64,000 nucleotides of DNA, taken from positions 1 through 64,000 of the forward strand of contig NZ_JABCPZ010000017.1 in the NCBI RefSeq assembly GCF_013283785.1, in the 5' to 3' direction. Shown here piece by piece: positions 1-64,000 of this stretch. The DNA is from Nonomuraea antri. Lineage in GTDB: Bacteria > Actinomycetota > Actinomycetes > Streptosporangiales > Streptosporangiaceae. The number at the start of each line of letters is the position of its first letter. Position 1 is the first letter of the stretch. The position numbers and the translations under genes are program-made. The notes beneath the pieces were generated by a model. It was not told the DNA's origin. It was given only the letters and a program-made list of their open reading frames with translations, and did not search any database.

Positions 1-107
1 TCTGCCGCGTTCCGCTCATCGCTTCGACCTTTCGTACGGAGTACCCGAATCGCCTACAGTACTTCTTCCTCTCCGGCCGCCACTCGAACGGCAAGCCCGG
101 CGGCTGA
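1..107 (+). CDS. 3' end of an upstream gene (partial, unknown)
   Basis: An open frame enters the window and ends at a TGA at 105-107. The last 34 or so residues include a stretch rich in aromatic and polar residues (EYPNRLQYFFLSGRHSNG) and end in KPGG. Codon third positions in the second half are mostly G or C, as in the neighbouring genes, which argues for a real C-terminus. No family is recognisable from so short a piece. The next gene starts 27 bp downstream. Confidence 0.4.
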   Translation, partial: CRVPLIASTFRTEYPNRLQYFFLSGRHSNGKPGG

Positions 108-134
108 CGGGTCGAACTGGTATTTTCTGCGCCC

Positions 135-1319
135 ATGAGCCGTCGAGGCTGGATCGTCACATCCGTGCTGGTCGTGCTCGCCGGGCTGGTGACCGTCCAG
201 GTCTTCACCAGGTCGGACGACTTCCTGCCCCGCCAGGTCAGCCCGCTGCCTGCGGCCGGCCCGGCCCCGCGCGGCCATCACACGGCCGTCTGGACGGGCA
301 CCGAGCTGATCGTCTGGGGCGGGGACGACGGCCGCCGCACCCTGAGCGACGGCGCCCGCTACCACCCGGTCCGCAAGACCTGGACCCGCCTGCCGCCACC
401 GCCCATCCGGCCCCGAAGCCACCACGTGGCGGCCTGGACGGGCAAGGAGATGATCGTCTGGGGAGGCACGTCCACGCCCGCGGAGACCGGCTTCGCCGCG
501 CTCGCCGACGGAGCCCGCTACGACCCGGCGACCGGCACGTGGCGCCGGATCTCCCCGGCGCCGGCACCTCCCCTGGAGGCCGGTGTGCGGGCGGTCGGCG
601 TCCCCGGCTACCTGGTGGTCGCCCAGCGCAAGGCCATCCTCGTCTACGAGGTGGCCACGGACCGGTGGCGGACGGTCACTCCGTCCGACGAAGGCGTCGA
701 TCCCCTGCTGGAGGAGGTGATCGACCTGGCCGTCGCCGGGGACCGCGTCGTCGTCATCAGCCGCGCCCATTACCTCGGCACTCCCCCCGGCCTGGGCTTC
801 GCCGTCCTCGACCCCGCCGCGTCCACCCTGGAGGAGGTGGGCGCCTCCCTGGGCTACGGCGGGCTCGTCGGCGTCGGAGCCACCTTCGACGGCACTCACC
901 TGCGGGTCCTGGTCGAGGACGAGGACGGCAGCACCCTGCACAGGGTCGGCCTGGAGGACGGGGAGACCTGGGACACGCCCGGCGCCGAACCCGACTACGA
1001 CGACAGCGACGACGGCGACTGGGAGAACCCGAACGCCTGGCAGGCCGACGGCATGCCTGCTCCGATCCGTCCCGGCATGCCCCCGACCAGCGGCGACTCG
1101 CTCGTCTGGACTTCCGGCGGGCCGCTCGCGCTGACGTCCGCCGGTCTCAGCCGTTTCCTGGTCGACACCGAGGCGGTGGAGACGAACGGCGACGTCACCG
1201 GCCACTGCGGCGGCGCGGCGGCCGCGTGGACCGGCATCTCGCTCATGGTGTGGGGCTGCGGCGGCGCGGACGGCGACGGCCCGCCGGGCCAGGCCGTCGG
1301 CCTGCAGATCACTCCATGA
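135..1319 (+). CDS. kelch-type beta-propeller surface protein
   Basis: The 394-aa product begins with a short basic segment and one hydrophobic helix (about residues 6-24), so it is probably an anchored or secreted protein. After it come kelch-like repeats, seen as recurring HHTAVWTGTELIVWGG and HHVAAWTGKEMIVWGG segments near residues 48 and 96, and a C-terminal AAAWTGISLMVWG near residue 360. Such repeats form a beta-propeller used for binding, but the middle (residues 140-330) is diverged and the ligand is unknown. A TATTTT element at 121-126 lies 8 nt before the ATG and there is no Shine-Dalgarno sequence, so the message is probably leaderless. It faces the convergent MFS gene. The beta-propeller call is firm and the function is not. 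Confidence 0.75.
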   Translation: MSRRGWIVTSVLVVLAGLVTVQVFTRSDDFLPRQVSPLPAAGPAPRGHHTAVWTGTELIVWGGDDGRRTLSDGARYHPVRKTWTRLPPPPIRPRSHHVAAWTGKEMIVWGGTSTPAETGFAALADGARYDPATGTWRRISPAPAPPLEAGVRAVGVPGYLVVAQRKAILVYEVATDRWRTVTPSDEGVDPLLEEVIDLAVAGDRVVVISRAHYLGTPPGLGFAVLDPAASTLEEVGASLGYGGLVGVGATFDGTHLRVLVEDEDGSTLHRVGLEDGETWDTPGAEPDYDDSDDGDWENPNAWQADGMPAPIRPGMPPTSGDSLVWTSGGPLALTSAGLSRFLVDTEAVETNGDVTGHCGGAAAAWTGISLMVWGCGGADGDGPPGQAVGLQITP

Positions 1320-1349
1320 ACACCGGTCCCGCAGCCCTGGCCCGGCCGA

Positions 1350-2609
1350 TCACGCGACGTCCCGCAGCCTGGTCACCATGGGGACGGCGGCGGCCGTGAG
1401 CAGCCCGCAGACCAGGAAGAGCAGGAAGTAGTTCGGCCCCGGCGCGAACGGGTCGGCGCCGACGCCGAGCAGCAGCGGCGCCACGGCGGGCGCGATCGCG
1501 CTGGGCAGGTGCTTGGCCATCGAGAAGGCGCCCAGGTACCGCCCAGCCTCCCGCTCGTCGGGCAGGACCTGCGTGACCAGGCCCAGGTCGACGGCGTAGT
1601 AGACGCCCGTCGCCGCCCCGGAGACGACCGCCACCACCACGACCACGGCGACGCTGGCGGTCACCGCCTTGAGCACGAGCATCGCGGCCAGGATCGCCGT
1701 CGCCCAGAGCACGAACGGCCTGCCCCGGCCGATCCTGGCCGCCCACCTGCCGCCCAGGTAGGCGAACCCGCCGGACAGCAGCGTGCTGAGGATCACGGTG
1801 ATCCCCACCAGCGCGCCGGCCTGCTCGGTCGGCATGCCCAGGCGGCTTTGCAAGTAGTACAGCGAGTAGCTGGAGATCAGCGCGAAGCCGATGCTGACCA
1901 GCAGCCGCTGCGCCCACAGCAGCCGGTAGTCGCGCGCGCCCCTGGGCAGGACGAGCAGCGCGGCGGCCAGGCCGCGCAGGCTGATGGGGGCGCGTTCGGC
2001 CGGGCCGAGCACGCGGTCGGGCAGCAGCAGGCACAACACCGCGCCGGCGGCCACGGCCAGCGCGCCGACCACGGCGAACTGGGTCAGCAGCGAGTCCTTG
2101 AGCACCTGGGCCAGCACCATGGCCGGGACCACGCCGACCACGTTGCACATCGAGAACACCCCGGCCATGCGCACCCGCCGCTCGGCCGGGAACTGGTCGA
2201 CGACCGTGGCGGTCAGCCCGGCGACCATCGCCTGGTAGCCGATCACGGCGACCACCCAGCCGATCGCGACCACGGGCACCGTGGCGGCCAGTGCCAGGAG
2301 CAGCAGCCCGGCCAGTCCGAGCAGCGAGCCGCCGAGTATCCATGGCCGGCGCATGCCGTACCTGCTGGTGGTGCGGTCGGACAGGTGTCCCGCGACGGGG
2401 TTGGCGATCACGGTGGCGATGCCGCCGAGCGCGGCGACCAGGCCGAGCGTGGCTTCCTTGCCGTCCGGGGCGATCTGCTGGATCTTCAGGCTCAGCCCGA
2501 GCACGAGCGGCAGGGCCCCGGCGGCGGCGTAGCAGAGTTCGGCGACGCCGATCGCGGCGACCAGGCCGGGCCGTACGCGGGCGGCGGGACGTTCGGTGGT
2601 GAGCGTCAT
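1350..2609 (-). CDS. MFS transporter of the GntR-controlled set
   Basis: A 419-aa integral membrane protein with about 12 hydrophobic helices and the MFS loop signature between helices 2 and 3 (GHLSDRTTSRYGMRRPW, near residue 75). It would move a small solute across the cytoplasmic membrane, direction unknown. Its ATG overlaps the TGA of the upstream tyrosine phosphatase-like gene in an ATGA, so the two are translationally coupled. Both lie behind the palindrome at 3254-3265. Co-transcription with a phosphatase, and shared control with a metallophosphoesterase, suggests that the substrate or its product is a phosphoester. That is inference. Confidence 0.85.
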   Translation of the reverse strand: MTLTTERPAARVRPGLVAAIGVAELCYAAAGALPLVLGLSLKIQQIAPDGKEATLGLVAALGGIATVIANPVAGHLSDRTTSRYGMRRPWILGGSLLGLAGLLLLALAATVPVVAIGWVVAVIGYQAMVAGLTATVVDQFPAERRVRMAGVFSMCNVVGVVPAMVLAQVLKDSLLTQFAVVGALAVAAGAVLCLLLPDRVLGPAERAPISLRGLAAALLVLPRGARDYRLLWAQRLLVSIGFALISSYSLYYLQSRLGMPTEQAGALVGITVILSTLLSGGFAYLGGRWAARIGRGRPFVLWATAILAAMLVLKAVTASVAVVVVVAVVSGAATGVYYAVDLGLVTQVLPDEREAGRYLGAFSMAKHLPSAIAPAVAPLLLGVGADPFAPGPNYFLLFLVCGLLTAAAVPMVTRLRDVA

Positions 2610-3250
2610 GACGTCACCAGCGCCGCGCGCAGCCGGGCGACGTGCTCGGCGCCGAGCCCGTGGGCGGTCAGCAGCTTCTCCGCGCCGCCGCGCTCGGCGA
2701 GCGCGGCCAGCAGGGTGCGCATGGCCGCGGGCGGCGCCTGCAGCAGCTGCGCGGGCACGTCGTCGGGCAGGACGAGCCCGGCGGTGACGGCCGCCAGGTG
2801 CTCGCCGGTCAGCGCGTAGTCGCGGACGATGTCGTCGTGGCCGATCCCGAGCAGATCGAGGATGAGCGCGACCACGATGCCGGTGCGGTCCTTGCCGGCC
2901 GCGCAGTGCACCAGCGCGGGCAGCCCGTCGGCGATCGCGGCGATCACCTGGGCGAACCAGGCGGTGCGGTGGTCGAGCAGCATCACGTACAGCTCGCCCA
3001 GTCGCAGGTCGTGCGGCAGGGAGGCGGGCGAGCCGGTCTCGTCCAGGCCCAGCCGGGCGACGGTGGTGAGTTCGGCGGGCCAGTCGTGCACGGCGCGTTC
3101 GGCCTCGCCCCGCAGGTCGGCGATGAGGCGCAGGCGGGCGATCAGGGCCTCATCCGCGGCGGAAAGGCCCTGCGGCTGGGCCGAACGGTACAGCAGTCCC
3201 GGGCGTAGCGAGGTGTGCTCGGCGACGTCACGGAGGTTCAGAAGCGGCAT
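2606..3250 (-). CDS. tyrosine phosphatase-like (DSP fold) enzyme
   Basis: The 214-aa protein carries the cysteine phosphatase P-loop HCAAGKDRTG near residue 104, with the nucleophilic Cys, the phosphate-binding Arg and an upstream Asp-containing loop. It matches the actinobacterial tyrosine-protein phosphatase family of the MptpB/IphP type, which has a conserved N-terminal NLRDV-x-LRPGLLYRSA-like segment, seen here from residue 4. Family members dephosphorylate phosphotyrosine, and some act on phosphoinositides or small phosphoesters. There is no signal peptide. The ATG lies 3 bp from the operator palindrome and no Shine-Dalgarno is present, so translation is probably leaderless. It is coupled by ATGA overlap to the MFS gene. 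Confidence 0.88.
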   Translation of the reverse strand: MPLLNLRDVAEHTSLRPGLLYRSAQPQGLSAADEALIARLRLIADLRGEAERAVHDWPAELTTVARLGLDETGSPASLPHDLRLGELYVMLLDHRTAWFAQVIAAIADGLPALVHCAAGKDRTGIVVALILDLLGIGHDDIVRDYALTGEHLAAVTAGLVLPDDVPAQLLQAPPAAMRTLLAALAERGGAEKLLTAHGLGAEHVARLRAALVTS

Positions 3251-3253
3251 GGG

Positions 3254-3265
3254 TCATATATATGA
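3254..3265. promoter_or_regulatory. palindromic GntR operator / promoter, copy 1
   Basis: TCATATATATGA is a perfect 12-bp palindrome. Read on the minus strand it is followed by ACCC and then the ATG of the phosphatase gene (3250). The whole block from the ATG through the palindrome is repeated exactly at 4876-4893. The AT-rich core also supplies a TATATA -10-like hexamer 6 nt before the ATG. Binding by the adjacent GntR regulator would therefore block the promoter. Confidence 0.75.
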
Positions 3266-3338
3266 GTGGCCGGGGTGTGGCCGCGTGGCGCGAGCGTGAC
3301 ATCACGGTGAACCTCCCGCCATGTTTAGGGTTGGGCCC

Positions 3339-4076
3339 GTGCCTAGAGAAGCGCGCTACCGTCAGATCGCCCGTGAGCTGGGGCGTGACATCGAGACCGG
3401 GCGACTGCCCCCGGGTCAGCGGCTGCCCACCGAGGACGCGCTGGCCGAGCGCTTCGGCGTGCACCGGCTGACCGCGCGGCAGGCGATGGTGGAGCTGCGC
3501 CGTACCGGCCTGGTCGAGACACGTCAGGGGCTGGGCAGTTTCGTGCGGCGGGCGCCGCGCCGGATCGAGGTCAGCGTCGATCCCGCCACCCGGCGGCACC
3601 GTCCGGCCGACCTGAAGGAGCTGGCCGCGGCCTTCGGCGCCGCCCGGCCGGCCGAGGTGGCGGGGGTGGCCGGGGCGGTGCCGGAGGAGGTTCTTGGGCG
3701 TGAAGACGCGCTCAGGCCGGCCGCCGCCCGGCATCTGGGCCTCACCGGCGGGCTGGTCCACGAGATCACCACGCTTCTGCGCACCGACGGCGTGCCCTGC
3801 GTCGTCAGCCGCTACCATCTGCCCCCGGACTGGTCGGAGCTGGCCTTGGTACCGGCGGCGGGCGTGTTCGGCTCGCTGGGGGTGGAGATCGAGTACGTGT
3901 GGCACGCGGTGTCCGCCGAGCCCGCGGGTCCCAGCGATCAGGCGGTGCTCGGCGTGCAGCCGGGCTCGGCCGTACTCGTCAGGGAGGGGCTGACCGCGCA
4001 CGGCGGCCGGCCCCTGTGTCACGTCGAGCGGCGCTGCCGCGGCGACCTGATCTCCTTCGTCACCCGATATGACTGA
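3339..4076 (+). CDS. GntR/HutC family regulator with UTRA domain
   Basis: The 245-aa protein has an N-terminal winged helix-turn-helix (residues 4-70, with the LPTEDALAERFGVHRLTARQAM pattern typical of GntR) and a C-terminal UTRA effector-binding domain (about 95-240). I chose the GTG at 3339 over an upstream ATG at 3321 because a TAGGGT -10 at 3326-3331 sits 7 nt before it, which fits a leaderless transcript, and because the HTH then begins at the usual place. It is divergent from the phosphatase/MFS operon and converges on the metallophosphoesterase gene, overlapping it by 17 bp. It very likely represses both, through the identical palindromes at 3254-3265 and 4882-4893. Confidence 0.88.
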   Translation: MPREARYRQIARELGRDIETGRLPPGQRLPTEDALAERFGVHRLTARQAMVELRRTGLVETRQGLGSFVRRAPRRIEVSVDPATRRHRPADLKELAAAFGAARPAEVAGVAGAVPEEVLGREDALRPAAARHLGLTGGLVHEITTLLRTDGVPCVVSRYHLPPDWSELALVPAAGVFGSLGVEIEYVWHAVSAEPAGPSDQAVLGVQPGSAVLVREGLTAHGGRPLCHVERRCRGDLISFVTRYD

Positions 4077-4878
4077 GCAGCACCTCGGTCGGCAGCTCGT
4101 AGACCGGCGGCACGGCCGAGATCGGCACGAGCGTGGCCGTCACGCCGCTGTCGCGCAGGTCGACCCGGGTGTAGGCCTGCAGGTGCACGGCCCTGGTGAG
4201 CCCGGCCGGGGCCATGGTGTCGGCCGCGTAGGCGTTGCCCGGGCCGACCCACACCGGCACCCCGGCCAGCTCGCCCATCGTGGCGCTGTGGGTGTGCCCG
4301 GCCAGCACGACCCGCACGTCGGTGCCCGCGACCACCTCGGCCAGCCGGTGGGGCTCGCGCAGGCCGATGCCGTCCATGAGCGGCAGGACGCTGGGGATCG
4401 GCGGATGGTGCAGCACCAGCACGGTGCCGTCGAGGGCGGGCTCGGCCAGCACCCCGGCGAGCCAGGCGAGCTGGTCGTCGCCGAGTTCGCCGTGGTGGTG
4501 GCCCGGCACCGTCGAGTCGAGCGCGACGATGCGCAGGCCGCCGGCCGTCGTCACCGAGTCGGTCCGGCTCACGCCCAGCCCGGCGCGGAAGGCGGCGGGC
4601 TCGTCGTGGTTGCCCATCGCCACCACGACCGCCGCGCCGAGCTCGCGCGCGACCGGCGCGACCAGCGCGTCGACCGTCCGGTAGGACTCCTCGTCGCCCT
4701 GGTCGGCGATGTCGCCGGAGAGCACGAAGGCGCTGACGGGCAACCCGGCGGCCGAGACCGCCGCCAGGGCGGCGCGCAGCCCGGCGACGGAGTCGACCGA
4801 GCCGTGCAGGCGTTCCCCGCCGGGCACGGCGTGGATGTCGGTCAGGTGGATCAGCGTGTGGTTCATGCCTGCCACCAT
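4060..4878 (-). CDS. calcineurin-like metallophosphoesterase (Icc/CpdA type)
   Basis: The 272-aa protein has the metal-ligand blocks of the class III phosphodiesterase fold: TDIH near residue 13, SGDIAD near 54, GNHDEP near 92, HHPP near 156 and AGHTHS near 194. The family hydrolyses cAMP, cyclic nucleotides or glycerophosphodiesters with two metal ions. The substrate cannot be told from the sequence. The ATG at 4878 is placed exactly like that of the phosphatase gene, 3 bp from an identical palindrome, and has no Shine-Dalgarno. An internal ATG at 4866 is an alternative start. Shared control with a second phosphatase and an MFS transporter suggests a small phosphoester utilisation pathway. 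Confidence 0.88.
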   Translation of the reverse strand: MVAGMNHTLIHLTDIHAVPGGERLHGSVDSVAGLRAALAAVSAAGLPVSAFVLSGDIADQGDEESYRTVDALVAPVARELGAAVVVAMGNHDEPAAFRAGLGVSRTDSVTTAGGLRIVALDSTVPGHHHGELGDDQLAWLAGVLAEPALDGTVLVLHHPPIPSVLPLMDGIGLREPHRLAEVVAGTDVRVVLAGHTHSATMGELAGVPVWVGPGNAYAADTMAPAGLTRAVHLQAYTRVDLRDSGVTATLVPISAVPPVYELPTEVLLSHIG

Positions 4879-4881
4879 GGG

Positions 4882-4893
4882 TCATATATATGA
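4882..4893. promoter_or_regulatory. palindromic GntR operator / promoter, copy 2
   Basis: This is an exact second copy of TCATATATATGA, again 3 bp before a minus-strand ATG. The 18 bp at 4876-4893 match 3248-3265 base for base, whereas the genes on either side are unrelated. That makes co-regulation by one protein much more likely than chance. Confidence 0.75.
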
Positions 4894-4949
4894 ATGTTCG
4901 GGTGGCGTGCGGGAGAACATCTCCTGCATACCCGCATGCCGGCGGGTGA

Positions 4950-5165
4950 CCCCGCGACCCGCTCCTCATCATCGCCGACAAGGTCACCATGGACTCGCCG
5001 GAGATGCCGTTCCTGGTCGTCTACCTGGAATGCGCGTGGGGAATGCGGGTCGTCCCCCGCGAGCTCCCCGCCATTCACATCAACCTCTCCATCGGCAACA
5101 TGGACTTCGGCGAGTTCGAGGAGAGCGCCGACGCGGACGGCGTCTTCCGCGGGTTCCCCCGCTGA
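4950..5165 (+). pseudogene. truncated C-terminal remnant, DUF6924-like
   Basis: An open stretch after an in-frame stop at 4947-4949 encodes about 71 residues: PLLIIADKV, FLVVYLECAWG, and then NLSIGNMDFGEFEESADADGVFRGF before TGA at 5163. The NLS-x-NMDF-x-EF...DGVFRGF ending is characteristic of a small actinobacterial family (DUF6924 as I recall it) that is normally 130-170 aa. The N-terminal half is missing: an in-frame stop and the metallophosphoesterase promoter occupy its place. An internal ATG at 4989 could still give a 58-aa peptide, but there is no Shine-Dalgarno sequence. I read it as a decayed gene. Confidence 0.6.
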
Positions 5166-5200
5166 ACCGGTTCTGGTGCCGGCCTGGCCCGGCCGCCCGC

Positions 5201-5839
5201 TCAGCCGGGGCCGGCGCAGAGCTGGGCGGTGAGGGTGGTGCGGGCCCACTCCTCCCAGGTGTCCGGTGACCAGCCGCGGTCACGGACGAAGATCAGGTAG
5301 AGCTGCGGGCTGAGCAGGCCGAACAGCACGTCCGCCGCCGTCTCGACGGAGAGACCGGGACGGACGTCGGGCTTGCCGGCCAGGGCCTCGGCCGCGGCGT
5401 GTTGCACGGTGTAACGCGGGTCCGGGCCGTCCGGCCACTGCGCGGCGATCTCCGGGTCGGTGGCCGCGGCGGCCGCGATCAGCGGCATGATCGGGGCGAC
5501 CCGGCCGAGGATCTCCCGGGTGCCGCGGACGTGCGCGCGCAGTTGCCCGGCCGCGGTGGGCTCGGCGCACGCGGCGCGAAACCACTCGCGATCCATGGTG
5601 GCGACCGGCTCGGCGTCCCCGGCGATGGACGTGTCGACGACGTCCTTGAACAGCGTGCGCTTGTTGCGGAAGACGAAGTAGACCGTCTGGACGGCCACGC
5701 CCGCCCGGTCCGCGACCTCCTGCAGGCTCGTCGCCCCGTAACCCCGCGCGATGAACAGCTCGCGAGCCGCCTCGACGACCTTCTCCCGGGTTTGGCGCGA
5801 ACGCTCGGCCCGCTTGTCCGGCCGCTTGACTCCATCCAT
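5201..5839 (-). CDS. TetR family repressor
   Basis: The 212-aa protein has the TetR N-terminal HTH (residues 16-62, ending in the GVAVQTVYFVFRNKRTLF helix-turn-helix and tyrosine/phenylalanine pattern) and a helical ligand domain. It is divergent from a methyltransferase gene with only 62 bp between the start codons, and that gap holds the inverted repeat at 5869-5883. A TATACT -10 at 5846-5851 lies 6 nt before its ATG, so its own message is probably leaderless. It probably represses itself and the methyltransferase. The ligand is unknown. Confidence 0.88.
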   Translation of the reverse strand: MDGVKRPDKRAERSRQTREKVVEAARELFIARGYGATSLQEVADRAGVAVQTVYFVFRNKRTLFKDVVDTSIAGDAEPVATMDREWFRAACAEPTAAGQLRAHVRGTREILGRVAPIMPLIAAAAATDPEIAAQWPDGPDPRYTVQHAAAEALAGKPDVRPGLSVETAADVLFGLLSPQLYLIFVRDRGWSPDTWEEWARTTLTAQLCAGPG

Positions 5840-5853
5840 GTTGCGAGTATATC

Positions 5854-5883
5854 TCTAGAGTTCGACACTAGAGTTCAACTCTA
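5854..5883. promoter_or_regulatory. TetR operator between divergent genes
   Basis: TAGAGTTCAACTCTA at 5869-5883 is a 15-bp palindrome around one central base. A further half-site CTAGAGTTC occurs at 5855-5863, making a direct repeat of CTAGAGTTC 14 bp apart. The block lies between the -10 of the tetR gene and the Shine-Dalgarno of the methyltransferase gene, where a repressor would shut both. Confidence 0.65.
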
Positions 5884-5901
5884 AAGATTTTGGAGGAGAC
5901 G

Positions 5902-6564
5902 ATGGACCAGCCCAGCACCACCAGGAAGCCGGAACCGGACTCAGCTCTGCGACACCAGGAGGAGGAGTCCGTCCGGCGTGCGCTGGAGGGCTTCTACCGC
6001 GCCGGCAAGCCGCCGTGGGACACCGGCGTGACGCCGCCCGAGCTGGTCGCCCTGGTCGAGGGGCACGAGGGGCTGCCGCCCGGGTGTGCGCTCGAACTCG
6101 GCTGCGGCACCGGGACCAACGCCGTCTACCTCGCCAGGCACGGCTGGGACGTGGCGGCCGTCGACCTGATCGACCGCGCCGTCGACCAGGCCAGGGAGAA
6201 GGCCGCGGCGGCGGGCGTGGCGGTCCGGCTGCGGCACGGAGACGCCACCCGCCTCGACGAGTTGGACGTGCCCGGCCCCTTCGACCTGTTCTTCGACCTG
6301 AGCTGCTACTGCGGGGTCCCGCTGCACCGCCGCGACGCCTACGCCGCCGGGCTCACCCAGCGCGCCGCTCCCGGAGCACGGCTGCTGATGTTCGGGTACG
6401 GCCCCGAACCGCTCGGCAACCCGGTCCCCGAGGTCGCGTCGTGGGCGGCGGGCGTCACGGCCGACGAGCTCCGCACCAGGTTCGCCGGGTGGGAGCTGAT
6501 CGACGTCACGCCGGGCACCAACTCGGTGCCGACCTTCTGGTTCACGCTGCGCCGCGACGCCTAG
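5902..6564 (+). CDS. class I SAM-dependent methyltransferase
   Basis: The 220-aa protein has the SAM-binding motif I LELGCGTGTN near residue 66 and an acidic motif II near residue 87 (VAAVDLID), as in TehB-like and thiol or small-molecule methyltransferases. A YRAGKPPWDTG segment near residue 32 matches the conserved N-terminus of that subgroup. I place the start at the ATG at 5902 because GGAGGA lies 5 nt upstream, whereas the TTG at 5890 has no such site. It is probably induced by a ligand of the divergent TetR. A detoxification role by methylation is plausible but not shown. Confidence 0.82.
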   Translation: MDQPSTTRKPEPDSALRHQEEESVRRALEGFYRAGKPPWDTGVTPPELVALVEGHEGLPPGCALELGCGTGTNAVYLARHGWDVAAVDLIDRAVDQAREKAAAAGVAVRLRHGDATRLDELDVPGPFDLFFDLSCYCGVPLHRRDAYAAGLTQRAAPGARLLMFGYGPEPLGNPVPEVASWAAGVTADELRTRFAGWELIDVTPGTNSVPTFWFTLRRDA

Positions 6565-6576
6565 CCGCAGCGACCG

Positions 6577-6618
6577 CCGGCGGGATCGGCGCAGCGATCA
6601 GCTCGCCGATCCCGCCGG
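6577..6618 (+). terminator. strong hairpin after methyltransferase gene
   Basis: Two perfectly complementary 15-nt arms (6577-6591 and 6604-6618, starting CCGGCGGGATC) flank a 12-nt loop 13 bp after the stop codon. No T-run follows, which is usual for high-GC actinomycete terminators of the hairpin-only type. Confidence 0.7.
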
Positions 6619-6820
6619 TCCTCGCCGATCCTCATCGGTCGCGGGCAGCCGCTGCCCGACGGCTCGGCGACCTCCCTCCCGGACGGCTCCACCCAGGCGG
6701 TGCGCACCAGGCGCTTTCGCCCGCCCAAGGGCCGCTGCCACCTGTTCCCCAGGTAACTCGATTGCCCGCCACCGCCGGCATGGGCAGCATGGACGATCGA
6801 CCCGACGAAAGGTGATCTTG

Positions 6821-7789
6821 ATGCGATCGTTCCTGCGGCCGGACGACGTACGCGACCTGGTGACGGAACAGTTCGGCGCCGCCCGGCGGCCGACCGCGCT
6901 CGACCGGCTGGCCGGGGGCAGCAAGAAGGGCGTCTACCGGCTCCGGCTCGACGACGGGACGACCGCCGTCCTCTACGTGTGGGCGGCCGGCGAGAACTAC
7001 TGGCCGGCCGCGCCGACCGTCCCGGACGACCCGTTCACCGACGCTTCGGGTGCGGAGCTGTTCGCCGTCAACCACTCCGCCCTCACGGCCGCGGGCGTGC
7101 GGGTCCCCCGGCTGCTGATGCTCGATCGCGGTGGCCGCCATCTGCCTGCCGAGGTCGCCCTGGTCGAGGATATGGGCGCGGTGAAGCTCGAAACGTTGAT
7201 GGAGCGTGACCCGGCCGCGGCCGCCGCGCCGCTGGCCACGCTCGGCGACGCCCTGCGCCGCATGCACACCACCCCGGGACGGCGATACGGCCGGCTCAAC
7301 GCCCGCGGCGACGCGTCCCGGACCCGGCCCGCCGAGGACGTCATCGTGGACCGGGCGCTCGCCCATCTCGACGCGGTGGCGACCCGCGACGCCCGCCTGG
7401 GCGAGGCGCATGACCGGATCGCCGCGCATGTCCGCCGTCTTCGCGGCGCGGTCATGGCCCGTGAGAGCTACGGGCTGGTGCACGGCGAACTCGGACCGGA
7501 TCACGTGCTCGTCACGCCCGCGGGTGAGCCCGTCGTGATCGATTTCGAGGGCCTGACGTACTTCGACGTCGAATGGGAGCACGCCTGGCTGCAGCTGCGC
7601 TTCGGCGAGGCGTACCCGGCGCTGCGTCCGGTCGGTCTCGACCCCGACAGGCTGGAGCTCTACCGGTACGCGCAGGTGCTCTCGCTGATCGAGGGCCCGC
7701 TACGAATCGCGGACACCGACTTCCCCGGCCGGCGATGGATGCTGGACCTGGCCGAGTGGAACATCGCCAAGGCCCTCGCCGCCGCCTGA
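6821..7789 (+). CDS. aminoglycoside phosphotransferase-like kinase (APH fold)
   Basis: The 322-aa protein has the APH/choline-kinase fold: a glycine-containing ATP loop near residue 30 (LAGGSKKGVYRL), the catalytic loop HGELGPDHVLV near residue 225, and the metal-binding IDFEG near residue 242. In place of the usual H-x-D-x-x-x-x-N, the catalytic loop reads HGELGPDH: Glu replaces the catalytic Asp and His replaces Asn. That is unusual and may mean altered or lost phosphotransfer. The ATG at 6821 follows AAAGGTG at the right distance; a GTG at 6812 is in frame but poorly placed. The substrate is unknown. It converges on the beta-helix protein gene. Confidence 0.75.
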   Translation: MRSFLRPDDVRDLVTEQFGAARRPTALDRLAGGSKKGVYRLRLDDGTTAVLYVWAAGENYWPAAPTVPDDPFTDASGAELFAVNHSALTAAGVRVPRLLMLDRGGRHLPAEVALVEDMGAVKLETLMERDPAAAAAPLATLGDALRRMHTTPGRRYGRLNARGDASRTRPAEDVIVDRALAHLDAVATRDARLGEAHDRIAAHVRRLRGAVMARESYGLVHGELGPDHVLVTPAGEPVVIDFEGLTYFDVEWEHAWLQLRFGEAYPALRPVGLDPDRLELYRYAQVLSLIEGPLRIADTDFPGRRWMLDLAEWNIAKALAAA

Positions 7790-7816
7790 CGGCTCACTCG
7801 AACGCAGACGTGCCCG

Positions 7817-8779
7817 CTACTTCAGCGTGGACGACACCACCTGCGGTTTGCCCGCGCCGAGGAAGAAGATGCCGGGGAAGCCCGCGGTCGCGAATCCGGC
7901 GTTCGGGTTGCGGCGGAGCGTGGAGTGCTCGATGCGGAGCGTGCCGGTGCGGTCGTTGCTGACGAAGAAGATCGCCCCGCCGCCCTCTCGCGCCCGGTTG
8001 CCCTCGATGCGCGAGCCGGCGATGCGCACCGTGAACCGGTTGCCGTCGGTGTAGATCGCGCCGCCGCTGCCGCCGCCGGGGGTGCCGGCGCGGGCCGGGT
8101 TGGCGCCCCGGCCGATGGCCCGGTTGCCGGTCATGACGCTGCCCGATATCACCCAGGACACGCCGATGCTGCTCAGCGCGCCACCGTTGGAGCAGACCCC
8201 GCCCTGGAACGTGCTCCGCACGACCTGGACGGGCCGGTCGCGGTACTGGTCGAGCACCCGGATCGCGGCGCCGCCCACGTCGGGGCCGGTGGGGTCGCAG
8301 CGGTTGCGCAGGAACTTGGAGCCGACCACCTTGAGCTGCCCGCCGCGCACGAAGATCGCGCCTCCGCCGCCGCCGTCCGTCCGCTCGCCGGTGGCGTTCC
8401 CGTCGGCGAAGGTCAGGTCGCGCACGGTCAGTCGCGGGGTCGCCTGGTCGTCGCAGTGCGAGGTGGTCCACAGCTGGGCCTTGTCGCAGGTGTTCTGGTA
8501 GAGGATCCGCCGCTTGCCGCCGCCGCTGAGCGTCACCTTGCCGCCGCCGTCCAGGACGACCGTGGCGCTGTTGTTGCGGACCTTGGCGGTGGCCTTCATC
8601 AGGATCGTCACGGGCTTCGGGCCGCAGTCGAAGGTGATCGTCCCGCCCTTGGCCACGGCCGCGACCACGGCTTGGGACGTACAGCTCGCGGGGGTGCCGT
8701 GCCCGACCACCTGGGCTCGGGGTGCGGCCGGGGCGGGCACGGCCGACACGAGTAACGCGACCATCATCGTGAGGCGCAT
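7817..8779 (-). CDS. secreted right-handed beta-helix (pectin-lyase fold) protein
   Basis: A 320-aa protein with a signal peptide (MRLTMMVALLVSAVPAPA) and then repeated short strands rich in Gly, Asn and Ser, with recurring GGGGAIFV, GGALSSIG, GGGSGGAIYT and GGGAIFF turns. This is the pattern of parallel beta-helix proteins of the polymorphic-membrane-protein/adhesin and polysaccharide-lyase superfamily. No lyase catalytic residues could be assigned. Four cysteines in the first two thirds could form disulfides outside the cell. A TAGCAT -10 lies 7 nt before the ATG, so the transcript is probably leaderless. It is likely an extracellular binding protein. Confidence 0.75.
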   Translation of the reverse strand: MRLTMMVALLVSAVPAPAAPRAQVVGHGTPASCTSQAVVAAVAKGGTITFDCGPKPVTILMKATAKVRNNSATVVLDGGGKVTLSGGGKRRILYQNTCDKAQLWTTSHCDDQATPRLTVRDLTFADGNATGERTDGGGGGAIFVRGGQLKVVGSKFLRNRCDPTGPDVGGAAIRVLDQYRDRPVQVVRSTFQGGVCSNGGALSSIGVSWVISGSVMTGNRAIGRGANPARAGTPGGGSGGAIYTDGNRFTVRIAGSRIEGNRAREGGGAIFFVSNDRTGTLRIEHSTLRRNPNAGFATAGFPGIFFLGAGKPQVVSSTLK

Positions 8780-8931
8780 GCGGCAGATGCTAACCGCGCG
8801 CCGACGTCATCACAATTACCGGCTGAAGGTTCGAATCGCCGGCGGCCGAATGTACGCCTTTACCGCCTTGGGACTTCTTCGCAACCACTTCGCGCCTGTT
8901 CGCCTCTCGTCTGAGGTGAGAAATTGTTTTC

Positions 8932-9408
8932 ATGATCCCGGCAACGACCGGCAGTGCCACTCCGGCGACTGAAAGCCTCAGCCGGCGCCTGGTCGCCGCG
9001 GGGGCCGTGGGACTCATTCTCCCCGTCCTGCTCGTGGGGGCGAGCTTCGTGCTCATGTCCTACGGCGAGGAGAACGGCAGGTGCGGGCATTTCGGCTGCG
9101 CCCAGGTGCTGATCTGGCTCTGGGAGCCCGGACGATGGCTGGCGGTGGCAGCCGGATGGCCACTGCTTCGCCTCTTTCACGTGCGGCCCGCGTGGCGCGT
9201 CACCGTGGTGGCGGCGTTCTTTCTGGTGGCGCTCTGGGAATTCGCCTGGGCGTATTTCGATGATTCGGTCGGTCTCGTCCTGCTCAGCGGATTGTTGACT
9301 TATCCGAGTGCCGCCGTGGCGACCGATCCGCGCGTTTCCGGGTTTCGGCGGGCGGTCATCGTCCTGCCTTACCTGGCCGCTCTCGTGGTCGCCGCCCTTC
9401 TCGGCTGA
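8932..9408 (+). CDS. small integral membrane protein
   Basis: The 158-aa product has four hydrophobic helices (about residues 21-46, 66-82, 93-128 and 138-157) joined by short loops, with three cysteines or histidines clustered between helices 1 and 2 (GRCGHFGCAQ). The family is not recognised. The intergenic DNA before it (8780-8931) is less GC-rich and holds the divergent promoter of the beta-helix gene. It is separated from the next gene by 77 bp. Confidence 0.65.
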   Translation: MIPATTGSATPATESLSRRLVAAGAVGLILPVLLVGASFVLMSYGEENGRCGHFGCAQVLIWLWEPGRWLAVAAGWPLLRLFHVRPAWRVTVVAAFFLVALWEFAWAYFDDSVGLVLLSGLLTYPSAAVATDPRVSGFRRAVIVLPYLAALVVAALLG

Positions 9409-9485
9409 CCCCGGATATCACGCACGCTCGGCAATGCCTTCCCGCGCTCGCTAGGATTTCCCGCGACCGGACGGAGAAGAGCGAC

Positions 9486-10667
9486 ATGGCCGAGTTGATC
9501 CGCGGCGTCCACGACGAGGCGCCGATCTCGTACGGGCGGTTCGGCCTGTACGACGCATCAGACCGCGGCCGCGATGTCGTGCGGGAGACCGAGCACGGTG
9601 CGCTGGTGGCCGAGCCCGAGGGCATCGCGCTGGGCAAGGTCGAGCTGGTCAGCCGGGCCGGGGCGCGACTGGCCGGGGTGCGGCTGGAGGCATGGGACGC
9701 CCAACCCGAGGATGAACCCGGCGAACCATGGGCGGAGGCGGGGCGGGTCCTCTTCTGGAGTCCGGGCGGCATCGTCGCGATCGGTGGAACGGGATACAGC
9801 CCGACGGGACAGAAGCTGCTCATCGGACCGCCGTGTCACGCCTACCGGCTGAGCGCCTACACCGGTCCGGTGCGGAGCGAGCCGACCCCCTGGGATCCCG
9901 CCGAGGTCGAAGCCGTCGAGGAGGGCTGGCTGCTGCGGTTCTGGCCGGTGGCGGACGCCGCCGGCCCCGCCCTTCGCGGTGAAGACGACAGCGGGCACCT
10001 GGCCAGGATGCGCGAGATCCTCTCGCTCGGCCCCGATACGGCGGCGCCGCCCCCGCGGGCCTGGCCCGCGCTGCGCCCGCATCCGCGGCCCGACACCACC
10101 ACGGCGGTGATGCGTTACGACCCGCCGGCCCCGCACCGCGCCGTGGTGCTGCACGATTCGACGGGCGGCGGCGCTCCGGGGCGCGAAAGAGGGCGCGTCT
10201 CGCTCTCGTCCGTCGAAGCGGAGGATGACTCGCGGCTGGTCCACGAGGTATTGGGCGACCTGCTGTACGACGTGCTCGGCAACCTGCCGCCGAACGTGTG
10301 GTCCTGGTCGCGGCCGATGCTGGCGGACTACGCGACGCGGTTGCGCGTGGACCGGCGCATCGGCCGGGAGCTGAACCCGGACGGCGCACCCACCCTGGTG
10401 CTGGAGGCGTCCAGCGTGAGAACGCCGTTCTTCGGGGTCGAACCGGGTTTCAGCGGGCGGGCCTGGGTGTGGGGGCCGGATGAGCACGCCCACGCCGACG
10501 TGCTGTCGGTCGGCAGGGAGGTCGTCGCCCGTGATCGCATCCGTGAGAACACGCTGGTCACGGGGGTCGTCACCGTCCTGCGCAGGGAGAACGACTTCGT
10601 CGAGGTCCGTGCGGCGTCGCGGGCCGAGGCCGCCCGGGTGATCGACGTGGAGCGGTCGCGCGGCTGA
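9486..10667 (+). CDS. conserved-looking cytosolic protein of unknown function
   Basis: A 393-aa soluble protein without signal or membrane segment. GGAGAAGAG lies just before the ATG. The N-terminal 160 residues are predicted beta-rich (LGKVELVSR, LFWSPGGIVAIGG, KLLIGPP), residues 160-240 are Pro/Arg-rich and probably unstructured, and the C-terminal third (VLGDLLYDVLGNL to VVTVLRRENDFVEVRAA) alternates helix and strand. I recognise no domain. It is flanked by a membrane protein gene and a small secreted protein gene, and nothing links them functionally. Confidence 0.65.
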   Translation: MAELIRGVHDEAPISYGRFGLYDASDRGRDVVRETEHGALVAEPEGIALGKVELVSRAGARLAGVRLEAWDAQPEDEPGEPWAEAGRVLFWSPGGIVAIGGTGYSPTGQKLLIGPPCHAYRLSAYTGPVRSEPTPWDPAEVEAVEEGWLLRFWPVADAAGPALRGEDDSGHLARMREILSLGPDTAAPPPRAWPALRPHPRPDTTTAVMRYDPPAPHRAVVLHDSTGGGAPGRERGRVSLSSVEAEDDSRLVHEVLGDLLYDVLGNLPPNVWSWSRPMLADYATRLRVDRRIGRELNPDGAPTLVLEASSVRTPFFGVEPGFSGRAWVWGPDEHAHADVLSVGREVVARDRIRENTLVTGVVTVLRRENDFVEVRAASRAEAARVIDVERSRG

Positions 10668-10764
10668 CCGAGACCGTACGGGTTCTTCACCATCGCCATG
10701 CCTGCTCCTACCTTCCGTACGTCACGCTGAAGAAAGGTGCAAAAGGGACATTTGGAGCGTAGGC

Positions 10765-11109
10765 ATGACTCTGCTCAAGAGCCGTTCACTCCCGGCCGCC
10801 GTCCTCGCCGGAGCCCTGGCCATCCTGGCGGCGGCCACCGGTCCGACCGCCGCCGAACAGCGGCGCGACGACATCTACTGCGGCCCCGGCCCGGGCGGCG
10901 CCGTGTCCATGGTGACCAGCGAGCCCAAGCCCGACGCCTGCGCGACCGCCCAGAACGTGGCCCAGGCCTACAGCCAGGCCGTGTCCGGCGACCAGCCCGC
11001 CACGGTGCAGGTGGCCGGGGCGACGTGGAACTGCGGGGTACGTCAGGGCGACCCGAACACCTACCTGGAATGCGTCAGCGGCAGCGACGCGGTACGGATC
11101 ACCTCCTGA
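10765..11109 (+). CDS. small secreted protein
   Basis: The 114-aa product has a signal peptide (about residues 1-30, with AVLAGALAILAAATG as core and a TAAEQ cleavage region). The mature ~85 residues hold four cysteines (CGPGP, CATA, CGVR, CVSG), which may pair as two disulfides. GGAG lies 12 nt before the ATG. A GGAVSMV...ACATAQ...YSQAV pattern resembles small actinobacterial secreted proteins of unknown role, some of which are inhibitor-like. No enzyme motif is present. Confidence 0.7.
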   Translation: MTLLKSRSLPAAVLAGALAILAAATGPTAAEQRRDDIYCGPGPGGAVSMVTSEPKPDACATAQNVAQAYSQAVSGDQPATVQVAGATWNCGVRQGDPNTYLECVSGSDAVRITS

Positions 11110-11161
11110 CGCCCTGGCCGACGACACATCACTTCCGGGTGCAGGTCGAGGGCGGCCCGGG

Positions 11162-12115
11162 TCAGTGCCCGTGGCCGAAGGAGCGCCGGTAGGCGGCCGG
11201 GGTGGTGTGCACCAGCGCGTGAAAGCGCCTGCGCAGGTTGGTGGCCGAGGACAGGCCGACGCGGTCCGCGACGATCTCGACCGGCAGGTCGGTCTGTTCC
11301 AGCAGCGCCCGGGCCGCCGCGACCCGCTGCTGGAGCAGCCAGCGGCCGGGGCTGACGCCGAGCTGGCCGGCGAACCTGCGGGCGAGCGTCCGCTGCGAGA
11401 CGCCGGCCCGCGCGGCGAGGACGTCGAGGGTGAGAGGCTGGTGCAGCCGTTCGGTGGCCCAGTCGAGCAGCGGGGCCAGCGATTCCGACCGCCGTTCGGT
11501 GAGGGCGTCGGTGCTGTACTGCAGTTGCCCGCCCTCACGGTGCGGGGGCATCACCATGTGCCTGGCGACGTGCGCGGCGTACGCGGCGCCGTGGTCGGTG
11601 CGGGCCAGGTGGAGGCACAGGTCGATGCCGGCCGCCGTGCCGGCGCTGGTGGCGACGTCGCCCAGGTCGACGTACAACATGTCGGGTTCGACCAGCACGT
11701 CGGGGAAGCGGGTGGCGAGCTCGCCGGCGAGCCGCCAGTGCGTGGTCGCCCTGCGGTGCGCCAGCAGCCCGGCCTCGGCGAGCAGGAAGGTGCCCGAGCA
11801 GATCGCGACCACGCGGGCGCCGCGCCCGTGCGCGCGCCGCAGGGCATCGAGTACGGCCGACGAGGCGGGCGCCGCGCGGTCGTGCCAGCCGGGGACGAGC
11901 ACCGTGTCCGCCGCGTCGAGTGCCGTCAGGTCCGCGCCGACGAGCATGTCGTACCCCGCCAGCGTCGGCACGGGGCCCGGCCGCTCGGTGCACACCGCGA
12001 ACGCGTAGCCGTCGCGCAGGCCCGGACGGCTCAGGCCGAAGACCTCGGCGGCGGAGGCCAGCTCGAACGTGGACTGCCGAGGCAGGACCAGTGCGGTCAC
12101 CCGATGGACGCTCAT
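11162..12115 (-). CDS. GlxA-type regulator (DJ-1/PfpI + AraC HTH)
   Basis: The 317-aa protein joins an amidase-like DJ-1/PfpI domain (residues 1-170, nucleophile-elbow Cys in AICSGTFLLAEAG near residue 103) to a C-terminal AraC helix-turn-helix pair (about 215-312, with LAARAGVSQRTLARRF and IVADRVGLSSATNLRRRF). GlxA-family proteins are transcription factors; the first domain senses a small molecule and is usually not catalytic. A TACATT -10 lies 6 nt before the ATG, consistent with a leaderless message. It is divergent from the ABM monooxygenase gene, 71 bp away, which is its obvious candidate target. Confidence 0.88.
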   Translation of the reverse strand: MSVHRVTALVLPRQSTFELASAAEVFGLSRPGLRDGYAFAVCTERPGPVPTLAGYDMLVGADLTALDAADTVLVPGWHDRAAPASSAVLDALRRAHGRGARVVAICSGTFLLAEAGLLAHRRATTHWRLAGELATRFPDVLVEPDMLYVDLGDVATSAGTAAGIDLCLHLARTDHGAAYAAHVARHMVMPPHREGGQLQYSTDALTERRSESLAPLLDWATERLHQPLTLDVLAARAGVSQRTLARRFAGQLGVSPGRWLLQQRVAAARALLEQTDLPVEIVADRVGLSSATNLRRRFHALVHTTPAAYRRSFGHGH

Positions 12116-12186
12116 GGCAGGAATGTACTTGCCGATGTCGATCCAGTCACTGGCCGGGACCCCTGGTCCGGTCCGAAGATCGGATC

Positions 12187-12549
12187 ATGACGCAAGCACC
12201 GAATGACGCCCGGTCTCCGCACCCCGACCAGACCGGCCCGGACCACGGCCCCACGGCGACGATCATCAGGATCAGCGAGGCCCGCGTACGTCCTGACCGC
12301 TTCGAGGCGTTTCGCGACTTCATCATGTCCGCGGTGCGCGAGTTCCCCGCCCGCCATCCCGGGCTGGTCGATCACGAGGTCCTGCTCGACGCGCCTGACT
12401 CACTGCTGTACGTGAGCCGCTGGCGCGGCGAGGAGGACCTGGTCGACTTCGCCGGGGAGAACTGGCGTGACCAGCCGGTGCTCTTGCCCGGGGAGGAGGA
12501 GTACCTCGCCGCACCACTGACCGTGCGGCACTTCACCTCACACAGTTGA
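12187..12549 (+). CDS. ABM-domain monooxygenase-like protein
   Basis: The 120-aa protein matches the antibiotic biosynthesis monooxygenase ferredoxin-like fold: a strand IIRISEARVRP, a helix RFEAFRDFIMSAVREFPA, then HPGLVDHEVLLD, LLYVSRWRGEEDLVDFAGE and a final strand. Such proteins are small dimeric oxygenases or quinone-binding enzymes, and some are only stress-related. A residue-level catalytic call is not possible. The start is at the ATG at 12187; the Shine-Dalgarno is weak. The gene is divergent from the GlxA-type regulator, which probably controls it. Confidence 0.72.
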   Translation: MTQAPNDARSPHPDQTGPDHGPTATIIRISEARVRPDRFEAFRDFIMSAVREFPARHPGLVDHEVLLDAPDSLLYVSRWRGEEDLVDFAGENWRDQPVLLPGEEEYLAAPLTVRHFTSHS

Positions 12550-12594
12550 GCCGGCCGTGGCCGCGCGGCGGATCGGCGGATCGGACGCCGACGT

Positions 12595-13428
12595 TCAGTC
12601 GTCCCAGGCCCCGGCCGCGGCGGCCGTCTTGACGTAGTCGGCGAAGGGCCGCGGGTGGCGGCCGAGCGCGCGCCACACACCGTCACCGACGTGCTCGCCG
12701 GCGCCGTCACGGATCCTGCCCAGCAGTTCGCCCACCAGCGCGGCCGCCTCGTCCGGCACGCCCTGAGCCGTCAGCGCGGCGTTGAACCGGGAGGTCTCCA
12801 GCGGCGTGTAGCGGACGTGCCGCCCGCTCGCCTCGGCGATCATCTCGACGGCGGTGCGGAACGACAGCGCCTCGGGCCCGGACAGTTCGTAGATCTCGCC
12901 CGCGTGGCCGTCCCGGGTGAGCGCGGCGACGGCGACGTCGGCGATGTCCTCGGCGTCGACGAACGTCTCACGCCCCTCCCCCGCGGGCAGCGCCAGCTCA
13001 CCGGCCCGCACCGGCTCCAGGAACAGGTCCTCGCTGAAGTTCTGCGCGAACCAGGCCGGACGCAGGATCGTCCACTCCAGGCCGGTCGCGCGCAGGGCCA
13101 GCTCGACCGGCTCCTGATACGGGCACGCCGCACCGGCCACGCCCCGCGCCGAGAGCAGCACCACCCGGCGGACCCCGCTGCGCGCCGCGACACCGAGGAA
13201 CTCCGCCACGGTCGCGGCGGCGACGGACTCGTTCATCGGGATGAGGTAGACGGCGCCGGCGCCGTCCAGAGCCGGGCTCCAGGTGTCACGATCGGCGAAG
13301 TCGAACCGGGTCCCGCCGCCGGAACGCGAGGCGGCGCGGACGGGGCGGCCGAGCCGGTCGAGCCGGGCGGCGATGCGGCGGCCGGTCTTGCCCCGGGCGC
13401 CGAGTACGAGAATGGGTGAGTCTGACAT
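12595..13428 (-). CDS. NmrA-like NAD(P)-binding oxidoreductase
   Basis: The 277-aa protein begins with the Rossmann motif VLGARGKTGRRIAARL (residues 7-22), with GxxGxxG, and has the NmrA/atypical-SDR layout: VYLIPMNES near residue 61, a GVRRVVLLSARGV strand near 86, and the helical C-terminus of the ergot alkaloid dehydrogenase/NmrA subgroup. It would reduce or sense a small molecule with NAD(P)H. No Tyr-x-x-x-Lys catalytic pair is evident, as usual for this subgroup. It is divergent from an AraC-type regulator, which suggests inducible expression. Confidence 0.82.
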   Translation of the reverse strand: MSDSPILVLGARGKTGRRIAARLDRLGRPVRAASRSGGGTRFDFADRDTWSPALDGAGAVYLIPMNESVAAATVAEFLGVAARSGVRRVVLLSARGVAGAACPYQEPVELALRATGLEWTILRPAWFAQNFSEDLFLEPVRAGELALPAGEGRETFVDAEDIADVAVAALTRDGHAGEIYELSGPEALSFRTAVEMIAEASGRHVRYTPLETSRFNAALTAQGVPDEAAALVGELLGRIRDGAGEHVGDGVWRALGRHPRPFADYVKTAAAAGAWDD

Positions 13429-13453
13429 GTGCCCAGCACATCAGCAGCGGGGC

Positions 13454-13499
13454 GAGACGATCCATGGTCATTCATCTCGGTCACATGTGAGATCGTCTC
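13454..13499. promoter_or_regulatory. inverted repeat between NmrA and AraC genes
   Basis: GAGACGATC at 13454-13462 and GATCGTCTC at 13491-13499 are exact 9-bp inverted arms 28 bp apart, and between them they span most of the divergent promoter region. They are good candidate half-sites for the AraC-type regulator, which could bind as a dimer across both promoters. Confidence 0.5.
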
Positions 13500-13502
13500 T
13501 TC

Positions 13503-14471
13503 ATGGATCTGCTTGAGGACCATCTCGCGGGTGTCCGGGCGCGTGGCGCGGTCTTCTGCCAGTCGGTGGCCGAGCCGCCGTGGTCGGTGCGGTTCAGCGA
13601 TCCGGCGCCGCTGGCGCTGGGCGCGATGCTGCGCGGGGAGTCCTGGATCGTCCGCGAGGGATTGGCTCCCCTCCGGGTCCCGGAGCGGGGGATCGTGCTG
13701 GTGCGCGGGCTGCGTCCGTTCACGGTGTCCGACCGTCCGGGCACGCCGCCCCAGGTGGTGATCGGCGGCGCGCAGCAGTGCTGGACGACGGACGCCGGCC
13801 CCGCCACGTCCGGGGACGATCTGGTGCTGGGGCCGCGCACGTACGGGTTCAGCGCCGACGGCTCCGACCTGTTCGTCACCGCCGAGTACCCGCTGCACGG
13901 CGAGGTGTCCGGGCCGCTGCTCACGGCGCTGCCCGAGGTGGCGCTGATCCCGCCGGAGCCGGAGTTCGCGCCGCTGCTCGACCTGCTGGCGCTGGAGATC
14001 GGCCGCGAGGAGCCCGGTCAGCAGGTCGTCCTCGACCGGCTGCTGGACCTGCTGCTGGTCCGTGCCCTGCGCTCGTGGTTCGCCCGCCCCGGCGTGCCGG
14101 CGCCGACCGGCTACCGGGCCCTGTCCGACCCGCGCATCGGACGGGCGCTGCGGCTGATGCACGAGCACCCGGCCCGCCCGTGGACGGTCGCGGCCCTGGG
14201 CGCCGAGGTGGGCATGTCGCGGGCGGTGTTCGCGCGGCGCTTCGCCGAACTGGTCGGGCGGCCGCCGCTGGCCTACCTCACCGAGTGGCGGATGACCATC
14301 GCCGCCGACCTGCTGCGCACGCCCGGCGCGACCGTCGCCGCCGTGGCCAGGAGGACCGGGTACGCCGACGGGTTCGCCTTCAGCAACGCCTTCAAACGGG
14401 TACGCGGCGTGCCGCCCAGCGCCCTGACCCGTCCGTCGCGGGAGGACGAAGGCCCCGCACGGGTCAGATGA
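13503..14471 (+). CDS. AraC family regulator with N-terminal cupin
   Basis: The 322-aa protein has an N-terminal cupin-type sensing domain (residues 1-180; WSVRFSDPAPLALGAMLRGESW is typical of the cupin_6 group) and two AraC helix-turn-helix motifs at the C-terminus (about 215-310; VAALGAEVGMSRAVFARRF and VAAVARRTGYADGFAFSNAFKRV). Proteins of this kind usually activate a divergently transcribed oxidoreductase gene, and the NmrA-like gene starts 75 bp away. Confidence 0.88.
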   Translation: MDLLEDHLAGVRARGAVFCQSVAEPPWSVRFSDPAPLALGAMLRGESWIVREGLAPLRVPERGIVLVRGLRPFTVSDRPGTPPQVVIGGAQQCWTTDAGPATSGDDLVLGPRTYGFSADGSDLFVTAEYPLHGEVSGPLLTALPEVALIPPEPEFAPLLDLLALEIGREEPGQQVVLDRLLDLLLVRALRSWFARPGVPAPTGYRALSDPRIGRALRLMHEHPARPWTVAALGAEVGMSRAVFARRFAELVGRPPLAYLTEWRMTIAADLLRTPGATVAAVARRTGYADGFAFSNAFKRVRGVPPSALTRPSREDEGPARVR

Positions 14472-14665
14472 CGGATCCGGGCCGGCACCACGGGGAACGG
14501 CAACTCGGAGGTGGTGGGTGCGCGGGGCGTGGATGCGCGGCGGCGACTCCGTGGCCCGCTGCGGCGCCGGTGGCATGCTCACGGGCGGGCCCGAGTTGGA
14601 GATCCGCCAGCTGCCCTGACCATCAGGATCGCCGGCCGCCGCGCCGATGACCGTGGCGGGCTGCT

Positions 14666-15625
14666 TCAGCCGGCCAGCAGCAAGATCTTGCCGACGTGCC
14701 CGCCGGCCTCCATGAGCCGGTGCGCCTCGGCCGCCTCGGCCATGGGCACCCGCTGGTCGATGACCAGGCGCACGGCGCCGCTCTCGATCATCGGCCAGAC
14801 CTTCTCCCGCACCTCGGCGACGATGGCCGCCTTCTGCTCGGCCGAGCGGGTGCGCAACGTGGTGCCGTGCACGGAGATGCGCTTGAAGACCAGTTCGGCG
14901 AGGTTGAGCGAGCCCTCCAGCCCGTTCTGCAGGCCGATGACGACCAGGCGTCCGTCGGCGGCCAGGGAGCGGACGTTGGGTTCGAGGTATCGGCCGCCGA
15001 CGACGTCGAGGATCACGTCGTAGGGGCCGTGCTCGGCGAAGTCCTGGGTGCGGTAGTCGATCGTCACGTCCGCGCCGAGTTCCCGCGCCCGGGCCGCCTT
15101 GCCGGGGGTGCCGACGGTGGTGACGACGCGGGCGCCGAGCGCCTTGGCGATCTGGATCGCCGTGGTGCCGATGCCGCCGGCCCCGCCGTGCACGAGCAGG
15201 GTCTCGCCCGCCTTGAGGTGCGCGGTCATGACCAGGTTGGACCACACGGTGGCGGTGGCCTCCGGCAGGGTGGCGGCCTCGTCCAGGCTGATCCCCTCGG
15301 GGATCGTGAGCAGTTGTCCGGCGGGGACGGCGACCTTCTGCGCGTAGCCGCCTCCGGTCAGCAGCGCGCAGACCTCGTCGCCCACCTGCCAGCGGCGCAC
15401 GCCCTGGCCGACGGCGGAGATGCGGCCCGAGACCTCAAGCCCCAGGTACGGCGAGGCGCCGGGCGGCAGCGGGTAGAGGCCCATCCGCTGCATGACGTCG
15501 GCCCGGTTCAGCGCACTGGCCACCACGTCGACGACCACTTCGCCGGGGGCGGGCGACGGATCGTCGACCTCGGTCCATTCCAGGACCTCCGGGCCGCCGG
15601 GTTCCTTGATCGTTACAGCCTTCAT
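14666..15625 (-). CDS. NAD(P)H-quinone oxidoreductase (PIG3-like MDR family)
   Basis: The 319-aa protein belongs to the zinc-free medium-chain dehydrogenase group: MKAVTIKEPGGPEVLEW N-terminus, the NRADVMQRMGLYP quinone-reductase signature near residue 38, and an NADPH-binding GGAGGIGTTAIQIAKALGARV segment near 147. It is full length for PIG3/TP53I3-type enzymes, which make a one-electron quinone reduction. The start at 15625 is set by GGAAG 8 nt upstream; a longer frame to 15676 lacks support. A TTGACA/18 bp/TAATGT promoter at 15763-15734 drives it, giving an untranslated leader of about 100 nt. The neighbouring TetR gene probably regulates it. Confidence 0.88.
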   Translation of the reverse strand: MKAVTIKEPGGPEVLEWTEVDDPSPAPGEVVVDVVASALNRADVMQRMGLYPLPPGASPYLGLEVSGRISAVGQGVRRWQVGDEVCALLTGGGYAQKVAVPAGQLLTIPEGISLDEAATLPEATATVWSNLVMTAHLKAGETLLVHGGAGGIGTTAIQIAKALGARVVTTVGTPGKAARARELGADVTIDYRTQDFAEHGPYDVILDVVGGRYLEPNVRSLAADGRLVVIGLQNGLEGSLNLAELVFKRISVHGTTLRTRSAEQKAAIVAEVREKVWPMIESGAVRLVIDQRVPMAEAAEAHRLMEAGGHVGKILLLAG

Positions 15626-15733
15626 GACACTTCCGTTCAGCTGGGCGGGCGGAGGGCTCACGTCCGAGGCAAGCACGGCCGGTGCACGTGGGCGACGAGG
15701 CGCGACTGTCCGACCCTGATGTGTTCACTGCTT

Positions 15734-15763
15734 ACATTAGGTGAGCGATGTAGGCGGTGTCAA
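15734..15763 (-). promoter_or_regulatory. promoter of the quinone oxidoreductase gene
   Basis: On the minus strand TTGACA (15763-15758) is followed after 18 bp by TAATGT (15739-15734). A short inverted repeat, TACAT...ATGTA, covers the spacer and the -10, so a repressor dimer could occupy it; the TetR gene beside it is the candidate. Confidence 0.6.
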
Positions 15764-15797
15764 CATTGCACGATGGTCCTGGTGGAGTGCGGGCCCG

Positions 15798-16403
15798 TCA
15801 GGCCGTCGGCCTCTGAGGTGACATCGCCGCCGAGGCGGTGAACAGGGCATGGACGGCGGCGCGGACCCGCTCGGCGACCCCGTCGGGCGTTGCGGCGTCG
15901 AACTTGCCGTCCAGGTGCAGGAACGCCAGCCCGTGGACGAGGGCCCACACCGTGGTCGACATCGCGTCCGGGTCGGCGCCGGGGAACGCGCTCCGGACGA
16001 CGCCGCGCACGTAACCGGAGATGGCGGCGGTGGCGGCGACCCGCTCCTCGCTGCCCGGATCGCACGGCTCGGCGAACATCGCACGGAACAGCGCCGGGTG
16101 GTCGAGCGCGAAGCGGACATAGGCGACGGCGACCGCGGCGAGGTCGTCGGCGCTCGCCGGCGCGGGATGCGCGGCGGCCAGGTGCCCGGCCAGCTCGCGA
16201 TAGCCCTGCGCGGCGACGGCGGAGACGAGCGCGTCGCGGTCGGCGAAGTGGCGGTAGGGGGCGGTCTGCGACACGCCGGCCCGCCGCGCCACCGCGCGGA
16301 GCGACAGCCCGGCACTGCCGTCCTCCTCCAGGAGTTCCCGCGCGGCGCGCAGGCAGGCGGCGCGCAGATCGCCGTGGTGGTACGAGGCGCCGGCCGGCGA
16401 CAC
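15798..16403 (-). CDS. TetR family repressor (start uncertain)
   Basis: The 201-aa protein has a TetR HTH near residues 10-57 (YHHGDLRAACLRAARELL, then VARRAGVSQTAPYRHFADRDALVSAVA) and the WHG-type C-terminal domain. I favour the GTG at 16403: AAGGGGG lies upstream and the length matches the family. An ATG at 16448 is also in frame, but it falls inside the inverted repeat at 16430-16448 and has no Shine-Dalgarno. The gene is upstream of the quinone oxidoreductase gene on the same strand, and may control it together with itself. Confidence 0.8.
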   Translation of the reverse strand: MSPAGASYHHGDLRAACLRAARELLEEDGSAGLSLRAVARRAGVSQTAPYRHFADRDALVSAVAAQGYRELAGHLAAAHPAPASADDLAAVAVAYVRFALDHPALFRAMFAEPCDPGSEERVAATAAISGYVRGVVRSAFPGADPDAMSTTVWALVHGLAFLHLDGKFDAATPDGVAERVRAAVHALFTASAAMSPQRPTA

Positions 16404-16429
16404 GCGACCCACCCCCTTCTCGAATCGCG

Positions 16430-16448
16430 ATGTGTACGCTGCAAACAT
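16430..16448. promoter_or_regulatory. candidate TetR autoregulatory dyad
   Basis: ATGTGTACGCTGCAAACAT has ATGT/ACAT ends and a partly symmetrical interior. It sits just before the favoured start of the TetR gene. Compare TACAT...ATGTA in the quinone oxidoreductase promoter. The match is short, so this is tentative. Confidence 0.35.
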
Positions 16449-16603
16449 TACCGGATCGCATTCGAGGCCAGGTCGGTCCAGAGTCGTTCCTGATGCCCGG
16501 GTTGAGCAACGGCGATCGGGGCCGCTGTTGACGGCGGTTTCCGGGGCTTCGGCGGACGCCGGTCGCCCGGTCGCACAGGCCGCCCTTGGAGACAATGGGC
16601 GGC

Positions 16604-17578
16604 TCAGTTGCCGTGCAGGGCCGTTCTCAGGGCGTCGATGGCGAGTTTGCATGCGACGTTGGCGGCGCGGGTGTCGCGCAGGCTGTCCAGCAGCAGGAAG
16701 TCGTGGACCATGCCCGCCACCCGGACCGAGGTGACGTCCACCCCGGCCTCGCGCAGCTTGTTCGCGTACTGCTCGCCCTCGTCACGCAGCACATCGGCCT
16801 CGTCGGTGATGACCAGGGTCGCGGGCAGCCCCCGGAGCTGCTCGACGGAGGCCCGCAGCGGGGCGGCGTACACCTCGGCGCGCTGGGCGGGGTCGGCGGT
16901 GTAGGCGTCCCAGAACCATTTCATGCCGTCGCGCGTGAGGTAGTACCCCTCGGCGAACTGCACGTAGGACGGGGTGTCGAAGTCGGCGTTCGTCACCGGG
17001 TAGAGCAGCACCTGAGCCTTGAGATCGATCCCGCCGCGCTCCTTGTTCATCAGCGCGAACACCGCCGACATGCAGCCGCCGACCGACTCGCCGGTGACCG
17101 CGACCCGCGAGGTGTCCAGGCCGTGCTCCGCGCCGTGCGCCATGACCCACTGCCCCACGGCGTAGTTCTGCTCGACCTGCGTCGGGTACTTCGCCTCCGG
17201 CGCCCGGTCGTAGACGGGGAACACCCCGGCGGCGCCCGCGCCGACCGCGAGTTCGCGGAAGAGGCGGTCGTGGGTCTTGTCATCGCCGAAGACCCAGCCG
17301 GCGCCGTGGATGTAGAACACCACCGGCAGCGGCCCGCTCGTCCCCTTCGGCCGGATGATGCGGGTACGTACCGTGCCCCACTGGCCGGCGTCCACCTCGA
17401 CCCACTCCTCGTCCACGTCCGGACGGGGCACGCCGGCGTCGCTCTGCAGGCCGAGCAGGATCTCCCGGCCCTGCTCCGGAGGGACCTCGTAGATCCGGGG
17501 GTGCGGGTCGGTCGCCTCGGTCAGCTCCGTGGCGGCGGGCTCGAGGTACGGGGTGATCGGCGGCGGAATCTCGGTCAT
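16604..17578 (-). CDS. alpha/beta hydrolase, hormone-sensitive lipase family
   Basis: The 324-aa protein has the HSL signature HGAGWVFG near residue 92 (oxyanion hole), the nucleophile elbow GESVGG near 161, and a catalytic Asp/His pair late in the chain (TDEADVLRDEG and VHDFLLLDS). There is no signal peptide, so it is cytoplasmic. Family members hydrolyse short-chain esters. The ATG at 17578 or the GTG at 17584 could be the start; neither has a strong Shine-Dalgarno. The single gene is flanked by a TetR gene and a gene remnant, and no regulator is clearly assigned. Confidence 0.85.
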   Translation of the reverse strand: MTEIPPPITPYLEPAATELTEATDPHPRIYEVPPEQGREILLGLQSDAGVPRPDVDEEWVEVDAGQWGTVRTRIIRPKGTSGPLPVVFYIHGAGWVFGDDKTHDRLFRELAVGAGAAGVFPVYDRAPEAKYPTQVEQNYAVGQWVMAHGAEHGLDTSRVAVTGESVGGCMSAVFALMNKERGGIDLKAQVLLYPVTNADFDTPSYVQFAEGYYLTRDGMKWFWDAYTADPAQRAEVYAAPLRASVEQLRGLPATLVITDEADVLRDEGEQYANKLREAGVDVTSVRVAGMVHDFLLLDSLRDTRAANVACKLAIDALRTALHGN

Positions 17579-17588
17579 GCTCACTGAC

Positions 17589-17846
17589 TCACTTCATGTC
17601 GCGGGCACAGGCATGCCCCGTGGTGCGCTGCGGCTGATGGACGGCTACCGGACAGGCCGGACAGTGACGCCATTCATACCCACAGTGACGAAATCCAGCC
17701 TCTTCCACTGCGGCACGCCGGGCCTCGACGCGGTCGGCCCGCTCCGCCAGGTGGCAGAGCGGGCCGAGGAGGAGAACGGCGTCCGCGCTCTCGTCCGGCA
17801 CGGGCAGGTGCCGTGCGTCGGCGGATGCACCCGGCGTCGTCGCCAT
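17589..17846 (-). pseudogene. remnant of a SAM methyltransferase
   Basis: The frame reads ADARHLPVPDESADAVLLLGPLCHLAERADRV, which is the motif III region of actinobacterial class I methyltransferases (normally DA..LLLGPLYHL..RADRV..L.EA.R.L.PGG). Motif I, which should lie about 40 residues earlier, is absent. After the match the sequence loses the family pattern and ends in a Cys/His-rich tail. I read it as a truncated relic. It lies between an active hydrolase gene and an MBL gene on the same strand. Confidence 0.6.
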
Positions 17847-17891
17847 ACTTGATCACGACAGCGGGCGGGATCGGCCGCCACCCTCGTCCGC

Positions 17892-18602
17892 TTACGTGGC
17901 CGCCCGAACAGCCTCGCCCACCAGGGACGGCGAAGTGTGCCAGGGAGCGCCGTGACCGGGAAGCACCCAGGACGCCGACAGCCCGGCGATCCGGTCGAGC
18001 GAGGACAACGCTTCGTCCGGGTCGTCGGTGAAGGGCGCCGGCTGCGGGCCTCCGCGCCCGGTCAGGACGTGCCGCGTGGTCAAGGCGTCCCCGACGAAGA
18101 CCGCGTCGGCGATCGGGACGTGCACCGCGACACTGCCCGGCGAATGCCCCGGCATCCCCACGATCACCGGCTTCCCGGGCAGGTCCAGGACGTCGCCGTC
18201 ACCGATCTCGATCACCTCACCGACATAGCGGGGACGCAGGCCGCCCTTGCGGACGGAGTAACCCAGGAACCCAAGCGTCGGACCGATCCGCATGGGACCG
18301 AACGCGACCTTGGGCTTCTCCCCCGTACGAGTGCGGACGGCGTCGGCGGCGTGCACGAACACCGGCACGCCGTGCTCGCTGCGCAGCCGCTCGGCGAAGC
18401 CGATGTGGTCGGAGTCGCCGTGGGTCAGCACCAGACCGCGAACATCGGCGACGGACTTCCCCAGAGAGCGGAGCTCGCGCTGCAGATCCTGCCAGTGACC
18501 GGGCAGTCCGGCGTCGATGAGCGTGATGCCCTCGGCGGTGTCGACGAGGTAGCAGGCCACGAGATCGTTGCCGAGGCAGTGCAGATGAGGTGCGAGTTTC
18601 AT
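17892..18602 (-). CDS. MBL-fold metallo-hydrolase
   Basis: The 236-aa protein carries the zinc-binding THGDSDHIG motif near residue 59 (HxHxDH variant with Gly-Asp at the second position), further ligands near 127 (MPGHSPGS), an Asp near 150 (FVGDAL) and a final GHG near 220. It fits glyoxalase II-like and quorum-lactonase-like MBL enzymes. The His at the second metal-binding position of HxHxDH is replaced by Asp, which is also seen in some family branches. The ATG at 18602 follows GGAAG by 7 nt; an upstream in-frame ATG is rejected for lack of a Shine-Dalgarno. The substrate is unknown. Confidence 0.83.
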   Translation of the reverse strand: MKLAPHLHCLGNDLVACYLVDTAEGITLIDAGLPGHWQDLQRELRSLGKSVADVRGLVLTHGDSDHIGFAERLRSEHGVPVFVHAADAVRTRTGEKPKVAFGPMRIGPTLGFLGYSVRKGGLRPRYVGEVIEIGDGDVLDLPGKPVIVGMPGHSPGSVAVHVPIADAVFVGDALTTRHVLTGRGGPQPAPFTDDPDEALSSLDRIAGLSASWVLPGHGAPWHTSPSLVGEAVRAAT

Positions 18603-18652
18603 GGAACTTCTTCCTTCAGATACCTGAACACACTGCGAGCCAAGGCGAACGA

Positions 18653-18781
18653 TCATTGATCCGCCGGCTCGTGCAGCGCGCCGATGATCTCGCGCCCGAC
18701 GGGATTCGTGAAATCGGCGGCCAACGCGTCAAGCGCCGTGTGCCGCGCGGCGGTGTCCTTCGGCCTGCCCGTCCATGCACG
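18653..18781 (-). pseudogene. unidentified C-terminal gene fragment
   Basis: An open frame ends at 18653 and reads ...TGRPKDTAARHTALDALAADFTNP, followed by VGREIIGALHEPADQ. Nearly every codon ends in G or C, which argues for real coding descent rather than a shadow frame. No start codon with a Shine-Dalgarno exists in it, and the frame runs back out of phase into the end of the TetR gene. I do not recognise the family. It looks like the tail of a gene whose front has been lost. Confidence 0.4.
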
Positions 18782-18797
18782 ACCGACGCCGGTACGG

Positions 18798-19406
18798 TCA
18801 CGGCCCGCCGCACAGGCGCAGTGCGCTCCGCAGGCAGTGGGTCTCCGCCTCCTGGGCGGTGAGGCGGCCGGCTGCGACCAGGGCCGCAGCGGTGTGCTGG
18901 AGCCCGAGGACGGCGGCGGCGAGCCAGGCCGCGGACAGCGAAGGGTCGAAGTCGCCCGCGCGCTGGCCTCGCTGGATGAGCCGTTCGAGTCTCGGGGGTG
19001 CGGTGTCGTGGGGGTCGTCGTGGGGGCGGGGGATCCGGGTCGCGGTGGCGTTCAGGAGAAGCGGGTAGCGGTCGAGGAATCGCCAGCCGGCGCCGAGGAA
19101 CCGGGCCAGCGCGTCGGCGGGCGGGGCGGTGTCGAGGTCCGCCTCGTCGAGCAGGGCGGCGTATTCGGCGGCCGCGGCCTCGACCAGGGTGGCGATGAGG
19201 TCGTCGCGTGAAGGGAAGTGCGCGTAGACGGTCTGGCGGCTCACACCCGCCGTGACGGCGATGTCCTCCATGGTCGCCTCGGGCCGCTCGCTCAGCACGA
19301 GGCGGGCCGCGTCGAGGATGGCCTCGATGCTGCGCCGCGCGTCGGACCTGCGGCGGCGCGGCTTGGTCGCCCTGGGCGGCGTGACGGTGTCGTGCGAGTC
19401 GGCCAT
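18798..19406 (-). CDS. TetR family repressor of the FAD monooxygenase gene
   Basis: The 202-aa protein has a basic, Pro/Arg-rich N-terminus, the TetR HTH at about 25-70 (EDIAVTAGVSRQTVYAHFPSRDDLIATLV) and a C-terminal ligand domain. Start choice: the ATG at 19406 has TACCAT 7 nt upstream (19419-19414) and TTGTCA 18 bp further, a good leaderless promoter; the ATG at 19424 lies between -35 and -10 and is unlikely. It is divergent from the FAD monooxygenase gene, and the two promoters overlap at their -35 elements, so one bound dimer could silence both. Confidence 0.85.
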   Translation of the reverse strand: MADSHDTVTPPRATKPRRRRSDARRSIEAILDAARLVLSERPEATMEDIAVTAGVSRQTVYAHFPSRDDLIATLVEAAAAEYAALLDEADLDTAPPADALARFLGAGWRFLDRYPLLLNATATRIPRPHDDPHDTAPPRLERLIQRGQRAGDFDPSLSAAWLAAAVLGLQHTAAALVAAGRLTAQEAETHCLRSALRLCGGP

Positions 19407-19413
19407 TTCAAGG

Positions 19414-19468
19414 ATGGTACGCATGCCGACTTAACCTTGACAAGCCGTAAGACCTGGCTAACTCTTAC
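19414..19468. promoter_or_regulatory. overlapping divergent promoters with TetR dyad
   Basis: On the plus strand TTGACA lies at 19437-19442 with a weak -10 (TAACTC) at 19459-19464. On the minus strand TTGTCA (19443-19438) pairs with TACCAT (19419-19414). An inverted repeat GTAAG (19447-19451)/CTTAC (19464-19468) overlaps the plus-strand spacer and -10, a natural operator position. Confidence 0.55.
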
Positions 19469-19560
19469 AGCGTGACAGAGAAAAGTCGGCGGAGGACCAC
19501 CCCGGGCCCGGTCCACGCCGCACGGGCGGCCTGACCGATCGACTGACGAGGAAGGGTGAC

Positions 19561-20769
19561 ATGCGCATTCTCATCTCCGGCGCCGGCATCGCCGGTCCGG
19601 TCCTGGCGTACTGGCTCACGAGGAACGGCTTCGAGGTCACCGTCGTCGAGCGCGCGCCGTCGCTGCGCAGGACCGGCGGCCAGGCGGTCGACCTGTTCCG
19701 GCCCGCGATGAACATCTCCGAGAAGATGGGCGTGCTCGCGCGCGTCGAGGAGCGGGCCACCGGCACGCAGCGGATGACCATTCACCAGGAGGGCGCGCGG
19801 CACCCAATCCGGGCGGACCTGACCAAGATCTTCGGCGCCACCTCCGACCGGCACTTGGAGATCATGCGCGACGACCTGAGCGAGATCTACCACGACGCCA
19901 CCCGCCACGATGTCGAGTACCTCTTCGGCGACTCGATCACGGTGATCTCGCCGACCGGCGAGGTGTGGTTCGAGAACGCCGCGCCGCGCCGGTTCGACCT
20001 GGTCGTCGGCGCGGACGGGCTGCACTCCAACGTGCGCCGCCTCGTCTTCGGCGAGGAGTCCCGCTTCAGCGCCTTCATCGGGGCCTACCTCGGCGCGGTG
20101 ACCCTGCCCGACGGTGCCGGCCTCGACCGCGAGCTCGTCCTGCACGTCGGCGTGGGCCGCACGGTCGGCGTGTACGGCGCGCGGCACCTGGGCGAGGCGC
20201 GGGCGCTGTTCCTGTTCCGCAGCGATCACGAGCTCGACCCTCACCACCACGACGTGCACCGGCAGAAGGAGTCGCTGCGCGATGCGTTCGCCGGCATGCA
20301 CGCCGACGTGGACCAATGGCTGGACGAGCTCGACCGCACCCCGGCCTTCTACTTCGACTCGATCACCCAGCTCCGCATGGACACCTGGTCGCGCGGGAGG
20401 GTGACGCTCGCCGGCGACGCGGGCTACTGCCCCGGCCCGGCCGTCGGCGGCAGCACCAGCCTGGCCGTCGTCGGCGCCTACGTCCTGGCGGGCGAGCTGG
20501 CCCGGGCGGGCGGCGACCACGAGCGCGCCTACCCCGCCTACCAGCGCGCGATGGCCGAGCACGTGCGCGGCTGCCGCGCGGTCGCGCTGAGCGCGGCGAA
20601 GACCCTGATCCCTGCCTCCCGCCTCGGCGTGCGGGGGCTGGCCCAGGGCGCCCGGCTGATCTCCGCCCTGCCCGCGGGGCCTGGTCGCGCCCTGCTGCGC
20701 CTGGCCACCAAGAGCGCGCGCCTGTACAACTCGATGACCTTTGAGGACTACCCGCCGCCGACCGCGTGA
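19561..20769 (+). CDS. FAD-dependent monooxygenase
   Basis: The 402-aa protein is a class A flavoprotein monooxygenase. It has the FAD-binding ISGAGIAGPVLAYWL (GxGxxG) at residue 5, the ribityl-binding DG motif VVGADGLHSNVRR near 148, and the GDAGYCPGPAVGGSTSLA motif near 285. Such enzymes hydroxylate aromatic or polyketide substrates with NAD(P)H. TetX and PgaE belong here. The Shine-Dalgarno is GGAAGGG, 5 nt before the ATG. It is divergent from a TetR gene, so it is likely induced by its own substrate or by an antibiotic-like molecule. Confidence 0.88.
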   Translation: MRILISGAGIAGPVLAYWLTRNGFEVTVVERAPSLRRTGGQAVDLFRPAMNISEKMGVLARVEERATGTQRMTIHQEGARHPIRADLTKIFGATSDRHLEIMRDDLSEIYHDATRHDVEYLFGDSITVISPTGEVWFENAAPRRFDLVVGADGLHSNVRRLVFGEESRFSAFIGAYLGAVTLPDGAGLDRELVLHVGVGRTVGVYGARHLGEARALFLFRSDHELDPHHHDVHRQKESLRDAFAGMHADVDQWLDELDRTPAFYFDSITQLRMDTWSRGRVTLAGDAGYCPGPAVGGSTSLAVVGAYVLAGELARAGGDHERAYPAYQRAMAEHVRGCRAVALSAAKTLIPASRLGVRGLAQGARLISALPAGPGRALLRLATKSARLYNSMTFEDYPPPTA

Positions 20770-20805
20770 CTCACGCTGGTGTCAGGAACGCTCACGGGGA
20801 AAGAG

Positions 20806-21684
20806 ATGATCGCCATGCGCCTGGTCCGCCCGCTCATCGCCACGGCGATGGTCATCACCGCCACCGGCCTGCCGGCCGTACCCGCCCAGGCCACCCGGCA
20901 GGCGTCCGCGACGCCCACTCTGGTGGACGTCCGCGCCGCGCACCAGCCCGGCCTGGACCGGCTGGTCTTCGAGTTCCGCGGCCGCCTGCCCGCCACCCAC
21001 GACGTCCGGTACGTGCCACGCCTGTTCGCCGACGGCTCCGGCCACCGGGTGCACGTGGTCGGCGGCGCCCTGTTACAGGTCCGCTTCGACGGGGCCGACG
21101 GGCACGACCTGCGCGGCGACGTCACCTACGGCCCGCAGCGCAGGACGTACGCGCTGCCCGGCGTCATCCAGGTCGTCAACACCGGCGACTTCGAGGCCAC
21201 GCTCACCTTCGGCGTCGGACTCGCCCGGCGCGTGCCGGTCAAGGTCTACACGCTGACCAGGCCCAGCAGGGTCGTGATCGACCTCGCCACCCCATACCGG
21301 ACCGTGCCGGTGCGTGCCTACTTCCGCGGCGCGGACGACCGTGACACGGCCGTGCGGCGGCCGGTGATCGCGCCCGCGACCGCGTTCGGCGCGCTGCAGC
21401 GGTTGTTCGCCGGGCCCACCCAGGCCGAACGGGCGCGGGGGCTGCGGTTCGTCGCTTCCAAGTCGACCGGTTTCAGCAGGCTGACCGTCGAGCGGGGTGT
21501 CGCCCGCGTGCATCTCACCGGCCCGTGCGGGAGCGGCGGGGCCGCGTACACGATCGCGGACCAGATCAGGCCCACGCTCAAGCAGTTCCCGTCGATCAAG
21601 TGGGTGAAGATCTACGACGCCGCAGGTCACACCCAGCGGCCGGACGGGCGCGGCGACTCCATCCCGCGGTGCCTGGAGCCGTGA
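20806..21684 (+). CDS. secreted AMIN-like/GerMN-like domain protein
   Basis: The 292-aa product has a signal peptide (core PLIATAMVITATGLPAVPAQA), a first domain with the AMIN-like pattern (GLDRLVFEFRG...YVP...SGHRVHVVGGALLQV, to ...PSRVVIDLAT, residues 45-165) and a C-terminal GerMN-type domain (AFGALQRLFAGPTQAERARGL, then TIADQIRPTLKQFPSIKWVKI). This pair of domains is typical of actinobacterial envelope lipoproteins, but no lipobox Cys is present. I start at 20806, 5 nt after GGGGA; an ATG at 20815 is possible. A TTA codon occurs at 21073-21075. The gene is 36 bp after the monooxygenase gene, possibly co-transcribed. Confidence 0.8.
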   Translation: MIAMRLVRPLIATAMVITATGLPAVPAQATRQASATPTLVDVRAAHQPGLDRLVFEFRGRLPATHDVRYVPRLFADGSGHRVHVVGGALLQVRFDGADGHDLRGDVTYGPQRRTYALPGVIQVVNTGDFEATLTFGVGLARRVPVKVYTLTRPSRVVIDLATPYRTVPVRAYFRGADDRDTAVRRPVIAPATAFGALQRLFAGPTQAERARGLRFVASKSTGFSRLTVERGVARVHLTGPCGSGGAAYTIADQIRPTLKQFPSIKWVKIYDAAGHTQRPDGRGDSIPRCLEP

Positions 21685-21708
21685 ACGCGCGACCGTGAAC
21701 GCGCGACC
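21681..21708 (+). repeat. 14-bp tandem duplication over a stop codon
   Basis: GTGAACGCGCGACC occurs twice in succession and a third time in part (GTGA). The first copy contains the TGA stop of the AMIN/GerMN-like gene, so the duplication arose at the 3' end without altering the protein. Confidence 0.8.
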
Positions 21709-21808
21709 GTGATCCCGCCCGCGCCTCGGCGATCCCATCCCGCTCGTGAAGGGTCGCCACTGCGGGTTACCGGCGGCGGTCCCGCGTCACGTGCCGGGGA
21801 CGGCGAGG

Positions 21809-22225
21809 TCACGGTGCGGCGGGGCCGCCGCCGGTCAGCTGGTCGGCGCGGTGGCGCAGGTCGGCGGCGAACTCCTCGGCCCGGCTCAGCTGGGTGCGCA
21901 GCGCCTCGCAGCGTTCGCGGGCGGCCTGCTCGAACCGGCCCAGCCGCGCCAGCAGGTGCTCGCGCTCTGCCGTCGCCAGGCCCCCCGCCGCGCCGCCGCC
22001 GTCGTCGAGCCGGTCGGTGATGGACAGCAGCTCGCCCATCTCCTCCAGTGTGAACCCGAGCGGCTTCATCCGGCGGATCACCATCAGCCGGGCAACGTCG
22101 GCCTCGGTGTACAGGCGGAAGCCGCCCTGGGTGCGCGCCGACGGCCGGACCAGGCCGACCTCGTCGTAGTGCCGGATGGTGCGCAGCGACAGCTCGGTGC
22201 GCGCCGCCACCTGCCCGATGTGCAT
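21809..22225 (-). CDS. MerR family regulator
   Basis: The 138-aa protein is a compact MerR: winged HTH at residues 1-70 (MHIGQVAARTELSLRTIRHYDEVGLV, then FRLYTEADVARLMVIRRMKPLGF) followed by a coiled-coil dimerisation helix and an Ala/Gly-rich tail. It has no cysteines in the effector end, so a metal or redox signal is not indicated. The start at 22225 has GAGGGG upstream; a longer ORF to 22303 is less likely. The dyad at 22347-22370, placed between it and the SulP gene, is the probable operator. Confidence 0.82.
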   Translation of the reverse strand: MHIGQVAARTELSLRTIRHYDEVGLVRPSARTQGGFRLYTEADVARLMVIRRMKPLGFTLEEMGELLSITDRLDDGGGAAGGLATAEREHLLARLGRFEQAARERCEALRTQLSRAEEFAADLRHRADQLTGGGPAAP

Positions 22226-22346
22226 GTGCCCCTCGCGGTCTCCCCCGCTGGTCGCCGGGGGCGTGACGTCTTCCTGGCCGGCGGACAGCGCTGATCCATC
22301 CATGCCTTGACACGACCTCTCTGCTCAGCCGGTGACCCCACCGAAT

Positions 22347-22370
22347 CTCTACCCTAACGTTAAGGTAGAG
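22347..22370. promoter_or_regulatory. MerR-type operator-promoter dyad
   Basis: A 24-bp inverted repeat with arms CTCTACC / GGTAGAG around TAACGTTA; only one base pair of the twelve is unpaired. It lies between the divergent merR and sulP genes. MerR regulators bind such dyads inside over-long promoter spacers and twist the DNA to activate. Confidence 0.7.
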
Positions 22371-22410
22371 TTGCCGATGGCCGTACCCGAGGTGAGGAAC
22401 ATCGACGCGC

Positions 22411-22446
22411 GCATGCCTTTGATCACCACAGCCTGCTGCCCGCCGT
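22411..22446 (+). CDS. candidate leader peptide with Cys-Cys
   Basis: An 11-codon ORF, MPLITTACCPP, starts at the ATG at 22411 and ends at TGA 22444-22446, about 160 bp before the SulP gene. Tandem Cys codons near the end of short leader ORFs are known upstream of sulfur-assimilation genes in mycobacteria and related actinobacteria, where cysteine supply sets downstream expression. The Shine-Dalgarno (AGGA) is rather far, 12 nt, so translation is not certain. A second overlapping ORF from 22377 encodes 30 residues without cysteines. Confidence 0.35.
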
Positions 22447-22605
22447 GACCCGCCCGCGGCAGCGCCGCTGACGTCGTCGTCCGGCCTGCCGTCCGCCCCC
22501 GAATCCCCGGGGTCGCCCGTGCGCGGGCGCCCTTTCGTGCTCTCCGCCCGGCCCGGCTGGTGGCACGCCGCCCGCTGTGTTCCGCCTGCCGCTGTTAGGA
22601 CGTCT

Positions 22606-24129
22606 TTGCCCCGTTCATCCGTACCCGCCGGCCCGTCCGCGTCCCTGGCCGCCCGGCTACGCCCCGGACGCCCCGCATGGCTCAAGCCCTCGGTGGCCCG
22701 GACCGAGATCCTGTCCGGGCTGGTCGTCGCCCTCGCCCTGATCCCCGAGGCGATCTCGTTCTCGATCATCGCCGGGGTCGATCCGAGCATCGGGTTGTTC
22801 GCCTCGTTCACCATGGCCGTGGTCATCGCCGTCGTCGGCGGCCGTCCCGCGATGATCTCGGCAGCGACCGGGGCCATCGCCCTGGTCGTCGCCCCGCTGG
22901 CGCGCGAGCACGGCCTGGGCTACCTGATCGCCACCGTCATCCTGGGCGGCCTCGTCCAGATCGCGCTCGGCGCGCTCGGCGTGGCCAGACTGATGCGATT
23001 CGTGCCGCGCAGCGTCATGGTCGGCTTCGTCAACGCCCTCGCGATCCTGATCTTCATGGCGCAGGTGCCCGAGCTCATCGACGTCCCCCGGATCGTCTAT
23101 CCCCTGGTCGGCGCGGCGCTGGCGCTGATGGTGTTCCTGCCCCGGCTGACCAAGGTGGTCCCGGCCCCGCTGATCTCCATCGCCGCGCTCACCGCGCTGA
23201 CCATCGGGGCCGGCCTGGCCGTGCCGACCGTCGGCGACCGCGGCGCGCTGCCGTCGGCCCTGCCCGTCCCCGGCCTGCCGGACGTGCCGTTCACGCTCGA
23301 CACCCTGACCCTCATCGCGCCGTACGCGGTCGGGTTCGCCCTGGTCGGGCTGATGGAGTCGCTGATGACGGCCAAGCTGGTCGACGACCTGACCGACACC
23401 CGCTCCTCCAAGACCCGCGAGTCCATCGGCCAGGGCGTCGCCAACATCGTCACCGGCTTCTTCGGCGGCATGGGCGGCTGCGCCATGATCGGCCAGACCA
23501 TGATCAACGTCAAGAACGGCGCCCGCACCCGCCTGTCCACCTTCACCGCCGGCGTCATGCTGATGGTGTTGTGCATCGTGTTCGGCCCGCTGGTCTCGCA
23601 GATCCCGATGGCCGCGCTGGTCGCCGTGATGATCCTGGTGTCGTTCGGCACCTTCGACTGGCACTCCGTCGCCCCGGCCACGCTCAAGCGCATGCCGGCC
23701 GGTGAGATCGGCGTGATGGTGATCACGGTGGCGGTCGTGGTCGCCACGCACAACCTGGCCATCGGGGTCGTGGCCGGCTCGCTGACCGGCCTGGTCATCT
23801 TCGCCCGCCGGGTGGCGCACCTGGCCCGGGTCACCGCCGTCGTCGACCCCGACGGCCGGCAGGTCGTCTACGCGGTGACCGGCGAGTTGTTCTTCGCCTC
23901 GTCCAACGACCTGGTCTCCCGCTTCGACTACGCGACCGACCCCGACGACGTGGTCATCGACCTGACCGACGCCCACATCTGGGACGCCTCCTCGGTGGCC
24001 GCCCTGGACGCCGTCGAGGCCAAGTACGCCGCGCGCGGCAAGACCGTCCGCATCGTCGGGCTGAACCAGCCCAGCGCGCGCATGCACGACGCCCTGTCCG
24101 GGGAACTGTCCGGTGGCGCCGTGTCGTGA
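22606..24129 (+). CDS. SulP family anion transporter with STAS domain
   Basis: The 507-aa protein has 10-12 membrane helices (residues 25-410) with the SulP pattern LVVALALIPEAISFSIIAGVD and the loop GVANIVTGFFGGMGGCAMIGQTMIN, then a cytosolic C-terminal STAS domain (about 420-500; VVIDLTDAHIWDASSVAALDAVEAK). The family moves sulfate, bicarbonate or other anions. The substrate is not decided by sequence alone, but the Cys-Cys mini-ORF upstream hints at sulfate. I place the start at the TTG at 22606, 5 nt after AGGA; the frame is open further upstream without a better site. The MerR dyad lies upstream. Confidence 0.85.
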   Translation: MPRSSVPAGPSASLAARLRPGRPAWLKPSVARTEILSGLVVALALIPEAISFSIIAGVDPSIGLFASFTMAVVIAVVGGRPAMISAATGAIALVVAPLAREHGLGYLIATVILGGLVQIALGALGVARLMRFVPRSVMVGFVNALAILIFMAQVPELIDVPRIVYPLVGAALALMVFLPRLTKVVPAPLISIAALTALTIGAGLAVPTVGDRGALPSALPVPGLPDVPFTLDTLTLIAPYAVGFALVGLMESLMTAKLVDDLTDTRSSKTRESIGQGVANIVTGFFGGMGGCAMIGQTMINVKNGARTRLSTFTAGVMLMVLCIVFGPLVSQIPMAALVAVMILVSFGTFDWHSVAPATLKRMPAGEIGVMVITVAVVVATHNLAIGVVAGSLTGLVIFARRVAHLARVTAVVDPDGRQVVYAVTGELFFASSNDLVSRFDYATDPDDVVIDLTDAHIWDASSVAALDAVEAKYAARGKTVRIVGLNQPSARMHDALSGELSGGAVS

Positions 24130-24136
24130 CGGGCGG

Positions 24137-25324
24137 TCAGGGCTGGACGCGTCGTCCCAGGTGGGCCAGCAGCCGGGTGAACAGCGGGGCCGTCGGCAGG
24201 ACCGGGATCGGTTCGGCGAACCGGCCCGCGCGACGCTGGACGTCGCCGACGGCGTTCGCCGCGTACTCCCAGACCGCGCGCACGACGTCGTCGTCGGCGT
24301 GGTACGGCAGGTGGGCGCCGGTGGCGAGGTCCCAGCCGTGGACCAGCGACTCCTGCAGCGCGATCGAGGCCAGCGTGGCGCCGGGGACGGTGGCGCCCAT
24401 GAAGGCGTACCGGCGCTCCAGCACGCCGGGGGCGGCGAAGGCGGCCACCGACCGTGCGGCGATCGCGCGGAAGGCTGTGGCGGGGTCGGGGCCTAGATGG
24501 TCGGTGTCGGCCTGGCGCTGTTCGTCGAGTTCGGACGGATCCGGCTGCTCACCCTCGGCGAAGCGGGCGAGCAGGAGCAGCGCGCCGGCCAGGTGGTGTG
24601 CGGTCTGGCGTACGGTCCATTTCCCGCCCGCGCCGACCGTGTCCCAGTGGTGCGCGCCGACCTGCTCCAGCAACCGGACGACCTGGGCATGGCTACGTCC
24701 CAGCAGGTCGGGCACGCCCGGCAGACCCGGCTGGCCCGACAGGTCCTTCCGATCTGACTGGCCCGCCCGGCCCGGCTGGCCCGGCTGGCCCGACAGGTCC
24801 TCCCGGTCCGACAGGTCCTTCCGATCTGACTGGCCCGACAGACCCGACAGGCGCGACAGGTCCGGCTGACCCGACAGGTCCTCCCGGTCCGGCTGGTCCT
24901 CCCGGTCCGGCTGGCCCGCCCAGCCCGGCTGGTCCGACTGGCCCGCCCGGTCCGGCAGGTTCGGGCGGGCGGCGGGGGACATCGTGCGGCGGAGCTGCTC
25001 GGCGTCGTAGAGCAGTTCGCCTGAGACGATCTTCCCGTCGCGCACGCGCAGGAGTCCGGCGGCGGTCAGCGTGCCGGGCAGCGGGTCCATCTCCCAGTCG
25101 ATGATGGAGCAGACCAGGTCGCCGTCGATGAACTGATGACGTACCCGGAAGGCGCGCACGGCCGCGCCGGCCTGGCGGGCCATGGCGCGATAGCTCGCGC
25201 TGTCGGTGAAGCCGGCGACGGGGCCGGTGAAGGCGAAGTCGTCGGCCAGCGGGACCTGGCTCAGGTCACCGGCCAGATGCTGCCAGGCGTGGTAGTAGGG
25301 CTCGACGACGGTACGAGGATCCAT
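24137..25324 (-). CDS. SnoaL-like / repeat linker / DinB-like fusion protein
   Basis: The 395-aa protein has three parts. Residues 1-115 are a SnoaL/NTF2-like domain ([35 protein letters not shown]). Residues about 121-204 are a highly charged, Gly/Ser/Asp/Arg/Gln repeat linker encoded by a 9-bp minisatellite. Residues about 208-395 are a DinB/maleylpyruvate isomerase-like bundle ([48 protein letters not shown]) with the His residues that bind metal in that family (AHH near 253, HGWD near 323). It is 69 bp downstream of the sigma factor gene and probably co-transcribed. GGAGGCGG precedes the ATG. The mycothiol-dependent enzyme reaction is a family inference only. Confidence 0.75.
24711..24963. 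repeat. in-frame 9-bp minisatellite
   Basis: About 28 imperfect copies of a 9-bp unit of the type GGYCCNNCN (plus strand; for example GGTCCTCCC, GGTCCGGCT, GGCCCGACA). Longer repeats such as GGTCCTTCCGATCTGACTGG recur. The unit length is a multiple of three, so the array stays in frame inside the SnoaL/DinB fusion gene, where it encodes a linker with repeats such as GQSDRKDLS and DREDLSGQP. On the plus strand it encodes Gly-X-Y triplets. Confidence 0.9.
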
Positions 25325-25393
25325 GGGAGCCGCCTCCGGTGCGGGGTCGCGGGCGCGACCGTTCCCCTGACAGATCCGGCCCGCGACACCGAC

Positions 25394-26368
25394 TCATCGC
25401 ACGGCCGCCGAATTCCCTGCCGCCAGTGGTAACCCGAACCAGCCGAACAGCCCCGGATCGGGGAAACCGACGATCTCCGCCACCCCGTCCTGGGCCAGGG
25501 ACAGCACCATGATCCCGTAGCCGCGGCAGGCGCCGGCCTGGTCGGGTAGGTAGGCGGCCAGGGCGGGCTGGCCGTTCGCGGCGATCTCGACCAGGTCGAT
25601 GAGGTCCAGCCGCCCGTCGGCCGGCCGGGTGGCGAAGAACTCCGTCACCGCCGTCCGGCCGCTGATCTCGACCTGTTCCGGTGGCATCCGCAAGATCACG
25701 TCCTCGCGGAGGAGGCCGGCCAGCGCGTCCAGGTCGCGCCGGCGCCAGGAGTCCACGAACCGGCGCAGCAGCTGCCGCTCGTAGTCGATCAGCGGCCGCT
25801 GCGGCGCGGCGGCCCTGGCGCGCAGCGCGGCCCGGCCACGCTGCAGCGAGCTGTTGACGGCCGGGACGCTGAGGTCCAGCAGCGCCGCGACCTCGGCCGC
25901 GCTCCAGGACAGCACCTCGCGCAGGATGACCACGGCCCGCTGGGTCGGCGGCAGCAGCTGTAAAGCCGTGACGAAGGCCAGCGCCACCTCCTCGCGCCGC
26001 TCGACGAGCAGCGCCGGGTCGAGTTCGGCGAGCAGCGTGTCGGGATAGGGCTGCAGCTGATCGACCTCGGCGGCCACGACGGGCAGCCGCCCACGCCGTT
26101 CGACGGCCCGCAGGCACGCCATGGTCGCGATCCTGTGCAGCCAGTGGTGCAGCGGCGAGCGGCCCTCGTAACCACCCAGACCGCGCCAGGCGCGCAACAG
26201 CGTCTCCTGCAGCGCGTCCTCGGCCTGGTCGAGTGAGCCGAGCATGCGATAGCAGTGCAGGTGAAGCGCCCGCAGGTGCGGCGCGACCAGCGCGTCGAAG
26301 GCAGCGTGCTCACCGCGGCGCGCGGCGGCCAGCAGCCGGTCCTGCCCGGCGCCGGAGTCCTGAAGCAT
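25394..26368 (-). CDS. ECF sigma factor with C-terminal SnoaL-like domain
   Basis: The 324-aa protein has sigma-2 (residues 20-85; LHLHCYRMLGSLDQAEDALQETLLRAWRGL), sigma-4 (about 130-190; ALQLLPPTQRAVVILREVLSW...AAEVAALLDLS) and a C-terminal SnoaL/NTF2-like fold (200-320). This is the SigX5/ECF-with-SnoaL architecture of actinobacteria, in which the extra domain modulates activity without a separate anti-sigma factor. The start at 26368 follows GGGGTGAG; the upstream ATG at 26392 lies inside the -10 region (TAGGGT at 26388-26383). Upstream lies the tandem repeat array at 26403-26609. The next gene is the SnoaL/DinB fusion. Confidence 0.88.
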   Translation of the reverse strand: MLQDSGAGQDRLLAAARRGEHAAFDALVAPHLRALHLHCYRMLGSLDQAEDALQETLLRAWRGLGGYEGRSPLHHWLHRIATMACLRAVERRGRLPVVAAEVDQLQPYPDTLLAELDPALLVERREEVALAFVTALQLLPPTQRAVVILREVLSWSAAEVAALLDLSVPAVNSSLQRGRAALRARAAAPQRPLIDYERQLLRRFVDSWRRRDLDALAGLLREDVILRMPPEQVEISGRTAVTEFFATRPADGRLDLIDLVEIAANGQPALAAYLPDQAGACRGYGIMVLSLAQDGVAEIVGFPDPGLFGWFGLPLAAGNSAAVR

Positions 26369-26402
26369 GCTCACCCCAGCGACCCTAACCACCGACTACG
26401 AC

Positions 26403-26609
26403 AAGAACCGGCCGACCGACGACCGCCCACAACAAGAACCACCGAACCTGACGACCGCCTGCGACTAAACCTCCGGACCCGGCGATCCGCTGCGACAAGC
26501 ACCACCGAATCTGACGACCGCCTGCGACTAAGACCGCCGAACCTGAGGACCCGCTGCCGCCAAGACCGCCGAGCCGAACGACCGGCTGCGGCAAGAACCG
26601 CCGCTTACC
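26403..26609. repeat. degenerate ~32-bp tandem repeats between divergent genes
   Basis: Seven imperfect units begin at 26403, 26434, 26467, 26497, 26530, 26562 and 26593, with spacings of 30-33 bp. Each opens with AAG-ACC-CC-GA and closes with GACCGC-TGCGAC or a close variant. There are no unique spacers, so this is not a CRISPR array. It fills most of the 360-bp gap between the sigma factor gene and the DevR box and has no coding signal. Confidence 0.75.
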
Positions 26610-26679
26610 TCCGCCCGCCCGCAGCCCCACGGTCCGACGCGGGTCCTCGGGGACGTGTCCTCACGCGGTGGCCCGACTA

Positions 26680-26693
26680 GGGACCAAAGTCCC
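26680..26693. promoter_or_regulatory. DevR/DosR-type box with leaderless promoter
   Basis: GGGACCAAAGTCCC is a symmetrical 14-bp match to the dormancy regulator (DevR/DosR) box GGGACT-TTNGTCCC family. It is followed by a perfect TANNNT -10 (TAGCGT, 26717-26722) and, 7 nt later, by the ATG at 26730. The box is centred about 43 bp before that predicted start of transcription, the usual activator position. Confidence 0.7.
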
Positions 26694-26729
26694 TGTCTGG
26701 CGCCGGAGCCCGCGGGTAGCGTCGCCGGT

Positions 26730-27479
26730 ATGCCCGACATCGACCTGACCAGGATCCGGGCCGTCGTCTTCGACACCGACGGCGTGGTGACCGACACCGC
26801 CCGGGTGCACGCCGCCGCGTGGAAACACGTCTTCGACGCCTTCCTGCGCGGCCGGTCCGCGCCGTTCGACGTCCGGGCCGACTACCTGCGCCACGTGGAC
26901 GGCCGCTCCCGCCTGGACGGCGTGCGCACCTTCCTGGCCTCCCGCGACCTCCACCTGCCCGAGGGCGGACCGGACGACGAGCCGGGCGCGCCGACCGTGC
27001 ACGGCCTCGGCCGGGCCAAGGACGCGCTGTTCACCCGGGAGGTCGACGAGCACGGCGTGGCCGCGTACGGCTCGACCGTCGCCCTGCTGCACGAGCTGCG
27101 CGGGCGCGGCTGCCGTACCGCGGTGGTGTCGGCCAGCAGGCACTGCCGTCAGGTCGTGGTCGCGGCGGGCCTGATCCACCTGTTCGACGTGCTGGTCGAC
27201 GGCGAGGACGCGGCCCGGCTGGGCCTGCCGGGCAAACCGGACCCGGCGCTGTTCCTGGAGGCGTGCGCCCGCCTGGACCTGCCGGCCGGAGAGGCGGCGA
27301 TGGTGGAGGACGCGCTGCCCGGCGTCGAAGCCGGCCGCCGCGGCGGCTTCGCCCTGGTCGTCGGCGTGGACCGGGCGGACTCCCGGGCGGCGGAGATGCG
27401 CGCGTCCGGGGCCGACGTCGTGGTGAGTGACCTGGCCGAACTGACGGTCACCGGGCACGTCCCCGCAGGACGGCGATGA
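26730..27479 (+). CDS. HAD hydrolase, beta-phosphoglucomutase-like
   Basis: The 249-aa protein has the HAD motifs: nucleophile DTDGVVTD (residues 11-18; the first Asp is the nucleophile and the second the acid/base), a helical cap, motif II S in VVSAS near 133, Lys in LGLPGKPDP near 167 and the acidic VEDALPG near 193. The cap and motif layout match beta-phosphoglucomutases and related sugar-phosphate phosphatases. I chose the ATG at 26730 from the TAGCGT -10 that sits 7 nt upstream. A DevR-type box precedes it, and a PPOX gene follows 67 bp on; both families are DevR targets in mycobacteria and Streptomyces, so a hypoxia or redox response is likely. Confidence 0.85.
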   Translation: MPDIDLTRIRAVVFDTDGVVTDTARVHAAAWKHVFDAFLRGRSAPFDVRADYLRHVDGRSRLDGVRTFLASRDLHLPEGGPDDEPGAPTVHGLGRAKDALFTREVDEHGVAAYGSTVALLHELRGRGCRTAVVSASRHCRQVVVAAGLIHLFDVLVDGEDAARLGLPGKPDPALFLEACARLDLPAGEAAMVEDALPGVEAGRRGGFALVVGVDRADSRAAEMRASGADVVVSDLAELTVTGHVPAGRR

Positions 27480-27546
27480 ACGCCTGGACGCCCACCCCCG
27501 AAGACCTCCACCGCGCACCTCCACCCCCATCGCGAAGGAAGTAGTC

Positions 27547-28203
27547 ATGCCAGGAACCGGCGACTTCGGACACCGCCTCACCTACCACCGCGAACGCCTC
27601 GGCCTGACCCTGCAGCAGCTCGCCGACCGCGCGGACATGTCCGCCGGGTACCTCCAGTACATGGAGACCCACCTGGACGTGCCCGACCGGGGCACCATGG
27701 TCCGCCTGGCCGACGCGCTGGAGACCACCGTCCAGGACCTGCTGGGCGGCGGATACGACCGGCCGCCCGGCCCAGGGCCCGCACTGGCGGCCCCCGTGCT
27801 CGAGACCCTGGACACCGGGGAATGCCTGCGTCTGATCGCCTCCGGCGGCATCGGCCGGGTCGTGTTCAGCGGCTCGCACGGCCCGACGGCCCTGCCCGTC
27901 AACTACCGGCTGCACGACGGCGCCATCGTCTTCCGCACCGCCTACGGCGGCCCGATGGACCAGGACCTGCGCAGCGGCACGAAAGACGTGGACATCAAGA
28001 TCGGTTTCGAGGTGGACAGGATCGACGAAGCGCGACGCCAGGGCTGGAGCGTGCTCGTCCAGGGCCCGGCCCACCACGTGCCGGACGACGAGGTGGACAA
28101 GCTCGCCGACACCGGCCTCACCCCGTGGGCGGGCGGCGATCGGCGGCTGTACATCCGGATCGTCCCGCACCAGATCACCGGTCGCCGCATCGGCGGCCTG
28201 TGA
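27547..28203 (+). CDS. XRE HTH-pyridoxamine 5'-phosphate oxidase-like fusion
   Basis: The 218-aa protein joins an N-terminal Cro/CI-type HTH (residues 8-65; LQQLADRADMSAGYLQYMETHLDVP) to a PPOX-type split-barrel flavin-binding domain (about 85-215; ECLRLIASGGIGRVVF, ALPVNYRLHDGAIVFRTAYGG). Such fusions occur in actinobacteria, where the barrel domain may bind FMN or F420. GGAAG precedes the ATG. It is probably the second gene of the DevR-box operon. It could act as a flavin-sensing regulator. Confidence 0.83.
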   Translation: MPGTGDFGHRLTYHRERLGLTLQQLADRADMSAGYLQYMETHLDVPDRGTMVRLADALETTVQDLLGGGYDRPPGPGPALAAPVLETLDTGECLRLIASGGIGRVVFSGSHGPTALPVNYRLHDGAIVFRTAYGGPMDQDLRSGTKDVDIKIGFEVDRIDEARRQGWSVLVQGPAHHVPDDEVDKLADTGLTPWAGGDRRLYIRIVPHQITGRRIGGL

Positions 28204-28220
28204 CGCCGGGCTGCGGAAGC

Positions 28221-28715
28221 TCAGAGTTTGCCGGGTTCTCCGGTCCGGATGAACGTGAGCACAGCGTGCCGTAGTTGTCGCAGGAAGTCCGTGAGATCCT
28301 CGGCGATCGGGGCGAAGTCTTCGTCTCTGGACGCCGCCCGCGACCGATGGACCTCGCCGCTCCCGGTGATGGCGTAGAGGACGCCGCCGCCGTCGCTGGC
28401 GAACACGGTGCCCGAGGCCGGGCCGGGGAGGTCGACGGGGCCCTGGGTCACGAGCTCGTCGTGGACGTGGCAGGCGCAGTGGATGAAGTAGCCGTTTCCG
28501 ATGTCGGGCAGCGAGACCTCGTGGATCACTCGATAGAAGCCGGCGAGCGGATCGGGCAGGCTCAGGTGCTTGTCACCCTCGGCTGAACCGATCGCGTTGG
28601 CGTCGGGCGGGTAGCCGTAGGTGGCTTCGAAGCCGTCCAGGAAAGGCCGCAACGCCTGGTCGAGCTCGTCGTGCCAGGCGATCAGCCAGTCGTCGTCGAG
28701 GGAGTCGGTGATCAC
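28221..28715 (-). CDS. SMI1/KNR4 (SUKH) family protein
   Basis: The 164-aa protein looks like the SUKH fold: LGYPPDANA-type turn near 35 (YGYPPDANAIGSA), a HxxxC...ISC...-type middle and ASDGGGVLYAI near 112, then a long C-terminal helix (EDLTDFLRQLRHAVLTFI). SUKH proteins are often immunity proteins of toxin systems, but many actinobacterial copies are stand-alone. No toxin gene is next to it here; the neighbour is a sigma factor remnant. The start is a GTG at 28715 with GGGGAG upstream. Confidence 0.65.
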   Translation of the reverse strand: MITDSLDDDWLIAWHDELDQALRPFLDGFEATYGYPPDANAIGSAEGDKHLSLPDPLAGFYRVIHEVSLPDIGNGYFIHCACHVHDELVTQGPVDLPGPASGTVFASDGGGVLYAITGSGEVHRSRAASRDEDFAPIAEDLTDFLRQLRHAVLTFIRTGEPGKL

Positions 28716-28794
28716 CGTCCCATTCTCCCCTGCCGGCGCCCGCGCCTTCCCGGTGCCCGAACCCGCGATGGCGCAGTCGGCTGGTACGGGCCAT

Positions 28795-29049
28795 GAGCGC
28801 TACGGCGAGCCGGCCGCGGAGGCGCTGTGGCCGGGCCGCGCGCGGACCGGACTGCTGCCCGACGACCAGGACCGGTCTCGCTGGAACGACGAACTGATCG
28901 CCGCCCTGTACGACCGGCTCGGCGCGCTGACCGGCTCGCCGGTCGTGGAGCGCCGCCCAGGGCGTGGCGACGAGGCGTACCGGCGGGCGCGAGACCTCAC
29001 CGGCGACGGCGCGGAACGGCGCTTCCTCGAACGCCGGCCGACGGGACGG
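28795..29049 (+). pseudogene. shrunken C-terminal remnant of an ECF42-type sigma factor
   Basis: The frame reads LPDDQDRSRW, then ALYDRLGALTGSPVV, EAYRRARDLTG and ERRFLERR. These are the landmark pieces of the TPR-like C-terminal extension of ECF42-type sigma factors (normally DQDRSRWD, ALYDRL...SPVVELNRAVA, EAAAAYRRAL.LT, AERRFLERR). They keep their order, but tens of residues between them are gone and the sigma-2 and sigma-4 regions are absent. There is no suitable start. It is a clear deletion relic. Confidence 0.6.
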
Positions 29050-29286
29050 GCCCGGGCCGGTCATGGCGTGAGCGAGGTCCCCGTCGCCGACCCCGGGACG
29101 CCTCTGATGTCCCCAGGTCGTCGGCGGATCGGCCCCCCGAATACGTCGAGTGGAGTACCCGGAGGTCGGCCAGGCAGCGGATGCGCGTCCCGAGCCGGTT
29201 GAGGAAAGTGTTCACAGGAGGCCCGCGGCCGTCGAGGGGTGCCGCTGCGGAGCCGAGCGGACCGGGGACGAGCGGCGGGAGACGAC

Positions 29287-29763
29287 ATGCCAGAGGGGAC
29301 ACGCCGGGACCAGCAGTCGTTGGGGGCGTTGCTGCGGCGCTGGCGGGAACGCGCGTTACTCACGCAGGAGGACGTGGCCGCGCGCTCCGGGCTCAGCGTC
29401 CGAACCGTCCGGCGGCTGGAGGGGGACGGGCTGCCGCGCGCCCGCAGCACGTCGTTACGGCTCCTGGGCGAGGCGCTCGGCCTCGACCGCGCCGAACGGG
29501 CCAGGATGGCGGCCATGGCCCGCGGCACCACCCAGGTCACCGAACGCGACTGGCCCGGTCCTCACCCCCAGGCGCCGGCACCGGTAGCGGCGTCGCAGGC
29601 GGAGGGCAGCGCGCGCACGCGGACGCGTGACGGTCTCGTCCGCGCGCACGACGCTCTCGGTCAGGCCGAGCACGCCTGCAGGAACGGGCGTGCGGCCTTG
29701 AGTGTCCTCATCGCCGATTCACTCACGCCGACGCACGAGGAGCTTCCCGGCGAGGTCAGTTGA
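29287..29763 (+). CDS. XRE-family HTH regulator (short)
   Basis: The 158-aa protein has an N-terminal Cro/CI HTH (residues 12-65; ALLRRWRERALLTQEDVAARSGLSVRTVRRLEGDG), similar to the HTH of nSTAND/AfsR-like regulators, and then a low-complexity Ala/Arg-rich tail rather than the usual large sensor domain. Two TTA (Leu) codons occur at 29356 and 29455, a rare event in this GC-rich DNA and a hint of bldA control. The ATG at 29287 is preceded by GGGAGAC. It may be a truncated member of the HTH-NTPase family. Confidence 0.65.
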   Translation: MPEGTRRDQQSLGALLRRWRERALLTQEDVAARSGLSVRTVRRLEGDGLPRARSTSLRLLGEALGLDRAERARMAAMARGTTQVTERDWPGPHPQAPAPVAASQAEGSARTRTRDGLVRAHDALGQAEHACRNGRAALSVLIADSLTPTHEELPGEVS

Positions 29764-29796
29764 ACGGCACGCCCGGGCGACCTCACCAGAGCCACA

Positions 29797-30234
29797 TCAG
29801 GCGATGGCCCCGAGCCGGTAGAAGCTGCTGCCGTTGTCGAAGAAGTGGTTGACGGTCTCCTCGGTGAGGATCGTGGTGAGGCCCATGAAGTCGTCCGGGT
29901 TGAGCGGGCCGTCGTCGTCCCAGAGCCGGAGCGTGGCGCCGACCGAGACGCACTTGTCCACCTCGACCCGCTGGCCCTCGGCCATCGACACGTAGGCCGC
30001 GGTCGTCGGCCAGATCTTCACGCGGTCCTCGTTCAGGATGTACACCTCGTCCCGATCGCCCTCCTCGAGGACGTCGACGGCCCTGATGCCGTCGAGGAAC
30101 ACCTTCCCCGGGCCACAGGCGAGCGGGCCCGCCCGGTTCTCCTGGGCGGTCGCCGGGCTTCCGGTCATCGCGAGGCTTCCCACCGCCGCGACCGCGGCCG
30201 CGAGCGTCGTCAGTCTTCTGCGCCAGGTACGCAT
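29797..30234 (-). CDS. small secreted protein, unknown
   Basis: The 145-aa product has a twin-Arg-like basic N-terminus followed by a hydrophobic signal segment (LTTLAAAVAAVGSLAMTGSPATA) and a cleavage-like TAQ. The mature part has two cysteines and strand-rich stretches (VYILNEDRVKIWP, ATLRLWDDDGPLNPDDFMGLTTI). The C-terminal half resembles the beta-sandwich of small actinobacterial secreted proteins but not any enzyme. I chose the ATG at 30234 because AAAGGAACC precedes it. It converges on the short XRE gene. Confidence 0.65.
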   Translation of the reverse strand: MRTWRRRLTTLAAAVAAVGSLAMTGSPATAQENRAGPLACGPGKVFLDGIRAVDVLEEGDRDEVYILNEDRVKIWPTTAAYVSMAEGQRVEVDKCVSVGATLRLWDDDGPLNPDDFMGLTTILTEETVNHFFDNGSSFYRLGAIA

Positions 30235-30415
30235 GTCGGTTCCTTTCGTCGTGGGGCATGGCTGTCCTGAGCGGAGCATGGGACCAGGACTCGCGCGGCG
30301 CGCCTTCGCGTACGTGGTCGCGATCCGAGCCGCTCATCAGCAGGCTGCCGCAGGCACAGGGCACGCACCAGGACACCGACCGGCCACGGACCGGGCTCTC
30401 CGCGGCAGGGGTCGA

Positions 30416-30469
30416 TTGACATCGCGTCGACGCGTCTGTTATTAATCCACCAACTGGTTGGTGGATTAA
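30416..30469 (+). promoter_or_regulatory. TetR promoter-operator
   Basis: TTGACA at 30416-30421 and TATTAA at 30440-30445 (18-bp spacer) form a good promoter. A 28-bp inverted repeat from 30442 to 30469, arms TTAATCCACCAAC / GTTGGTGGATTAA around two central bases, overlaps the -10 and the start of transcription. The Shine-Dalgarno follows directly. Binding of the encoded TetR would repress its own operon. Confidence 0.8.
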
Positions 30470-30478
30470 GGAGCTCGG

Positions 30479-31057
30479 ATGGCGACGACCCGACGAGGCA
30501 GGCCACCGGCCGCGACGGCCACGGACCGCCGCGACGCTCTGGTCCGTGCCGCGTACCAGCGCCTGGCCGAACGCGGCTTCGAGGGACTGCGCCTGCGGGA
30601 CGTCGCCGGCCACGTCGGCATCGACCACTCCTCGATCCACCACCACTTCCCCACCAAGCAGGACCTGGTGGTGGCGGTCGTGGACCACAGCACCCGGCAG
30701 TTCTGGTCGACCACGCCGCAGGACGGCAGCCCGGCCGAGCGCCTGCGCGGCCACCTCGCCGCACTCCGCAGGAAGATCGTCGAGGAGCCCGAGCTGCACG
30801 CGGTGCTGCGCGAGCTGGACCTGCGCGCCCGGCGCGACCCCGAGCTGCGGGAGATCATCGCCGGCCGCGAGGAAGGCTGGCGGAACTCCCTGCGCACCCT
30901 GCTGGCCGAGGCCGCCATGGACGGCGCGCTGACGCCGGGCGTCGATCCGGCCGCCGGCGCCGAGCTGATCATCGCCACGGTCAAGGGCGCGAGCCTGACC
31001 CCCGACCGCGCCGACGACGTGCTCGGGCTGCTCGACCGGCTGCTGTTACCCGCATGA
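30479..31057 (+). CDS. TetR family repressor (operon with FAD monooxygenase)
   Basis: The 192-aa protein has an HTH at residues 14-62 (RDVAGHVGIDHSSIHHHFPTKQDLVVAVV) and a short helical C-terminus. AGGAG lies 5 nt before the ATG. The downstream FAD monooxygenase gene starts 20 bp after its stop, so both are on one transcript behind the operator at 30442-30469. One TTA codon occurs at 31046-31048, near its end. Confidence 0.88.
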   Translation: MATTRRGRPPAATATDRRDALVRAAYQRLAERGFEGLRLRDVAGHVGIDHSSIHHHFPTKQDLVVAVVDHSTRQFWSTTPQDGSPAERLRGHLAALRRKIVEEPELHAVLRELDLRARRDPELREIIAGREEGWRNSLRTLLAEAAMDGALTPGVDPAAGAELIIATVKGASLTPDRADDVLGLLDRLLLPA

Positions 31058-31076
31058 CCCAGGGAGGAGACGGCTC

Positions 31077-32411
31077 ATGTCCACGAGATCACTGCGCGTC
31101 ATCGTCGCGGGCGGCGGCATCGGCGGGCTCTGCCTCGCGCAGGGCCTGCACGCCGCCGGGATAGGCGTCGAGGTCTACGAACGCGACGCCGCGCCCGACG
31201 CGCGCTCACAGGGGTACCGGCTCAACATCGAACCGGTGGGCAGCCGGGCCCTGCACGACTGCCTTCCCCCGCACCTCTGGGACATCCTGGTGGCCACCGC
31301 CGGAGATCCGGGCCCGGGCATGGGCGTCTTCACCGAGCGGCTGCGGCTGCTGATGCGCGAGGACGACCCGCCCCCGGGGCTCGGCCCGTCAGAACGGACG
31401 CACGCGGTCAGCCGGATCACGCTGCGCCGGCTGCTGCTCGCCGGGCTGGACGGCGTAGTCCGGTTCGGCAAGGAGTTCACCGGCTACCGGCAGAACGCGG
31501 ACGGCACGGTCACCGCCCTGTTCGCCGACGGCACCTCCGCCACCGGCGACCTGCTGGTCGGCGCGGACGGCGTCCGCTCACGAGTACGCCGCCAGCTCCT
31601 GCCGCACGCCGGACAGCGCGACGCGCCCGGCGTCGGGATCGGCGGCAAGCTCCGGCTCGGCGACGAGACGGCCTGGCTGCCCAGGGAGATGTCCAGCACC
31701 AAGAACATGATCCTGCCGAAGCGGGACTTCCTGTTCACCGCGGTGTTCCGGCGCCGTGAGGGCGGCGCGGCCGTCGCCGAGCGCGCCGGCGACCGGTTGC
31801 GCGCCGCCGGCCTGGACCCGGACCTGCTCATCCAGGACATGAAGGACGACGACTACGTCATGTGGGCCTTCGTCGCCCACCGGAACGAACTGCCCCCCGA
31901 ACCGCCCGTCGATCTACCCGGTGACCTGCCCGCCGACCTGCCTGGCGCGGACGGGCGGCGGCTGCGCGACCTGGTCACGTCCCGCCTCGCGGACTGGCAT
32001 CCCGACCTGCGCGAACTGATCGGCCGGACGCCCGCGGACACCATCGAGCGCTTCGACTTCGCCGCCGCGGCCACGGTGAGACCCTGGCCCACCACGAACG
32101 TGACCCTGCTGGGCGACGCGATCCACCACATGCCGCCGGTCGGCGGGCTCGGCGGCAACGCCGCGCTGTTCGACGCCGACGCGTTGCGCCGCGCGTTGAT
32201 CGCGGTCCACCGAGGCGAGCAGGAGCTGCTGCCCGCGCTCGCCGCGTACGAGCGGGCCATGTTGCGGCACGGCTTCGGCGCGGTGCGGGCCGCGACCTGG
32301 TACCTGCGCCTGGCCGTCCTGCGCAGTCGCGCCGTCCGGGCGGCCGCGCGGACGTTCTTCCGGCTGTGCGGCGCGGTCCCGGCCCTGCGCCGCGCCGTCT
32401 TCTCGGACTGA
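31077..32411 (+). CDS. FAD-dependent monooxygenase
   Basis: The 444-aa flavoprotein has the GxGxxG motif VAGGGIGGLCLAQGL near residue 10, the DG motif VGADGVRSRVRR near 162 and the GDAIHHMPPVGGLGGNAALFDAD motif near 346. It is longer than the 19561 enzyme and only distantly similar, so they are not recent duplicates. GGAGGAGACG precedes the ATG. It is in the same operon as a TetR gene, so it is probably induced by a xenobiotic or aromatic ligand. Confidence 0.87.
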   Translation: MSTRSLRVIVAGGGIGGLCLAQGLHAAGIGVEVYERDAAPDARSQGYRLNIEPVGSRALHDCLPPHLWDILVATAGDPGPGMGVFTERLRLLMREDDPPPGLGPSERTHAVSRITLRRLLLAGLDGVVRFGKEFTGYRQNADGTVTALFADGTSATGDLLVGADGVRSRVRRQLLPHAGQRDAPGVGIGGKLRLGDETAWLPREMSSTKNMILPKRDFLFTAVFRRREGGAAVAERAGDRLRAAGLDPDLLIQDMKDDDYVMWAFVAHRNELPPEPPVDLPGDLPADLPGADGRRLRDLVTSRLADWHPDLRELIGRTPADTIERFDFAAAATVRPWPTTNVTLLGDAIHHMPPVGGLGGNAALFDADALRRALIAVHRGEQELLPALAAYERAMLRHGFGAVRAATWYLRLAVLRSRAVRAAARTFFRLCGAVPALRRAVFSD

Positions 32412-32457
32412 GCGCGGGGTCGCCCGCAGCGGATCCCGCCCCTCCCTGAAGTCGATG

Positions 32458-32498
32458 CGACCCGATACCTTGCCACGCAAGGTATCGGGTCGTACCGT
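32458..32498 (+). promoter_or_regulatory. PadR operator and leaderless promoter
   Basis: Two exact 16-bp inverted arms (32458-32473 and 32477-32492, core TACCTTGC / GCAAGGTA) are separated by only 3 bp. They are followed by TACCGT (32493-32498), 6 nt before the padR ATG. This places the operator over the -35 zone. TACCTTGC/GCAAGGTA dyads are a known style for PadR regulators in actinobacteria. The hairpin might also end the upstream monooxygenase transcript. Confidence 0.75.
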
Positions 32499-32504
32499 GG
32501 TCTC

Positions 32505-32891
32505 ATGTCTGAGGGCACCGAGACGCCGCCAGGATCAGCGTCCGTCGCTCGCCTGCGCCGCGAGCTCTCTCGCGGCACGACCGAGCTGGCCGTGCTGTCC
32601 GTCCTCGGCGTCCGCCGCCGATACGGCTACGAACTGCTCAAAGTGCTCCGCGAAACCGGCGAGGGCGTCCTGGAGATCAAGGAGGGCACCCTCTATCCGC
32701 TGCTGCACCGGCTGGAGGACTCCGGCCACATCCTGGCGACCTGGGAGGCGGAAGGCCGGGCCAGGCCGCGCAAGTACTACGTCATCACTCCGGAGGGTCG
32801 CACCCACCTCGCCTTGCTGCGCGCCGAGTGGAACAGCCTGGCCGACGGGATGCGACAACTCCTCGACACCCTTGACGAGGTGCGGGAATGA
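32505..32891 (+). CDS. PadR family regulator
   Basis: The 128-aa protein is a classic small PadR: ELSRGTTELAVLSVLGVRRRYGYELLKVL then EGTLYPLLHRLEDSGHI and the basic wing ARPRKYYVITPEGR. It lacks the long Vir C-terminal domain. The ATG at 32505 is supported by the TACCGT element 6 nt upstream, a leaderless start. The stop overlaps the start of the RDD gene (ATGA), so the membrane protein is translated with it and is the probable target. Confidence 0.9.
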   Translation: MSEGTETPPGSASVARLRRELSRGTTELAVLSVLGVRRRYGYELLKVLRETGEGVLEIKEGTLYPLLHRLEDSGHILATWEAEGRARPRKYYVITPEGRTHLALLRAEWNSLADGMRQLLDTLDEVRE

Positions 32892-33616
32892 GCAACGACC
32901 AAGAGATCATCGACGATTACACCGAGCGGGTCGGACGCCATCTGACGGGCCCGGCCCGAGACAAGGCGAAGGCCGAGCTCGGCGCGCACCTGTCCGACGC
33001 GGCCGAGGCGGGCGAACTGGGACACGCCCTGAGCCGGCTCGGCACCCCGAGAGAGGCCGCGGCCTCCTTCGCCGAGTTACGCTCCGCGCCGCCCGCGCCC
33101 ATGAACGCGCGGCTGGCCGCGGTCGTGATCGACAACCTGCCGCTGGTCGGCGTCACGCTCACGCTGCTGGTGCAGGCGATCCGCCAGTTCCCCGACCTGG
33201 GCAACGGCTTCGCGCTCTCGTTCCCGCCCCTGGTGTACGTCAAGATCGGTGACGGGTGCATGAGCGTGGGCCCGTCCGCGATCTGCGAATCCGGCGTCTA
33301 CGACTACGCCGGGCTCCTCTACTCCATCGGCGTGCCGCTCGCCATGCTCTGGTCGATCGTCGGCCTGGGGCTGATCGAGTCCTTGACCGGGACGACCCCG
33401 GGCAAGCGCCTGCTGAAACTGTGTGTCGTGACCGAGTCCGGGCTGCGCCCGCACCCGGCCGCCGGCCTCGGCCGGCGGCTCAGCCTGCTGGTGGGACCGG
33501 TCGCCTGGCTGGACTGGCTGCCCGTGCTGTGGGGCGACCGGCGCCGGCTGCTCGACCTCCTGATCGGGACCAAGGTCGTCCGGGCGGCGCGGCAGGGCTC
33601 GCCGTCCACGGTGTGA
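32888..33616 (+). CDS. RDD-family membrane protein with HAAS N-terminus
   Basis: The 242-aa protein has an N-terminal HAAS/DUF1700-like cytosolic helical part (residues 1-65, GHALSRLGTPREAAASF) typical of proteins paired with PadR regulators, and then an RDD-type domain with about four membrane helices (ARLAAVVIDNLPLVGVTLTLL; PLAMLWSIVGLGLIESLTGTTPGKRLL; LLVGPVAWLDWLPVLWGDRRRLLDLLIGTKVV). Start and stop are coupled to padR. It may sense or export something in the membrane. A TTA codon lies at 33077-33079. Confidence 0.83.
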   Translation: MSNDQEIIDDYTERVGRHLTGPARDKAKAELGAHLSDAAEAGELGHALSRLGTPREAAASFAELRSAPPAPMNARLAAVVIDNLPLVGVTLTLLVQAIRQFPDLGNGFALSFPPLVYVKIGDGCMSVGPSAICESGVYDYAGLLYSIGVPLAMLWSIVGLGLIESLTGTTPGKRLLKLCVVTESGLRPHPAAGLGRRLSLLVGPVAWLDWLPVLWGDRRRLLDLLIGTKVVRAARQGSPSTV

Positions 33617-33630
33617 CTCGGGTGCGGCGC

Positions 33631-34773
33631 CTACCTCAGGCCGTCCAGGAGCCGCAGCTCCTCGTGGAGGATCCGCGCCTCGTCCGTGAACCCCAGCCGC
33701 TCGTGCACGTCGGCGCTGGCGCTCAGGAACACGCCCAGGTCCTGGTAGGAGGCGGGGGTCCCGGCCTGGATGAGGTAGGTGTAGACCTGGTGACCCTCCT
33801 GCACGATCGGCATCGCCTCCTCCCACCGGTCCAGCTTGCCCAGCAGGCGGGCGACCATCGCCATCGAGCGGCCCAGCCACGGCAGGAAACGGTCGAGATC
33901 GTCGTCCGCCAGCGACTCGCGGATGTCGTACGCCTCCCGCCCCGCCACCAGCGCGTCGGCGGGCCGGTCGAGCTCCTCCAGGCGCATGCCGAGGTTGAAC
34001 AGCGCCGAGGCCAGGCTGGGGAGGTGGCGCGGAGGGTTGTCCCTGGCGAGTTCGCGGCGGATGGCGATCGCCTCCTCGTACAGCGGCAGGGCCTCCTCGG
34101 GACGGTCGAGGTCGCCCAGCCGGTTGCCGCAGTTCGACAGGGAGGCGCACAGGTCGGCGAGAAAACCGCCGGGATCGGCGGCGACCAGCTCCCTGCGGAT
34201 GGCCAGCGCCTCCCGTTCGAGCTGCAGGGCCGTCTCGAAGCGGCCCAGGTCCGCCGCGTGGATGCCGAGGTTCGACAAGGAGCCGGCGAGGCTGGGCAGG
34301 CGGCCGGGATCGGCCGGCACCAGGGCGCGCCAGAGCGTGACCGCCTCCAGCTCCATGAGCCACGCCTCCTCGGGCCGGCCCGTCCGGTTGAGTTGCGTGC
34401 CGAGGTTCGACAGGGCGGCGGCCAGCATGGGTTCGTACCGCCCGGCGCCGGCCGCGACCAGGCCGCGGTAGAGGGCGACGGCCTCCTCGACGAGCGTCAG
34501 CGCCTCGGCCACCCGGCCCAGCTCCGACAACGTCGCGGCGACGTTGTTCATGCTGGAGGCCAGCTCACCCCGGCGGGACGGGTCGGCGGCAGCCAGCTCA
34601 CGGTAGCGGGCCAGTATCTGCTGCTCGTACCCCAGGGCCTCGGCCGGCAGCCCCTGCGCGGACAGCGTCGCGACGAGGTCGGCCAGTGCCGCTTGCGCCT
34701 TCGCGATGCGCTCATCGGAATGTTCGAAGGACAAAGAGGACCTCGCTCGATAGCGTCCGCCGACTTCGCACAT
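33631..34773 (-). CDS. tetratricopeptide repeat protein
   Basis: The 380-aa soluble protein consists almost entirely of TPR-type helix pairs, seen as repeated LSNLGxxLxxLGRxxEALxLxREAVAIYRELVAADPxR units (about eight to nine, from residue 20 on). Such proteins are protein-protein interaction scaffolds, often the tail of AfsR/STAND regulators. Here the repeats stand alone without an NTPase domain. It could be the separated TPR part of such a regulator. The ATG at 34773 has GGAG placed very close, so the start is not certain. It is divergent from the ECF sigma operon. Confidence 0.8.
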   Translation of the reverse strand: MCEVGGRYRARSSLSFEHSDERIAKAQAALADLVATLSAQGLPAEALGYEQQILARYRELAAADPSRRGELASSMNNVAATLSELGRVAEALTLVEEAVALYRGLVAAGAGRYEPMLAAALSNLGTQLNRTGRPEEAWLMELEAVTLWRALVPADPGRLPSLAGSLSNLGIHAADLGRFETALQLEREALAIRRELVAADPGGFLADLCASLSNCGNRLGDLDRPEEALPLYEEAIAIRRELARDNPPRHLPSLASALFNLGMRLEELDRPADALVAGREAYDIRESLADDDLDRFLPWLGRSMAMVARLLGKLDRWEEAMPIVQEGHQVYTYLIQAGTPASYQDLGVFLSASADVHERLGFTDEARILHEELRLLDGLR

Positions 34774-34839
34774 TCTCCGGCTATTTGATCATTTTGTCAC
34801 GACGGCGCCCATCGGCGGTCGAGGTGCCACACTTCGCGG

Positions 34840-34870
34840 GGTGCCGGACATGTACCAGGTGTCCGGCACC
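34840..34870 (+). promoter_or_regulatory. hairpin in the leader of the sigma factor gene
   Basis: Two exact 11-bp arms, GGTGCCGGACA (34840-34850) and TGTCCGGCACC (34860-34870), flank a 9-nt loop. The Shine-Dalgarno AAGGAG of the sigma gene starts just 8 nt after it. It could be a dyad for a repressor or an RNA hairpin affecting translation. Confidence 0.5.
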
Positions 34871-34888
34871 TTTCGCCAAGGAGACCCT

Positions 34889-35401
34889 GTGACCTACCGA
34901 GATCGCTTCGAAGCGGTCTATGACGCCTACTACCCGGCGATACATCAGTACGCCGCCCGCCGTACCGGCTCGCCCGACGACACCGCCGACGTCATCTCCG
35001 AGACGTTCCTCACCGCCTGGCGGCGTATCGGCGAGGTGCCCGAGGGCGAGGAGGCGCTGCTGTGGCTGTACGGGGTGGCCCGCCGCGTGCTGGCCAACCG
35101 GCAGCGCGGCGACGTGCGCAGAGCCGTGCTCGCCGAACGCCTGCGCGCGGAGCTGGCCGCCGACCGGCCGGTCAGCCCGGTCGACCTGGACCACGTGCGC
35201 GCCGCCTTCGACCAGCTCCCCGCGCGTGACCGCGAGGTCTTGGCGCTGGCCTGCTGGGAGGGCCTGACCAGCCGGCAGATCGCCACCGTCATGGGAGGCA
35301 CGGCCCTGGCCGCCCGTACCCGGCTGAGCCGGGCGCGCAAGCGGATGGCGGCGGCGCTGGAGCGGCAGGCGTCCTTGACGATCGCGATGGGGGAAGCATG
35401 A
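34889..35401 (+). CDS. ECF sigma factor
   Basis: The 170-aa protein has sigma-2 (residues 5-80; YDAYYPAIHQYAARRTGSPDDTADVISETFLTAWRR) and sigma-4 (about 105-155; FDQLPARDREVLALACWEGLTSRQIATVMG). A GTG at 34889 is chosen as the start, with AAGGAG 6 nt upstream; an upstream ATG in the same frame falls in the hairpin. Its stop overlaps the start of the next gene (ATGA), which encodes a membrane protein acting in the place where an anti-sigma factor usually lies. Confidence 0.88.
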   Translation: MTYRDRFEAVYDAYYPAIHQYAARRTGSPDDTADVISETFLTAWRRIGEVPEGEEALLWLYGVARRVLANRQRGDVRRAVLAERLRAELAADRPVSPVDLDHVRAAFDQLPARDREVLALACWEGLTSRQIATVMGGTALAARTRLSRARKRMAAALERQASLTIAMGEA

Positions 35402-36432
35402 GCGACATCGACCACCTGGTGAAGGCCATCGACCCGGCACCCCACGCGCCGGATCAGGGGCCCGGCGCGCGGGAGCTGCGTGCGGCGATCCTGGCGACGC
35501 CGGCGCCCGCGCCCCGGCCGGCCCGGCGCCTGGCGTGGCGGGCCGGGGCGGCCGTCGGGCTCGCGGCGGCCGTGGCCGCGGCGGCGGTCCTGTTCGGCCA
35601 GGACGTCCTCACCCCGACGCACTCCCCCGACGTCACCTCCCTGCCGGACACGTCGATCCTGCTCGCCGCCGCGGCCCGCGCCGAGGCGGCCCCGCAAGGC
35701 GCCTACTGGCGTCTCAAGGAACTGGACGTGGGCACGGCGGGCCCGTACGGCAGGACCGGCGACACCTACCACCTCCGGACCTCCTACCTCATGGAACAGT
35801 GGATGGCCAAGGACGGCCGCGCCTGGATCGGCCGCAGGCGACTGGCCGCGCACCCCCTGGACACGGCCGCCTGGCGCAGGGACGGCTCGCCCGCGGAATG
35901 GGAGATCGGCGAGGACGGCGGCGTCCACTCCACCTCCCCGGAAGCGGGCACGCTCACCCGGCTCAAGGGAGAGCAGAAGCTCTACTGGAGCGCCAGGCCC
36001 ATGACCATGAAGGAGATCGAGGCCCTGCCCGCCGACCCGGAGGCGCTCAAGCAGCGAGCCGCCGAGGCCATCCGCCGCGATCAGGACTTCGCCGGCTCCG
36101 TGGCCGACGGCCTGCCGTCCACCCTGGCCTCGCTCCTGTACCAGCTCCCCGCCTCCCCCCGGGTACGCGCCGCCGCCTACCAGGCGCTGGCGACACTGCC
36201 CGGCGTACGGGTCGAAGGCCCGGCCACCGATCCGCGCGGACGGCCGGGCGTCTCGGTGACCTTCCCGCTCCAGCGCGGCCGGCCCGGCCAGGGCAGGCTG
36301 ATCATCGACCCGGGCACCTCCAAGGTGCTGACCTACGAGGTCACCGGCACGCCGCAGAAGGGAGACCGGGCCAACCTGGTGCTGGAGTCCGGCTGGACCG
36401 ACACCGAGCCGGCGCCGCCCGCCACCGAATGA
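35398..36432 (+). CDS. single-pass membrane protein, probable anti-sigma partner
   Basis: The 344-aa protein has a short cytosolic N-terminus (about 45 residues), one membrane helix (WRAGAAVGLAAAVAAAAVLFG, residues 44-65) and a large extracytoplasmic domain. The layout and the ILLAAAARAEA motif match the CU044_5270-like family commonly encoded downstream of an ECF sigma factor. No ZAS zinc motif is seen in the cytosolic part. It likely regulates the sigma factor, or senses an envelope signal. It is coupled to the sigma gene by ATGA. Confidence 0.8.
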   Translation: MSDIDHLVKAIDPAPHAPDQGPGARELRAAILATPAPAPRPARRLAWRAGAAVGLAAAVAAAAVLFGQDVLTPTHSPDVTSLPDTSILLAAAARAEAAPQGAYWRLKELDVGTAGPYGRTGDTYHLRTSYLMEQWMAKDGRAWIGRRRLAAHPLDTAAWRRDGSPAEWEIGEDGGVHSTSPEAGTLTRLKGEQKLYWSARPMTMKEIEALPADPEALKQRAAEAIRRDQDFAGSVADGLPSTLASLLYQLPASPRVRAAAYQALATLPGVRVEGPATDPRGRPGVSVTFPLQRGRPGQGRLIIDPGTSKVLTYEVTGTPQKGDRANLVLESGWTDTEPAPPATE

Positions 36433-36449
36433 ACGCCTACGGAACAGGC

Positions 36450-37175
36450 CTACCGGTTGGGGAAGGAACCGACCAGCCCGCCGTCGATCACCAGGTCCTG
36501 GCCGGTGATGTAGGAGGCGTCGTCGGAGGCCAGGAAGGCCACGGCGGCCGCCACCTCGGCGGCGTGACCGACGGTGCCCAGCGGCACCTGCGCGGCGTTG
36601 CGGGCATCGGCCTCCGGGCCGGTGTTCGCACCGCGGTACATCTCGGTGTCGATGTAGCCCGGGCTGACCGAGTTCACGCGGATCCCGCGCGGCGCCAGGT
36701 CCGAGCCCAGCGTGCGCGCCAGATTGTGGACGGCGGCCTTGGTCGCCGAGTAGACGGAGGCGATCGGCAGCCCGCGATACAACGTCCACGAGGCGTTCAG
36801 CACGATCGCGCCGCCCTCCTTCAGCAGCGGCAGCGCCTTACGCACGGTGAAGAACACGCCCTTGAAGTTCACGTCGACGGAATGGTCGAAATCGGCCTCG
36901 GTCAGCTCGGCTGCGGGCTTGAAGACGCCCGTGCCCGCGTTGGCGAACACCGCGTCCAGGCCGCCGCGCCAGGTCTCGACGCGGCGCATCAGCACGTCCA
37001 GGTCGGCCAGGCTCGCGACGTCGGCGCGGACGGTCAGCAGGCGCGGCCCCGCGTCGAGCGCGGCCGCCGCCCGCGCCAGCCGGGACTCGTCACGCCCGGT
37101 GATGACGACGTAGGCGCCCTCGTCGAGCAGACGGCGAGCGGTGGCCAGGCCCATGCCGGACGTGGGGTCTACCAC
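36450..37175 (-). CDS. SDR oxidoreductase with altered cofactor motif
   Basis: The 241-aa protein is a classical short-chain dehydrogenase by its C-terminal two thirds: the NNAG-equivalent FANAGTG near 83, the catalytic Ser in LNASW near 132, YSATKAA (Tyr-x-x-x-Lys) near 145-149, and RGIRVNSVSPGYIDTEM near 167. The N-terminus is unusually short: the motif TGxxxGxG is reduced to DPTSGMGLATA and the first strand has few residues. Three GTG codons in a row make the start uncertain; 37175 has GGGAGG at 6 nt. The gene starts 13 bp after the XRE regulator gene. It may have lost its first residues to recombination with that gene. Confidence 0.75.
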   Translation of the reverse strand: MVDPTSGMGLATARRLLDEGAYVVITGRDESRLARAAAALDAGPRLLTVRADVASLADLDVLMRRVETWRGGLDAVFANAGTGVFKPAAELTEADFDHSVDVNFKGVFFTVRKALPLLKEGGAIVLNASWTLYRGLPIASVYSATKAAVHNLARTLGSDLAPRGIRVNSVSPGYIDTEMYRGANTGPEADARNAAQVPLGTVGHAAEVAAAVAFLASDDASYITGQDLVIDGGLVGSFPNR

Positions 37176-37188
37176 CACCACCCTCCCG

Positions 37189-38055
37189 CTACCCGGCCGC
37201 GACCCCCAGGAGGGCGGCCAGCCGCTCCCCGGTGTCCGTACCGGCCGCCGGTGAGTGCAGCATCAGCCGATGTCCGGGCAGATCGGGGAGGGTCAGCGCG
37301 GTGTACTCGAAGGTGAGATCACCGGCGTCGGGGTGGGTGACGGTCTTGCTGCCGGACGTCGCGTCGCCGACGTCGTGCTCGGCCCAGACCTCCGCGAACT
37401 CCGGGCTGGCCGCGCACATGTCCGCGGCCAGCCGGCCGAACTCCGGATCGTCCGGATAGCGCGCGGCGTCCGCCCGGAACTGGCCGACGATCGCCTTCGC
37501 CGCGTCCCGCCAGTCGCACAGCGCCGACCGGTAGCGGGTGCTGGTGAAGAACGTGACCAGACAGTTGTGGTCGTCCTCGCCGTAACCGAAGATCAGCTCG
37601 GCCGCCCGGTTGACGGCCACCAGGTTCCAGTGCCGGTCGATCAGGTACGCGGGACGGGGCAGCCAGGCGTCGATCACCCGGCGCAACCCGTCGGGCACCT
37701 GCCGGACCGCCGCCGGTGGCAGCCGCGGCGGGTTCGACCCGGCCAGCAGGTAGAGGTGCTCGCGTTCGGCGGCGTCCAGGCGGAGCACCCGGGCGATCGA
37801 GTCGAGCACCTCGCCGGACACGTTGATCTCCCGGCCCTGCTCCAGCCACGTGTACCAGGACACCCCCACCCCGGCCAGCACCGCGACCTCCTCGCGGCGC
37901 AACCCGGGCGTCCGGCGCGAGCGGACGTCACCGGCGGCCATCCCCACGTCGGCGGGGGTCACCCGGGCCCGCCGCGACCGCAGGAACTCGCGCATCTCCG
38001 CCGAACGTCTGGCCCGCGCCTCCGCGGGGAGCTTGGTGATGTCCACGAAACCCAT
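37189..38055 (-). CDS. XRE family regulator with MmyB-like ligand domain
   Basis: The 288-aa protein has an N-terminal XRE HTH (residues 20-95; EMREFLRSRRARVTPADVG, TPGLRREEVAVLAGVGVSWYTWLEQGREINVSGEVL) and the MmyB-like domain (about 110-280; WLPRPAYLIDRHWNLVAVNRAAELIFG). In this group the second domain binds fatty-acid-like ligands. I take the ATG at 38055; a longer frame to 38358 is a shadow. It is divergent from the phosphotransferase gene and followed by the SDR gene, which it probably represses. Confidence 0.88.
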   Translation of the reverse strand: MGFVDITKLPAEARARRSAEMREFLRSRRARVTPADVGMAAGDVRSRRTPGLRREEVAVLAGVGVSWYTWLEQGREINVSGEVLDSIARVLRLDAAEREHLYLLAGSNPPRLPPAAVRQVPDGLRRVIDAWLPRPAYLIDRHWNLVAVNRAAELIFGYGEDDHNCLVTFFTSTRYRSALCDWRDAAKAIVGQFRADAARYPDDPEFGRLAADMCAASPEFAEVWAEHDVGDATSGSKTVTHPDAGDLTFEYTALTLPDLPGHRLMLHSPAAGTDTGERLAALLGVAAG

Positions 38056-38126
38056 GCTAGGTCGGGCCGAACACCGCAAGCGGCGGCCGTTTCGCGGGCC
38101 ACTGATCAGCTCGCGATAATGACCGG

Positions 38127-38864
38127 ATGGATGAGGTCGAGGTCGTCGTCGCCCATCACGAGCGGGCGACCCTGCGCGTCGGCGACGTGTTCCTGAAGAT
38201 CGACACCGACCAGGCGCGCACCGACGTCGAGGTCGAGGCGATGGCCAGGGCGCCCGTCCCGACTCCCCGGGTCCTGTGGCGCAAGCCGCCCGTGCTCGCG
38301 CTCGCCGCGCTCCCCGGCACGGCGCTCGGCCGCCTCGGCCGGCCGTCCACCGCGTCACCCGCGGCGTGGGCCGCGGCCGGCGCCGCCGTGCGGAGGTTGC
38401 ACGACGCGCCGCTGCCGCCCTGGCCAGGGCGCGGCCTCGACGAGATCGCCGCCGAACTCGACGCGGAATGCGCGTGGCTCCTCGCGAACGACGTCCTGCC
38501 CGCCGACCTGGTCACCCGCAACCGCCAGGTCGCCGAGGCCGCGCTGCGACCGTTCACGCCGGTGTTCGCGCACGGCGACCTGCAGGTCAGCCACGTGTTC
38601 GTCGACGGCGACGAGGTCACCGGCGTGATCGACTGGTCCGAGGCGGCCCAGGGCGATCCCCTGTTCGACCTCGCCAGCCTGACGCTCGGGCACGAGAAGC
38701 ACCTCGGCGACGTCATCGCGGGCTACGGCGCGGACGTCGACCTCGACGCGATCCGCGGATGGTGGTCGCTGCGGAGCCTGCGTGCGGCGCGCTGGCTGAT
38801 CGAGCACGGCTTCGACCCGTCCTCGCCGGGTTGCGAGTTCGACGTGTTGAGAGCCAGGATGTGA
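38127..38864 (+). CDS. APH-fold phosphotransferase
   Basis: The 245-aa protein is a short kinase-like protein with the catalytic loop FAHGDLQVSHVFVD near residue 147 and the metal-binding GVIDWSEA near 170, as in aminoglycoside phosphotransferases. Asn of the usual DxxxxN is His here (DLQVSH). It is smaller than most family members because part of the N-lobe is missing. A GATAAT hexamer lies 6 nt before the ATG, suggesting a leaderless message. It may be an antibiotic kinase or a small-molecule kinase. Confidence 0.75.
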   Translation: MDEVEVVVAHHERATLRVGDVFLKIDTDQARTDVEVEAMARAPVPTPRVLWRKPPVLALAALPGTALGRLGRPSTASPAAWAAAGAAVRRLHDAPLPPWPGRGLDEIAAELDAECAWLLANDVLPADLVTRNRQVAEAALRPFTPVFAHGDLQVSHVFVDGDEVTGVIDWSEAAQGDPLFDLASLTLGHEKHLGDVIAGYGADVDLDAIRGWWSLRSLRAARWLIEHGFDPSSPGCEFDVLRARM

Positions 38865-38979
38865 ACCAAGGCCGCGCCTTTACAAAGTAGATCAACGACT
38901 GAAGATACGAATTCGGATATCGGTCGTCCGTTGATATCAATATTGGACAGGTCCGAGGTCCTGTGGTGTCCTCTTGCGC

Positions 38980-39825
38980 ATGAAGAAGGCAATACTCGGC
39001 GTCCTCGTGCTCACCTCATCCCTCCTCGGCGTCCCCGCCCACGCGGCCACCGCCCCCGGCGTCGCCGCGGCGGCCCAGGAGGCGCGGCCGGGCACGATCG
39101 TGCGCGACGACCTGCGCGCGGTGTTCGACGCGGCCGGTGTGCGAGGCACGTTCGCGTTGCTCGACGTGTCGGCAGGGAAGACGACCGTGGTGGACCGTCG
39201 GCGCGCCGAGACGCCGATGGTGCCCGCCTCCAGTTTCAAGGTCCCGCACGCGCTGATCGCGTTGGAGACGGGCGTGGTGAAGAGCCCCGACGAGGTGATC
39301 CCCTGGGACGGCACGCCGCAGCCGTTCCCCGACTGGGAGAAGGACATGAGCATGCGGGAGGCCGTCCGCGTCTCCAACGCGGCGGCGTTCCAGGTGATCG
39401 CCCGCCGCGTCGGGCTCAAGCGTGAACGGCAGTGGCTGCACCGGCTGGGCTACGGCAACCGGCAGACCGGGACGGCGGTGGACCGGTTCTGGCTGGACGG
39501 CCCGCTGAAGATCTCGGCGGTGCAGCAGACCCGGTTCATGCAGCGGCTGGCCGCGCTGCGCCTGCCCGCCACGCGCGAGCACCAGCGCACCGTCCGCGAC
39601 CTGATCCTGCAGGAGAGGAAGGACGGGTACGCCCTGTACGCCAAGTCGGGCTGGCAGAACGCCCCCGACCCCGGCACCGGCTGGTGGACCGGCTGGGTCG
39701 AGCGCGGCGGCCGCGTCCACGCGTTCGCGCTGAACATCGACATCGCCGAGGACGGCGACGCCGCCAAGCGCGCCACGCTCGCCCGTGAACTGCTGCGGCG
39801 GCTGAACGTCCTGCCTGCCGCGTGA
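38980..39825 (+). CDS. class D (OXA-type) beta-lactamase-like protein
   Basis: The 281-aa product has a signal peptide (AILGVLVLTSSLLGVPAHAA) and the class D motifs: S-x-x-K as PASSFKVPHALIALETG (Ser 84, Lys 87), YGN (residues 157-159), WLDGPLKIS and KSG (residues 221-223, AKSGWQ) followed by GWWTGWVE. The usual S-x-V is SNA here (residues 131-133), which may reduce activity. The length fits the family. It probably hydrolyses beta-lactams or is an actinobacterial relative with another role. The upstream 110 bp are less GC-rich. The stop overlaps the GTG of the MFS gene. Confidence 0.85.
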   Translation: MKKAILGVLVLTSSLLGVPAHAATAPGVAAAAQEARPGTIVRDDLRAVFDAAGVRGTFALLDVSAGKTTVVDRRRAETPMVPASSFKVPHALIALETGVVKSPDEVIPWDGTPQPFPDWEKDMSMREAVRVSNAAAFQVIARRVGLKRERQWLHRLGYGNRQTGTAVDRFWLDGPLKISAVQQTRFMQRLAALRLPATREHQRTVRDLILQERKDGYALYAKSGWQNAPDPGTGWWTGWVERGGRVHAFALNIDIAEDGDAAKRATLARELLRRLNVLPAA

Positions 39826-41084
39826 GCGTCTCCCCACCCGGCGGCGACCACGGCTACGACCACGGCTTCGACCACGACCACGGTGACCGGCGTACGGTCG
39901 CCGTGGTCGTCGCCATTCAGGCGGCCATCTCGCTGGGTTACTTCGCGGCGATGGCGCACGTCGTCCTGCATCTCAGAGGCGGGCTGGGGCTGGCCGCCGG
40001 GCTGATCGGCCTGGTGCTGGCGCTGCGCAACCTCGTGCAGCACACGCTCTCCCTGCCGGTCGGCGCGCTGGTGGACGTGCTCGGCCCGGTCCGGATGGGC
40101 ATTCTGGCGTGCCTGCTGCGCGCGGCCGGGTTCGCGCTGCTCGGCACCGTCTCCAGCCTGCCCTGGCTGGTCGTCGCGGTGGTGCTGCTGGGCGCGGGCG
40201 GGGCGCTGTTCCATCCGGCGGCGCAGTCGCTGCTGGCCGGGCTCGCGGAACGGCGCAGAGCCCGCGGCTACGCCGCCTACGCGATGACGTTGCAGGTCGC
40301 GGCCGTGCTCGGCCCGGTGCTCGGGCTGGCGCTGCTGAACGTCGGCTACTGGCTGGTGGCGCTGACGGCGGCCGCGCTGTGGGCAGGCGCGGCGTACCTG
40401 TTCACGCTGGTGCGGCACGCACCGCCGGCGCGGGACGCGGGCGGGGTCGTCGCCGGGGTGCGCACGGCGGTGCGCGACCGGGTCTTCGTCTGGTTCGCGG
40501 CCGTGTCGGCGCCGGCCATCCTGCTGACCGACCAGGCGTCGGTGGTGGTGCCGCTGGGCGGCGTGGACGCGGGCGCGTTGACCGTGTTCTCCTGCGTGCT
40601 CGCCATGGTGTCGGCGGCGGTGCAGCCGTGGTGCGCGGTGCCGGGGCGCGCCGACCGTCCTGGGGTGCTGCGTGCCGGGCTGTGGTGCGCGGCCGGCGGC
40701 CATCTGCTGCTGGCGTTCGGCGCGGGCGGCGGGCTGCCCGGCCTGGTGGCGGTGGCCGCGCTGCACGGCCTCGCCGACGGCCTGCTGCAGCCGGCGGTGT
40801 TCCAGACGGTCGCCCGGCTCGCCCCGCGGGCGCGGTTCGGGGCTTACCTGGGCGTGCAGACGTTCCTGTCCGGCCTGTTCGCGTTCGCCGGCGGCATCGC
40901 GGTGGGCTGGTCGTTCGACCAGGGGCCGGGCGGGGCGACGGCGGCGCTGATCGTCCTGGCGCTGACCGGCTGCGTCGCCGCGGCCTGCGCCCGGCCACTC
41001 CCCCGGCCGGCGGGCCCAGGCGCCGCCAGCGAGCCCGAGCCCGTCGAGGGCGCCAGGAGCCGCGTGGAGACGCCGATGTTGTAG
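39822..41084 (+). CDS. MFS transporter coupled to the beta-lactamase
   Basis: A 420-aa protein with about 12 membrane helices and an N-terminal His/Asp-rich tail (GGDHGYDHGFDHDHGDRR), which could bind a metal ion. It begins at a GTG that overlaps the upstream stop in GTGA, so both proteins are made in step. The substrate is unknown. Being coupled with a class D beta-lactamase suggests export or uptake of a beta-lactam-like or cell-wall fragment, which is inference. Confidence 0.83.
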   Translation: MSVSPPGGDHGYDHGFDHDHGDRRTVAVVVAIQAAISLGYFAAMAHVVLHLRGGLGLAAGLIGLVLALRNLVQHTLSLPVGALVDVLGPVRMGILACLLRAAGFALLGTVSSLPWLVVAVVLLGAGGALFHPAAQSLLAGLAERRRARGYAAYAMTLQVAAVLGPVLGLALLNVGYWLVALTAAALWAGAAYLFTLVRHAPPARDAGGVVAGVRTAVRDRVFVWFAAVSAPAILLTDQASVVVPLGGVDAGALTVFSCVLAMVSAAVQPWCAVPGRADRPGVLRAGLWCAAGGHLLLAFGAGGGLPGLVAVAALHGLADGLLQPAVFQTVARLAPRARFGAYLGVQTFLSGLFAFAGGIAVGWSFDQGPGGATAALIVLALTGCVAAACARPLPRPAGPGAASEPEPVEGARSRVETPML

Positions 41085-41246
41085 CTCCAGGTGTCCGGCC
41101 GGTTACTCCGGCACCGCCTTCCTTCCGACGTTACGCTTTCCGTGCCGCACGGCGGCCGGGCTGCTCGGCGTGGCCGGCGGCGCCACGGGTCGTCGGCGGA
41201 GGGCGGTCGGACCTTGGACGTCGGCATCGCGGTGGCCGCGGCGCGC

Positions 41247-41414
41247 TCATCGGCTGCCCCACACCGCGCGGATCACCTCGGCGATCGCGCGCAGGACCCG
41301 TGCGCGATCGGCCGGGCCGCATCCCCGGGTGGCCATCCAGACGATGACGACGGCGGTCGTGGCCACGCATCCCAGGCCGGCGATCGGCATCAGCACCCAC
41401 ACCGCAGGGTTCAT
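41247..41414 (-). CDS. small single-pass membrane protein
   Basis: A 55-aa ORF: short N-terminus, one hydrophobic helix (WVLMPIAGLGCVATTAVVIVWMA), then a helical tail rich in Arg and Ala (ADRARVLRAIAEVIRAVWG). AAGGGA lies 7-8 nt before the ATG at 41414, a better start than the long ORF to 41591. It is divergent from the nSTAND gene, 180 bp away. No family is known to me. Confidence 0.6.
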   Translation of the reverse strand: MNPAVWVLMPIAGLGCVATTAVVIVWMATRGCGPADRARVLRAIAEVIRAVWGSR

Positions 41415-41593
41415 CGGCGCGTCCCTTCCATGGTCGGCAGCCGGTGGATCGGCCGCGATGCGGGTCAGTCCACCGTGCGGGCGGCCGCCGTCCAACGGTT
41501 GCCGGAGCGACCGGACGGAAAGCCTTCCCGCCCAGGTCAGCGCGGCTTCCCGCCCCCGCGGGACCGGACGGTCCGGACGGGAGGGCCGCACGC

Positions 41594-44500
41594 GTGACGG
41601 GTGACGGCGACCTGCCCGCCGCCAGGGCGGTGTTGCGCGAGGCGTTGAGGTCGCTGGAGCGGGCGGCCCGCGAGCGCACGCCCGGGCTGCGCCGCCGCGA
41701 CCTGATCGACCGCGCCAACGAACTGCTCACCGCCAGGCGGGCGGCGGCGCGGCTCACCCCGCAGACGGTCAGCGACTGGTTCACCAAGGGCAGCACCGCC
41801 CACGACTTCGTACCGCTGTGGACGCTGGTCCGCGTGCTGCTGGAGCACGCCGGTGACCCGCCCGCCTACGAGCCGCGGCACGCCTGGTGGCGCAACCAGC
41901 ACGAGCTGTGGAAGACGCGCTGGGAGCAGGCTCGCGCCGCCGGCGTCCAGGACGGACGCCCGGGCCATGGCCAGGCGGCCGGAGAAACGTGCCCGTACCC
42001 GGGGCTGCGCCCGTTCAACGGGGCCGAGTCCGAGTGGTTCTTCGGCCGGGAGGCGCTGGTCAGCCGGGTCATGGACCGGCTCGAACGATGTCTCGCCGAA
42101 CGCAGCCCGCTGGCCGTCGTCGCGCCCTCCGGCGCGGGCAAGTCGTCGTTGCTGCAGGCCGGGGTGCTTCCCGCGCTGGCCAGAGGGCAACTGCCCGGCT
42201 CCGGACGGTGGCCGCGGCTGCTGCTCACCCCCACCGCCGATCCGCTCGCGGCGCTGGTCGCGGGGCTCGGCCCGCTGATCGGGGCCGAGGAGCCGGCGGT
42301 CGGTGCGGCGGTGCGGGGTGAGCCCGGTGACCTGGCGGCGCTGATCCGCGAGCGGCTGCCCGGCGGCCGGATCGTCCTGGTCGTCGACCAGCTGGAGGAG
42401 CTGTTCACGCTGTGCGGGGACGAGTCCGCGCAGCGCCGCTTCGTGACCGCGCTGGCCGGCCTGACCGGGGCGGCGGCGTCGGAAGAGCCCGTCGCGCTGG
42501 CGCTCTACGGTCTGCGCGCCGACTTCTACGGCTCCTGCGCCGGCTTCGCCCACCTGCGCGACACGCTCGCCGACCACCAGGTGTTCATCGGCGCGATGAC
42601 CGACGACGAGGTGCGCAGGGCCGTGACGGAACCGGCCGGGCACGCCGGGCTGACGCTCGCGCCCGGCCTGGTCGACGTCATCCTGCGCGATCTGCGCGGC
42701 ACCGCGGGATCGTCCGAGGGCACGTACCAGGCCGGGCGGTTGCCGCTGCTCGCGCACGCGCTGCGGGTGACGTGGCTGAACCGCAGGGGCAACGCCCTGA
42801 CCCTGGACGGCTACCGCGCCTGCGGCGGCATCGACGGAGCGGTCGCCGCCACCGCCGAGGAGGAGTTCGAGAAGCTCACGAAGCTGACCCCGGACGCCGG
42901 GCAGGCGGCCAGGGCGCTGTTCCTCGGCCTGGTCAGGATCGGCGAGAACGGCGAGGTCACCAGCCGCCGCCGGGCCCACGACGACCTGATGCTGGCCGCC
43001 GCGGAGCCGCGGATCGTCAAGGAGGCCGCCGAGCGGTTCACCCGCGCCCGGCTGCTCACCCAGGGAGCGCGGCGGGAGGACGGCTCGGTCACCGTCGAGC
43101 TCACCCACGAAGCGCTGCTGTGGGCCTGGCCGCGGCTGCGTGACGACTGGATCGGGCAGGGCGCGGGCAAGGGGGCGAACGCCCTGGTCCGCCAGGAGGC
43201 GGAGGACGCGGCCGTCGCCTGGGAGCGCGGCCGGCGCAAGGACGCGGCGGTCCTGTACCGGGGCAGCCGGCTGGAGCTGGCCCGCGGCTGGGCGGCGGGC
43301 GCGAGCCGCGCCGAGGTCACCCCGCTCGTCCGGGAGTTCATCGCCGCCTCCGAGCGGCACGAGCGGCGCGGCAGGCGGATCAGGAGCGCGGTGGTGGCCG
43401 CGGTGTGCGCGCTGGCGCTGATCGCCTCGGGGCTGGCCGTGTTCGCGCTGAACAAGCAGAGCGCCGCCGTCGCGGAACGCGACAACGCGATCTTCGAGCG
43501 GGTCGCCGCGGAGGCCGACCGGCAGCGCGAGACGAACACCTCGCTGGCCGCGCAGCTCGACCTGGCCGCCTACCGGATGCGTCCGACGGCCGCGCTGCGT
43601 ACCCGGCTGATGACGCAGGCGGGAGCGGTGCAGTCGACCGCGCTGCCGGGGAGTTACCCGCACGTCCCCGTGGTCGCCTTCGGCCCGGACGGCAGCCTGG
43701 CCACCGGCGCCGGCCGGCTGCGGCTCTGGAACGTCGCCGACCCGGGCCGTCCGTCCCCCCTGACCGGCGAGCTCAGCGCCGGAGAGCGGGTGTTCGTGCA
43801 GCAGCTCGCCTACGGCCCACGCGGCGACCTGCTGGCCCGCGGCGGCTCGGACGGCACCATCAGGCTCCTGGACGTCTCCGACGTCCGCCACCCGGTGGCG
43901 CTGTCCGACCCGGTGCGCGTGGCGACGGGCATGGTGGTCAGCCTGAAGTTCAGCCCCGACGGCCGCACCCTGGCACTCGGCACCAGGGCCGACACCCCGG
44001 GCACCACGACCAGCACCGTGCAACTGTGGGACGTGACGGATCCGCGGCGGCCCCGCCGGCTGAGCACCGTGCTGTCCAGGCAGCGCGAAGGCGTCACGTC
44101 CGTCGCGTTCAGCCCGGACGGCGACACCCTCGCCGTCACCGGCGGCACCGGTCCCGGGACTGACCGCAGGCTGCTGACCCGGCTGTGGGACGTGTCCGAT
44201 CCGGCCCGTCCCGCCGCGCTGGGCGGCGAGCTGGGCGGGCACACCGGCGTCGTGCACCAGGTGGCCTTCGCCCCCGGCGGGCGGGCCATGGCCACCGCGG
44301 GCGGCGACAACCGGGTGCTGATCTGGGACGTCACGAACCGCGAGCGGCCCAGCGTGCGCAACACGCTGTTCCTGTCCACCACGGTCAGCGCGGTCGCCTT
44401 CAGCCCGGACGGAAACCTGCTGGCCACCGGCGACAACTCGGGCAGCGTCCACCTGTGGAACACCGGCGACCCGGCACACGCCAGGGTGCTCGGCCCGCCG

Positions 44501-45694
44501 CTGCGCGGGCACACCAGCGTGGTCGTCAGCCTGGCCTTCGACGCCACCGGCCGCGCGCTGGCCAGCGGCAGCGGCGACCGTACGGTGCGGCTGTGGCGGC
44601 TGCCCCCGACGCTGGCCGTCACGGACGGCGGCCTGTCGGTCAACGCGCTGGCGATCAGCGGCGACGGCCGGCTGCTCGCGGCGGCCTCCGGGTTCCACGT
44701 CACGCTCTGGGACGTCTCCGACCCGACCCGCCTGACCCCGCTCGGCACGCTGCCCCGCGCCCTGTTCGTCGTGGACGCGCTGGCCTTCGGCACCGGCGGG
44801 TCGGGAACCGTCCTGGCGACCGGTGACCGGGGCGGCGCGATACGGCTGTGGGACGTCTCCGCGCCGGCCCGTCCGGTCGATCGCGGCGAGGTGCCGCCCC
44901 GGCGGCTCGCGCCGATCTCCGCGCTGGCCTTCGACGCCACCGGGCGCACCCTGACCGCCGCCTCGATGAGCCTGCAGGGCGGCTACTCCGGCGCGCTGCG
45001 CGCCTGGGACGTGACGGACCCGGCCCGCCCCACCGTGCTCAGCGCCGAATTGCGCCGGCAGGCCCTACCGATTAAAGCACTGCCGATCAAGGCCCTGGCC
45101 GCCGCGCCCCGTGGGCCGTACCTCTACAGCGGCGAGGTGCTGGGCACCGTGCACGTCTGGCGGACGGGCGGCGGGGCCGTTCCCGCGCCCGCCGGTCAGG
45201 TGGCCACCAACCAGCTGATCATGTCCGCCGACGTCGACGCCCGCGCGCTGCTGGCCACCGGCGGCGGGGACAACACGATCCGGTTGTGGGACCTGTCGCG
45301 GCCCGGCTCGCCCAGGGCGGCCGGCACGCCGCTGCCGGCCGGTGGAGTGGTCTCCAGCGTGCGCTTCGCCCCGGACGGGAAGCTGCTCGCCGGCGGCGCG
45401 GTCGGCCAGATCCGGCTGTGGGACACCGCCGTGCCCGCGTCCGCGTCGGCGCTGGGGCTGCCGGTCACCGGGCACAACGGCGCGGTCAACGCCCTGGTCT
45501 TCGGCCCGCGCGGCGACCTGCTCATCAGCGGCGGCCAGGACGGCACGATCCGGCTCTGGCAGGCCGACCCGGAGCGCGCCTTCACCATCCTGTGCCGGTC
45601 GACGCGGCACGCCATGACGCCCGACGTGTGGCGGACGTACGTGTCGCCGGCCCTGTCCTACGAACCGCCCTGCGGCGAGCCGGTGCCGTACTGA
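41594..45694 (+). CDS. nSTAND1 NTPase with double WD40 propeller
   Basis: The 1366-aa protein has four parts. Residues 1-110 are a helical adaptor with an HTH-like segment (LTPQTVSDWFTKGSTA). Residues about 130-560 are an nSTAND1 NTPase, opened by PYPGLRPFNGAESEWFFGRE, with Walker A PSGAGKSS near 177 and Walker B VLVVDQLEELF near 262. One transmembrane helix lies at about 598-617. Residues about 690-1366 hold 14 WD40 blades (RLWDVTDP-type repeats), enough for two seven-bladed propellers. A GTG at 41594 with GGAGGG upstream is chosen as start. STAND proteins switch on when the repeats bind a ligand. Defence, development or stress roles are all possible. Confidence 0.88.
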   Translation: MTGDGDLPAARAVLREALRSLERAARERTPGLRRRDLIDRANELLTARRAAARLTPQTVSDWFTKGSTAHDFVPLWTLVRVLLEHAGDPPAYEPRHAWWRNQHELWKTRWEQARAAGVQDGRPGHGQAAGETCPYPGLRPFNGAESEWFFGREALVSRVMDRLERCLAERSPLAVVAPSGAGKSSLLQAGVLPALARGQLPGSGRWPRLLLTPTADPLAALVAGLGPLIGAEEPAVGAAVRGEPGDLAALIRERLPGGRIVLVVDQLEELFTLCGDESAQRRFVTALAGLTGAAASEEPVALALYGLRADFYGSCAGFAHLRDTLADHQVFIGAMTDDEVRRAVTEPAGHAGLTLAPGLVDVILRDLRGTAGSSEGTYQAGRLPLLAHALRVTWLNRRGNALTLDGYRACGGIDGAVAATAEEEFEKLTKLTPDAGQAARALFLGLVRIGENGEVTSRRRAHDDLMLAAAEPRIVKEAAERFTRARLLTQGARREDGSVTVELTHEALLWAWPRLRDDWIGQGAGKGANALVRQEAEDAAVAWERGRRKDAAVLYRGSRLELARGWAAGASRAEVTPLVREFIAASERHERRGRRIRSAVVAAVCALALIASGLAVFALNKQSAAVAERDNAIFERVAAEADRQRETNTSLAAQLDLAAYRMRPTAALRTRLMTQAGAVQSTALPGSYPHVPVVAFGPDGSLATGAGRLRLWNVADPGRPSPLTGELSAGERVFVQQLAYGPRGDLLARGGSDGTIRLLDVSDVRHPVALSDPVRVATGMVVSLKFSPDGRTLALGTRADTPGTTTSTVQLWDVTDPRRPRRLSTVLSRQREGVTSVAFSPDGDTLAVTGGTGPGTDRRLLTRLWDVSDPARPAALGGELGGHTGVVHQVAFAPGGRAMATAGGDNRVLIWDVTNRERPSVRNTLFLSTTVSAVAFSPDGNLLATGDNSGSVHLWNTGDPAHARVLGPPLRGHTSVVVSLAFDATGRALASGSGDRTVRLWRLPPTLAVTDGGLSVNALAISGDGRLLAAASGFHVTLWDVSDPTRLTPLGTLPRALFVVDALAFGTGGSGTVLATGDRGGAIRLWDVSAPARPVDRGEVPPRRLAPISALAFDATGRTLTAASMSLQGGYSGALRAWDVTDPARPTVLSAELRRQALPIKALPIKALAAAPRGPYLYSGEVLGTVHVWRTGGGAVPAPAGQVATNQLIMSADVDARALLATGGGDNTIRLWDLSRPGSPRAAGTPLPAGGVVSSVRFAPDGKLLAGGAVGQIRLWDTAVPASASALGLPVTGHNGAVNALVFGPRGDLLISGGQDGTIRLWQADPERAFTILCRSTRHAMTPDVWRTYVSPALSYEPPCGEPVPY
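45062..45091 (+). repeat. 15-bp tandem duplication inside a WD40 blade
   Basis: Codons for ALPIK occur twice in a row (45062-45076 and 45077-45091), and a third ALA follows. The first copy uses CTA, ATT and AAA, rare in this gene, while the second uses CTG, ATC and AAG, so the copies have drifted or the first was imported. Confidence 0.75.
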
Positions 45695-45844
45695 CCGGTC
45701 GTGGCCGGCCGCTCCCCCGCGCGGCGCCGGGCGGATGAGCGGCGCGCTACTCCCGGGGAAGTAGCCGGGCCGCCGCTACTTCCCGCGTGCCACGTCCAGG
45801 AGTCTCCCCCGGCAGGATGCCCGCTGACCAGCCCGGATAGCACC

Positions 45845-47314
45845 ATGTCCGGCATGAACACGATCGAATCCCAAGCCCGTACGGGGGTCGTACTCGCCGC
45901 GGTGGCCGTGGTGCAGTTCATGGTGTCGCTGGACCTGTCGGTCGTGAACGTCGGCCTGCCGGAGATCGCGGCCGGCCTCGGTTTCGGCGCGGTGGGCCTG
46001 ACCTGGGTGATCCACGCCTACGCGCTCACCTTCGGCGGGCTGCTCCTGCTCGGCGGCAAGGCCGCCGACCGCTACGGCCGCAGGCCGGTCCTGCTGGCCG
46101 GGCTCGTGCTGTTCGGGCTGGCCTCGCTGGCGGGCGGCTTCGCCGTCGAGCCGGGCCACCTCGTCGCCGCCCGCGCGCTCCAGGGCGTCGGGGCCGCCGC
46201 GCTGGCCCCGGCCGCGCTGGCCCTGCTGGCCACCACGTTCCCCGCTGGCCGGGCCCGCGTGCGCGCCTTCGGGGTGTGGAGCGCGACGAACGCCGCCGGC
46301 GCCGCGCTGGGCGTGCTCATCGGCGGGCTGCTCACCGAGTACGCCGGCTGGCGCTGGGTGATGTTCGTCAACGTGCCGATGGCCGCCGTCGCGCTGGCCC
46401 TGGCCTGGCGGGGCGTGCCCGCGCGGCCCGCTCCGGCGCCCGGCCGGCGTCCTGACGTGGTGGGCGCGGTGCTGGCCACGGCGGGCATGAGCCTGCTGGT
46501 GTTCGGCATCGTGCGCACCGAGCAGTACGCGTGGACCTCGTCCGTCACGCTGGCGACCCTGGGCGGCGCCGTGGCGCTGCTGGCCGCGTTCGTCCTGGTC
46601 GAACGGACGACCACGCGTGAGCCGCTGATCCGGCTCGGCCTGTTCGCCAACCGCTCGGTGGTCGGCGCGAACGTCTACAGCCTGCTGTCCGGGGCCGCCA
46701 TGGCCGCGTCGTTCTACTTCCTGTCCCTGTATCTGCAACGCGTGCTCGGGAACGGGCCCGCGCTGGCCGGGCTGCAGTTCCTGCCGGTCGCGCTGGGCGT
46801 GATCGCGGGCTCGGTGCTCGCGGTCAAGCTCGGCTACCGGTTCGCGCCGCGTACGCTGCTGGTCGCCGGCGGGCTGGTGACGGCGTCCGGGATGGCCTGG
46901 TTCGGCATGATCAGCCCGGACGGTGGTTTCGTCACCGACATCCTGGGCCCGTCCATCGTCGCCGGCATCGGCTTCGGGATCGGCCTCGGTCCGCTGGTCG
47001 CCCTCGCCACCACCGGCGTCGCCGCGCACGAGAGCGGCACCGCGTCGGGCCTGCTCAACAGCTCCCGACAGCTCGGCGCCGCACTCGGGCTGGCCGCGCT
47101 CGGCAGCGCCGCGCACCAGCGCAGCGGCCCGGCCGCCACCGCCGCCGCGCTCAGCGACGGCTACGCGTTCGGCCTGACGCTGGGCGCGGTGCTGCTGGCC
47201 GGCGCCGTACTCGTCGCGCTGACCGTCCTGCCCTGGTCGCGGCGGCCCACCCAGGCGGAACGGGCCGAGGCCCGGCCCCGCGCCGACCTGAGCAAGGAAG
47301 GACGTTCGGCATGA
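45845..47314 (+). CDS. MFS drug or siderophore exporter (DHA2, 14 TMS)
   Basis: The 489-aa protein has 14 hydrophobic helices and the DHA2 motifs: VQFMVSLDLSVVNVGLPEIAAGLGF near residue 23 and the loop LGGKAADRYGRRPVL near 70. It is first of three overlapping genes, since its stop overlaps the next ATG. Drug exporters of this class also export siderophores. The start is chosen at the ATG at 45845; 45854 is possible. The operon with an IrtAB-like pair suggests metallophore traffic. Confidence 0.85.
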   Translation: MSGMNTIESQARTGVVLAAVAVVQFMVSLDLSVVNVGLPEIAAGLGFGAVGLTWVIHAYALTFGGLLLLGGKAADRYGRRPVLLAGLVLFGLASLAGGFAVEPGHLVAARALQGVGAAALAPAALALLATTFPAGRARVRAFGVWSATNAAGAALGVLIGGLLTEYAGWRWVMFVNVPMAAVALALAWRGVPARPAPAPGRRPDVVGAVLATAGMSLLVFGIVRTEQYAWTSSVTLATLGGAVALLAAFVLVERTTTREPLIRLGLFANRSVVGANVYSLLSGAAMAASFYFLSLYLQRVLGNGPALAGLQFLPVALGVIAGSVLAVKLGYRFAPRTLLVAGGLVTASGMAWFGMISPDGGFVTDILGPSIVAGIGFGIGLGPLVALATTGVAAHESGTASGLLNSSRQLGAALGLAALGSAAHQRSGPAATAAALSDGYAFGLTLGAVLLAGAVLVALTVLPWSRRPTQAERAEARPRADLSKEGRSA

Positions 47315-49107
47315 CGATCACCACAGACACACACACCGGCACCGGCAGGGCCGGGGCCGGGCCCCGGATGCGCCGGCTGCTGCGGCCGCACGCGCTGAAT
47401 TTCGCGGCCGTCGTCGCCTTCCAGGTGGTCGGCGCCGTCGCGGGGCTGGCGCCGCTGCTGGCCGTCGCCGAGCTGGGCCGGACCCTGCTGGCGCCCGGCC
47501 CGATCGATTCCGGACGGGTCTGGTTCGTGGTGCTCGCGGGCGCGGCGGGGCTGCTCGCCCGGCTGGTGTTCACCGGGGCGTCGTCCGGGATCGGGCACCT
47601 CGTGGACGGCGAGGTGCAGCTCGCCCTCCGCCGGCGGCTGGCCGCCGGGCTGGGACGGGTGCCGATCGGCTGGTTCTCCCGCCGCCGCACCGGCGAGCTG
47701 GCCAAGGTGGTCGGCGAGGACGTCAGCGCCGTGCACCCGTTCATCGCCCACGCGCCGGGCGAGCTGGTCGCGGCCTTCGTGGTGCCGCTGGTGTCGCTGG
47801 TCTACCTGTTCACCGTCGACTGGCGGCTCACGCTGATCACGCTGATCCCGGTGGCGCTGGCGGTGGCCCTGGTCCCGCTGATGATGACGCCGGCCAAGCT
47901 GCGCGAGCAGACCGAGTTCGACGCGGCCATGGGGCGGATCTCCAGCTCGGTGGTGGAGTTCGTGCAGGGGATCGCGGTGGTCAAGGCGTTCGGCGGGGCC
48001 GGGCGCGCCCATCGCAGGTTCCGCACGGCCACCGACGACTTCGTGGCCAGCTTCTACCGGATGGTGCGCGGCCTGTCCGCGATCGCCGCGGCCATGCAGG
48101 TGGTGTTGTCGCCGCCGTTCGTGCTGCTGGTGGTGCTGGCCGGCGGCGCGCTGCTGATCACCAGCGGCGGGCTGCCGCCGGCGGACCTGCTGCCGTTCCT
48201 GCTGCTCGGGCTGGGGCTGACCGCTCCGGTGGCGGCGCTCGGGCACGGCTTCGACGACCTGCAGACCGCCAGGCGCGCGATCGGCCGGATCAAGGACGTG
48301 CTCGCGGTGCGCCCGCTGCCCGAGCCCGACCGGCCGCGCACCCCGCGGGGGCACCGGGTGGAGCTGCGTGACGTCCGCTTCGCCTACGACGACGGCCACG
48401 AGGTGCTGCGCGGCATCGACCTGGTGCTCGAACCCGGGACGGTCACCGCGATCGTCGGCCCGTCGGGCAGCGGCAAGTCCACGCTGGTGCAGTTGCTGCC
48501 GCGGTTCTTCGACCCGTCGCACGGCTCGATCACGCTGGGCGGGGTCGATCTGCGCGAGCTGGACGCCGAGGAGCTGTACCGGCGGGTGTCGTTCGTCTTC
48601 CAGGACGTCCGGCTGCTGCGGGCCTCGGTCGCCGACAACATCGCGCTCGCGGTGCCCAGGGCCGGGCACGACGACGTGGTCAGGGCGGCGAAGCTGGCGA
48701 ACATCCACGAGCGCGTCCTGGAGCTGCCGCACGGCTACGACACCGTGATCGGGCAGGACGTGCACCTGTCGGGCGGCGAGGCGCAACGCGTCGCGCTCGC
48801 CCGGGCGCTGCTGGCCGACGCGCCGGTCCTGGTGCTGGACGAGGCGACCTCGTTCGCCGACCCGCAGACCGAGCAGGCGGTGCGCCGCGCGCTGGCGTCA
48901 CCGGCCGGCGACCGGACGATCCTGGTCATCGCGCACCGCCTGGAGACCGTCGCCGACGCCGACACCGTGCTCGTGCTGGCGGACGGAACCGTCGCCGAGC
49001 GCGGCCGGCCCGCCGACCTGCTGGCCCAGGACGGACGTTTCGCCGCGTTCTGGCGCTCACACCAGTCCACCGTTCACGACGTGCCGCGAGGAGAAGACCC
49101 GCGATGA
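47311..49107 (+). CDS. ABC transporter half, IrtA-like without SID domain
   Basis: The 598-aa protein has a six-helix membrane domain (residues 25-310) and an ATPase (335-580): Walker A GPSGSGKST near 391, Q-loop FQDVRLL, signature LSGGE near 490 and Walker B VLVLDEATSFAD near 508. Such half-transporters form heterodimers with the next gene. The mycobacterial IrtA carries an N-terminal siderophore-interaction domain that is missing here. The start overlaps the preceding MFS stop by 4 bp. Import of a ferri-siderophore is a plausible role. Confidence 0.83.
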   Translation: MTITTDTHTGTGRAGAGPRMRRLLRPHALNFAAVVAFQVVGAVAGLAPLLAVAELGRTLLAPGPIDSGRVWFVVLAGAAGLLARLVFTGASSGIGHLVDGEVQLALRRRLAAGLGRVPIGWFSRRRTGELAKVVGEDVSAVHPFIAHAPGELVAAFVVPLVSLVYLFTVDWRLTLITLIPVALAVALVPLMMTPAKLREQTEFDAAMGRISSSVVEFVQGIAVVKAFGGAGRAHRRFRTATDDFVASFYRMVRGLSAIAAAMQVVLSPPFVLLVVLAGGALLITSGGLPPADLLPFLLLGLGLTAPVAALGHGFDDLQTARRAIGRIKDVLAVRPLPEPDRPRTPRGHRVELRDVRFAYDDGHEVLRGIDLVLEPGTVTAIVGPSGSGKSTLVQLLPRFFDPSHGSITLGGVDLRELDAEELYRRVSFVFQDVRLLRASVADNIALAVPRAGHDDVVRAAKLANIHERVLELPHGYDTVIGQDVHLSGGEAQRVALARALLADAPVLVLDEATSFADPQTEQAVRRALASPAGDRTILVIAHRLETVADADTVLVLADGTVAERGRPADLLAQDGRFAAFWRSHQSTVHDVPRGEDPR

Positions 49108-50807
49108 TCCGCCTGCTGCTGCGCGTGCTCGGCGCCGAGTACGCCCCGCCGGTGCGCCGCACCGTGGCCCTGATGACCGTGACCGCGGTCGCCGAGGGCC
49201 TGTCCTACGCGCTGCTGGTCCCCGTGCTGCGGACCCTGTTCGGCGGCACTCCGGCCGATGCCGGGCCGTGGCTGGGGGCGTTCGCCGCCGCGGTCGCCGG
49301 CTACGCGGCGCTGCGTTACGCCAGTGACCTGTCCGGCTTCCGGGTCGGCACCACGCTGCTGCGCGGCATGTACCACCGGCTCGGCGACCACCTGGGCCGG
49401 CTGCCCGTCGGCTGGTACGGCGCGGGCCGGGTCGGGGAGGTGTCGGTGCTGGCCGGCAGCGGCGTGCTGCAGGCGATGAGCGTGATCGCGCACCTGCTGG
49501 CGCCGTTCATCTCCGCCGCCGTGACGCCGCTGACCATCGTCGCCCTGATGCTGGTCTTCAACTGGCAGCTCGGGCTGGCCGCGCTGCTCGCCGCGCCCGT
49601 CGTGGCCGCGGCCCAGGCGTGGACGGTTCGCTCGATGGCCGCGACCGACGCCGAGCGCGCCGCGCGTGACCACGAGGCCAGTGCCAGGGTCATCGAGTAC
49701 CTGCAGGCCCAGCCGGTGCTGCGGGCCGGCGGCCGGACCGGTGAGCGGTTCCGGCTGCTGGACGAGTCGCTGCGGCAGGTGCAGCGGGCGTCGCGGCGTA
49801 CCGTGCTGGCGACGCTGCCCGGCACGGTGGGCCTGACGCTCGCGGTGCAGGCGGCGTTCACCGCGCTGCTGGTCCTGGGCGCCTACCTGGCGCTCGGCGG
49901 CGGCATCGGGGTGGCCGAGGTGCTGGCGATCCTGGTGCTGGCCGCGCGCTGCGCCGACCCGCTGCTGGCGCTGGCCGACCTCGGCGGCAAGCTGCGCGCC
50001 GCGCGTTCGGAGCTGGCCAGGCTGGACGAGGTGCTGCGCGCCGAGCCGCTGCCCGAGCCGCGCGAGCCGGTCCGGCCGGTCCGCCACGACCTGGAGCTGG
50101 ATTCCGTCTCCTTCGCGCACGGCGAGCGCGCGGTGCTCGACGAGGTGTCGCTGTCGGTGCCGCAGGGCGGCCGGCTGGCCGTGGTCGGGCCGTCCGGCTC
50201 GGGCAAGAGCACGCTGCTGCAACTGCTGGCCCGCTTCTACGACGTCCAGGGCGGCGCGATCCGCGTGGGCGGCGTCGACGTGCGCTCGATGAGCACCGAG
50301 ACGCTGATGTCGCAGCTGGCCATCGTCTTCCAGGACGTCTACCTCTTCGACGGCACGATCGAGGAGAACGTCCGGCTCGGCCGGCCCGGCGCGTCCGACG
50401 CCGAGGTGCGGGCGGCCGCCGCCGCGGCCCGGCTGGACGAGGTGATCGAGCGGCTGCCCGGCGGCTGGTCGGCGAACGTCGGCGAGGGCGGCGCCCTGCT
50501 GTCGGGCGGCGAGCGCCAGCGCGTCTCGATCGCCCGCGCCCTGCTGAAGGACGCCCCGATCGTGCTGCTCGACGAGGTGACCTCCGCGCTCGACCCGCTG
50601 AACGAGGCGGCGGTGCACGCGGGCATCGAACGCCTGATGGCCGGACGGACGGTGGTGATGGTGGCGCACCGGCTGCGCACGGTCCAGCGCGCCGACCACA
50701 TCGTCTTCCTGGACGGCGGCCGGATCGCCGAGGAGGGCACCCACGAGGAGCTGCTGCGCCGCGCGGGCCGCTACGCCGGGTTCTGGAACGTCTCACTCAC
50801 CCCGTGA
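49104..50807 (+). CDS. ABC transporter half, IrtB-like
   Basis: The 567-aa protein has a membrane domain (residues 20-300) and an ATPase with Walker A GPSGSGKST near 362, signature LSGGE near 466 and Walker B PIVLLDEVTSALD near 483. It overlaps the IrtA-like gene by ATGA and surely forms a heterodimer with it. Both nucleotide sites look intact except that the catalytic base region of the first partner reads SFAD. Location: cytoplasmic membrane. Iron or siderophore control is not visible upstream. Confidence 0.83.
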   Translation: MIRLLLRVLGAEYAPPVRRTVALMTVTAVAEGLSYALLVPVLRTLFGGTPADAGPWLGAFAAAVAGYAALRYASDLSGFRVGTTLLRGMYHRLGDHLGRLPVGWYGAGRVGEVSVLAGSGVLQAMSVIAHLLAPFISAAVTPLTIVALMLVFNWQLGLAALLAAPVVAAAQAWTVRSMAATDAERAARDHEASARVIEYLQAQPVLRAGGRTGERFRLLDESLRQVQRASRRTVLATLPGTVGLTLAVQAAFTALLVLGAYLALGGGIGVAEVLAILVLAARCADPLLALADLGGKLRAARSELARLDEVLRAEPLPEPREPVRPVRHDLELDSVSFAHGERAVLDEVSLSVPQGGRLAVVGPSGSGKSTLLQLLARFYDVQGGAIRVGGVDVRSMSTETLMSQLAIVFQDVYLFDGTIEENVRLGRPGASDAEVRAAAAAARLDEVIERLPGGWSANVGEGGALLSGGERQRVSIARALLKDAPIVLLDEVTSALDPLNEAAVHAGIERLMAGRTVVMVAHRLRTVQRADHIVFLDGGRIAEEGTHEELLRRAGRYAGFWNVSLTP

Positions 50808-50832
50808 CCCATGCGGCAGGCGGGCCCGCCGT

Positions 50833-51270
50833 TCAGGAGGGGCGGGCCAGGTACGCGGTCTTGGCATCGGCGGTGAATCCGCAGGCACGGTAGAACGCGT
50901 GGGTGGCGGGCTGGCTGGAGCCGGTCTGCAGCATCGCCTTGTAGCAGCCGGCGTCCCAGGCGGCCTGCAGGGTGCCGGCCATGATCTGCTTGCCGAGGCC
51001 CGTGCCGCGCCGCGACTCGTCGACGACGACGTTCTCGATGACGGCGTAGGGCGAGGCCGCCCGGGTGAGGTTGGGGATCACGTTGAGATAGGCCGTCGCG
51101 ACGATCGCGCCGTCGCGTTCGAGCACGAACAGCCGTAGCGCCGGAGAGTCCAGGATCTGCTGGAAGACGGCGGCGTCGGACCCGTCGCTCAGGACGGGAT
51201 CGTGGGGCTGCAGCTGCCGGTAGAGGCGGAGGATGTGCTCGAAGTCGCCGGCTCGGGCCTCGCGGAACAT
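50833..51270 (-). CDS. GNAT family N-acetyltransferase
   Basis: The 145-aa protein has the GNAT acetyl-CoA motif RRGTGLGKQIM (R/Q-x-x-G-x-G/A) near residue 89 and ends in AFYRACGFTADAK, the usual last strand. The start at 51270 is backed by TATGCT 7 nt upstream (leaderless); an ATG at 51282 is in frame but lacks it. The acceptor amine is unknown. It converges on the ABC transporter gene. Confidence 0.85.
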   Translation of the reverse strand: MFREARAGDFEHILRLYRQLQPHDPVLSDGSDAAVFQQILDSPALRLFVLERDGAIVATAYLNVIPNLTRAASPYAVIENVVVDESRRGTGLGKQIMAGTLQAAWDAGCYKAMLQTGSSQPATHAFYRACGFTADAKTAYLARPS

Positions 51271-51446
51271 GCGCAAGAGCATAGGGCGGCCGCTCCCCCG
51301 GGGAACGCGCGGCCCGTCCCGCGAGGCCCGTGCCGTCCCCCGGGCTTGATCGCGGACGGGCGGCAGTGGCATCCTGGCGAGCGCCTGGTGGTCGCTGACT
51401 TGGCCGCGCCTGCCGGGCCGGCACTGAACGGGGGGTGCGACGGGGG

Positions 51447-54206
51447 ATGGAGACGCGCTTCGGGCCCACACAACTGTTGAACCGGCAGCGTGAGCGGGCC
51501 GAGCTCGACGGCCTGCTCGGGGACGTGCGGTCAGGGCGCGGACGGGTCCTGGTGCTGCGCGGCGAGGCGGGGGTGGGCAAGTCCGCGCTGCTGCACCACA
51601 CGGTGGGCGCGGCGGCGGACATGCGGGTGGCCCGCGCGGCGGGCGTCGAGTCGGAGATGGAGCTGACGTTCGCCGGCCTGCATCTCCTGCTCGCGCCGCT
51701 GCTGGACCGGCTGGAGAGCCTGCCCGCGCCGCAGCGCGACGCGCTGGCGGTCGCGTTCGGGCTGCGGGAGGGCGGTACGCCGGACCGGTTCCTGGTCGGG
51801 CTGGCGGTGCTGACCTTGCTGGCCGAGGCGGCCGAGGAACGCGCGTTGTTGTGCGTCGTCGACGACGCGCAGTGGCTCGACCTGCCGTCGGCGCAGGTGC
51901 TGGCGTTCGTGGCGCGGCGGCTGCTGGCCGAGCCGATCGGGCTGATCTTCGCGATCCGCGAGCCGGGCGAGCAGTTCCACGGGCTGGCGGACCTGGAGGT
52001 GCGCGGCCTGCCGGAGCCCGAGGCGCACACGCTGCTGCGCTCGGTGGTCCCGTTCCCGCTGGACGAACAGGTCAGGGACCGGATCCTGGCCGAGACGAAC
52101 GGCAACCCCCTCGCCCTGCTGGAGTTGCCGCGCGGCCTCAGCCCGGCCCAGCTCGCGGGCGAGTTCGGGCTGGTCGAGGCCCAGGCCGTGCCGGCGCGGA
52201 TCGAGGAGGGCTTCCGCCGCAGGCTGGCGGCGCTGCCGCCGGAGACCCGGTCGCTGATGCTGGTCGCGGCGGCCGAGCCGACCGGCGACGCGGTGCTGAT
52301 CTGGCGGGCGGCCGGGCGGCTCGGGGTCGGCCCGTCCGCGGCGGAGCCGGCGCTGGCCGACGGGTTGCTGGAGGTCGGGGCGCGGGCGCGGTTCCGTCAT
52401 CCGCTGGTGCGCTCGGCGGTGTACTCGGCGGCGCCGGAGCGCCGGGCGGCGCACGGGGCGCTGGCCGAGGCGACCGATCCGGGGTCCGACCCCGATCGCC
52501 GGGCCTGGCATCGCGCGGCCGGACCCGACGAGGCCGTGGCCGGTGAGCTGGAGCAGGTGGCCGGCCGGGCCCAGGCGCGCGGCGGCATCGCGGCGGTGGC
52601 GGCGTTCCTGCGGCGCGCGAGCGAGCTGTCGCCCGATCCGGCCGCACGCGGGGCCAGGGCGCTGGCCGCGGGGCAGGCCGCCTTCGAGGCCGGAGCTCCC
52701 GACACGGCGCTCGACCTGCTCGTCGCCGCCGAGCTCTGCCCGCTGGACGAACTGCAGAGCGCGCGGCTGACCAGGCTACGCGGCCAGATCGCCTTCGCCC
52801 GCAGGCGCGGCGGCGAGGCGCTGCCGACGCTGCTCGACGCGGCCGACCGGCTGGCCCACGTCGAGCCGGGGCAGGCGCGTGAGGCGTATCTCGACGCCAT
52901 CGGGTCGGCGGTGTTCGCCGGCCGGCTGGGCGAACCGGGCGTGCTGCGGAAGGTGGCCGAGGCCGCCCGTGCCGCGCCTCCTGGGCCGCGACCGGTCGAC
53001 GCGCTCCTCGACGGCCTGGTGACCCGGTTCGCCGAGGGGCTCGTCGAGGGCGCGCCGGGGTTGGCGCGTGCCCTGGAGGCGTTCAGGCGGCAGGCGGGAG
53101 GCGACGGGGACGACAACATGCGCTGGCTCTGGCTGACCTACCTGGTCGCCATCGACCTGTGGGACGACGAGGCGTGCCACGAGCTGACCATGCACGCCGT
53201 GCGCACGGCTCGCGAGACCGGCGCGCTCAACTTCCTTCCCCTGGCACTCACCTATCGCGCCGCCGTGCACGTGTACGCGGGCGAGTTCGACGCGGCCGCC
53301 GCGCTGGTCGAGGAATCCGACGCGATCTTGAAGGTGACCGGCAACTCCTACCTCGGTTTCGCCTCGGGATTGCTCCTCGGCTGGCGTGGTGAGGAGAGGT
53401 CGCCGCAGGTGCTCGACTCGCTCTCCGAGTGGGCGATCACCTGGAACGAGGGGCGGTCGATCGGCGGGCGCCACTACGTGAACGCGGTGGCGTACAACGG
53501 TTTCGGCCGCTACCAGGATGCCCTGGACAGCGCGCGGAGCGCGTGCGAGCACGACGATCTGGGGCTGACCGGGTTGTCCCTCGTCGAGCTGGTCGAGGCG
53601 GCCGCCCGCAGCGACGCCCCCGAGGCGGCCGCGGACGCGCTGAGGCGGCTGGAGGAACGTGCCACCGCCGGCGGCACGCCCTGGGCGCTCGGCCTGCTGG
53701 CCAGGTCGAAGGCGCTGCTGTGCGACGGCGAGGCCGCCGAGCGGCTGTACCGCGAGGCCATCGACCATCTGGGGCGCAGCCGGGGCGCCGTCCATCTGGC
53801 GCGGACCCATCTGGTGTACGGCGAGTGGCTGCGGCGCGGGAACCGGCGGGCCGACGCGCGCGAGCAGCTGCGTACCGCTCATGAGATGTTGCGCGGGTTC
53901 GGCGCGGAGGCCTTCGCCGAGCGCGCCCGCCGCGAGCTCCTGGCCACCGGCGAGAGCGTGCGCAAGCGCACCACCGGCGGGCCCGGCCGGCTCACCCCGC
54001 AGGAGCTGCAGATCGCCGGCCTGGCGAAGTCGGGCCTGTCGAACCCGGAGATCGCCGCCCAGCTGTTCCTCAGCCCGCGCACCGTCGAGTACCACCTGCG
54101 CAAGGTGTTCGCCAAACTCGCCATCACCTCTCGTCTCGGGCTCTCGCAGGCGCTGCCCGACCAGGGCCACGACGGTCCGCGAGCCCCGGGTCCACCGGCC
54201 TCCTGA
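51447..54206 (+). CDS. large LuxR-family ATPase regulator (LAL)
   Basis: The 919-aa protein begins with an AAA/STAND-like ATPase (residues 8-300; RQRERAELDGLLGDVRSGRGRVLVLRG; Walker A GEAGVGKSAL near 38; Walker B LLCVVDDAQWLD near 134), followed by a long helical, TPR-like middle, and ends with a LuxR HTH (about 850-910; LTPQELQIAGLAKSGLSNPEIAAQLFLSPRTVEYHLRKVFAKL). LAL regulators activate catabolic or secondary-metabolite genes. The ATG at 51447 follows GGGG. It is followed after 17 bp by the deacetylase gene, possibly a target or operon member. Confidence 0.88.
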   Translation: METRFGPTQLLNRQRERAELDGLLGDVRSGRGRVLVLRGEAGVGKSALLHHTVGAAADMRVARAAGVESEMELTFAGLHLLLAPLLDRLESLPAPQRDALAVAFGLREGGTPDRFLVGLAVLTLLAEAAEERALLCVVDDAQWLDLPSAQVLAFVARRLLAEPIGLIFAIREPGEQFHGLADLEVRGLPEPEAHTLLRSVVPFPLDEQVRDRILAETNGNPLALLELPRGLSPAQLAGEFGLVEAQAVPARIEEGFRRRLAALPPETRSLMLVAAAEPTGDAVLIWRAAGRLGVGPSAAEPALADGLLEVGARARFRHPLVRSAVYSAAPERRAAHGALAEATDPGSDPDRRAWHRAAGPDEAVAGELEQVAGRAQARGGIAAVAAFLRRASELSPDPAARGARALAAGQAAFEAGAPDTALDLLVAAELCPLDELQSARLTRLRGQIAFARRRGGEALPTLLDAADRLAHVEPGQAREAYLDAIGSAVFAGRLGEPGVLRKVAEAARAAPPGPRPVDALLDGLVTRFAEGLVEGAPGLARALEAFRRQAGGDGDDNMRWLWLTYLVAIDLWDDEACHELTMHAVRTARETGALNFLPLALTYRAAVHVYAGEFDAAAALVEESDAILKVTGNSYLGFASGLLLGWRGEERSPQVLDSLSEWAITWNEGRSIGGRHYVNAVAYNGFGRYQDALDSARSACEHDDLGLTGLSLVELVEAAARSDAPEAAADALRRLEERATAGGTPWALGLLARSKALLCDGEAAERLYREAIDHLGRSRGAVHLARTHLVYGEWLRRGNRRADAREQLRTAHEMLRGFGAEAFAERARRELLATGESVRKRTTGGPGRLTPQELQIAGLAKSGLSNPEIAAQLFLSPRTVEYHLRKVFAKLAITSRLGLSQALPDQGHDGPRAPGPPAS

Positions 54207-54223
54207 GAACGGAGAAGACGCCC

Positions 54224-55114
54224 ATGACCGAACAGAAGCCCTGGCAGTGGGACGAGCGGACGTGGCGCGGCCACGTGGCGCGGGTGCGGGCGGGCCGCTC
54301 GCTGCGCCCGTCCGCCTGGCCGGGCGGCGCCCGCGTCGCGGTCGCCCTGTCCTTCGACTCCGACCACGAGACGATCCCGTTACGCGACGGCCTGACCGGG
54401 CCGGGCCGGCTCGCCCAGGGCGAGTACGGCTCCCGCGTCGGCGCGCCCCGGGTGCTGCGCCTGCTGGACCGTTTCGGCATCCCGGCCTCGTTCTTCATGC
54501 CGGCGGTCTCGGCGCTGCTGCACCCGATGGAGGTGCGCGACTACGCCGCCGCCGGCCACGAGGTCGCCATGCACGGCTGGATCCACGAGAGCAACGCGCT
54601 GCTCGGCCCGGCCGAGGAGCGGGAGCTGGCCCTGCGCGCCGCCGACACCCTGGAGAAGCTGTCGGGCACCCGCCCGGTCGGCATCCGCACCCCGGCGTGG
54701 GAGTTCTCCGACCACAGCCTGGCCATCACGCGGGAGCTGGGCCTGCGCTACGACTCCTCCCTCATGGCCGACGACGATCCGTACGAGCTGCTGGCCGACG
54801 GCGAGCCGACCGGCGTCGTCGAGATCCCGGTCGAGTGGATCAGGGACGACGTGCCGTACCTGCTGCTGGAGCACGGCGGCACCCTGCGGACCTGCCCGCC
54901 GCCGCGCGAGGTGGCGGGCATCTGGCGCGACGAGTTCGACGCCGCGCTGGAGGAGGGCGGGCTGTTCCAGCTCACCTTGCACCCGCACGTCATCGGCCAC
55001 CGCTCCCGCATGGTCGTGCTGCGCGAGCTGCTGGAGCACATCGACGCGCAGGACGGCGTCTGGTACGCCACCCACGCGCAGGTCGCCACGTGGGTCCTGG
55101 AGCAGGATTCATGA
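54224..55114 (+). CDS. polysaccharide deacetylase-family (NodB-fold) protein
   Basis: The 296-aa protein has the NodB motifs: ALSFDSDHETI (residues 41-51; the Asp-Asp pair becomes D-x-D) and AMHGWIHE near 115 with two His ligands, and a later HPHVIGHRSR near 255. It lacks a signal peptide, so it is cytoplasmic, as for the PuuE/allantoinase-like subgroup. The chemistry would be hydrolysis of a C-N bond of an acyl or ureide substrate. GGAGAAGACG lies before the ATG. A TTA codon occurs at 54380-54382. It follows the LuxR regulator closely. Confidence 0.82.
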   Translation: MTEQKPWQWDERTWRGHVARVRAGRSLRPSAWPGGARVAVALSFDSDHETIPLRDGLTGPGRLAQGEYGSRVGAPRVLRLLDRFGIPASFFMPAVSALLHPMEVRDYAAAGHEVAMHGWIHESNALLGPAEERELALRAADTLEKLSGTRPVGIRTPAWEFSDHSLAITRELGLRYDSSLMADDDPYELLADGEPTGVVEIPVEWIRDDVPYLLLEHGGTLRTCPPPREVAGIWRDEFDAALEEGGLFQLTLHPHVIGHRSRMVVLRELLEHIDAQDGVWYATHAQVATWVLEQDS

Positions 55115-55157
55115 TCGTCGGTCGGCGTGAGTTCGTGGGCGCGGGGGTGCGCGGCTG

Positions 55158-56648
55158 ATGCACTTCATTCACCGCGACTGGGAGGCCGGGCCGCTGTGCA
55201 AGAGGGTCGGGCACGTGCCCGGCGTCACCGTCCTGGAGTGGTTTCGCCGCCTGTGGGAGCCGGGCGGGCTGGAGCGGGCGCACGCCGACCTGGGCCACGA
55301 AGTGTACGAGCTGGAACGGCTGCGGGAATGCGCCGACGGCCCGCCCGAGGACCTGGTCGAGCTGCGCCGCAGGATCAGGATGCGGCTGTGGCCCGACAAC
55401 GAGCTGCGCGTCGACGAGCACGCCATCCGCATCAGGAGCATGGGCATGAACCTGGAGGAGGCGTTCTACTTCGTCGACGACGCGTGCGTCGCCGAGCAGC
55501 CGGAGCGCTGGGCCTACCCGGTCCACCCCTCCTGGCCGCTGCCCGACGCCGTCGTCCCGGACCCGGCGCCGTTCGTCCCGCCCTTCCCGTGCCCGGAACT
55601 CGCCCCCTCTGCGGACGGCGACGTCGGCGCCACCTACCTGCTGTGCACGTCGCTGCAGGCCAGGCACGACAGCCTCGAATGGGATCGGACGTTCGTGTTC
55701 CCCGGGGTGCGGCTGCCGCAGCTCGCCGCCGCGCTGCGCCGGCCCGTCCACGACCCGGACGAGTGGTCCGGCTACCTGCTCGACCTCAGAGCGCTGGTCG
55801 CCCCGGACGACGACGACATCGCCCCCGCGCTCGAACGATTCAGCCGGTTCGCCGGCGACGCCCGCGAGTTCCCCGAACCGCACGAGCAGGCGCACCGGGC
55901 CGCGATGGAGCACCTGCGCACCGTCACCCCGGCCGACGGCCGCCTGCCCGAGCGCACGCTCATCGAGGCCGGCGAGCACCTGACGCAGATGGCCCTGCAC
56001 GCGGACTCCATCGGCCACCGGCCCTGGTACGTCTTCGACGACCTCTGGGCCGGCTCCCATCCCGGCCTGGCCGCCTCGCTCATCCACTACGCCTTCCACT
56101 GGGATCCCGGCTGCACGCGTAAGCACTGGTGGTGGATGCCCTGCAGCCACGACGAGTACCTGGACCTGCGCCTGGGTCACGGAGATCGGGTCCGCGACTG
56201 CGAGCGCTACGACGAACCGCTGGTGACCGGGCTGACCGGCGCGCGCAGCGTCGCCGAGCTGCGCCGGCAGATCTTCCAGGACACCGGCTCCGGCGAGCGG
56301 CGCCTGCTGCTGGTGCTCGACCAGGACCACCACAGCGAGCTGTACGGGGTCGTCGGCGTCGTCCTGGGGCATCCGACCCCCGACGCGTGCGAACTCCGGT
56401 ACTTCCGGCTGACCACCCCGCGCCACCGGCCGAAGCTGTCGTCCCGGCTGATCACGGCGCTCTGCCTGGAGCTGCGCAAGCTGGGCTACGCCGAGCTCGT
56501 CCTGGGCGCGCCCCCCGACGAACGGTGTCAGAAGCGGCTGAAACCGGTCATCAGGCGGAGCACGTCCCTCACCGAGCGGGTGATCCCGCTGACCGGGTTC
56601 CGCCTGCCCGAGCCCTACGCCTGGATGACGAACCCGTTCCGCCCATGA
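55158..56648 (+). CDS. unknown protein with GNAT-like C-terminal part
   Basis: The 496-aa protein is unfamiliar to me. The first 390 residues contain Trp/His-rich stretches (FHWDPGCTRKHWWWMPCSHDEYLD near 313) and strand-helix segments without known motifs. The C-terminal 105 residues (ELYGVVGVVLGHPTPDACELRYFRLTTPRHRPKLSSRLITALCLELRKLGYAELVLGAP) have the strand-strand-helix order of an acyltransferase core, but no R/Q-x-x-G-x-G/A motif. It lies 43 bp after the deacetylase gene and may share its transcript. It could be a modification enzyme for the same substrate. Confidence 0.6.
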   Translation: MHFIHRDWEAGPLCKRVGHVPGVTVLEWFRRLWEPGGLERAHADLGHEVYELERLRECADGPPEDLVELRRRIRMRLWPDNELRVDEHAIRIRSMGMNLEEAFYFVDDACVAEQPERWAYPVHPSWPLPDAVVPDPAPFVPPFPCPELAPSADGDVGATYLLCTSLQARHDSLEWDRTFVFPGVRLPQLAAALRRPVHDPDEWSGYLLDLRALVAPDDDDIAPALERFSRFAGDAREFPEPHEQAHRAAMEHLRTVTPADGRLPERTLIEAGEHLTQMALHADSIGHRPWYVFDDLWAGSHPGLAASLIHYAFHWDPGCTRKHWWWMPCSHDEYLDLRLGHGDRVRDCERYDEPLVTGLTGARSVAELRRQIFQDTGSGERRLLLVLDQDHHSELYGVVGVVLGHPTPDACELRYFRLTTPRHRPKLSSRLITALCLELRKLGYAELVLGAPPDERCQKRLKPVIRRSTSLTERVIPLTGFRLPEPYAWMTNPFRP

Positions 56649-56654
56649 ACGGAG

Positions 56655-57509
56655 TCAAGGGGTGAAGAAGCGCCGCAGCTCGCGGGCCACCCGCTCGGGG
56701 TCCCCGCCGCGGTCGGCGTTCCATGGCCCCTCGTGGCCCAGGCCGGCCAGTTCCACCCGCGTGGCCCGCGGCAGCACGCCCTCCAGCGCGGCGAGTGACG
56801 CCTTCTGGTAGCGGACGCTCCTGCCGCCGCCGAGCAGGAGCACGTCGGCGCGCAGGGCGCGGAAGTCGTCCAGCCGTCCCTCCATCGCGACGAGCGCCCG
56901 CACGTCGTGCGCGAGGGTGGGGGCCAGGTCCCGCATCGGCACGTAGCCGCCCGATCCCTTGCGCTCCTCGCCGCGCATCGCCAGATCGGTGCCCTGTTCG
57001 AGCAGCCTGCGGGGCAGGGCGCGCATGAGCGCGGGCCCCATCCGGGCTCCTTTCATGGCGGTGACCAGGGCGGCCGCGGTCCTGCCCGCGGCGAGTTCGC
57101 GCTCGTACCTGGCCAGCCAGGCGGTGGGCGCGGTGAACGCGCCTGGATCGTAGACGGCGAGCTTGTCGACGGCCGGCAGGCTCAGCGCGGTCCGCAGCGC
57201 GATGGTGGCGCCGACGCTGAGGCCGAACAGGTAGCGGGAGCCGGTCGCGGTGATGACCGCGGACAGGTCGGCCACGTCCTGCCGGAGGTCGTGGCCGGGA
57301 CGGTAGGGGCCGCTCAGCCCGCGTCCGCGGCGGTCGGGCAGGTACACGGTGTACGCCGCGGCCAGCGCCCTGGCCTGCTGGATGTGGTTGTAGGCCGAGC
57401 CCATGCCGCCGTGGGAGATGACCAGGCCGGGGCCGCGGCCCAGCCGGTAGTAGCCGATGGTGGTGCCGTCGGCGGAGGTCACGGTCAGCTCGTCGATCTG
57501 GTTGGTCAT
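56655..57509 (-). CDS. alpha/beta hydrolase
   Basis: The 284-aa protein has an oxyanion-hole HGGMGS near residue 34, the nucleophile elbow GLSVGA near 95 (Ser) and late His in LGHEGPW near 262, as in haloperoxidase-like and lactonase-like hydrolases. AGGTGAA lies before the ATG at 57509. An imperfect inverted repeat at 57530-57553 lies in its promoter, probably for a TetR-type repressor coded elsewhere. It converges on the gene for the unknown 496-aa protein; its substrate is unknown. Confidence 0.83.
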   Translation of the reverse strand: MTNQIDELTVTSADGTTIGYYRLGRGPGLVISHGGMGSAYNHIQQARALAAAYTVYLPDRRGRGLSGPYRPGHDLRQDVADLSAVITATGSRYLFGLSVGATIALRTALSLPAVDKLAVYDPGAFTAPTAWLARYERELAAGRTAAALVTAMKGARMGPALMRALPRRLLEQGTDLAMRGEERKGSGGYVPMRDLAPTLAHDVRALVAMEGRLDDFRALRADVLLLGGGRSVRYQKASLAALEGVLPRATRVELAGLGHEGPWNADRGGDPERVARELRRFFTP

Positions 57510-57529
57510 GGCGGGTTCACCTCGCGATT

Positions 57530-57553
57530 CGAATACTCGTCTACGAATATACG
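57530..57553. promoter_or_regulatory. imperfect operator dyad
   Basis: CGAATACTCGT and ACGAATATACG lie as inverted arms around CT; nine of eleven positions pair. The site is 20 bp upstream of the ATG of the hydrolase gene, where a repressor would overlap the promoter. Confidence 0.45.
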
Positions 57554-57665
57554 TAACCGAGTGGATGAATGCGGGTATCCGGTTCAGGGGTGTGGAAAGC
57601 CGCAGGTAAGGGCGGGCGAGCGCCTCATTCCGGCGGGCCGGCGGCCCGGCCTACCGTTCCTGGTC

Positions 57666-59996
57666 ATGATCGGAAAGTTGTTCGACGTGCCACGCCGCCT
57701 GCCCGCCGGGCTCGCGGCCCTGCTGACCCTGGTCGCGGTGATCATGCTGACCGCGATGGCGGACAGCACCATGCAACCCGTGCCGGCCACCGCTCCCGCC
57801 GACCGGTTCAGCGCCGAGCGGGCGCTGGTCCACCTGAAGGAGTTCGCCGCGCGGCCGCGTCCCATCGGCAGCCCGGCCGGTGACCGGGCCAGGGACTACC
57901 TGGCCGGGCGACTGCGCGCGGCCGGGCTGGAGGTGGAGGTCCAGCGCTCGGTCGGCGCCCGTTCCGCGGCGGGGCTGGCCACGTTCGGCCAGGTCGACAA
58001 CGTGGTGGGCCGGTTGCGAGGAACGGACTCGACCGGCACCGTGCTCGTCGCCGCGCACTACGACTCCGCCGCGATGGGGCCCGGCGCCTCCGACGACGGC
58101 GCGGCGGTGGCCGCGATGCTCGAGACCGTCCGGGCGCTGCGCGGCGGCCCCGGGCTGCGTAACGACCTCGTGCTGCTCATGTCGGACGGCGAGGAGGACG
58201 GCGTGCTCGGCGCCGAGGCCTTCGTCCGCGAGCACCCGCTGGGCAAGGCCGGCGGCGTGCTGCTGAACTGGGAGGCGCGCGGGGTCAGCGGCCCCTCGCT
58301 GATGTTCGAGACCTCCGCGGGCAACGCCCGCCTGGTCGAGACCTTCGCGACGGCGGTGCCCGCGCCGCGCGGCCACTCGGCCATGGTGGAGTTGTACCGG
58401 CTGCTGCCCAACAACACGGACTTCACGCCGCTCACCAAGGCCGGCTTCACCGGCATGAACTTCGCCTACATCCAGCGTTCCTCGCTCTACCACACGGCGG
58501 GCGACTCGATCGCCAACCTCGACCGGGGCAGCCTGCAGCACCACGGCGCCAACATGCTGGCGCTCACCCGCGCGCTCGGCGGCGCGGACCTGCGGACGCT
58601 GCGCGCCGATCACGACGTCACCTACTTCCGCGCGTTCGGCGCCATGGTCACGTATCCGGGCGGGCTGGTCGGGCCGCTGGCGGTGCTGGCCGTCGTCGCG
58701 GTGGCCGGCCTGGCGCTGCTGGCCCGCGTCAGGCGGCTGCTGAGCCTGCCCCGGCTGCTCGCCGCGACGGCCTCGGCGCTGCTGCCGCCGGTGGCGTCGG
58801 CCGCGCTGGCGCAGGGGCTGTGGGAGCTGCTGGTGTCGTGGCGGCCGGCGTACGACCTGATGGGCGGGTTGCTGCACCGGCCGGGGCCGTACCAGGCGGC
58901 GGTCGCGGTGCTGTGCGCGCTGTCGGCCGTCGGCTGGTACCTGACGCTCCGGCGGCGGCTGGGCCCGGCCGCGCTGGCGGTGGGTGCGCTGGCCTGGTTC
59001 GCCGGGCTGGGCGTGTTGTGCGCCCTGTTCGCTCCCGGGGCCTCGTTCCTGTTCGCCCTGCCGGCGCTGATGGGCGCGCTCGGTCACCTGGCCGCGGTGC
59101 TGCTCCGCGGCGCGCCCGCCTGGACGCGGACGGTCGCTGCGCTGCTCGGGCCCATCACGGCCGCGATGCTGCTGCCGTCCCTGGCCGGGGACGTCCTCGA
59201 CGGGATGGGGCTGGCGCTCGGCGGGGCGAGCGCGCTGGTGCTGGCCTGGTTCGGGCTGGCCGCGGCGCCGGTCGTGGAGCTGTTCCTGCCCGAGCCCACC
59301 GTCCGGCAGCGGCGGGTCACCGTCCTCGCGGTGCCCCTGACCGCCCTGCTCCTCACGGCTGGTCTGGTCGCCACCGGGCTCGTGACGGACGACTTCGCCG
59401 CCGACCGGCCGCGGCGCACGCATCTGGCGTACGTCATGGACGCCGACACCCGTACCGCGCACTGGGTCAGCGCGGACGCGGACCCGGCGCCGTGGACCAG
59501 GCGGTACGTGTCCGAACACGACACCGCCGCGCTGCCCCCGGGATACGCCCGCGGCGCCCTGTGGACCGGACGGGCGCCGGCGATCGCCGCAGAAGGGCCG
59601 CGCGCCGACGTCCTGGACTATCGCGGTGGCACGCTGAAGCTGCGGGTGAGCGCCGGCCGGGGCGCGCGCTCGGTGACGCTGCGGCTCGACCGGCCGATCA
59701 CCCACGCCGGCGTGTCGGCCGGCCGGTTCGGGACGGTGAGCGTCCCCGTCACCGGCACCAGGACCGGCACCTGGCCCGCGGAGATCCGCTTCCGCGGCAT
59801 CCCGGCCGGCGGGGCGCAGATCACCGTGCGCGTCCCCGGCCAGGACCGGGTCCGGCTCACCGTGATCGCCGAGACCGACGGGCTGGCCGGGGTGCCCGGC
59901 TTCGTCCCCCGGCCGCCGGAGCTGGTCGCCGCCACCAGGGAGGACGGCGACCTCACCGCGATCACCCGCGGCTACACGCTGACCGGGGCCGCGTAG
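57666..59996 (+). CDS. membrane-anchored M28 family metallopeptidase
   Basis: The 776-aa protein has an N-terminal membrane helix (LAALLTLVAVIMLTAMA), an M28 peptidase domain (residues 40-310) with zinc ligands AAHYDS near 129, ASDDG near 139, DGEEDG near 176 and LYHTAGD near 277, and a C-terminal half with eight or nine membrane helices. This resembles the Fxna/ERMP1-type architecture, in which the active site lies outside the membrane. A TACCGT element 8 nt before the ATG at 57666 suggests a leaderless start. The long ORF further upstream is a shadow of the hydrolase gene. Confidence 0.85.
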   Translation: MIGKLFDVPRRLPAGLAALLTLVAVIMLTAMADSTMQPVPATAPADRFSAERALVHLKEFAARPRPIGSPAGDRARDYLAGRLRAAGLEVEVQRSVGARSAAGLATFGQVDNVVGRLRGTDSTGTVLVAAHYDSAAMGPGASDDGAAVAAMLETVRALRGGPGLRNDLVLLMSDGEEDGVLGAEAFVREHPLGKAGGVLLNWEARGVSGPSLMFETSAGNARLVETFATAVPAPRGHSAMVELYRLLPNNTDFTPLTKAGFTGMNFAYIQRSSLYHTAGDSIANLDRGSLQHHGANMLALTRALGGADLRTLRADHDVTYFRAFGAMVTYPGGLVGPLAVLAVVAVAGLALLARVRRLLSLPRLLAATASALLPPVASAALAQGLWELLVSWRPAYDLMGGLLHRPGPYQAAVAVLCALSAVGWYLTLRRRLGPAALAVGALAWFAGLGVLCALFAPGASFLFALPALMGALGHLAAVLLRGAPAWTRTVAALLGPITAAMLLPSLAGDVLDGMGLALGGASALVLAWFGLAAAPVVELFLPEPTVRQRRVTVLAVPLTALLLTAGLVATGLVTDDFAADRPRRTHLAYVMDADTRTAHWVSADADPAPWTRRYVSEHDTAALPPGYARGALWTGRAPAIAAEGPRADVLDYRGGTLKLRVSAGRGARSVTLRLDRPITHAGVSAGRFGTVSVPVTGTRTGTWPAEIRFRGIPAGGAQITVRVPGQDRVRLTVIAETDGLAGVPGFVPRPPELVAATREDGDLTAITRGYTLTGAA

Positions 59997-60045
59997 CGGC
60001 GGCCGGGTGCCGGCGACCGAGTGACGGCGGCCGGGTGACGGGCGG

Positions 60046-62580
60046 TCAGCGCATGGCCGCTTCGCGGGCCGGGGCCGGGGCGGCCCGGTGGTGCAGCTCC
60101 AGCTTGGCGCCCTCGACGTCCACGTCGGGCAGCACCCGGTCGAGCCAGCGCGGCAGCCACCACGCCTTGTCGCCGGCCAGGTGCATGACCGCCGGGATGA
60201 TCAGCATGCGCACCACGAAGGCGTCCACCAGCACGCCGAAGGCCAGGGCGAAGCCGACCGGCCGGATCATCGTCATGTGGGAGAACATGAAGCCGCCGAA
60301 GACCGAGATCATGATGATCGCGGCGGCGGTGACGACGGCCCGGCCCGCCCGTACGCCCTCGGTGACCGCCTGGCGGGCGGGCGCGCCGTGCGCGTACGCC
60401 TCGCGCATCCCGGAGGTGAGGAAGAGCTGGTAGTCCATGGCGAGCCCGAACAGGATGCCCACCAGCAGGGTCGGCAGGAAGTTGAGGATCGGCGCCGGAT
60501 CGGTCACGCCGAACAGGCCGCCGAGCCAGCCCCACTGGTAGACGGCCGTGACGCCGCCGAGCGCCGCGAACAGCGACAGGACGAATCCGCCGGTGGCGAT
60601 GAGCGGCACCAGGATCGAGCGGAACACCACGATCAGGATGAGCAGCGACAGGCCGACGACGACCGCGAGGTAGGCCGGCAGTGCGTCGGCCAGCTTCTCG
60701 GAGATGTCGATGTTGGCGCTGGCGCTGCCCGCGACCGACAGGGAGACCTGGTCCTGGCCGAGTTCCAGGGTGCGGCCGCGCAGGTCGTGGACGAGGTCCT
60801 CGGTGGACTCCGAGGTCGGCCCGCCGGTCGGGACGACCTGGAAGACCAGCACGGTGCCCTTGGCGTTGGCGCCGATCGGGGCGACCGCGGTGACCCCGTC
60901 GACGTCCATGAGCTGCTTGCCGAGCCCGGCCTGGGCCGGGACGAGCGCGTCACCCGCCGCGCCACGTTCGACGTCGGCGACGACGATGAGCGGCCCGTTG
61001 GCGCCGGCGCCGAACTTCTCGGTGATGGCGGCGTAGGCGCGGTACTGCGTGGAGTCGGCGGACTCGGACGCGCCGGTCGGCAGGCCGAGCCGCATCGAGG
61101 CGGCGGGCAGCGCGATGAGGGCCAGCGCGCCGACGCCGATCACGATGCGCAGCACCGCGCCGCCGACGGACATCGGCGGGGCGTGCTGCGGCGTCGCCGC
61201 GGCGTTCCCGTCGGCGGCCCCAGCAGCGGCTTCAGCGGCAGCCTCAGTGGCGGCGTTCCTGTGCCGGCGCGGGAGCAGCCGGTGCCCGAGCAGGCCGAGC
61301 AGCGCCGGGGTCATGGTCACGGTGAGCAGCACCGCGACGGCGATGGCGACGGCGCCGACGCTCCCCATCAGCGCGAGGAACGGGATGCCGGTGACGTTGA
61401 GCGCCAGCAGCGCGATGAGCACGGTGCTGCCCGCGAACACCACGGCGTTGCCGCTGGTGCCGTTGGCCAGCCCGATGGATTCGTGCACCGGCGTGCCCGC
61501 CTTCAGCTGGCGGCGGTGGCGGTGCAGGATGAACAGCGCGTAGTCGATGCCGACGGCCAGGCCGAGCATGGCGCCCAGGATGGGCGTCACCGACGTCATC
61601 TCGATGGTCCCCGACAGGGCCATGGCCCCCGCGACGGCCACGCCCACGCCGAGGAGCGCGTTGAGTATGGGCAGACCGGCGGCCACCAGGGTGCCGGTCA
61701 TGACGATGAGCACGATCGCCGCGACGACCAGGCCGACGGCCTCGCCGACGCCGCCCAGCTGCACGTCGCCCTGCATGATCTCGGCGGAGTAGTCGGCGGT
61801 GACGCCGTCGGGCAGGGCCGCGTCGATGGTCTCGGTGACGGACTTCTTGGTCTCCGGGGTGATCTCCTGCTGCGGCAGGTCGAAGACGACGGTGGCGGTG
61901 GCGGTCGAGCCGTCGGCGGAGACCGTGCGGATGTCCTCCGCCATGCTCAGCAGGTCACGTCCGACGAGCAGTTGCCGCTCCGACGTCTCCAGCGCGGCGC
62001 GCTGCCCGTCGAGCTCGGCCTGCTGGGTGTCGAGCTGGGCGAGCGCCGCCTTGAGCCGGGCGTTGGCGCCGGCCTGCTCGACGGCCGCCTCGGTCTGCGC
62101 GCGGGCCTGGTCGAGCCGCTGCTGTCCCTGGTCGAGCTGGGCCCGGCCGGCCTCGACCTTGGCCAGGCCGTCCGTGATCTTCTTCGCCTGGTCGGCGCGG
62201 GCGGCGGCGGCGGTGAACGGGTCGACGACCTGGTCGACGCCGTCGAGTCCGGCCGCCTCGCGCAGCGCGGCGCTGACGGCCTCCCGCCGGTCGGCGGTGA
62301 GTTCGGCGCCGTTCTCCGCCCGGACGACGACCTGGCCGGTGCCGCCGCTGGCCACCGGCAGCTCGGTCTTGAGCCGGTCGGTCACCTGCGCCGTGGGCGT
62401 GCCCGGGATGGTCATCGTGGAGCTCATGGTCCCGCCGAAGGCCAGGAAGGCGCCGACCGCCGCGACCAGCACGACGGCCCACGCGATGATCACCCGCCAG
62501 GCCCGCCGGGCGGAGAACCGGCCCAGCCGGTAGAGCAGTTCGGCCATCGAGGACTCGCTTTCTGGTGCTGGGGCGGGCAT
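60046..62580 (-). CDS. MMPL family RND-type transporter
   Basis: The 844-aa protein has 11-12 membrane helices in two blocks (residues about 25-45 and 250-440; 490-510 and 640-800) with two large extracytoplasmic loops; the first (60-240) holds a coiled coil (QGQQRLDQARAQ and repeats). The GxxxDY motif (VGIDYALFILHRHRR near 342 and FGLAMDYQLFLTSGMREAY near 702) is typical of MmpL. Such pumps export lipids, siderophores or drugs. A start at 62580 or the ATG at 62547 is possible. It is divergent from a TetR gene with palindromes between them. Confidence 0.87.
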   Translation of the reverse strand: MPAPAPESESSMAELLYRLGRFSARRAWRVIIAWAVVLVAAVGAFLAFGGTMSSTMTIPGTPTAQVTDRLKTELPVASGGTGQVVVRAENGAELTADRREAVSAALREAAGLDGVDQVVDPFTAAAARADQAKKITDGLAKVEAGRAQLDQGQQRLDQARAQTEAAVEQAGANARLKAALAQLDTQQAELDGQRAALETSERQLLVGRDLLSMAEDIRTVSADGSTATATVVFDLPQQEITPETKKSVTETIDAALPDGVTADYSAEIMQGDVQLGGVGEAVGLVVAAIVLIVMTGTLVAAGLPILNALLGVGVAVAGAMALSGTIEMTSVTPILGAMLGLAVGIDYALFILHRHRRQLKAGTPVHESIGLANGTSGNAVVFAGSTVLIALLALNVTGIPFLALMGSVGAVAIAVAVLLTVTMTPALLGLLGHRLLPRRHRNAATEAAAEAAAGAADGNAAATPQHAPPMSVGGAVLRIVIGVGALALIALPAASMRLGLPTGASESADSTQYRAYAAITEKFGAGANGPLIVVADVERGAAGDALVPAQAGLGKQLMDVDGVTAVAPIGANAKGTVLVFQVVPTGGPTSESTEDLVHDLRGRTLELGQDQVSLSVAGSASANIDISEKLADALPAYLAVVVGLSLLILIVVFRSILVPLIATGGFVLSLFAALGGVTAVYQWGWLGGLFGVTDPAPILNFLPTLLVGILFGLAMDYQLFLTSGMREAYAHGAPARQAVTEGVRAGRAVVTAAAIIMISVFGGFMFSHMTMIRPVGFALAFGVLVDAFVVRMLIIPAVMHLAGDKAWWLPRWLDRVLPDVDVEGAKLELHHRAAPAPAREAAMR

Positions 62581-62589
62581 GCAAGTAAG

Positions 62590-62606
62590 CGGATAGCGCG
62601 TATCCG
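62590..62606. promoter_or_regulatory. TetR operator 1 (MMPL promoter)
   Basis: CGGATAGCGCGTATCCG is a perfect 6-bp-arm palindrome with a 5-bp centre, 10 bp upstream of the MMPL start at 62580. The flanking GTAAGCGGATA (62585-62595) recurs in reverse near 62684-62694, upstream of the TetR gene. Confidence 0.7.
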
Positions 62607-62627
62607 ATTTGGCAGTCTAGTGAGAAG

Positions 62628-62644
62628 TGGATAGCGATCATCCG
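62628..62644. promoter_or_regulatory. TetR operator 2
   Basis: TGGATAGCGATCATCCG is a degenerate second copy of the same dyad (GGATAGCG with ATCC at the other end), 38 bp from the first. A third half-site, TATCCGCTTAC at 62684-62694, lies next to the TACGCT -10 of the TetR gene. Confidence 0.55.
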
Positions 62645-62709
62645 TTCTCGCCGGGCACGCGGGCTGTGATGTTGATCCCACCTATCCGCTTACCGGTACG
62701 CTGGGCCCC

Positions 62710-63384
62710 GTGACGCCGCCACCCGACTCCGCCCAGGGTCCGGCGCGGCGTGGCGGCCTGCGCCGCGATGCCGAGCGCAACCGGGATCGCATCGTGCGCG
62801 CCGCCCAGGAGCTCTTCGCCGAGCGCGGCCTGGCCGTCGGCTTCAACGAGGTCGCACACCACGCCGGTGTCGGCGTCGGCACCGTGTACCGGCGCTTCGC
62901 CGACAAGGAGGAGCTCATGCACGCGGCGCTGGAAGAGCCGCTGAGTGAGCTGGCGCAGGTCGCGCAGCGGGCCGGCGAGGCCGAGCGGGCCTGGGACGGC
63001 CTCGAACTCCTCCTCGGGCGCATCACCGGGCTCCTGGTCGACAACCTCGGGCTGCGCGACGTGGCGCTCGGCGGCGGCGGCTGGCACCTGGGCAGGGCCG
63101 CCGCGGAACGCGTGGCCGAGGTGATGCAGCACCTGCTGGAGCGGGCGCGGGCCGAGGGCGACCTGCGCGAGGGCGTCGGCGGCGACGACGTGGTGATGAT
63201 CCTCTGGCTGGTCACCGACCTGGCGCAACATTCCGTCCAGGTCCACCCCGCGCTGTATCGCCGCTACCTGCAGGTCACGCTCGACGGGCTGCGGGCCCGT
63301 CCTGGGCAGACGCCGCTGGTGGAGCCGCCCAGCGAGCAGCAGACGCTGACGATCTGCCGCCGCTGGGCCGGCGCGCCCCTCTGA
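62710..63384 (+). CDS. TetR family repressor of the MMPL transporter
   Basis: The 224-aa protein has an HTH at residues 22-70 (VAHHAGVGVGTVYRRFADKEELMHAALEEPL) and a helical ligand domain. It starts at a GTG at 62710: TACGCT at 62697-62702 lies 7 nt upstream, so the message is leaderless. It is divergent from the MMPL gene; three dyad copies lie between them. A multidrug or lipid signal is probable. Confidence 0.88.
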   Translation: MTPPPDSAQGPARRGGLRRDAERNRDRIVRAAQELFAERGLAVGFNEVAHHAGVGVGTVYRRFADKEELMHAALEEPLSELAQVAQRAGEAERAWDGLELLLGRITGLLVDNLGLRDVALGGGGWHLGRAAAERVAEVMQHLLERARAEGDLREGVGGDDVVMILWLVTDLAQHSVQVHPALYRRYLQVTLDGLRARPGQTPLVEPPSEQQTLTICRRWAGAPL

Positions 63385-63412
63385 CCGGCGCCGGGGCGCG
63401 CCGCTCCGCGTC

Positions 63413-64000
63413 CTAGCGTGGGACGACCACGGTCAGGACGCGGTTGCCGCCCAGGAAGCCGCCCCGCCGGTCGAGCTGGTTGACGTCGAAGGCGCGCACC
63501 TCGCCGGGACGTCCGTCGGTCGCCGTCAGGAGCGTCACCGGCACCCGCTCGCCCGGGCCGATGACGATGCGGTGCTGGGGTCCCGACCCGCCCGGGCTGA
63601 TCAGGTCGAGGTGCCTGACCGGGCCGTCGGCGGGCCGCAGCGGGATCGGCTCGCGGCCGAACTCCCCGGACAGCGCCAGTTCGCCGCCCTCGCGCAGCAT
63701 CCGCCGCTCGATCGGCTCGTCCGGCGGCTCGCCGTCCGGCCTGATCTCGTGGCCGTCGCGCATGAGCCTGACCACCTCGCTGGACAGCAGTTGCTCCCGC
63801 TCCAGCGGCCCGAACGCCTCCTCGGGCGGCAGCTCCCTCACCATCAGCGTGAAGACCTGCTCCTCCTCGCCCGGGTTGAGCGCGCGCAGCGTGAGCGAGC
63901 CCTCCTCGCCCCCGCCGGGCACCCGCAGCAGCCCGATGTTCCGCTGCGCGTGGTGCTGGTTCCCGGCCGGGTCGAGGAAGCCGAACGACTCGGGCTTGCC
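63413..64000 (-). CDS. 3' part of a truncated gene, unknown
   Basis: The frame is open from the window edge to a stop at 63413, giving at least 195 residues of a C-terminus; the apparent GTG start at 63922 is only an internal Val codon. Recognisable segments are ALNPGEEEQVFTLMVRELPPEEAFGP, a Glu-rich EPPDEPIERRMLREGGE region and a C-terminal VIGPGERVPVTLL...RAFDVNQLDRRGGFLGGNRVLTVVV. It is strand-rich and without membrane segments. No family is recognised. It converges on the TetR gene. Confidence 0.6.
   Translation of the reverse strand, partial: GKPESFGFLDPAGNQHHAQRNIGLLRVPGGGEEGSLTLRALNPGEEEQVFTLMVRELPPEEAFGPLEREQLLSSEVVRLMRDGHEIRPDGEPPDEPIERRMLREGGELALSGEFGREPIPLRPADGPVRHLDLISPGGSGPQHRIVIGPGERVPVTLLTATDGRPGEVRAFDVNQLDRRGGFLGGNRVLTVVVPR

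Follow-up and report, generated by a model that had tools for sequence, protein, structure and literature searches.

The 64,000-nucleotide stretch of Nonomuraea antri DNA analyzed here (hereafter the window) contains a gene in which a run of 9-bp repeats separates two protein domains. The locus raises the question of what this array is: a working part of the protein, a coding sequence of the opposite strand, DNA brought in from elsewhere, a fault of the assembly, or simply a repeat that has grown where the protein could tolerate it.

The array and its host gene

Features of the locus are listed in Table 1. Both domains of the host protein are recognized by profile searches. TIGR03086 matches aa 211-391 with 101.7 bits, which passes the NCBIfam cut-off of 83, and PF11716 (MDMPI_N) matches aa 209-334 with 31.1 bits (cut-off 24.2); PF12867 (DinB_2), at 24.3 bits, falls slightly short of its cut-off of 24.8.

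Table 1. Features in and around the 9-bp array (positions in the window).
Feature	Position	Strand	Description	Basis
Host gene	24137..25324	minus	SnoaL_2 + TIGR03086/DinB-type fusion, 395 aa, ATG start	ORF, domain matches, orthologues
DinB-type domain	24152..24700	minus	aa 209-391	TIGR03086 + PF11716
Antisense open frame	24454..25104	plus	216 aa, Gly-Pro-X	judged not a gene
9-bp array	24719-24961	minus	27 in-frame units, about G(A/G)C C(A/G/T)G (C/T/G)CG; gene codons 122-202	
SnoaL_2 domain	25022..25306	minus	aa 7-101	PF12680, 33 bits (cut-off 27)
Likely ribosome-binding site	25333..25337	minus	GGAGG, 8 nt 5' of ATG	sequence reading
ECF sigma factor gene	25394..26392	minus	C-terminal SnoaL_2, TIGR02960/PRK08241 type; upstream of host gene	domain matches

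A preliminary description of this DNA had placed about 28 units at 24711-24963. The array itself is present, but its edges and count need slight correction, to 27 units that are all exactly 9 bp long. As a repeat within an open reading frame whose unit is a multiple of three (27 x 9 bp), it is an in-frame coding minisatellite. TRF called periods of 9 (24756-24945), 54 (24716-24851) and 27 (24904-24960) over it. Lag-9 identity is 0.650 across the 243-bp array, compared with a mean of 0.351 (sd 0.044) for 243-bp stretches taken at one per 3 bases over the whole window; 27 stretches reach within 0.05 of the array's value, and all 27 overlap it. Shuffled versions of the array (2000 each) gave maxima of 0.487 when codons and 0.419 when bases were permuted. 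A GGNCC-like core recurs within the array at a spacing of 9 or 18 bp in 22 of 22 cases.

The openness of the frame through the array is in itself no proof of coding, since the two other gene-strand frames are likewise free of stops. The host reading frame is nevertheless real, because both halves of the protein align to orthologues on either side of the array, with 83-86% identity in the SnoaL half and 65-75% in the DinB half. The repeat linker that had been read from the minus strand is thus in the sequence as claimed, and its description as an in-frame hydrophilic spacer separating SnoaL-like and DinB-like domains is borne out by the profile matches and the spacer composition: the 81 residues are hydrophilic, with 32% charged residues and a net charge of -6. 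The spacer is probably disordered. AlphaFold predicts coil from residue 121 to 203 with a linker pLDDT of about 29, a value that says little about disorder because confidence is low over the entire model (mean 41.7, six sequences), which is usable for secondary structure at most.

Upstream of the gene, 20 nt 5' of its ATG, lies an inverted repeat, GGTCGCG-CGCGACC (25345-25360), in a block (GGATCTGTC...GCGACCC) that is conserved across six aligned loci. Its arms co-vary in the locus L055 (GGCCGCG/CGCGGCC). It is possibly an operator or a leader hairpin.

The collagen-like reading of the plus strand

The preliminary description had also pointed to a resemblance of the plus strand to collagen. 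The Gly-Pro-X triplets are certainly there, in an open frame of 216 aa that gives a weak match to the Pfam collagen profile PF01391 (20.5 bits, E 0.00042). However, this score is under the gathering cut-off of 27.2, the frame runs antisense to the two conserved domains of the host gene, and it vanishes with the array in the orthologues. The triplets are a by-product of the repeat core: GGNCC is almost identical to its reverse complement and therefore yields Gly-Pro-X in one frame per strand. With this core repeated at 9-bp intervals, Gly-Pro-X can also be read in another gene-strand frame of the array. The resemblance therefore carries no meaning of its own. A collagen gene on the plus strand was rejected, and this strand almost certainly does not code for a collagen-like protein.

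Orthologous sites without the array

A search with the SnoaL half of the protein (E <= 1e-10) found it in 5 of 54 Nonomuraea genomes, the own genome being counted. Complete orthologues from four Nonomuraea genomes (G064, G068, G007 and G019) and from Planotetraspora kaengkrachanensis were compared. They are 312-314 aa long, and in all five the hinge between the domains consists of 8-10 residues and has no array. The excess of the host protein over the 314-aa forms (395-314 = 81 aa) corresponds exactly to 27 x 9 bp. Two further copies were excluded from the five. That of P. phitsanulokensis (L056) seems to be broken, with matches in two frames and its first 64 residues unmatched, and is also free of the array; that of G046 consists of the SnoaL half alone and has a divergent sigma gene next to it. 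L058 and L055 are both the G019 gene, which was counted once.

Protein phylogeny places the window sequence with G064 (support 0.955), a grouping that is not firm, as G064 and G068 form the closest pair at synonymous sites of the DinB half (pS 0.196). With the array absent from all five relatives, whichever grouping holds, a lineage-specific gain at the domain hinge is by far the simplest reading. The suggestion that the number of units can change agrees with the comparison across related genomes, where 27 units in the window stand against 0 in the five complete orthologues of other species; no intermediates were seen among these.

An error in the draft assembly, which comprises 580 contigs, might mimic such a gain. 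The minus strand of the array contains twice the decamer AGATCGGAAG, with which a common Illumina adapter begins. As the decamer continues in phase with the repeat, its presence is probably due to chance; adapter trimming at these sites could have disturbed read coverage over the array. Against an artefact, the units have diverged and their longest exact repeat (30 bp) is below the usual read length, the contig is 81.7 kb long with the array 24 kb in, and both flanks fit the orthologues in one frame. The chance that the array is an artefact is thus very slim indeed.

Similar arrays elsewhere in Nonomuraea

Similar 9-bp stretches occur at other loci in at least 17 of the 53 other Nonomuraea genomes, with up to 14 candidates scored per genome. 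Sixteen loci, 12 of them from this search, were inspected by eye, and two of the sixteen (L082, L087) lacked a clear array by the measure applied. The sites include an MFS transporter, a position behind a kinase domain, a Condensation-domain protein and the end of a DUF4158 domain, as well as low-complexity proteins and non-coding stretches. The MFS transporter of G033 (L064:1817-3382) carries in-frame 9-bp repeats encoding Arg-Ser-Gly, with a lag-9 identity of 0.95, and about eight in-frame Leu-Ala-Arg units of 9 bp are found at the DUF4158 domain end in G072 (L078:1221-2045).

Two cases are informative about how such arrays arise and change. In G074, the hinge that precedes the ATP-binding domain of an ABC transporter contains a 9-bp array, PGQSGQSGQSGRTG. 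This array is absent from the hinge at all 8 related loci of other species. Their hinges are at least 12 residues long, with three at 12-14 residues and the others longer but different; the hinge in G010 bears a 12-bp repeat of its own. The G074 array and the empty related sites imply that such arrays arise repeatedly in the genus. In the second case, an array with a motif similar to that of the window lies 3' of the stop codon of another gene and measures 268 bp in G065 (L077:1418-1696) and 113 bp in G025 (L085:1488-1611). The two share anchors, and their flanks are 92-95% identical. Given this difference in length between close species, such arrays must change length quickly. Core spacing behind the stop includes seven 8-bp intervals among 25 in G065, and is 9 or 18 bp in 9 of 9 cases in G025.

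The presence of such arrays at other loci, together with further Gly-Pro-X stretches in the own genome (C547, C499), could point to import of the array, perhaps out of a collagen-like gene or a different genomic array. The sequence comparisons argue against this. The next best DNA matches in the own genome reach 42.8 bits each, one with 84% identity over 38 bp and one with 74% over 81 bp. A three-unit pattern of the array has 59 sites in the own genome, of which 21 lie in the array itself, and the 38 elsewhere are fewer than the 54 of its reversed control. Hence no donor in the own genome was found among the DNA matches, the sites of the three-unit pattern or the Gly-Pro-X stretches. In the 53 other genomes, two array motifs likewise show no excess: fourfold GGRCCNGNC has 184 sites compared with 204 for its reversed control, and fourfold GRCCWGYCG has 27 compared with 45. 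Import is therefore very unlikely.

Counting the own genome, 127 of 200 genomes in the order contain raw matches to fourfold GGRCCNGNC. A repeat motif specific to the genus is unsupported, both motifs being rarer than their reversed controls. To judge from these comparisons, the arrays look like recurrent, ordinary array growth and not like a repeat family of their own.

The adjoining sigma factor gene

The ECF sigma factor gene beside the orthologue is intact in three of six stretches compared (G068, G007 and P. kaengkrachanensis) and damaged in one (G064); it was not found within the compared stretch of G019 or P. phitsanulokensis. The G064 copy (L059:3341-3821) matches over about 140 first codons, its middle is missing, and its end lies in another frame, so that it appears to be damaged.

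Immediately upstream of the sigma gene there is a second array (26376-26603), made up of some seven 32-bp copies. On visual inspection, these units are similar to the conserved segment that precedes the sigma gene start (TGTCG...TAGG...GTGAGC), which is itself the last copy, and the best three copies match this promoter-proximal segment at 22-24 of 32 bases. The 32-bp array is absent from the four orthologous upstream stretches compared.

According to the available part of one report, SigG1 of Streptomyces tsukubaensis, which has the same domains as the sigma factor here, is bound by the adjoining RsfG (PMC7730460). By analogy, one might guess that the SnoaL-DinB protein acts on its sigma neighbour in an RsfG-like manner. 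A more elaborate proposal is that two independent lineage-specific arrays of variable length, one of promoter copies and one forming the spacer, jointly make up an evolvable regulatory switch. If true, minisatellites could set the sigma factor level and also how its possibly sigma-binding partner grips or senses, but we regard this as highly improbable.

Growth of the array and significance of the spacer

Differences between units number 331, 534 and 160 at codon positions 1, 2 and 3, respectively. Since they fall mostly at the first two positions, there is no sign of amino acid conservation. The corresponding pN/pS of 1.95 is hard to interpret, because third positions are about 90% G+C. Uniform core spacing is also weak evidence for selection on the frame, given that the largely non-coding G025 array is just as regular.

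The 30-bp exact repeat recurs 8 units away, and an in-phase repeat of at least 30 bp arises in 32 of 1000 random unit orders; block duplication within the array is thereby modestly supported. A possible seed of the array is the sequence CAG CCG GGC in the hinge of G068, which is an exact array 9-mer (1 match compared with about 0.05 expected over 36 hinge triplets). The match is limited to one of the five hinges, and near-matches in the hinges are uninformative because about 1 is expected by chance at one mismatch (rate 0.029 x 36). Strand folding of the array showed no hairpin excess for DNA (z -0.15) or RNA (z -0.49) that would account for slippage, and hairpin-driven expansion was rejected.

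Could the length of the array set the distance or coupling between the domains, as a selected, tunable spacer or an adaptive rheostat? The array lies exactly at the domain junction, its frame is unbroken through 27 units, and the protein adjoins a SnoaL-type ECF sigma factor, as does the sigma-binding RsfG. In addition, the DinB half has changed faster than in two relatives: with L057 as outgroup, 29 amino acid changes in the window sequence compare with 4 in G064, and 36 with 8 in G068. The differences from G007 (24 and 18) and G019 (22 and 15) are not significant, and in the SnoaL half there is no rate difference between the window and its relatives with the same outgroup. Gain of the array may possibly have relaxed or altered the constraint on the DinB half. 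However, a hinge of just 8-10 residues is present in the five complete orthologues, the repeat residues are not conserved among units, and comparable arrays are found at unrelated sites, including another hinge. A functional tunable spacer is thus unlikely.

We consider it quite probable, on the strength of these sequence comparisons, that the array reflects tolerated in-frame growth of a minisatellite at a permissive hinge, and that the resulting spacer has no specific function. On this account, a 9-bp coding minisatellite would have been born at the short SnoaL/DinB hinge in the lineage of this species and would have reached 27 units as tandem and block duplications accumulated through replication slippage or unequal recombination. 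With a unit that is a multiple of three and a permissive hinge, each step would have remained in frame downstream and been tolerated. The outcome would be an 81-residue spacer that adds distance and flexibility but has no required sequence. The mechanism of duplication, the disorder of the spacer and its neutrality are what we infer from this pattern.

Comparison with known systems

Bacterial collagen-like proteins (PF01391) share Gly-Pro-X triplets with the plus-strand reading of the array, which differs in being on the wrong strand, scoring below the cut-off, corresponding to no conserved gene and arising from the repeat core. Caution is advised with collagen-like or other repeat peptides that emerge when GC-rich arrays are read on the opposite strand. 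The likeness to SigG1-RsfG is one of neighbourhood alone: the host gene also adjoins an ECF sigma gene whose product carries a SnoaL_2 extension, but RsfG is reported to have a mass of about 17 kDa and to lack Pfam domains (PMC7730460).

Among the matches listed, literature searches covering repeats in in-frame linkers, SnoaL-DinB combinations and repeats in Nonomuraea showed no paper on this array. Overall, it looks like a young in-frame minisatellite that lengthens a domain hinge, a case of ordinary tolerated growth and not a new system. Many prokaryotic satellites are situated inside genes, have a unit that is a multiple of three and encode amino acid repeats, as stated in the accessible part of a survey (PMC6749651), and the array in the window resembles them in all of these respects. 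Compared with what that part of the survey presents, it differs in that orthologous sites without the array place its gain, and in that this gain coincides exactly with the junction of two domains. It thus provides a clear case of a GC-rich bacterium gaining a long flexible linker, through expansion of a short in-frame repeat where two domains already met, and the second hinge in the genus indicates that this has happened more than once.
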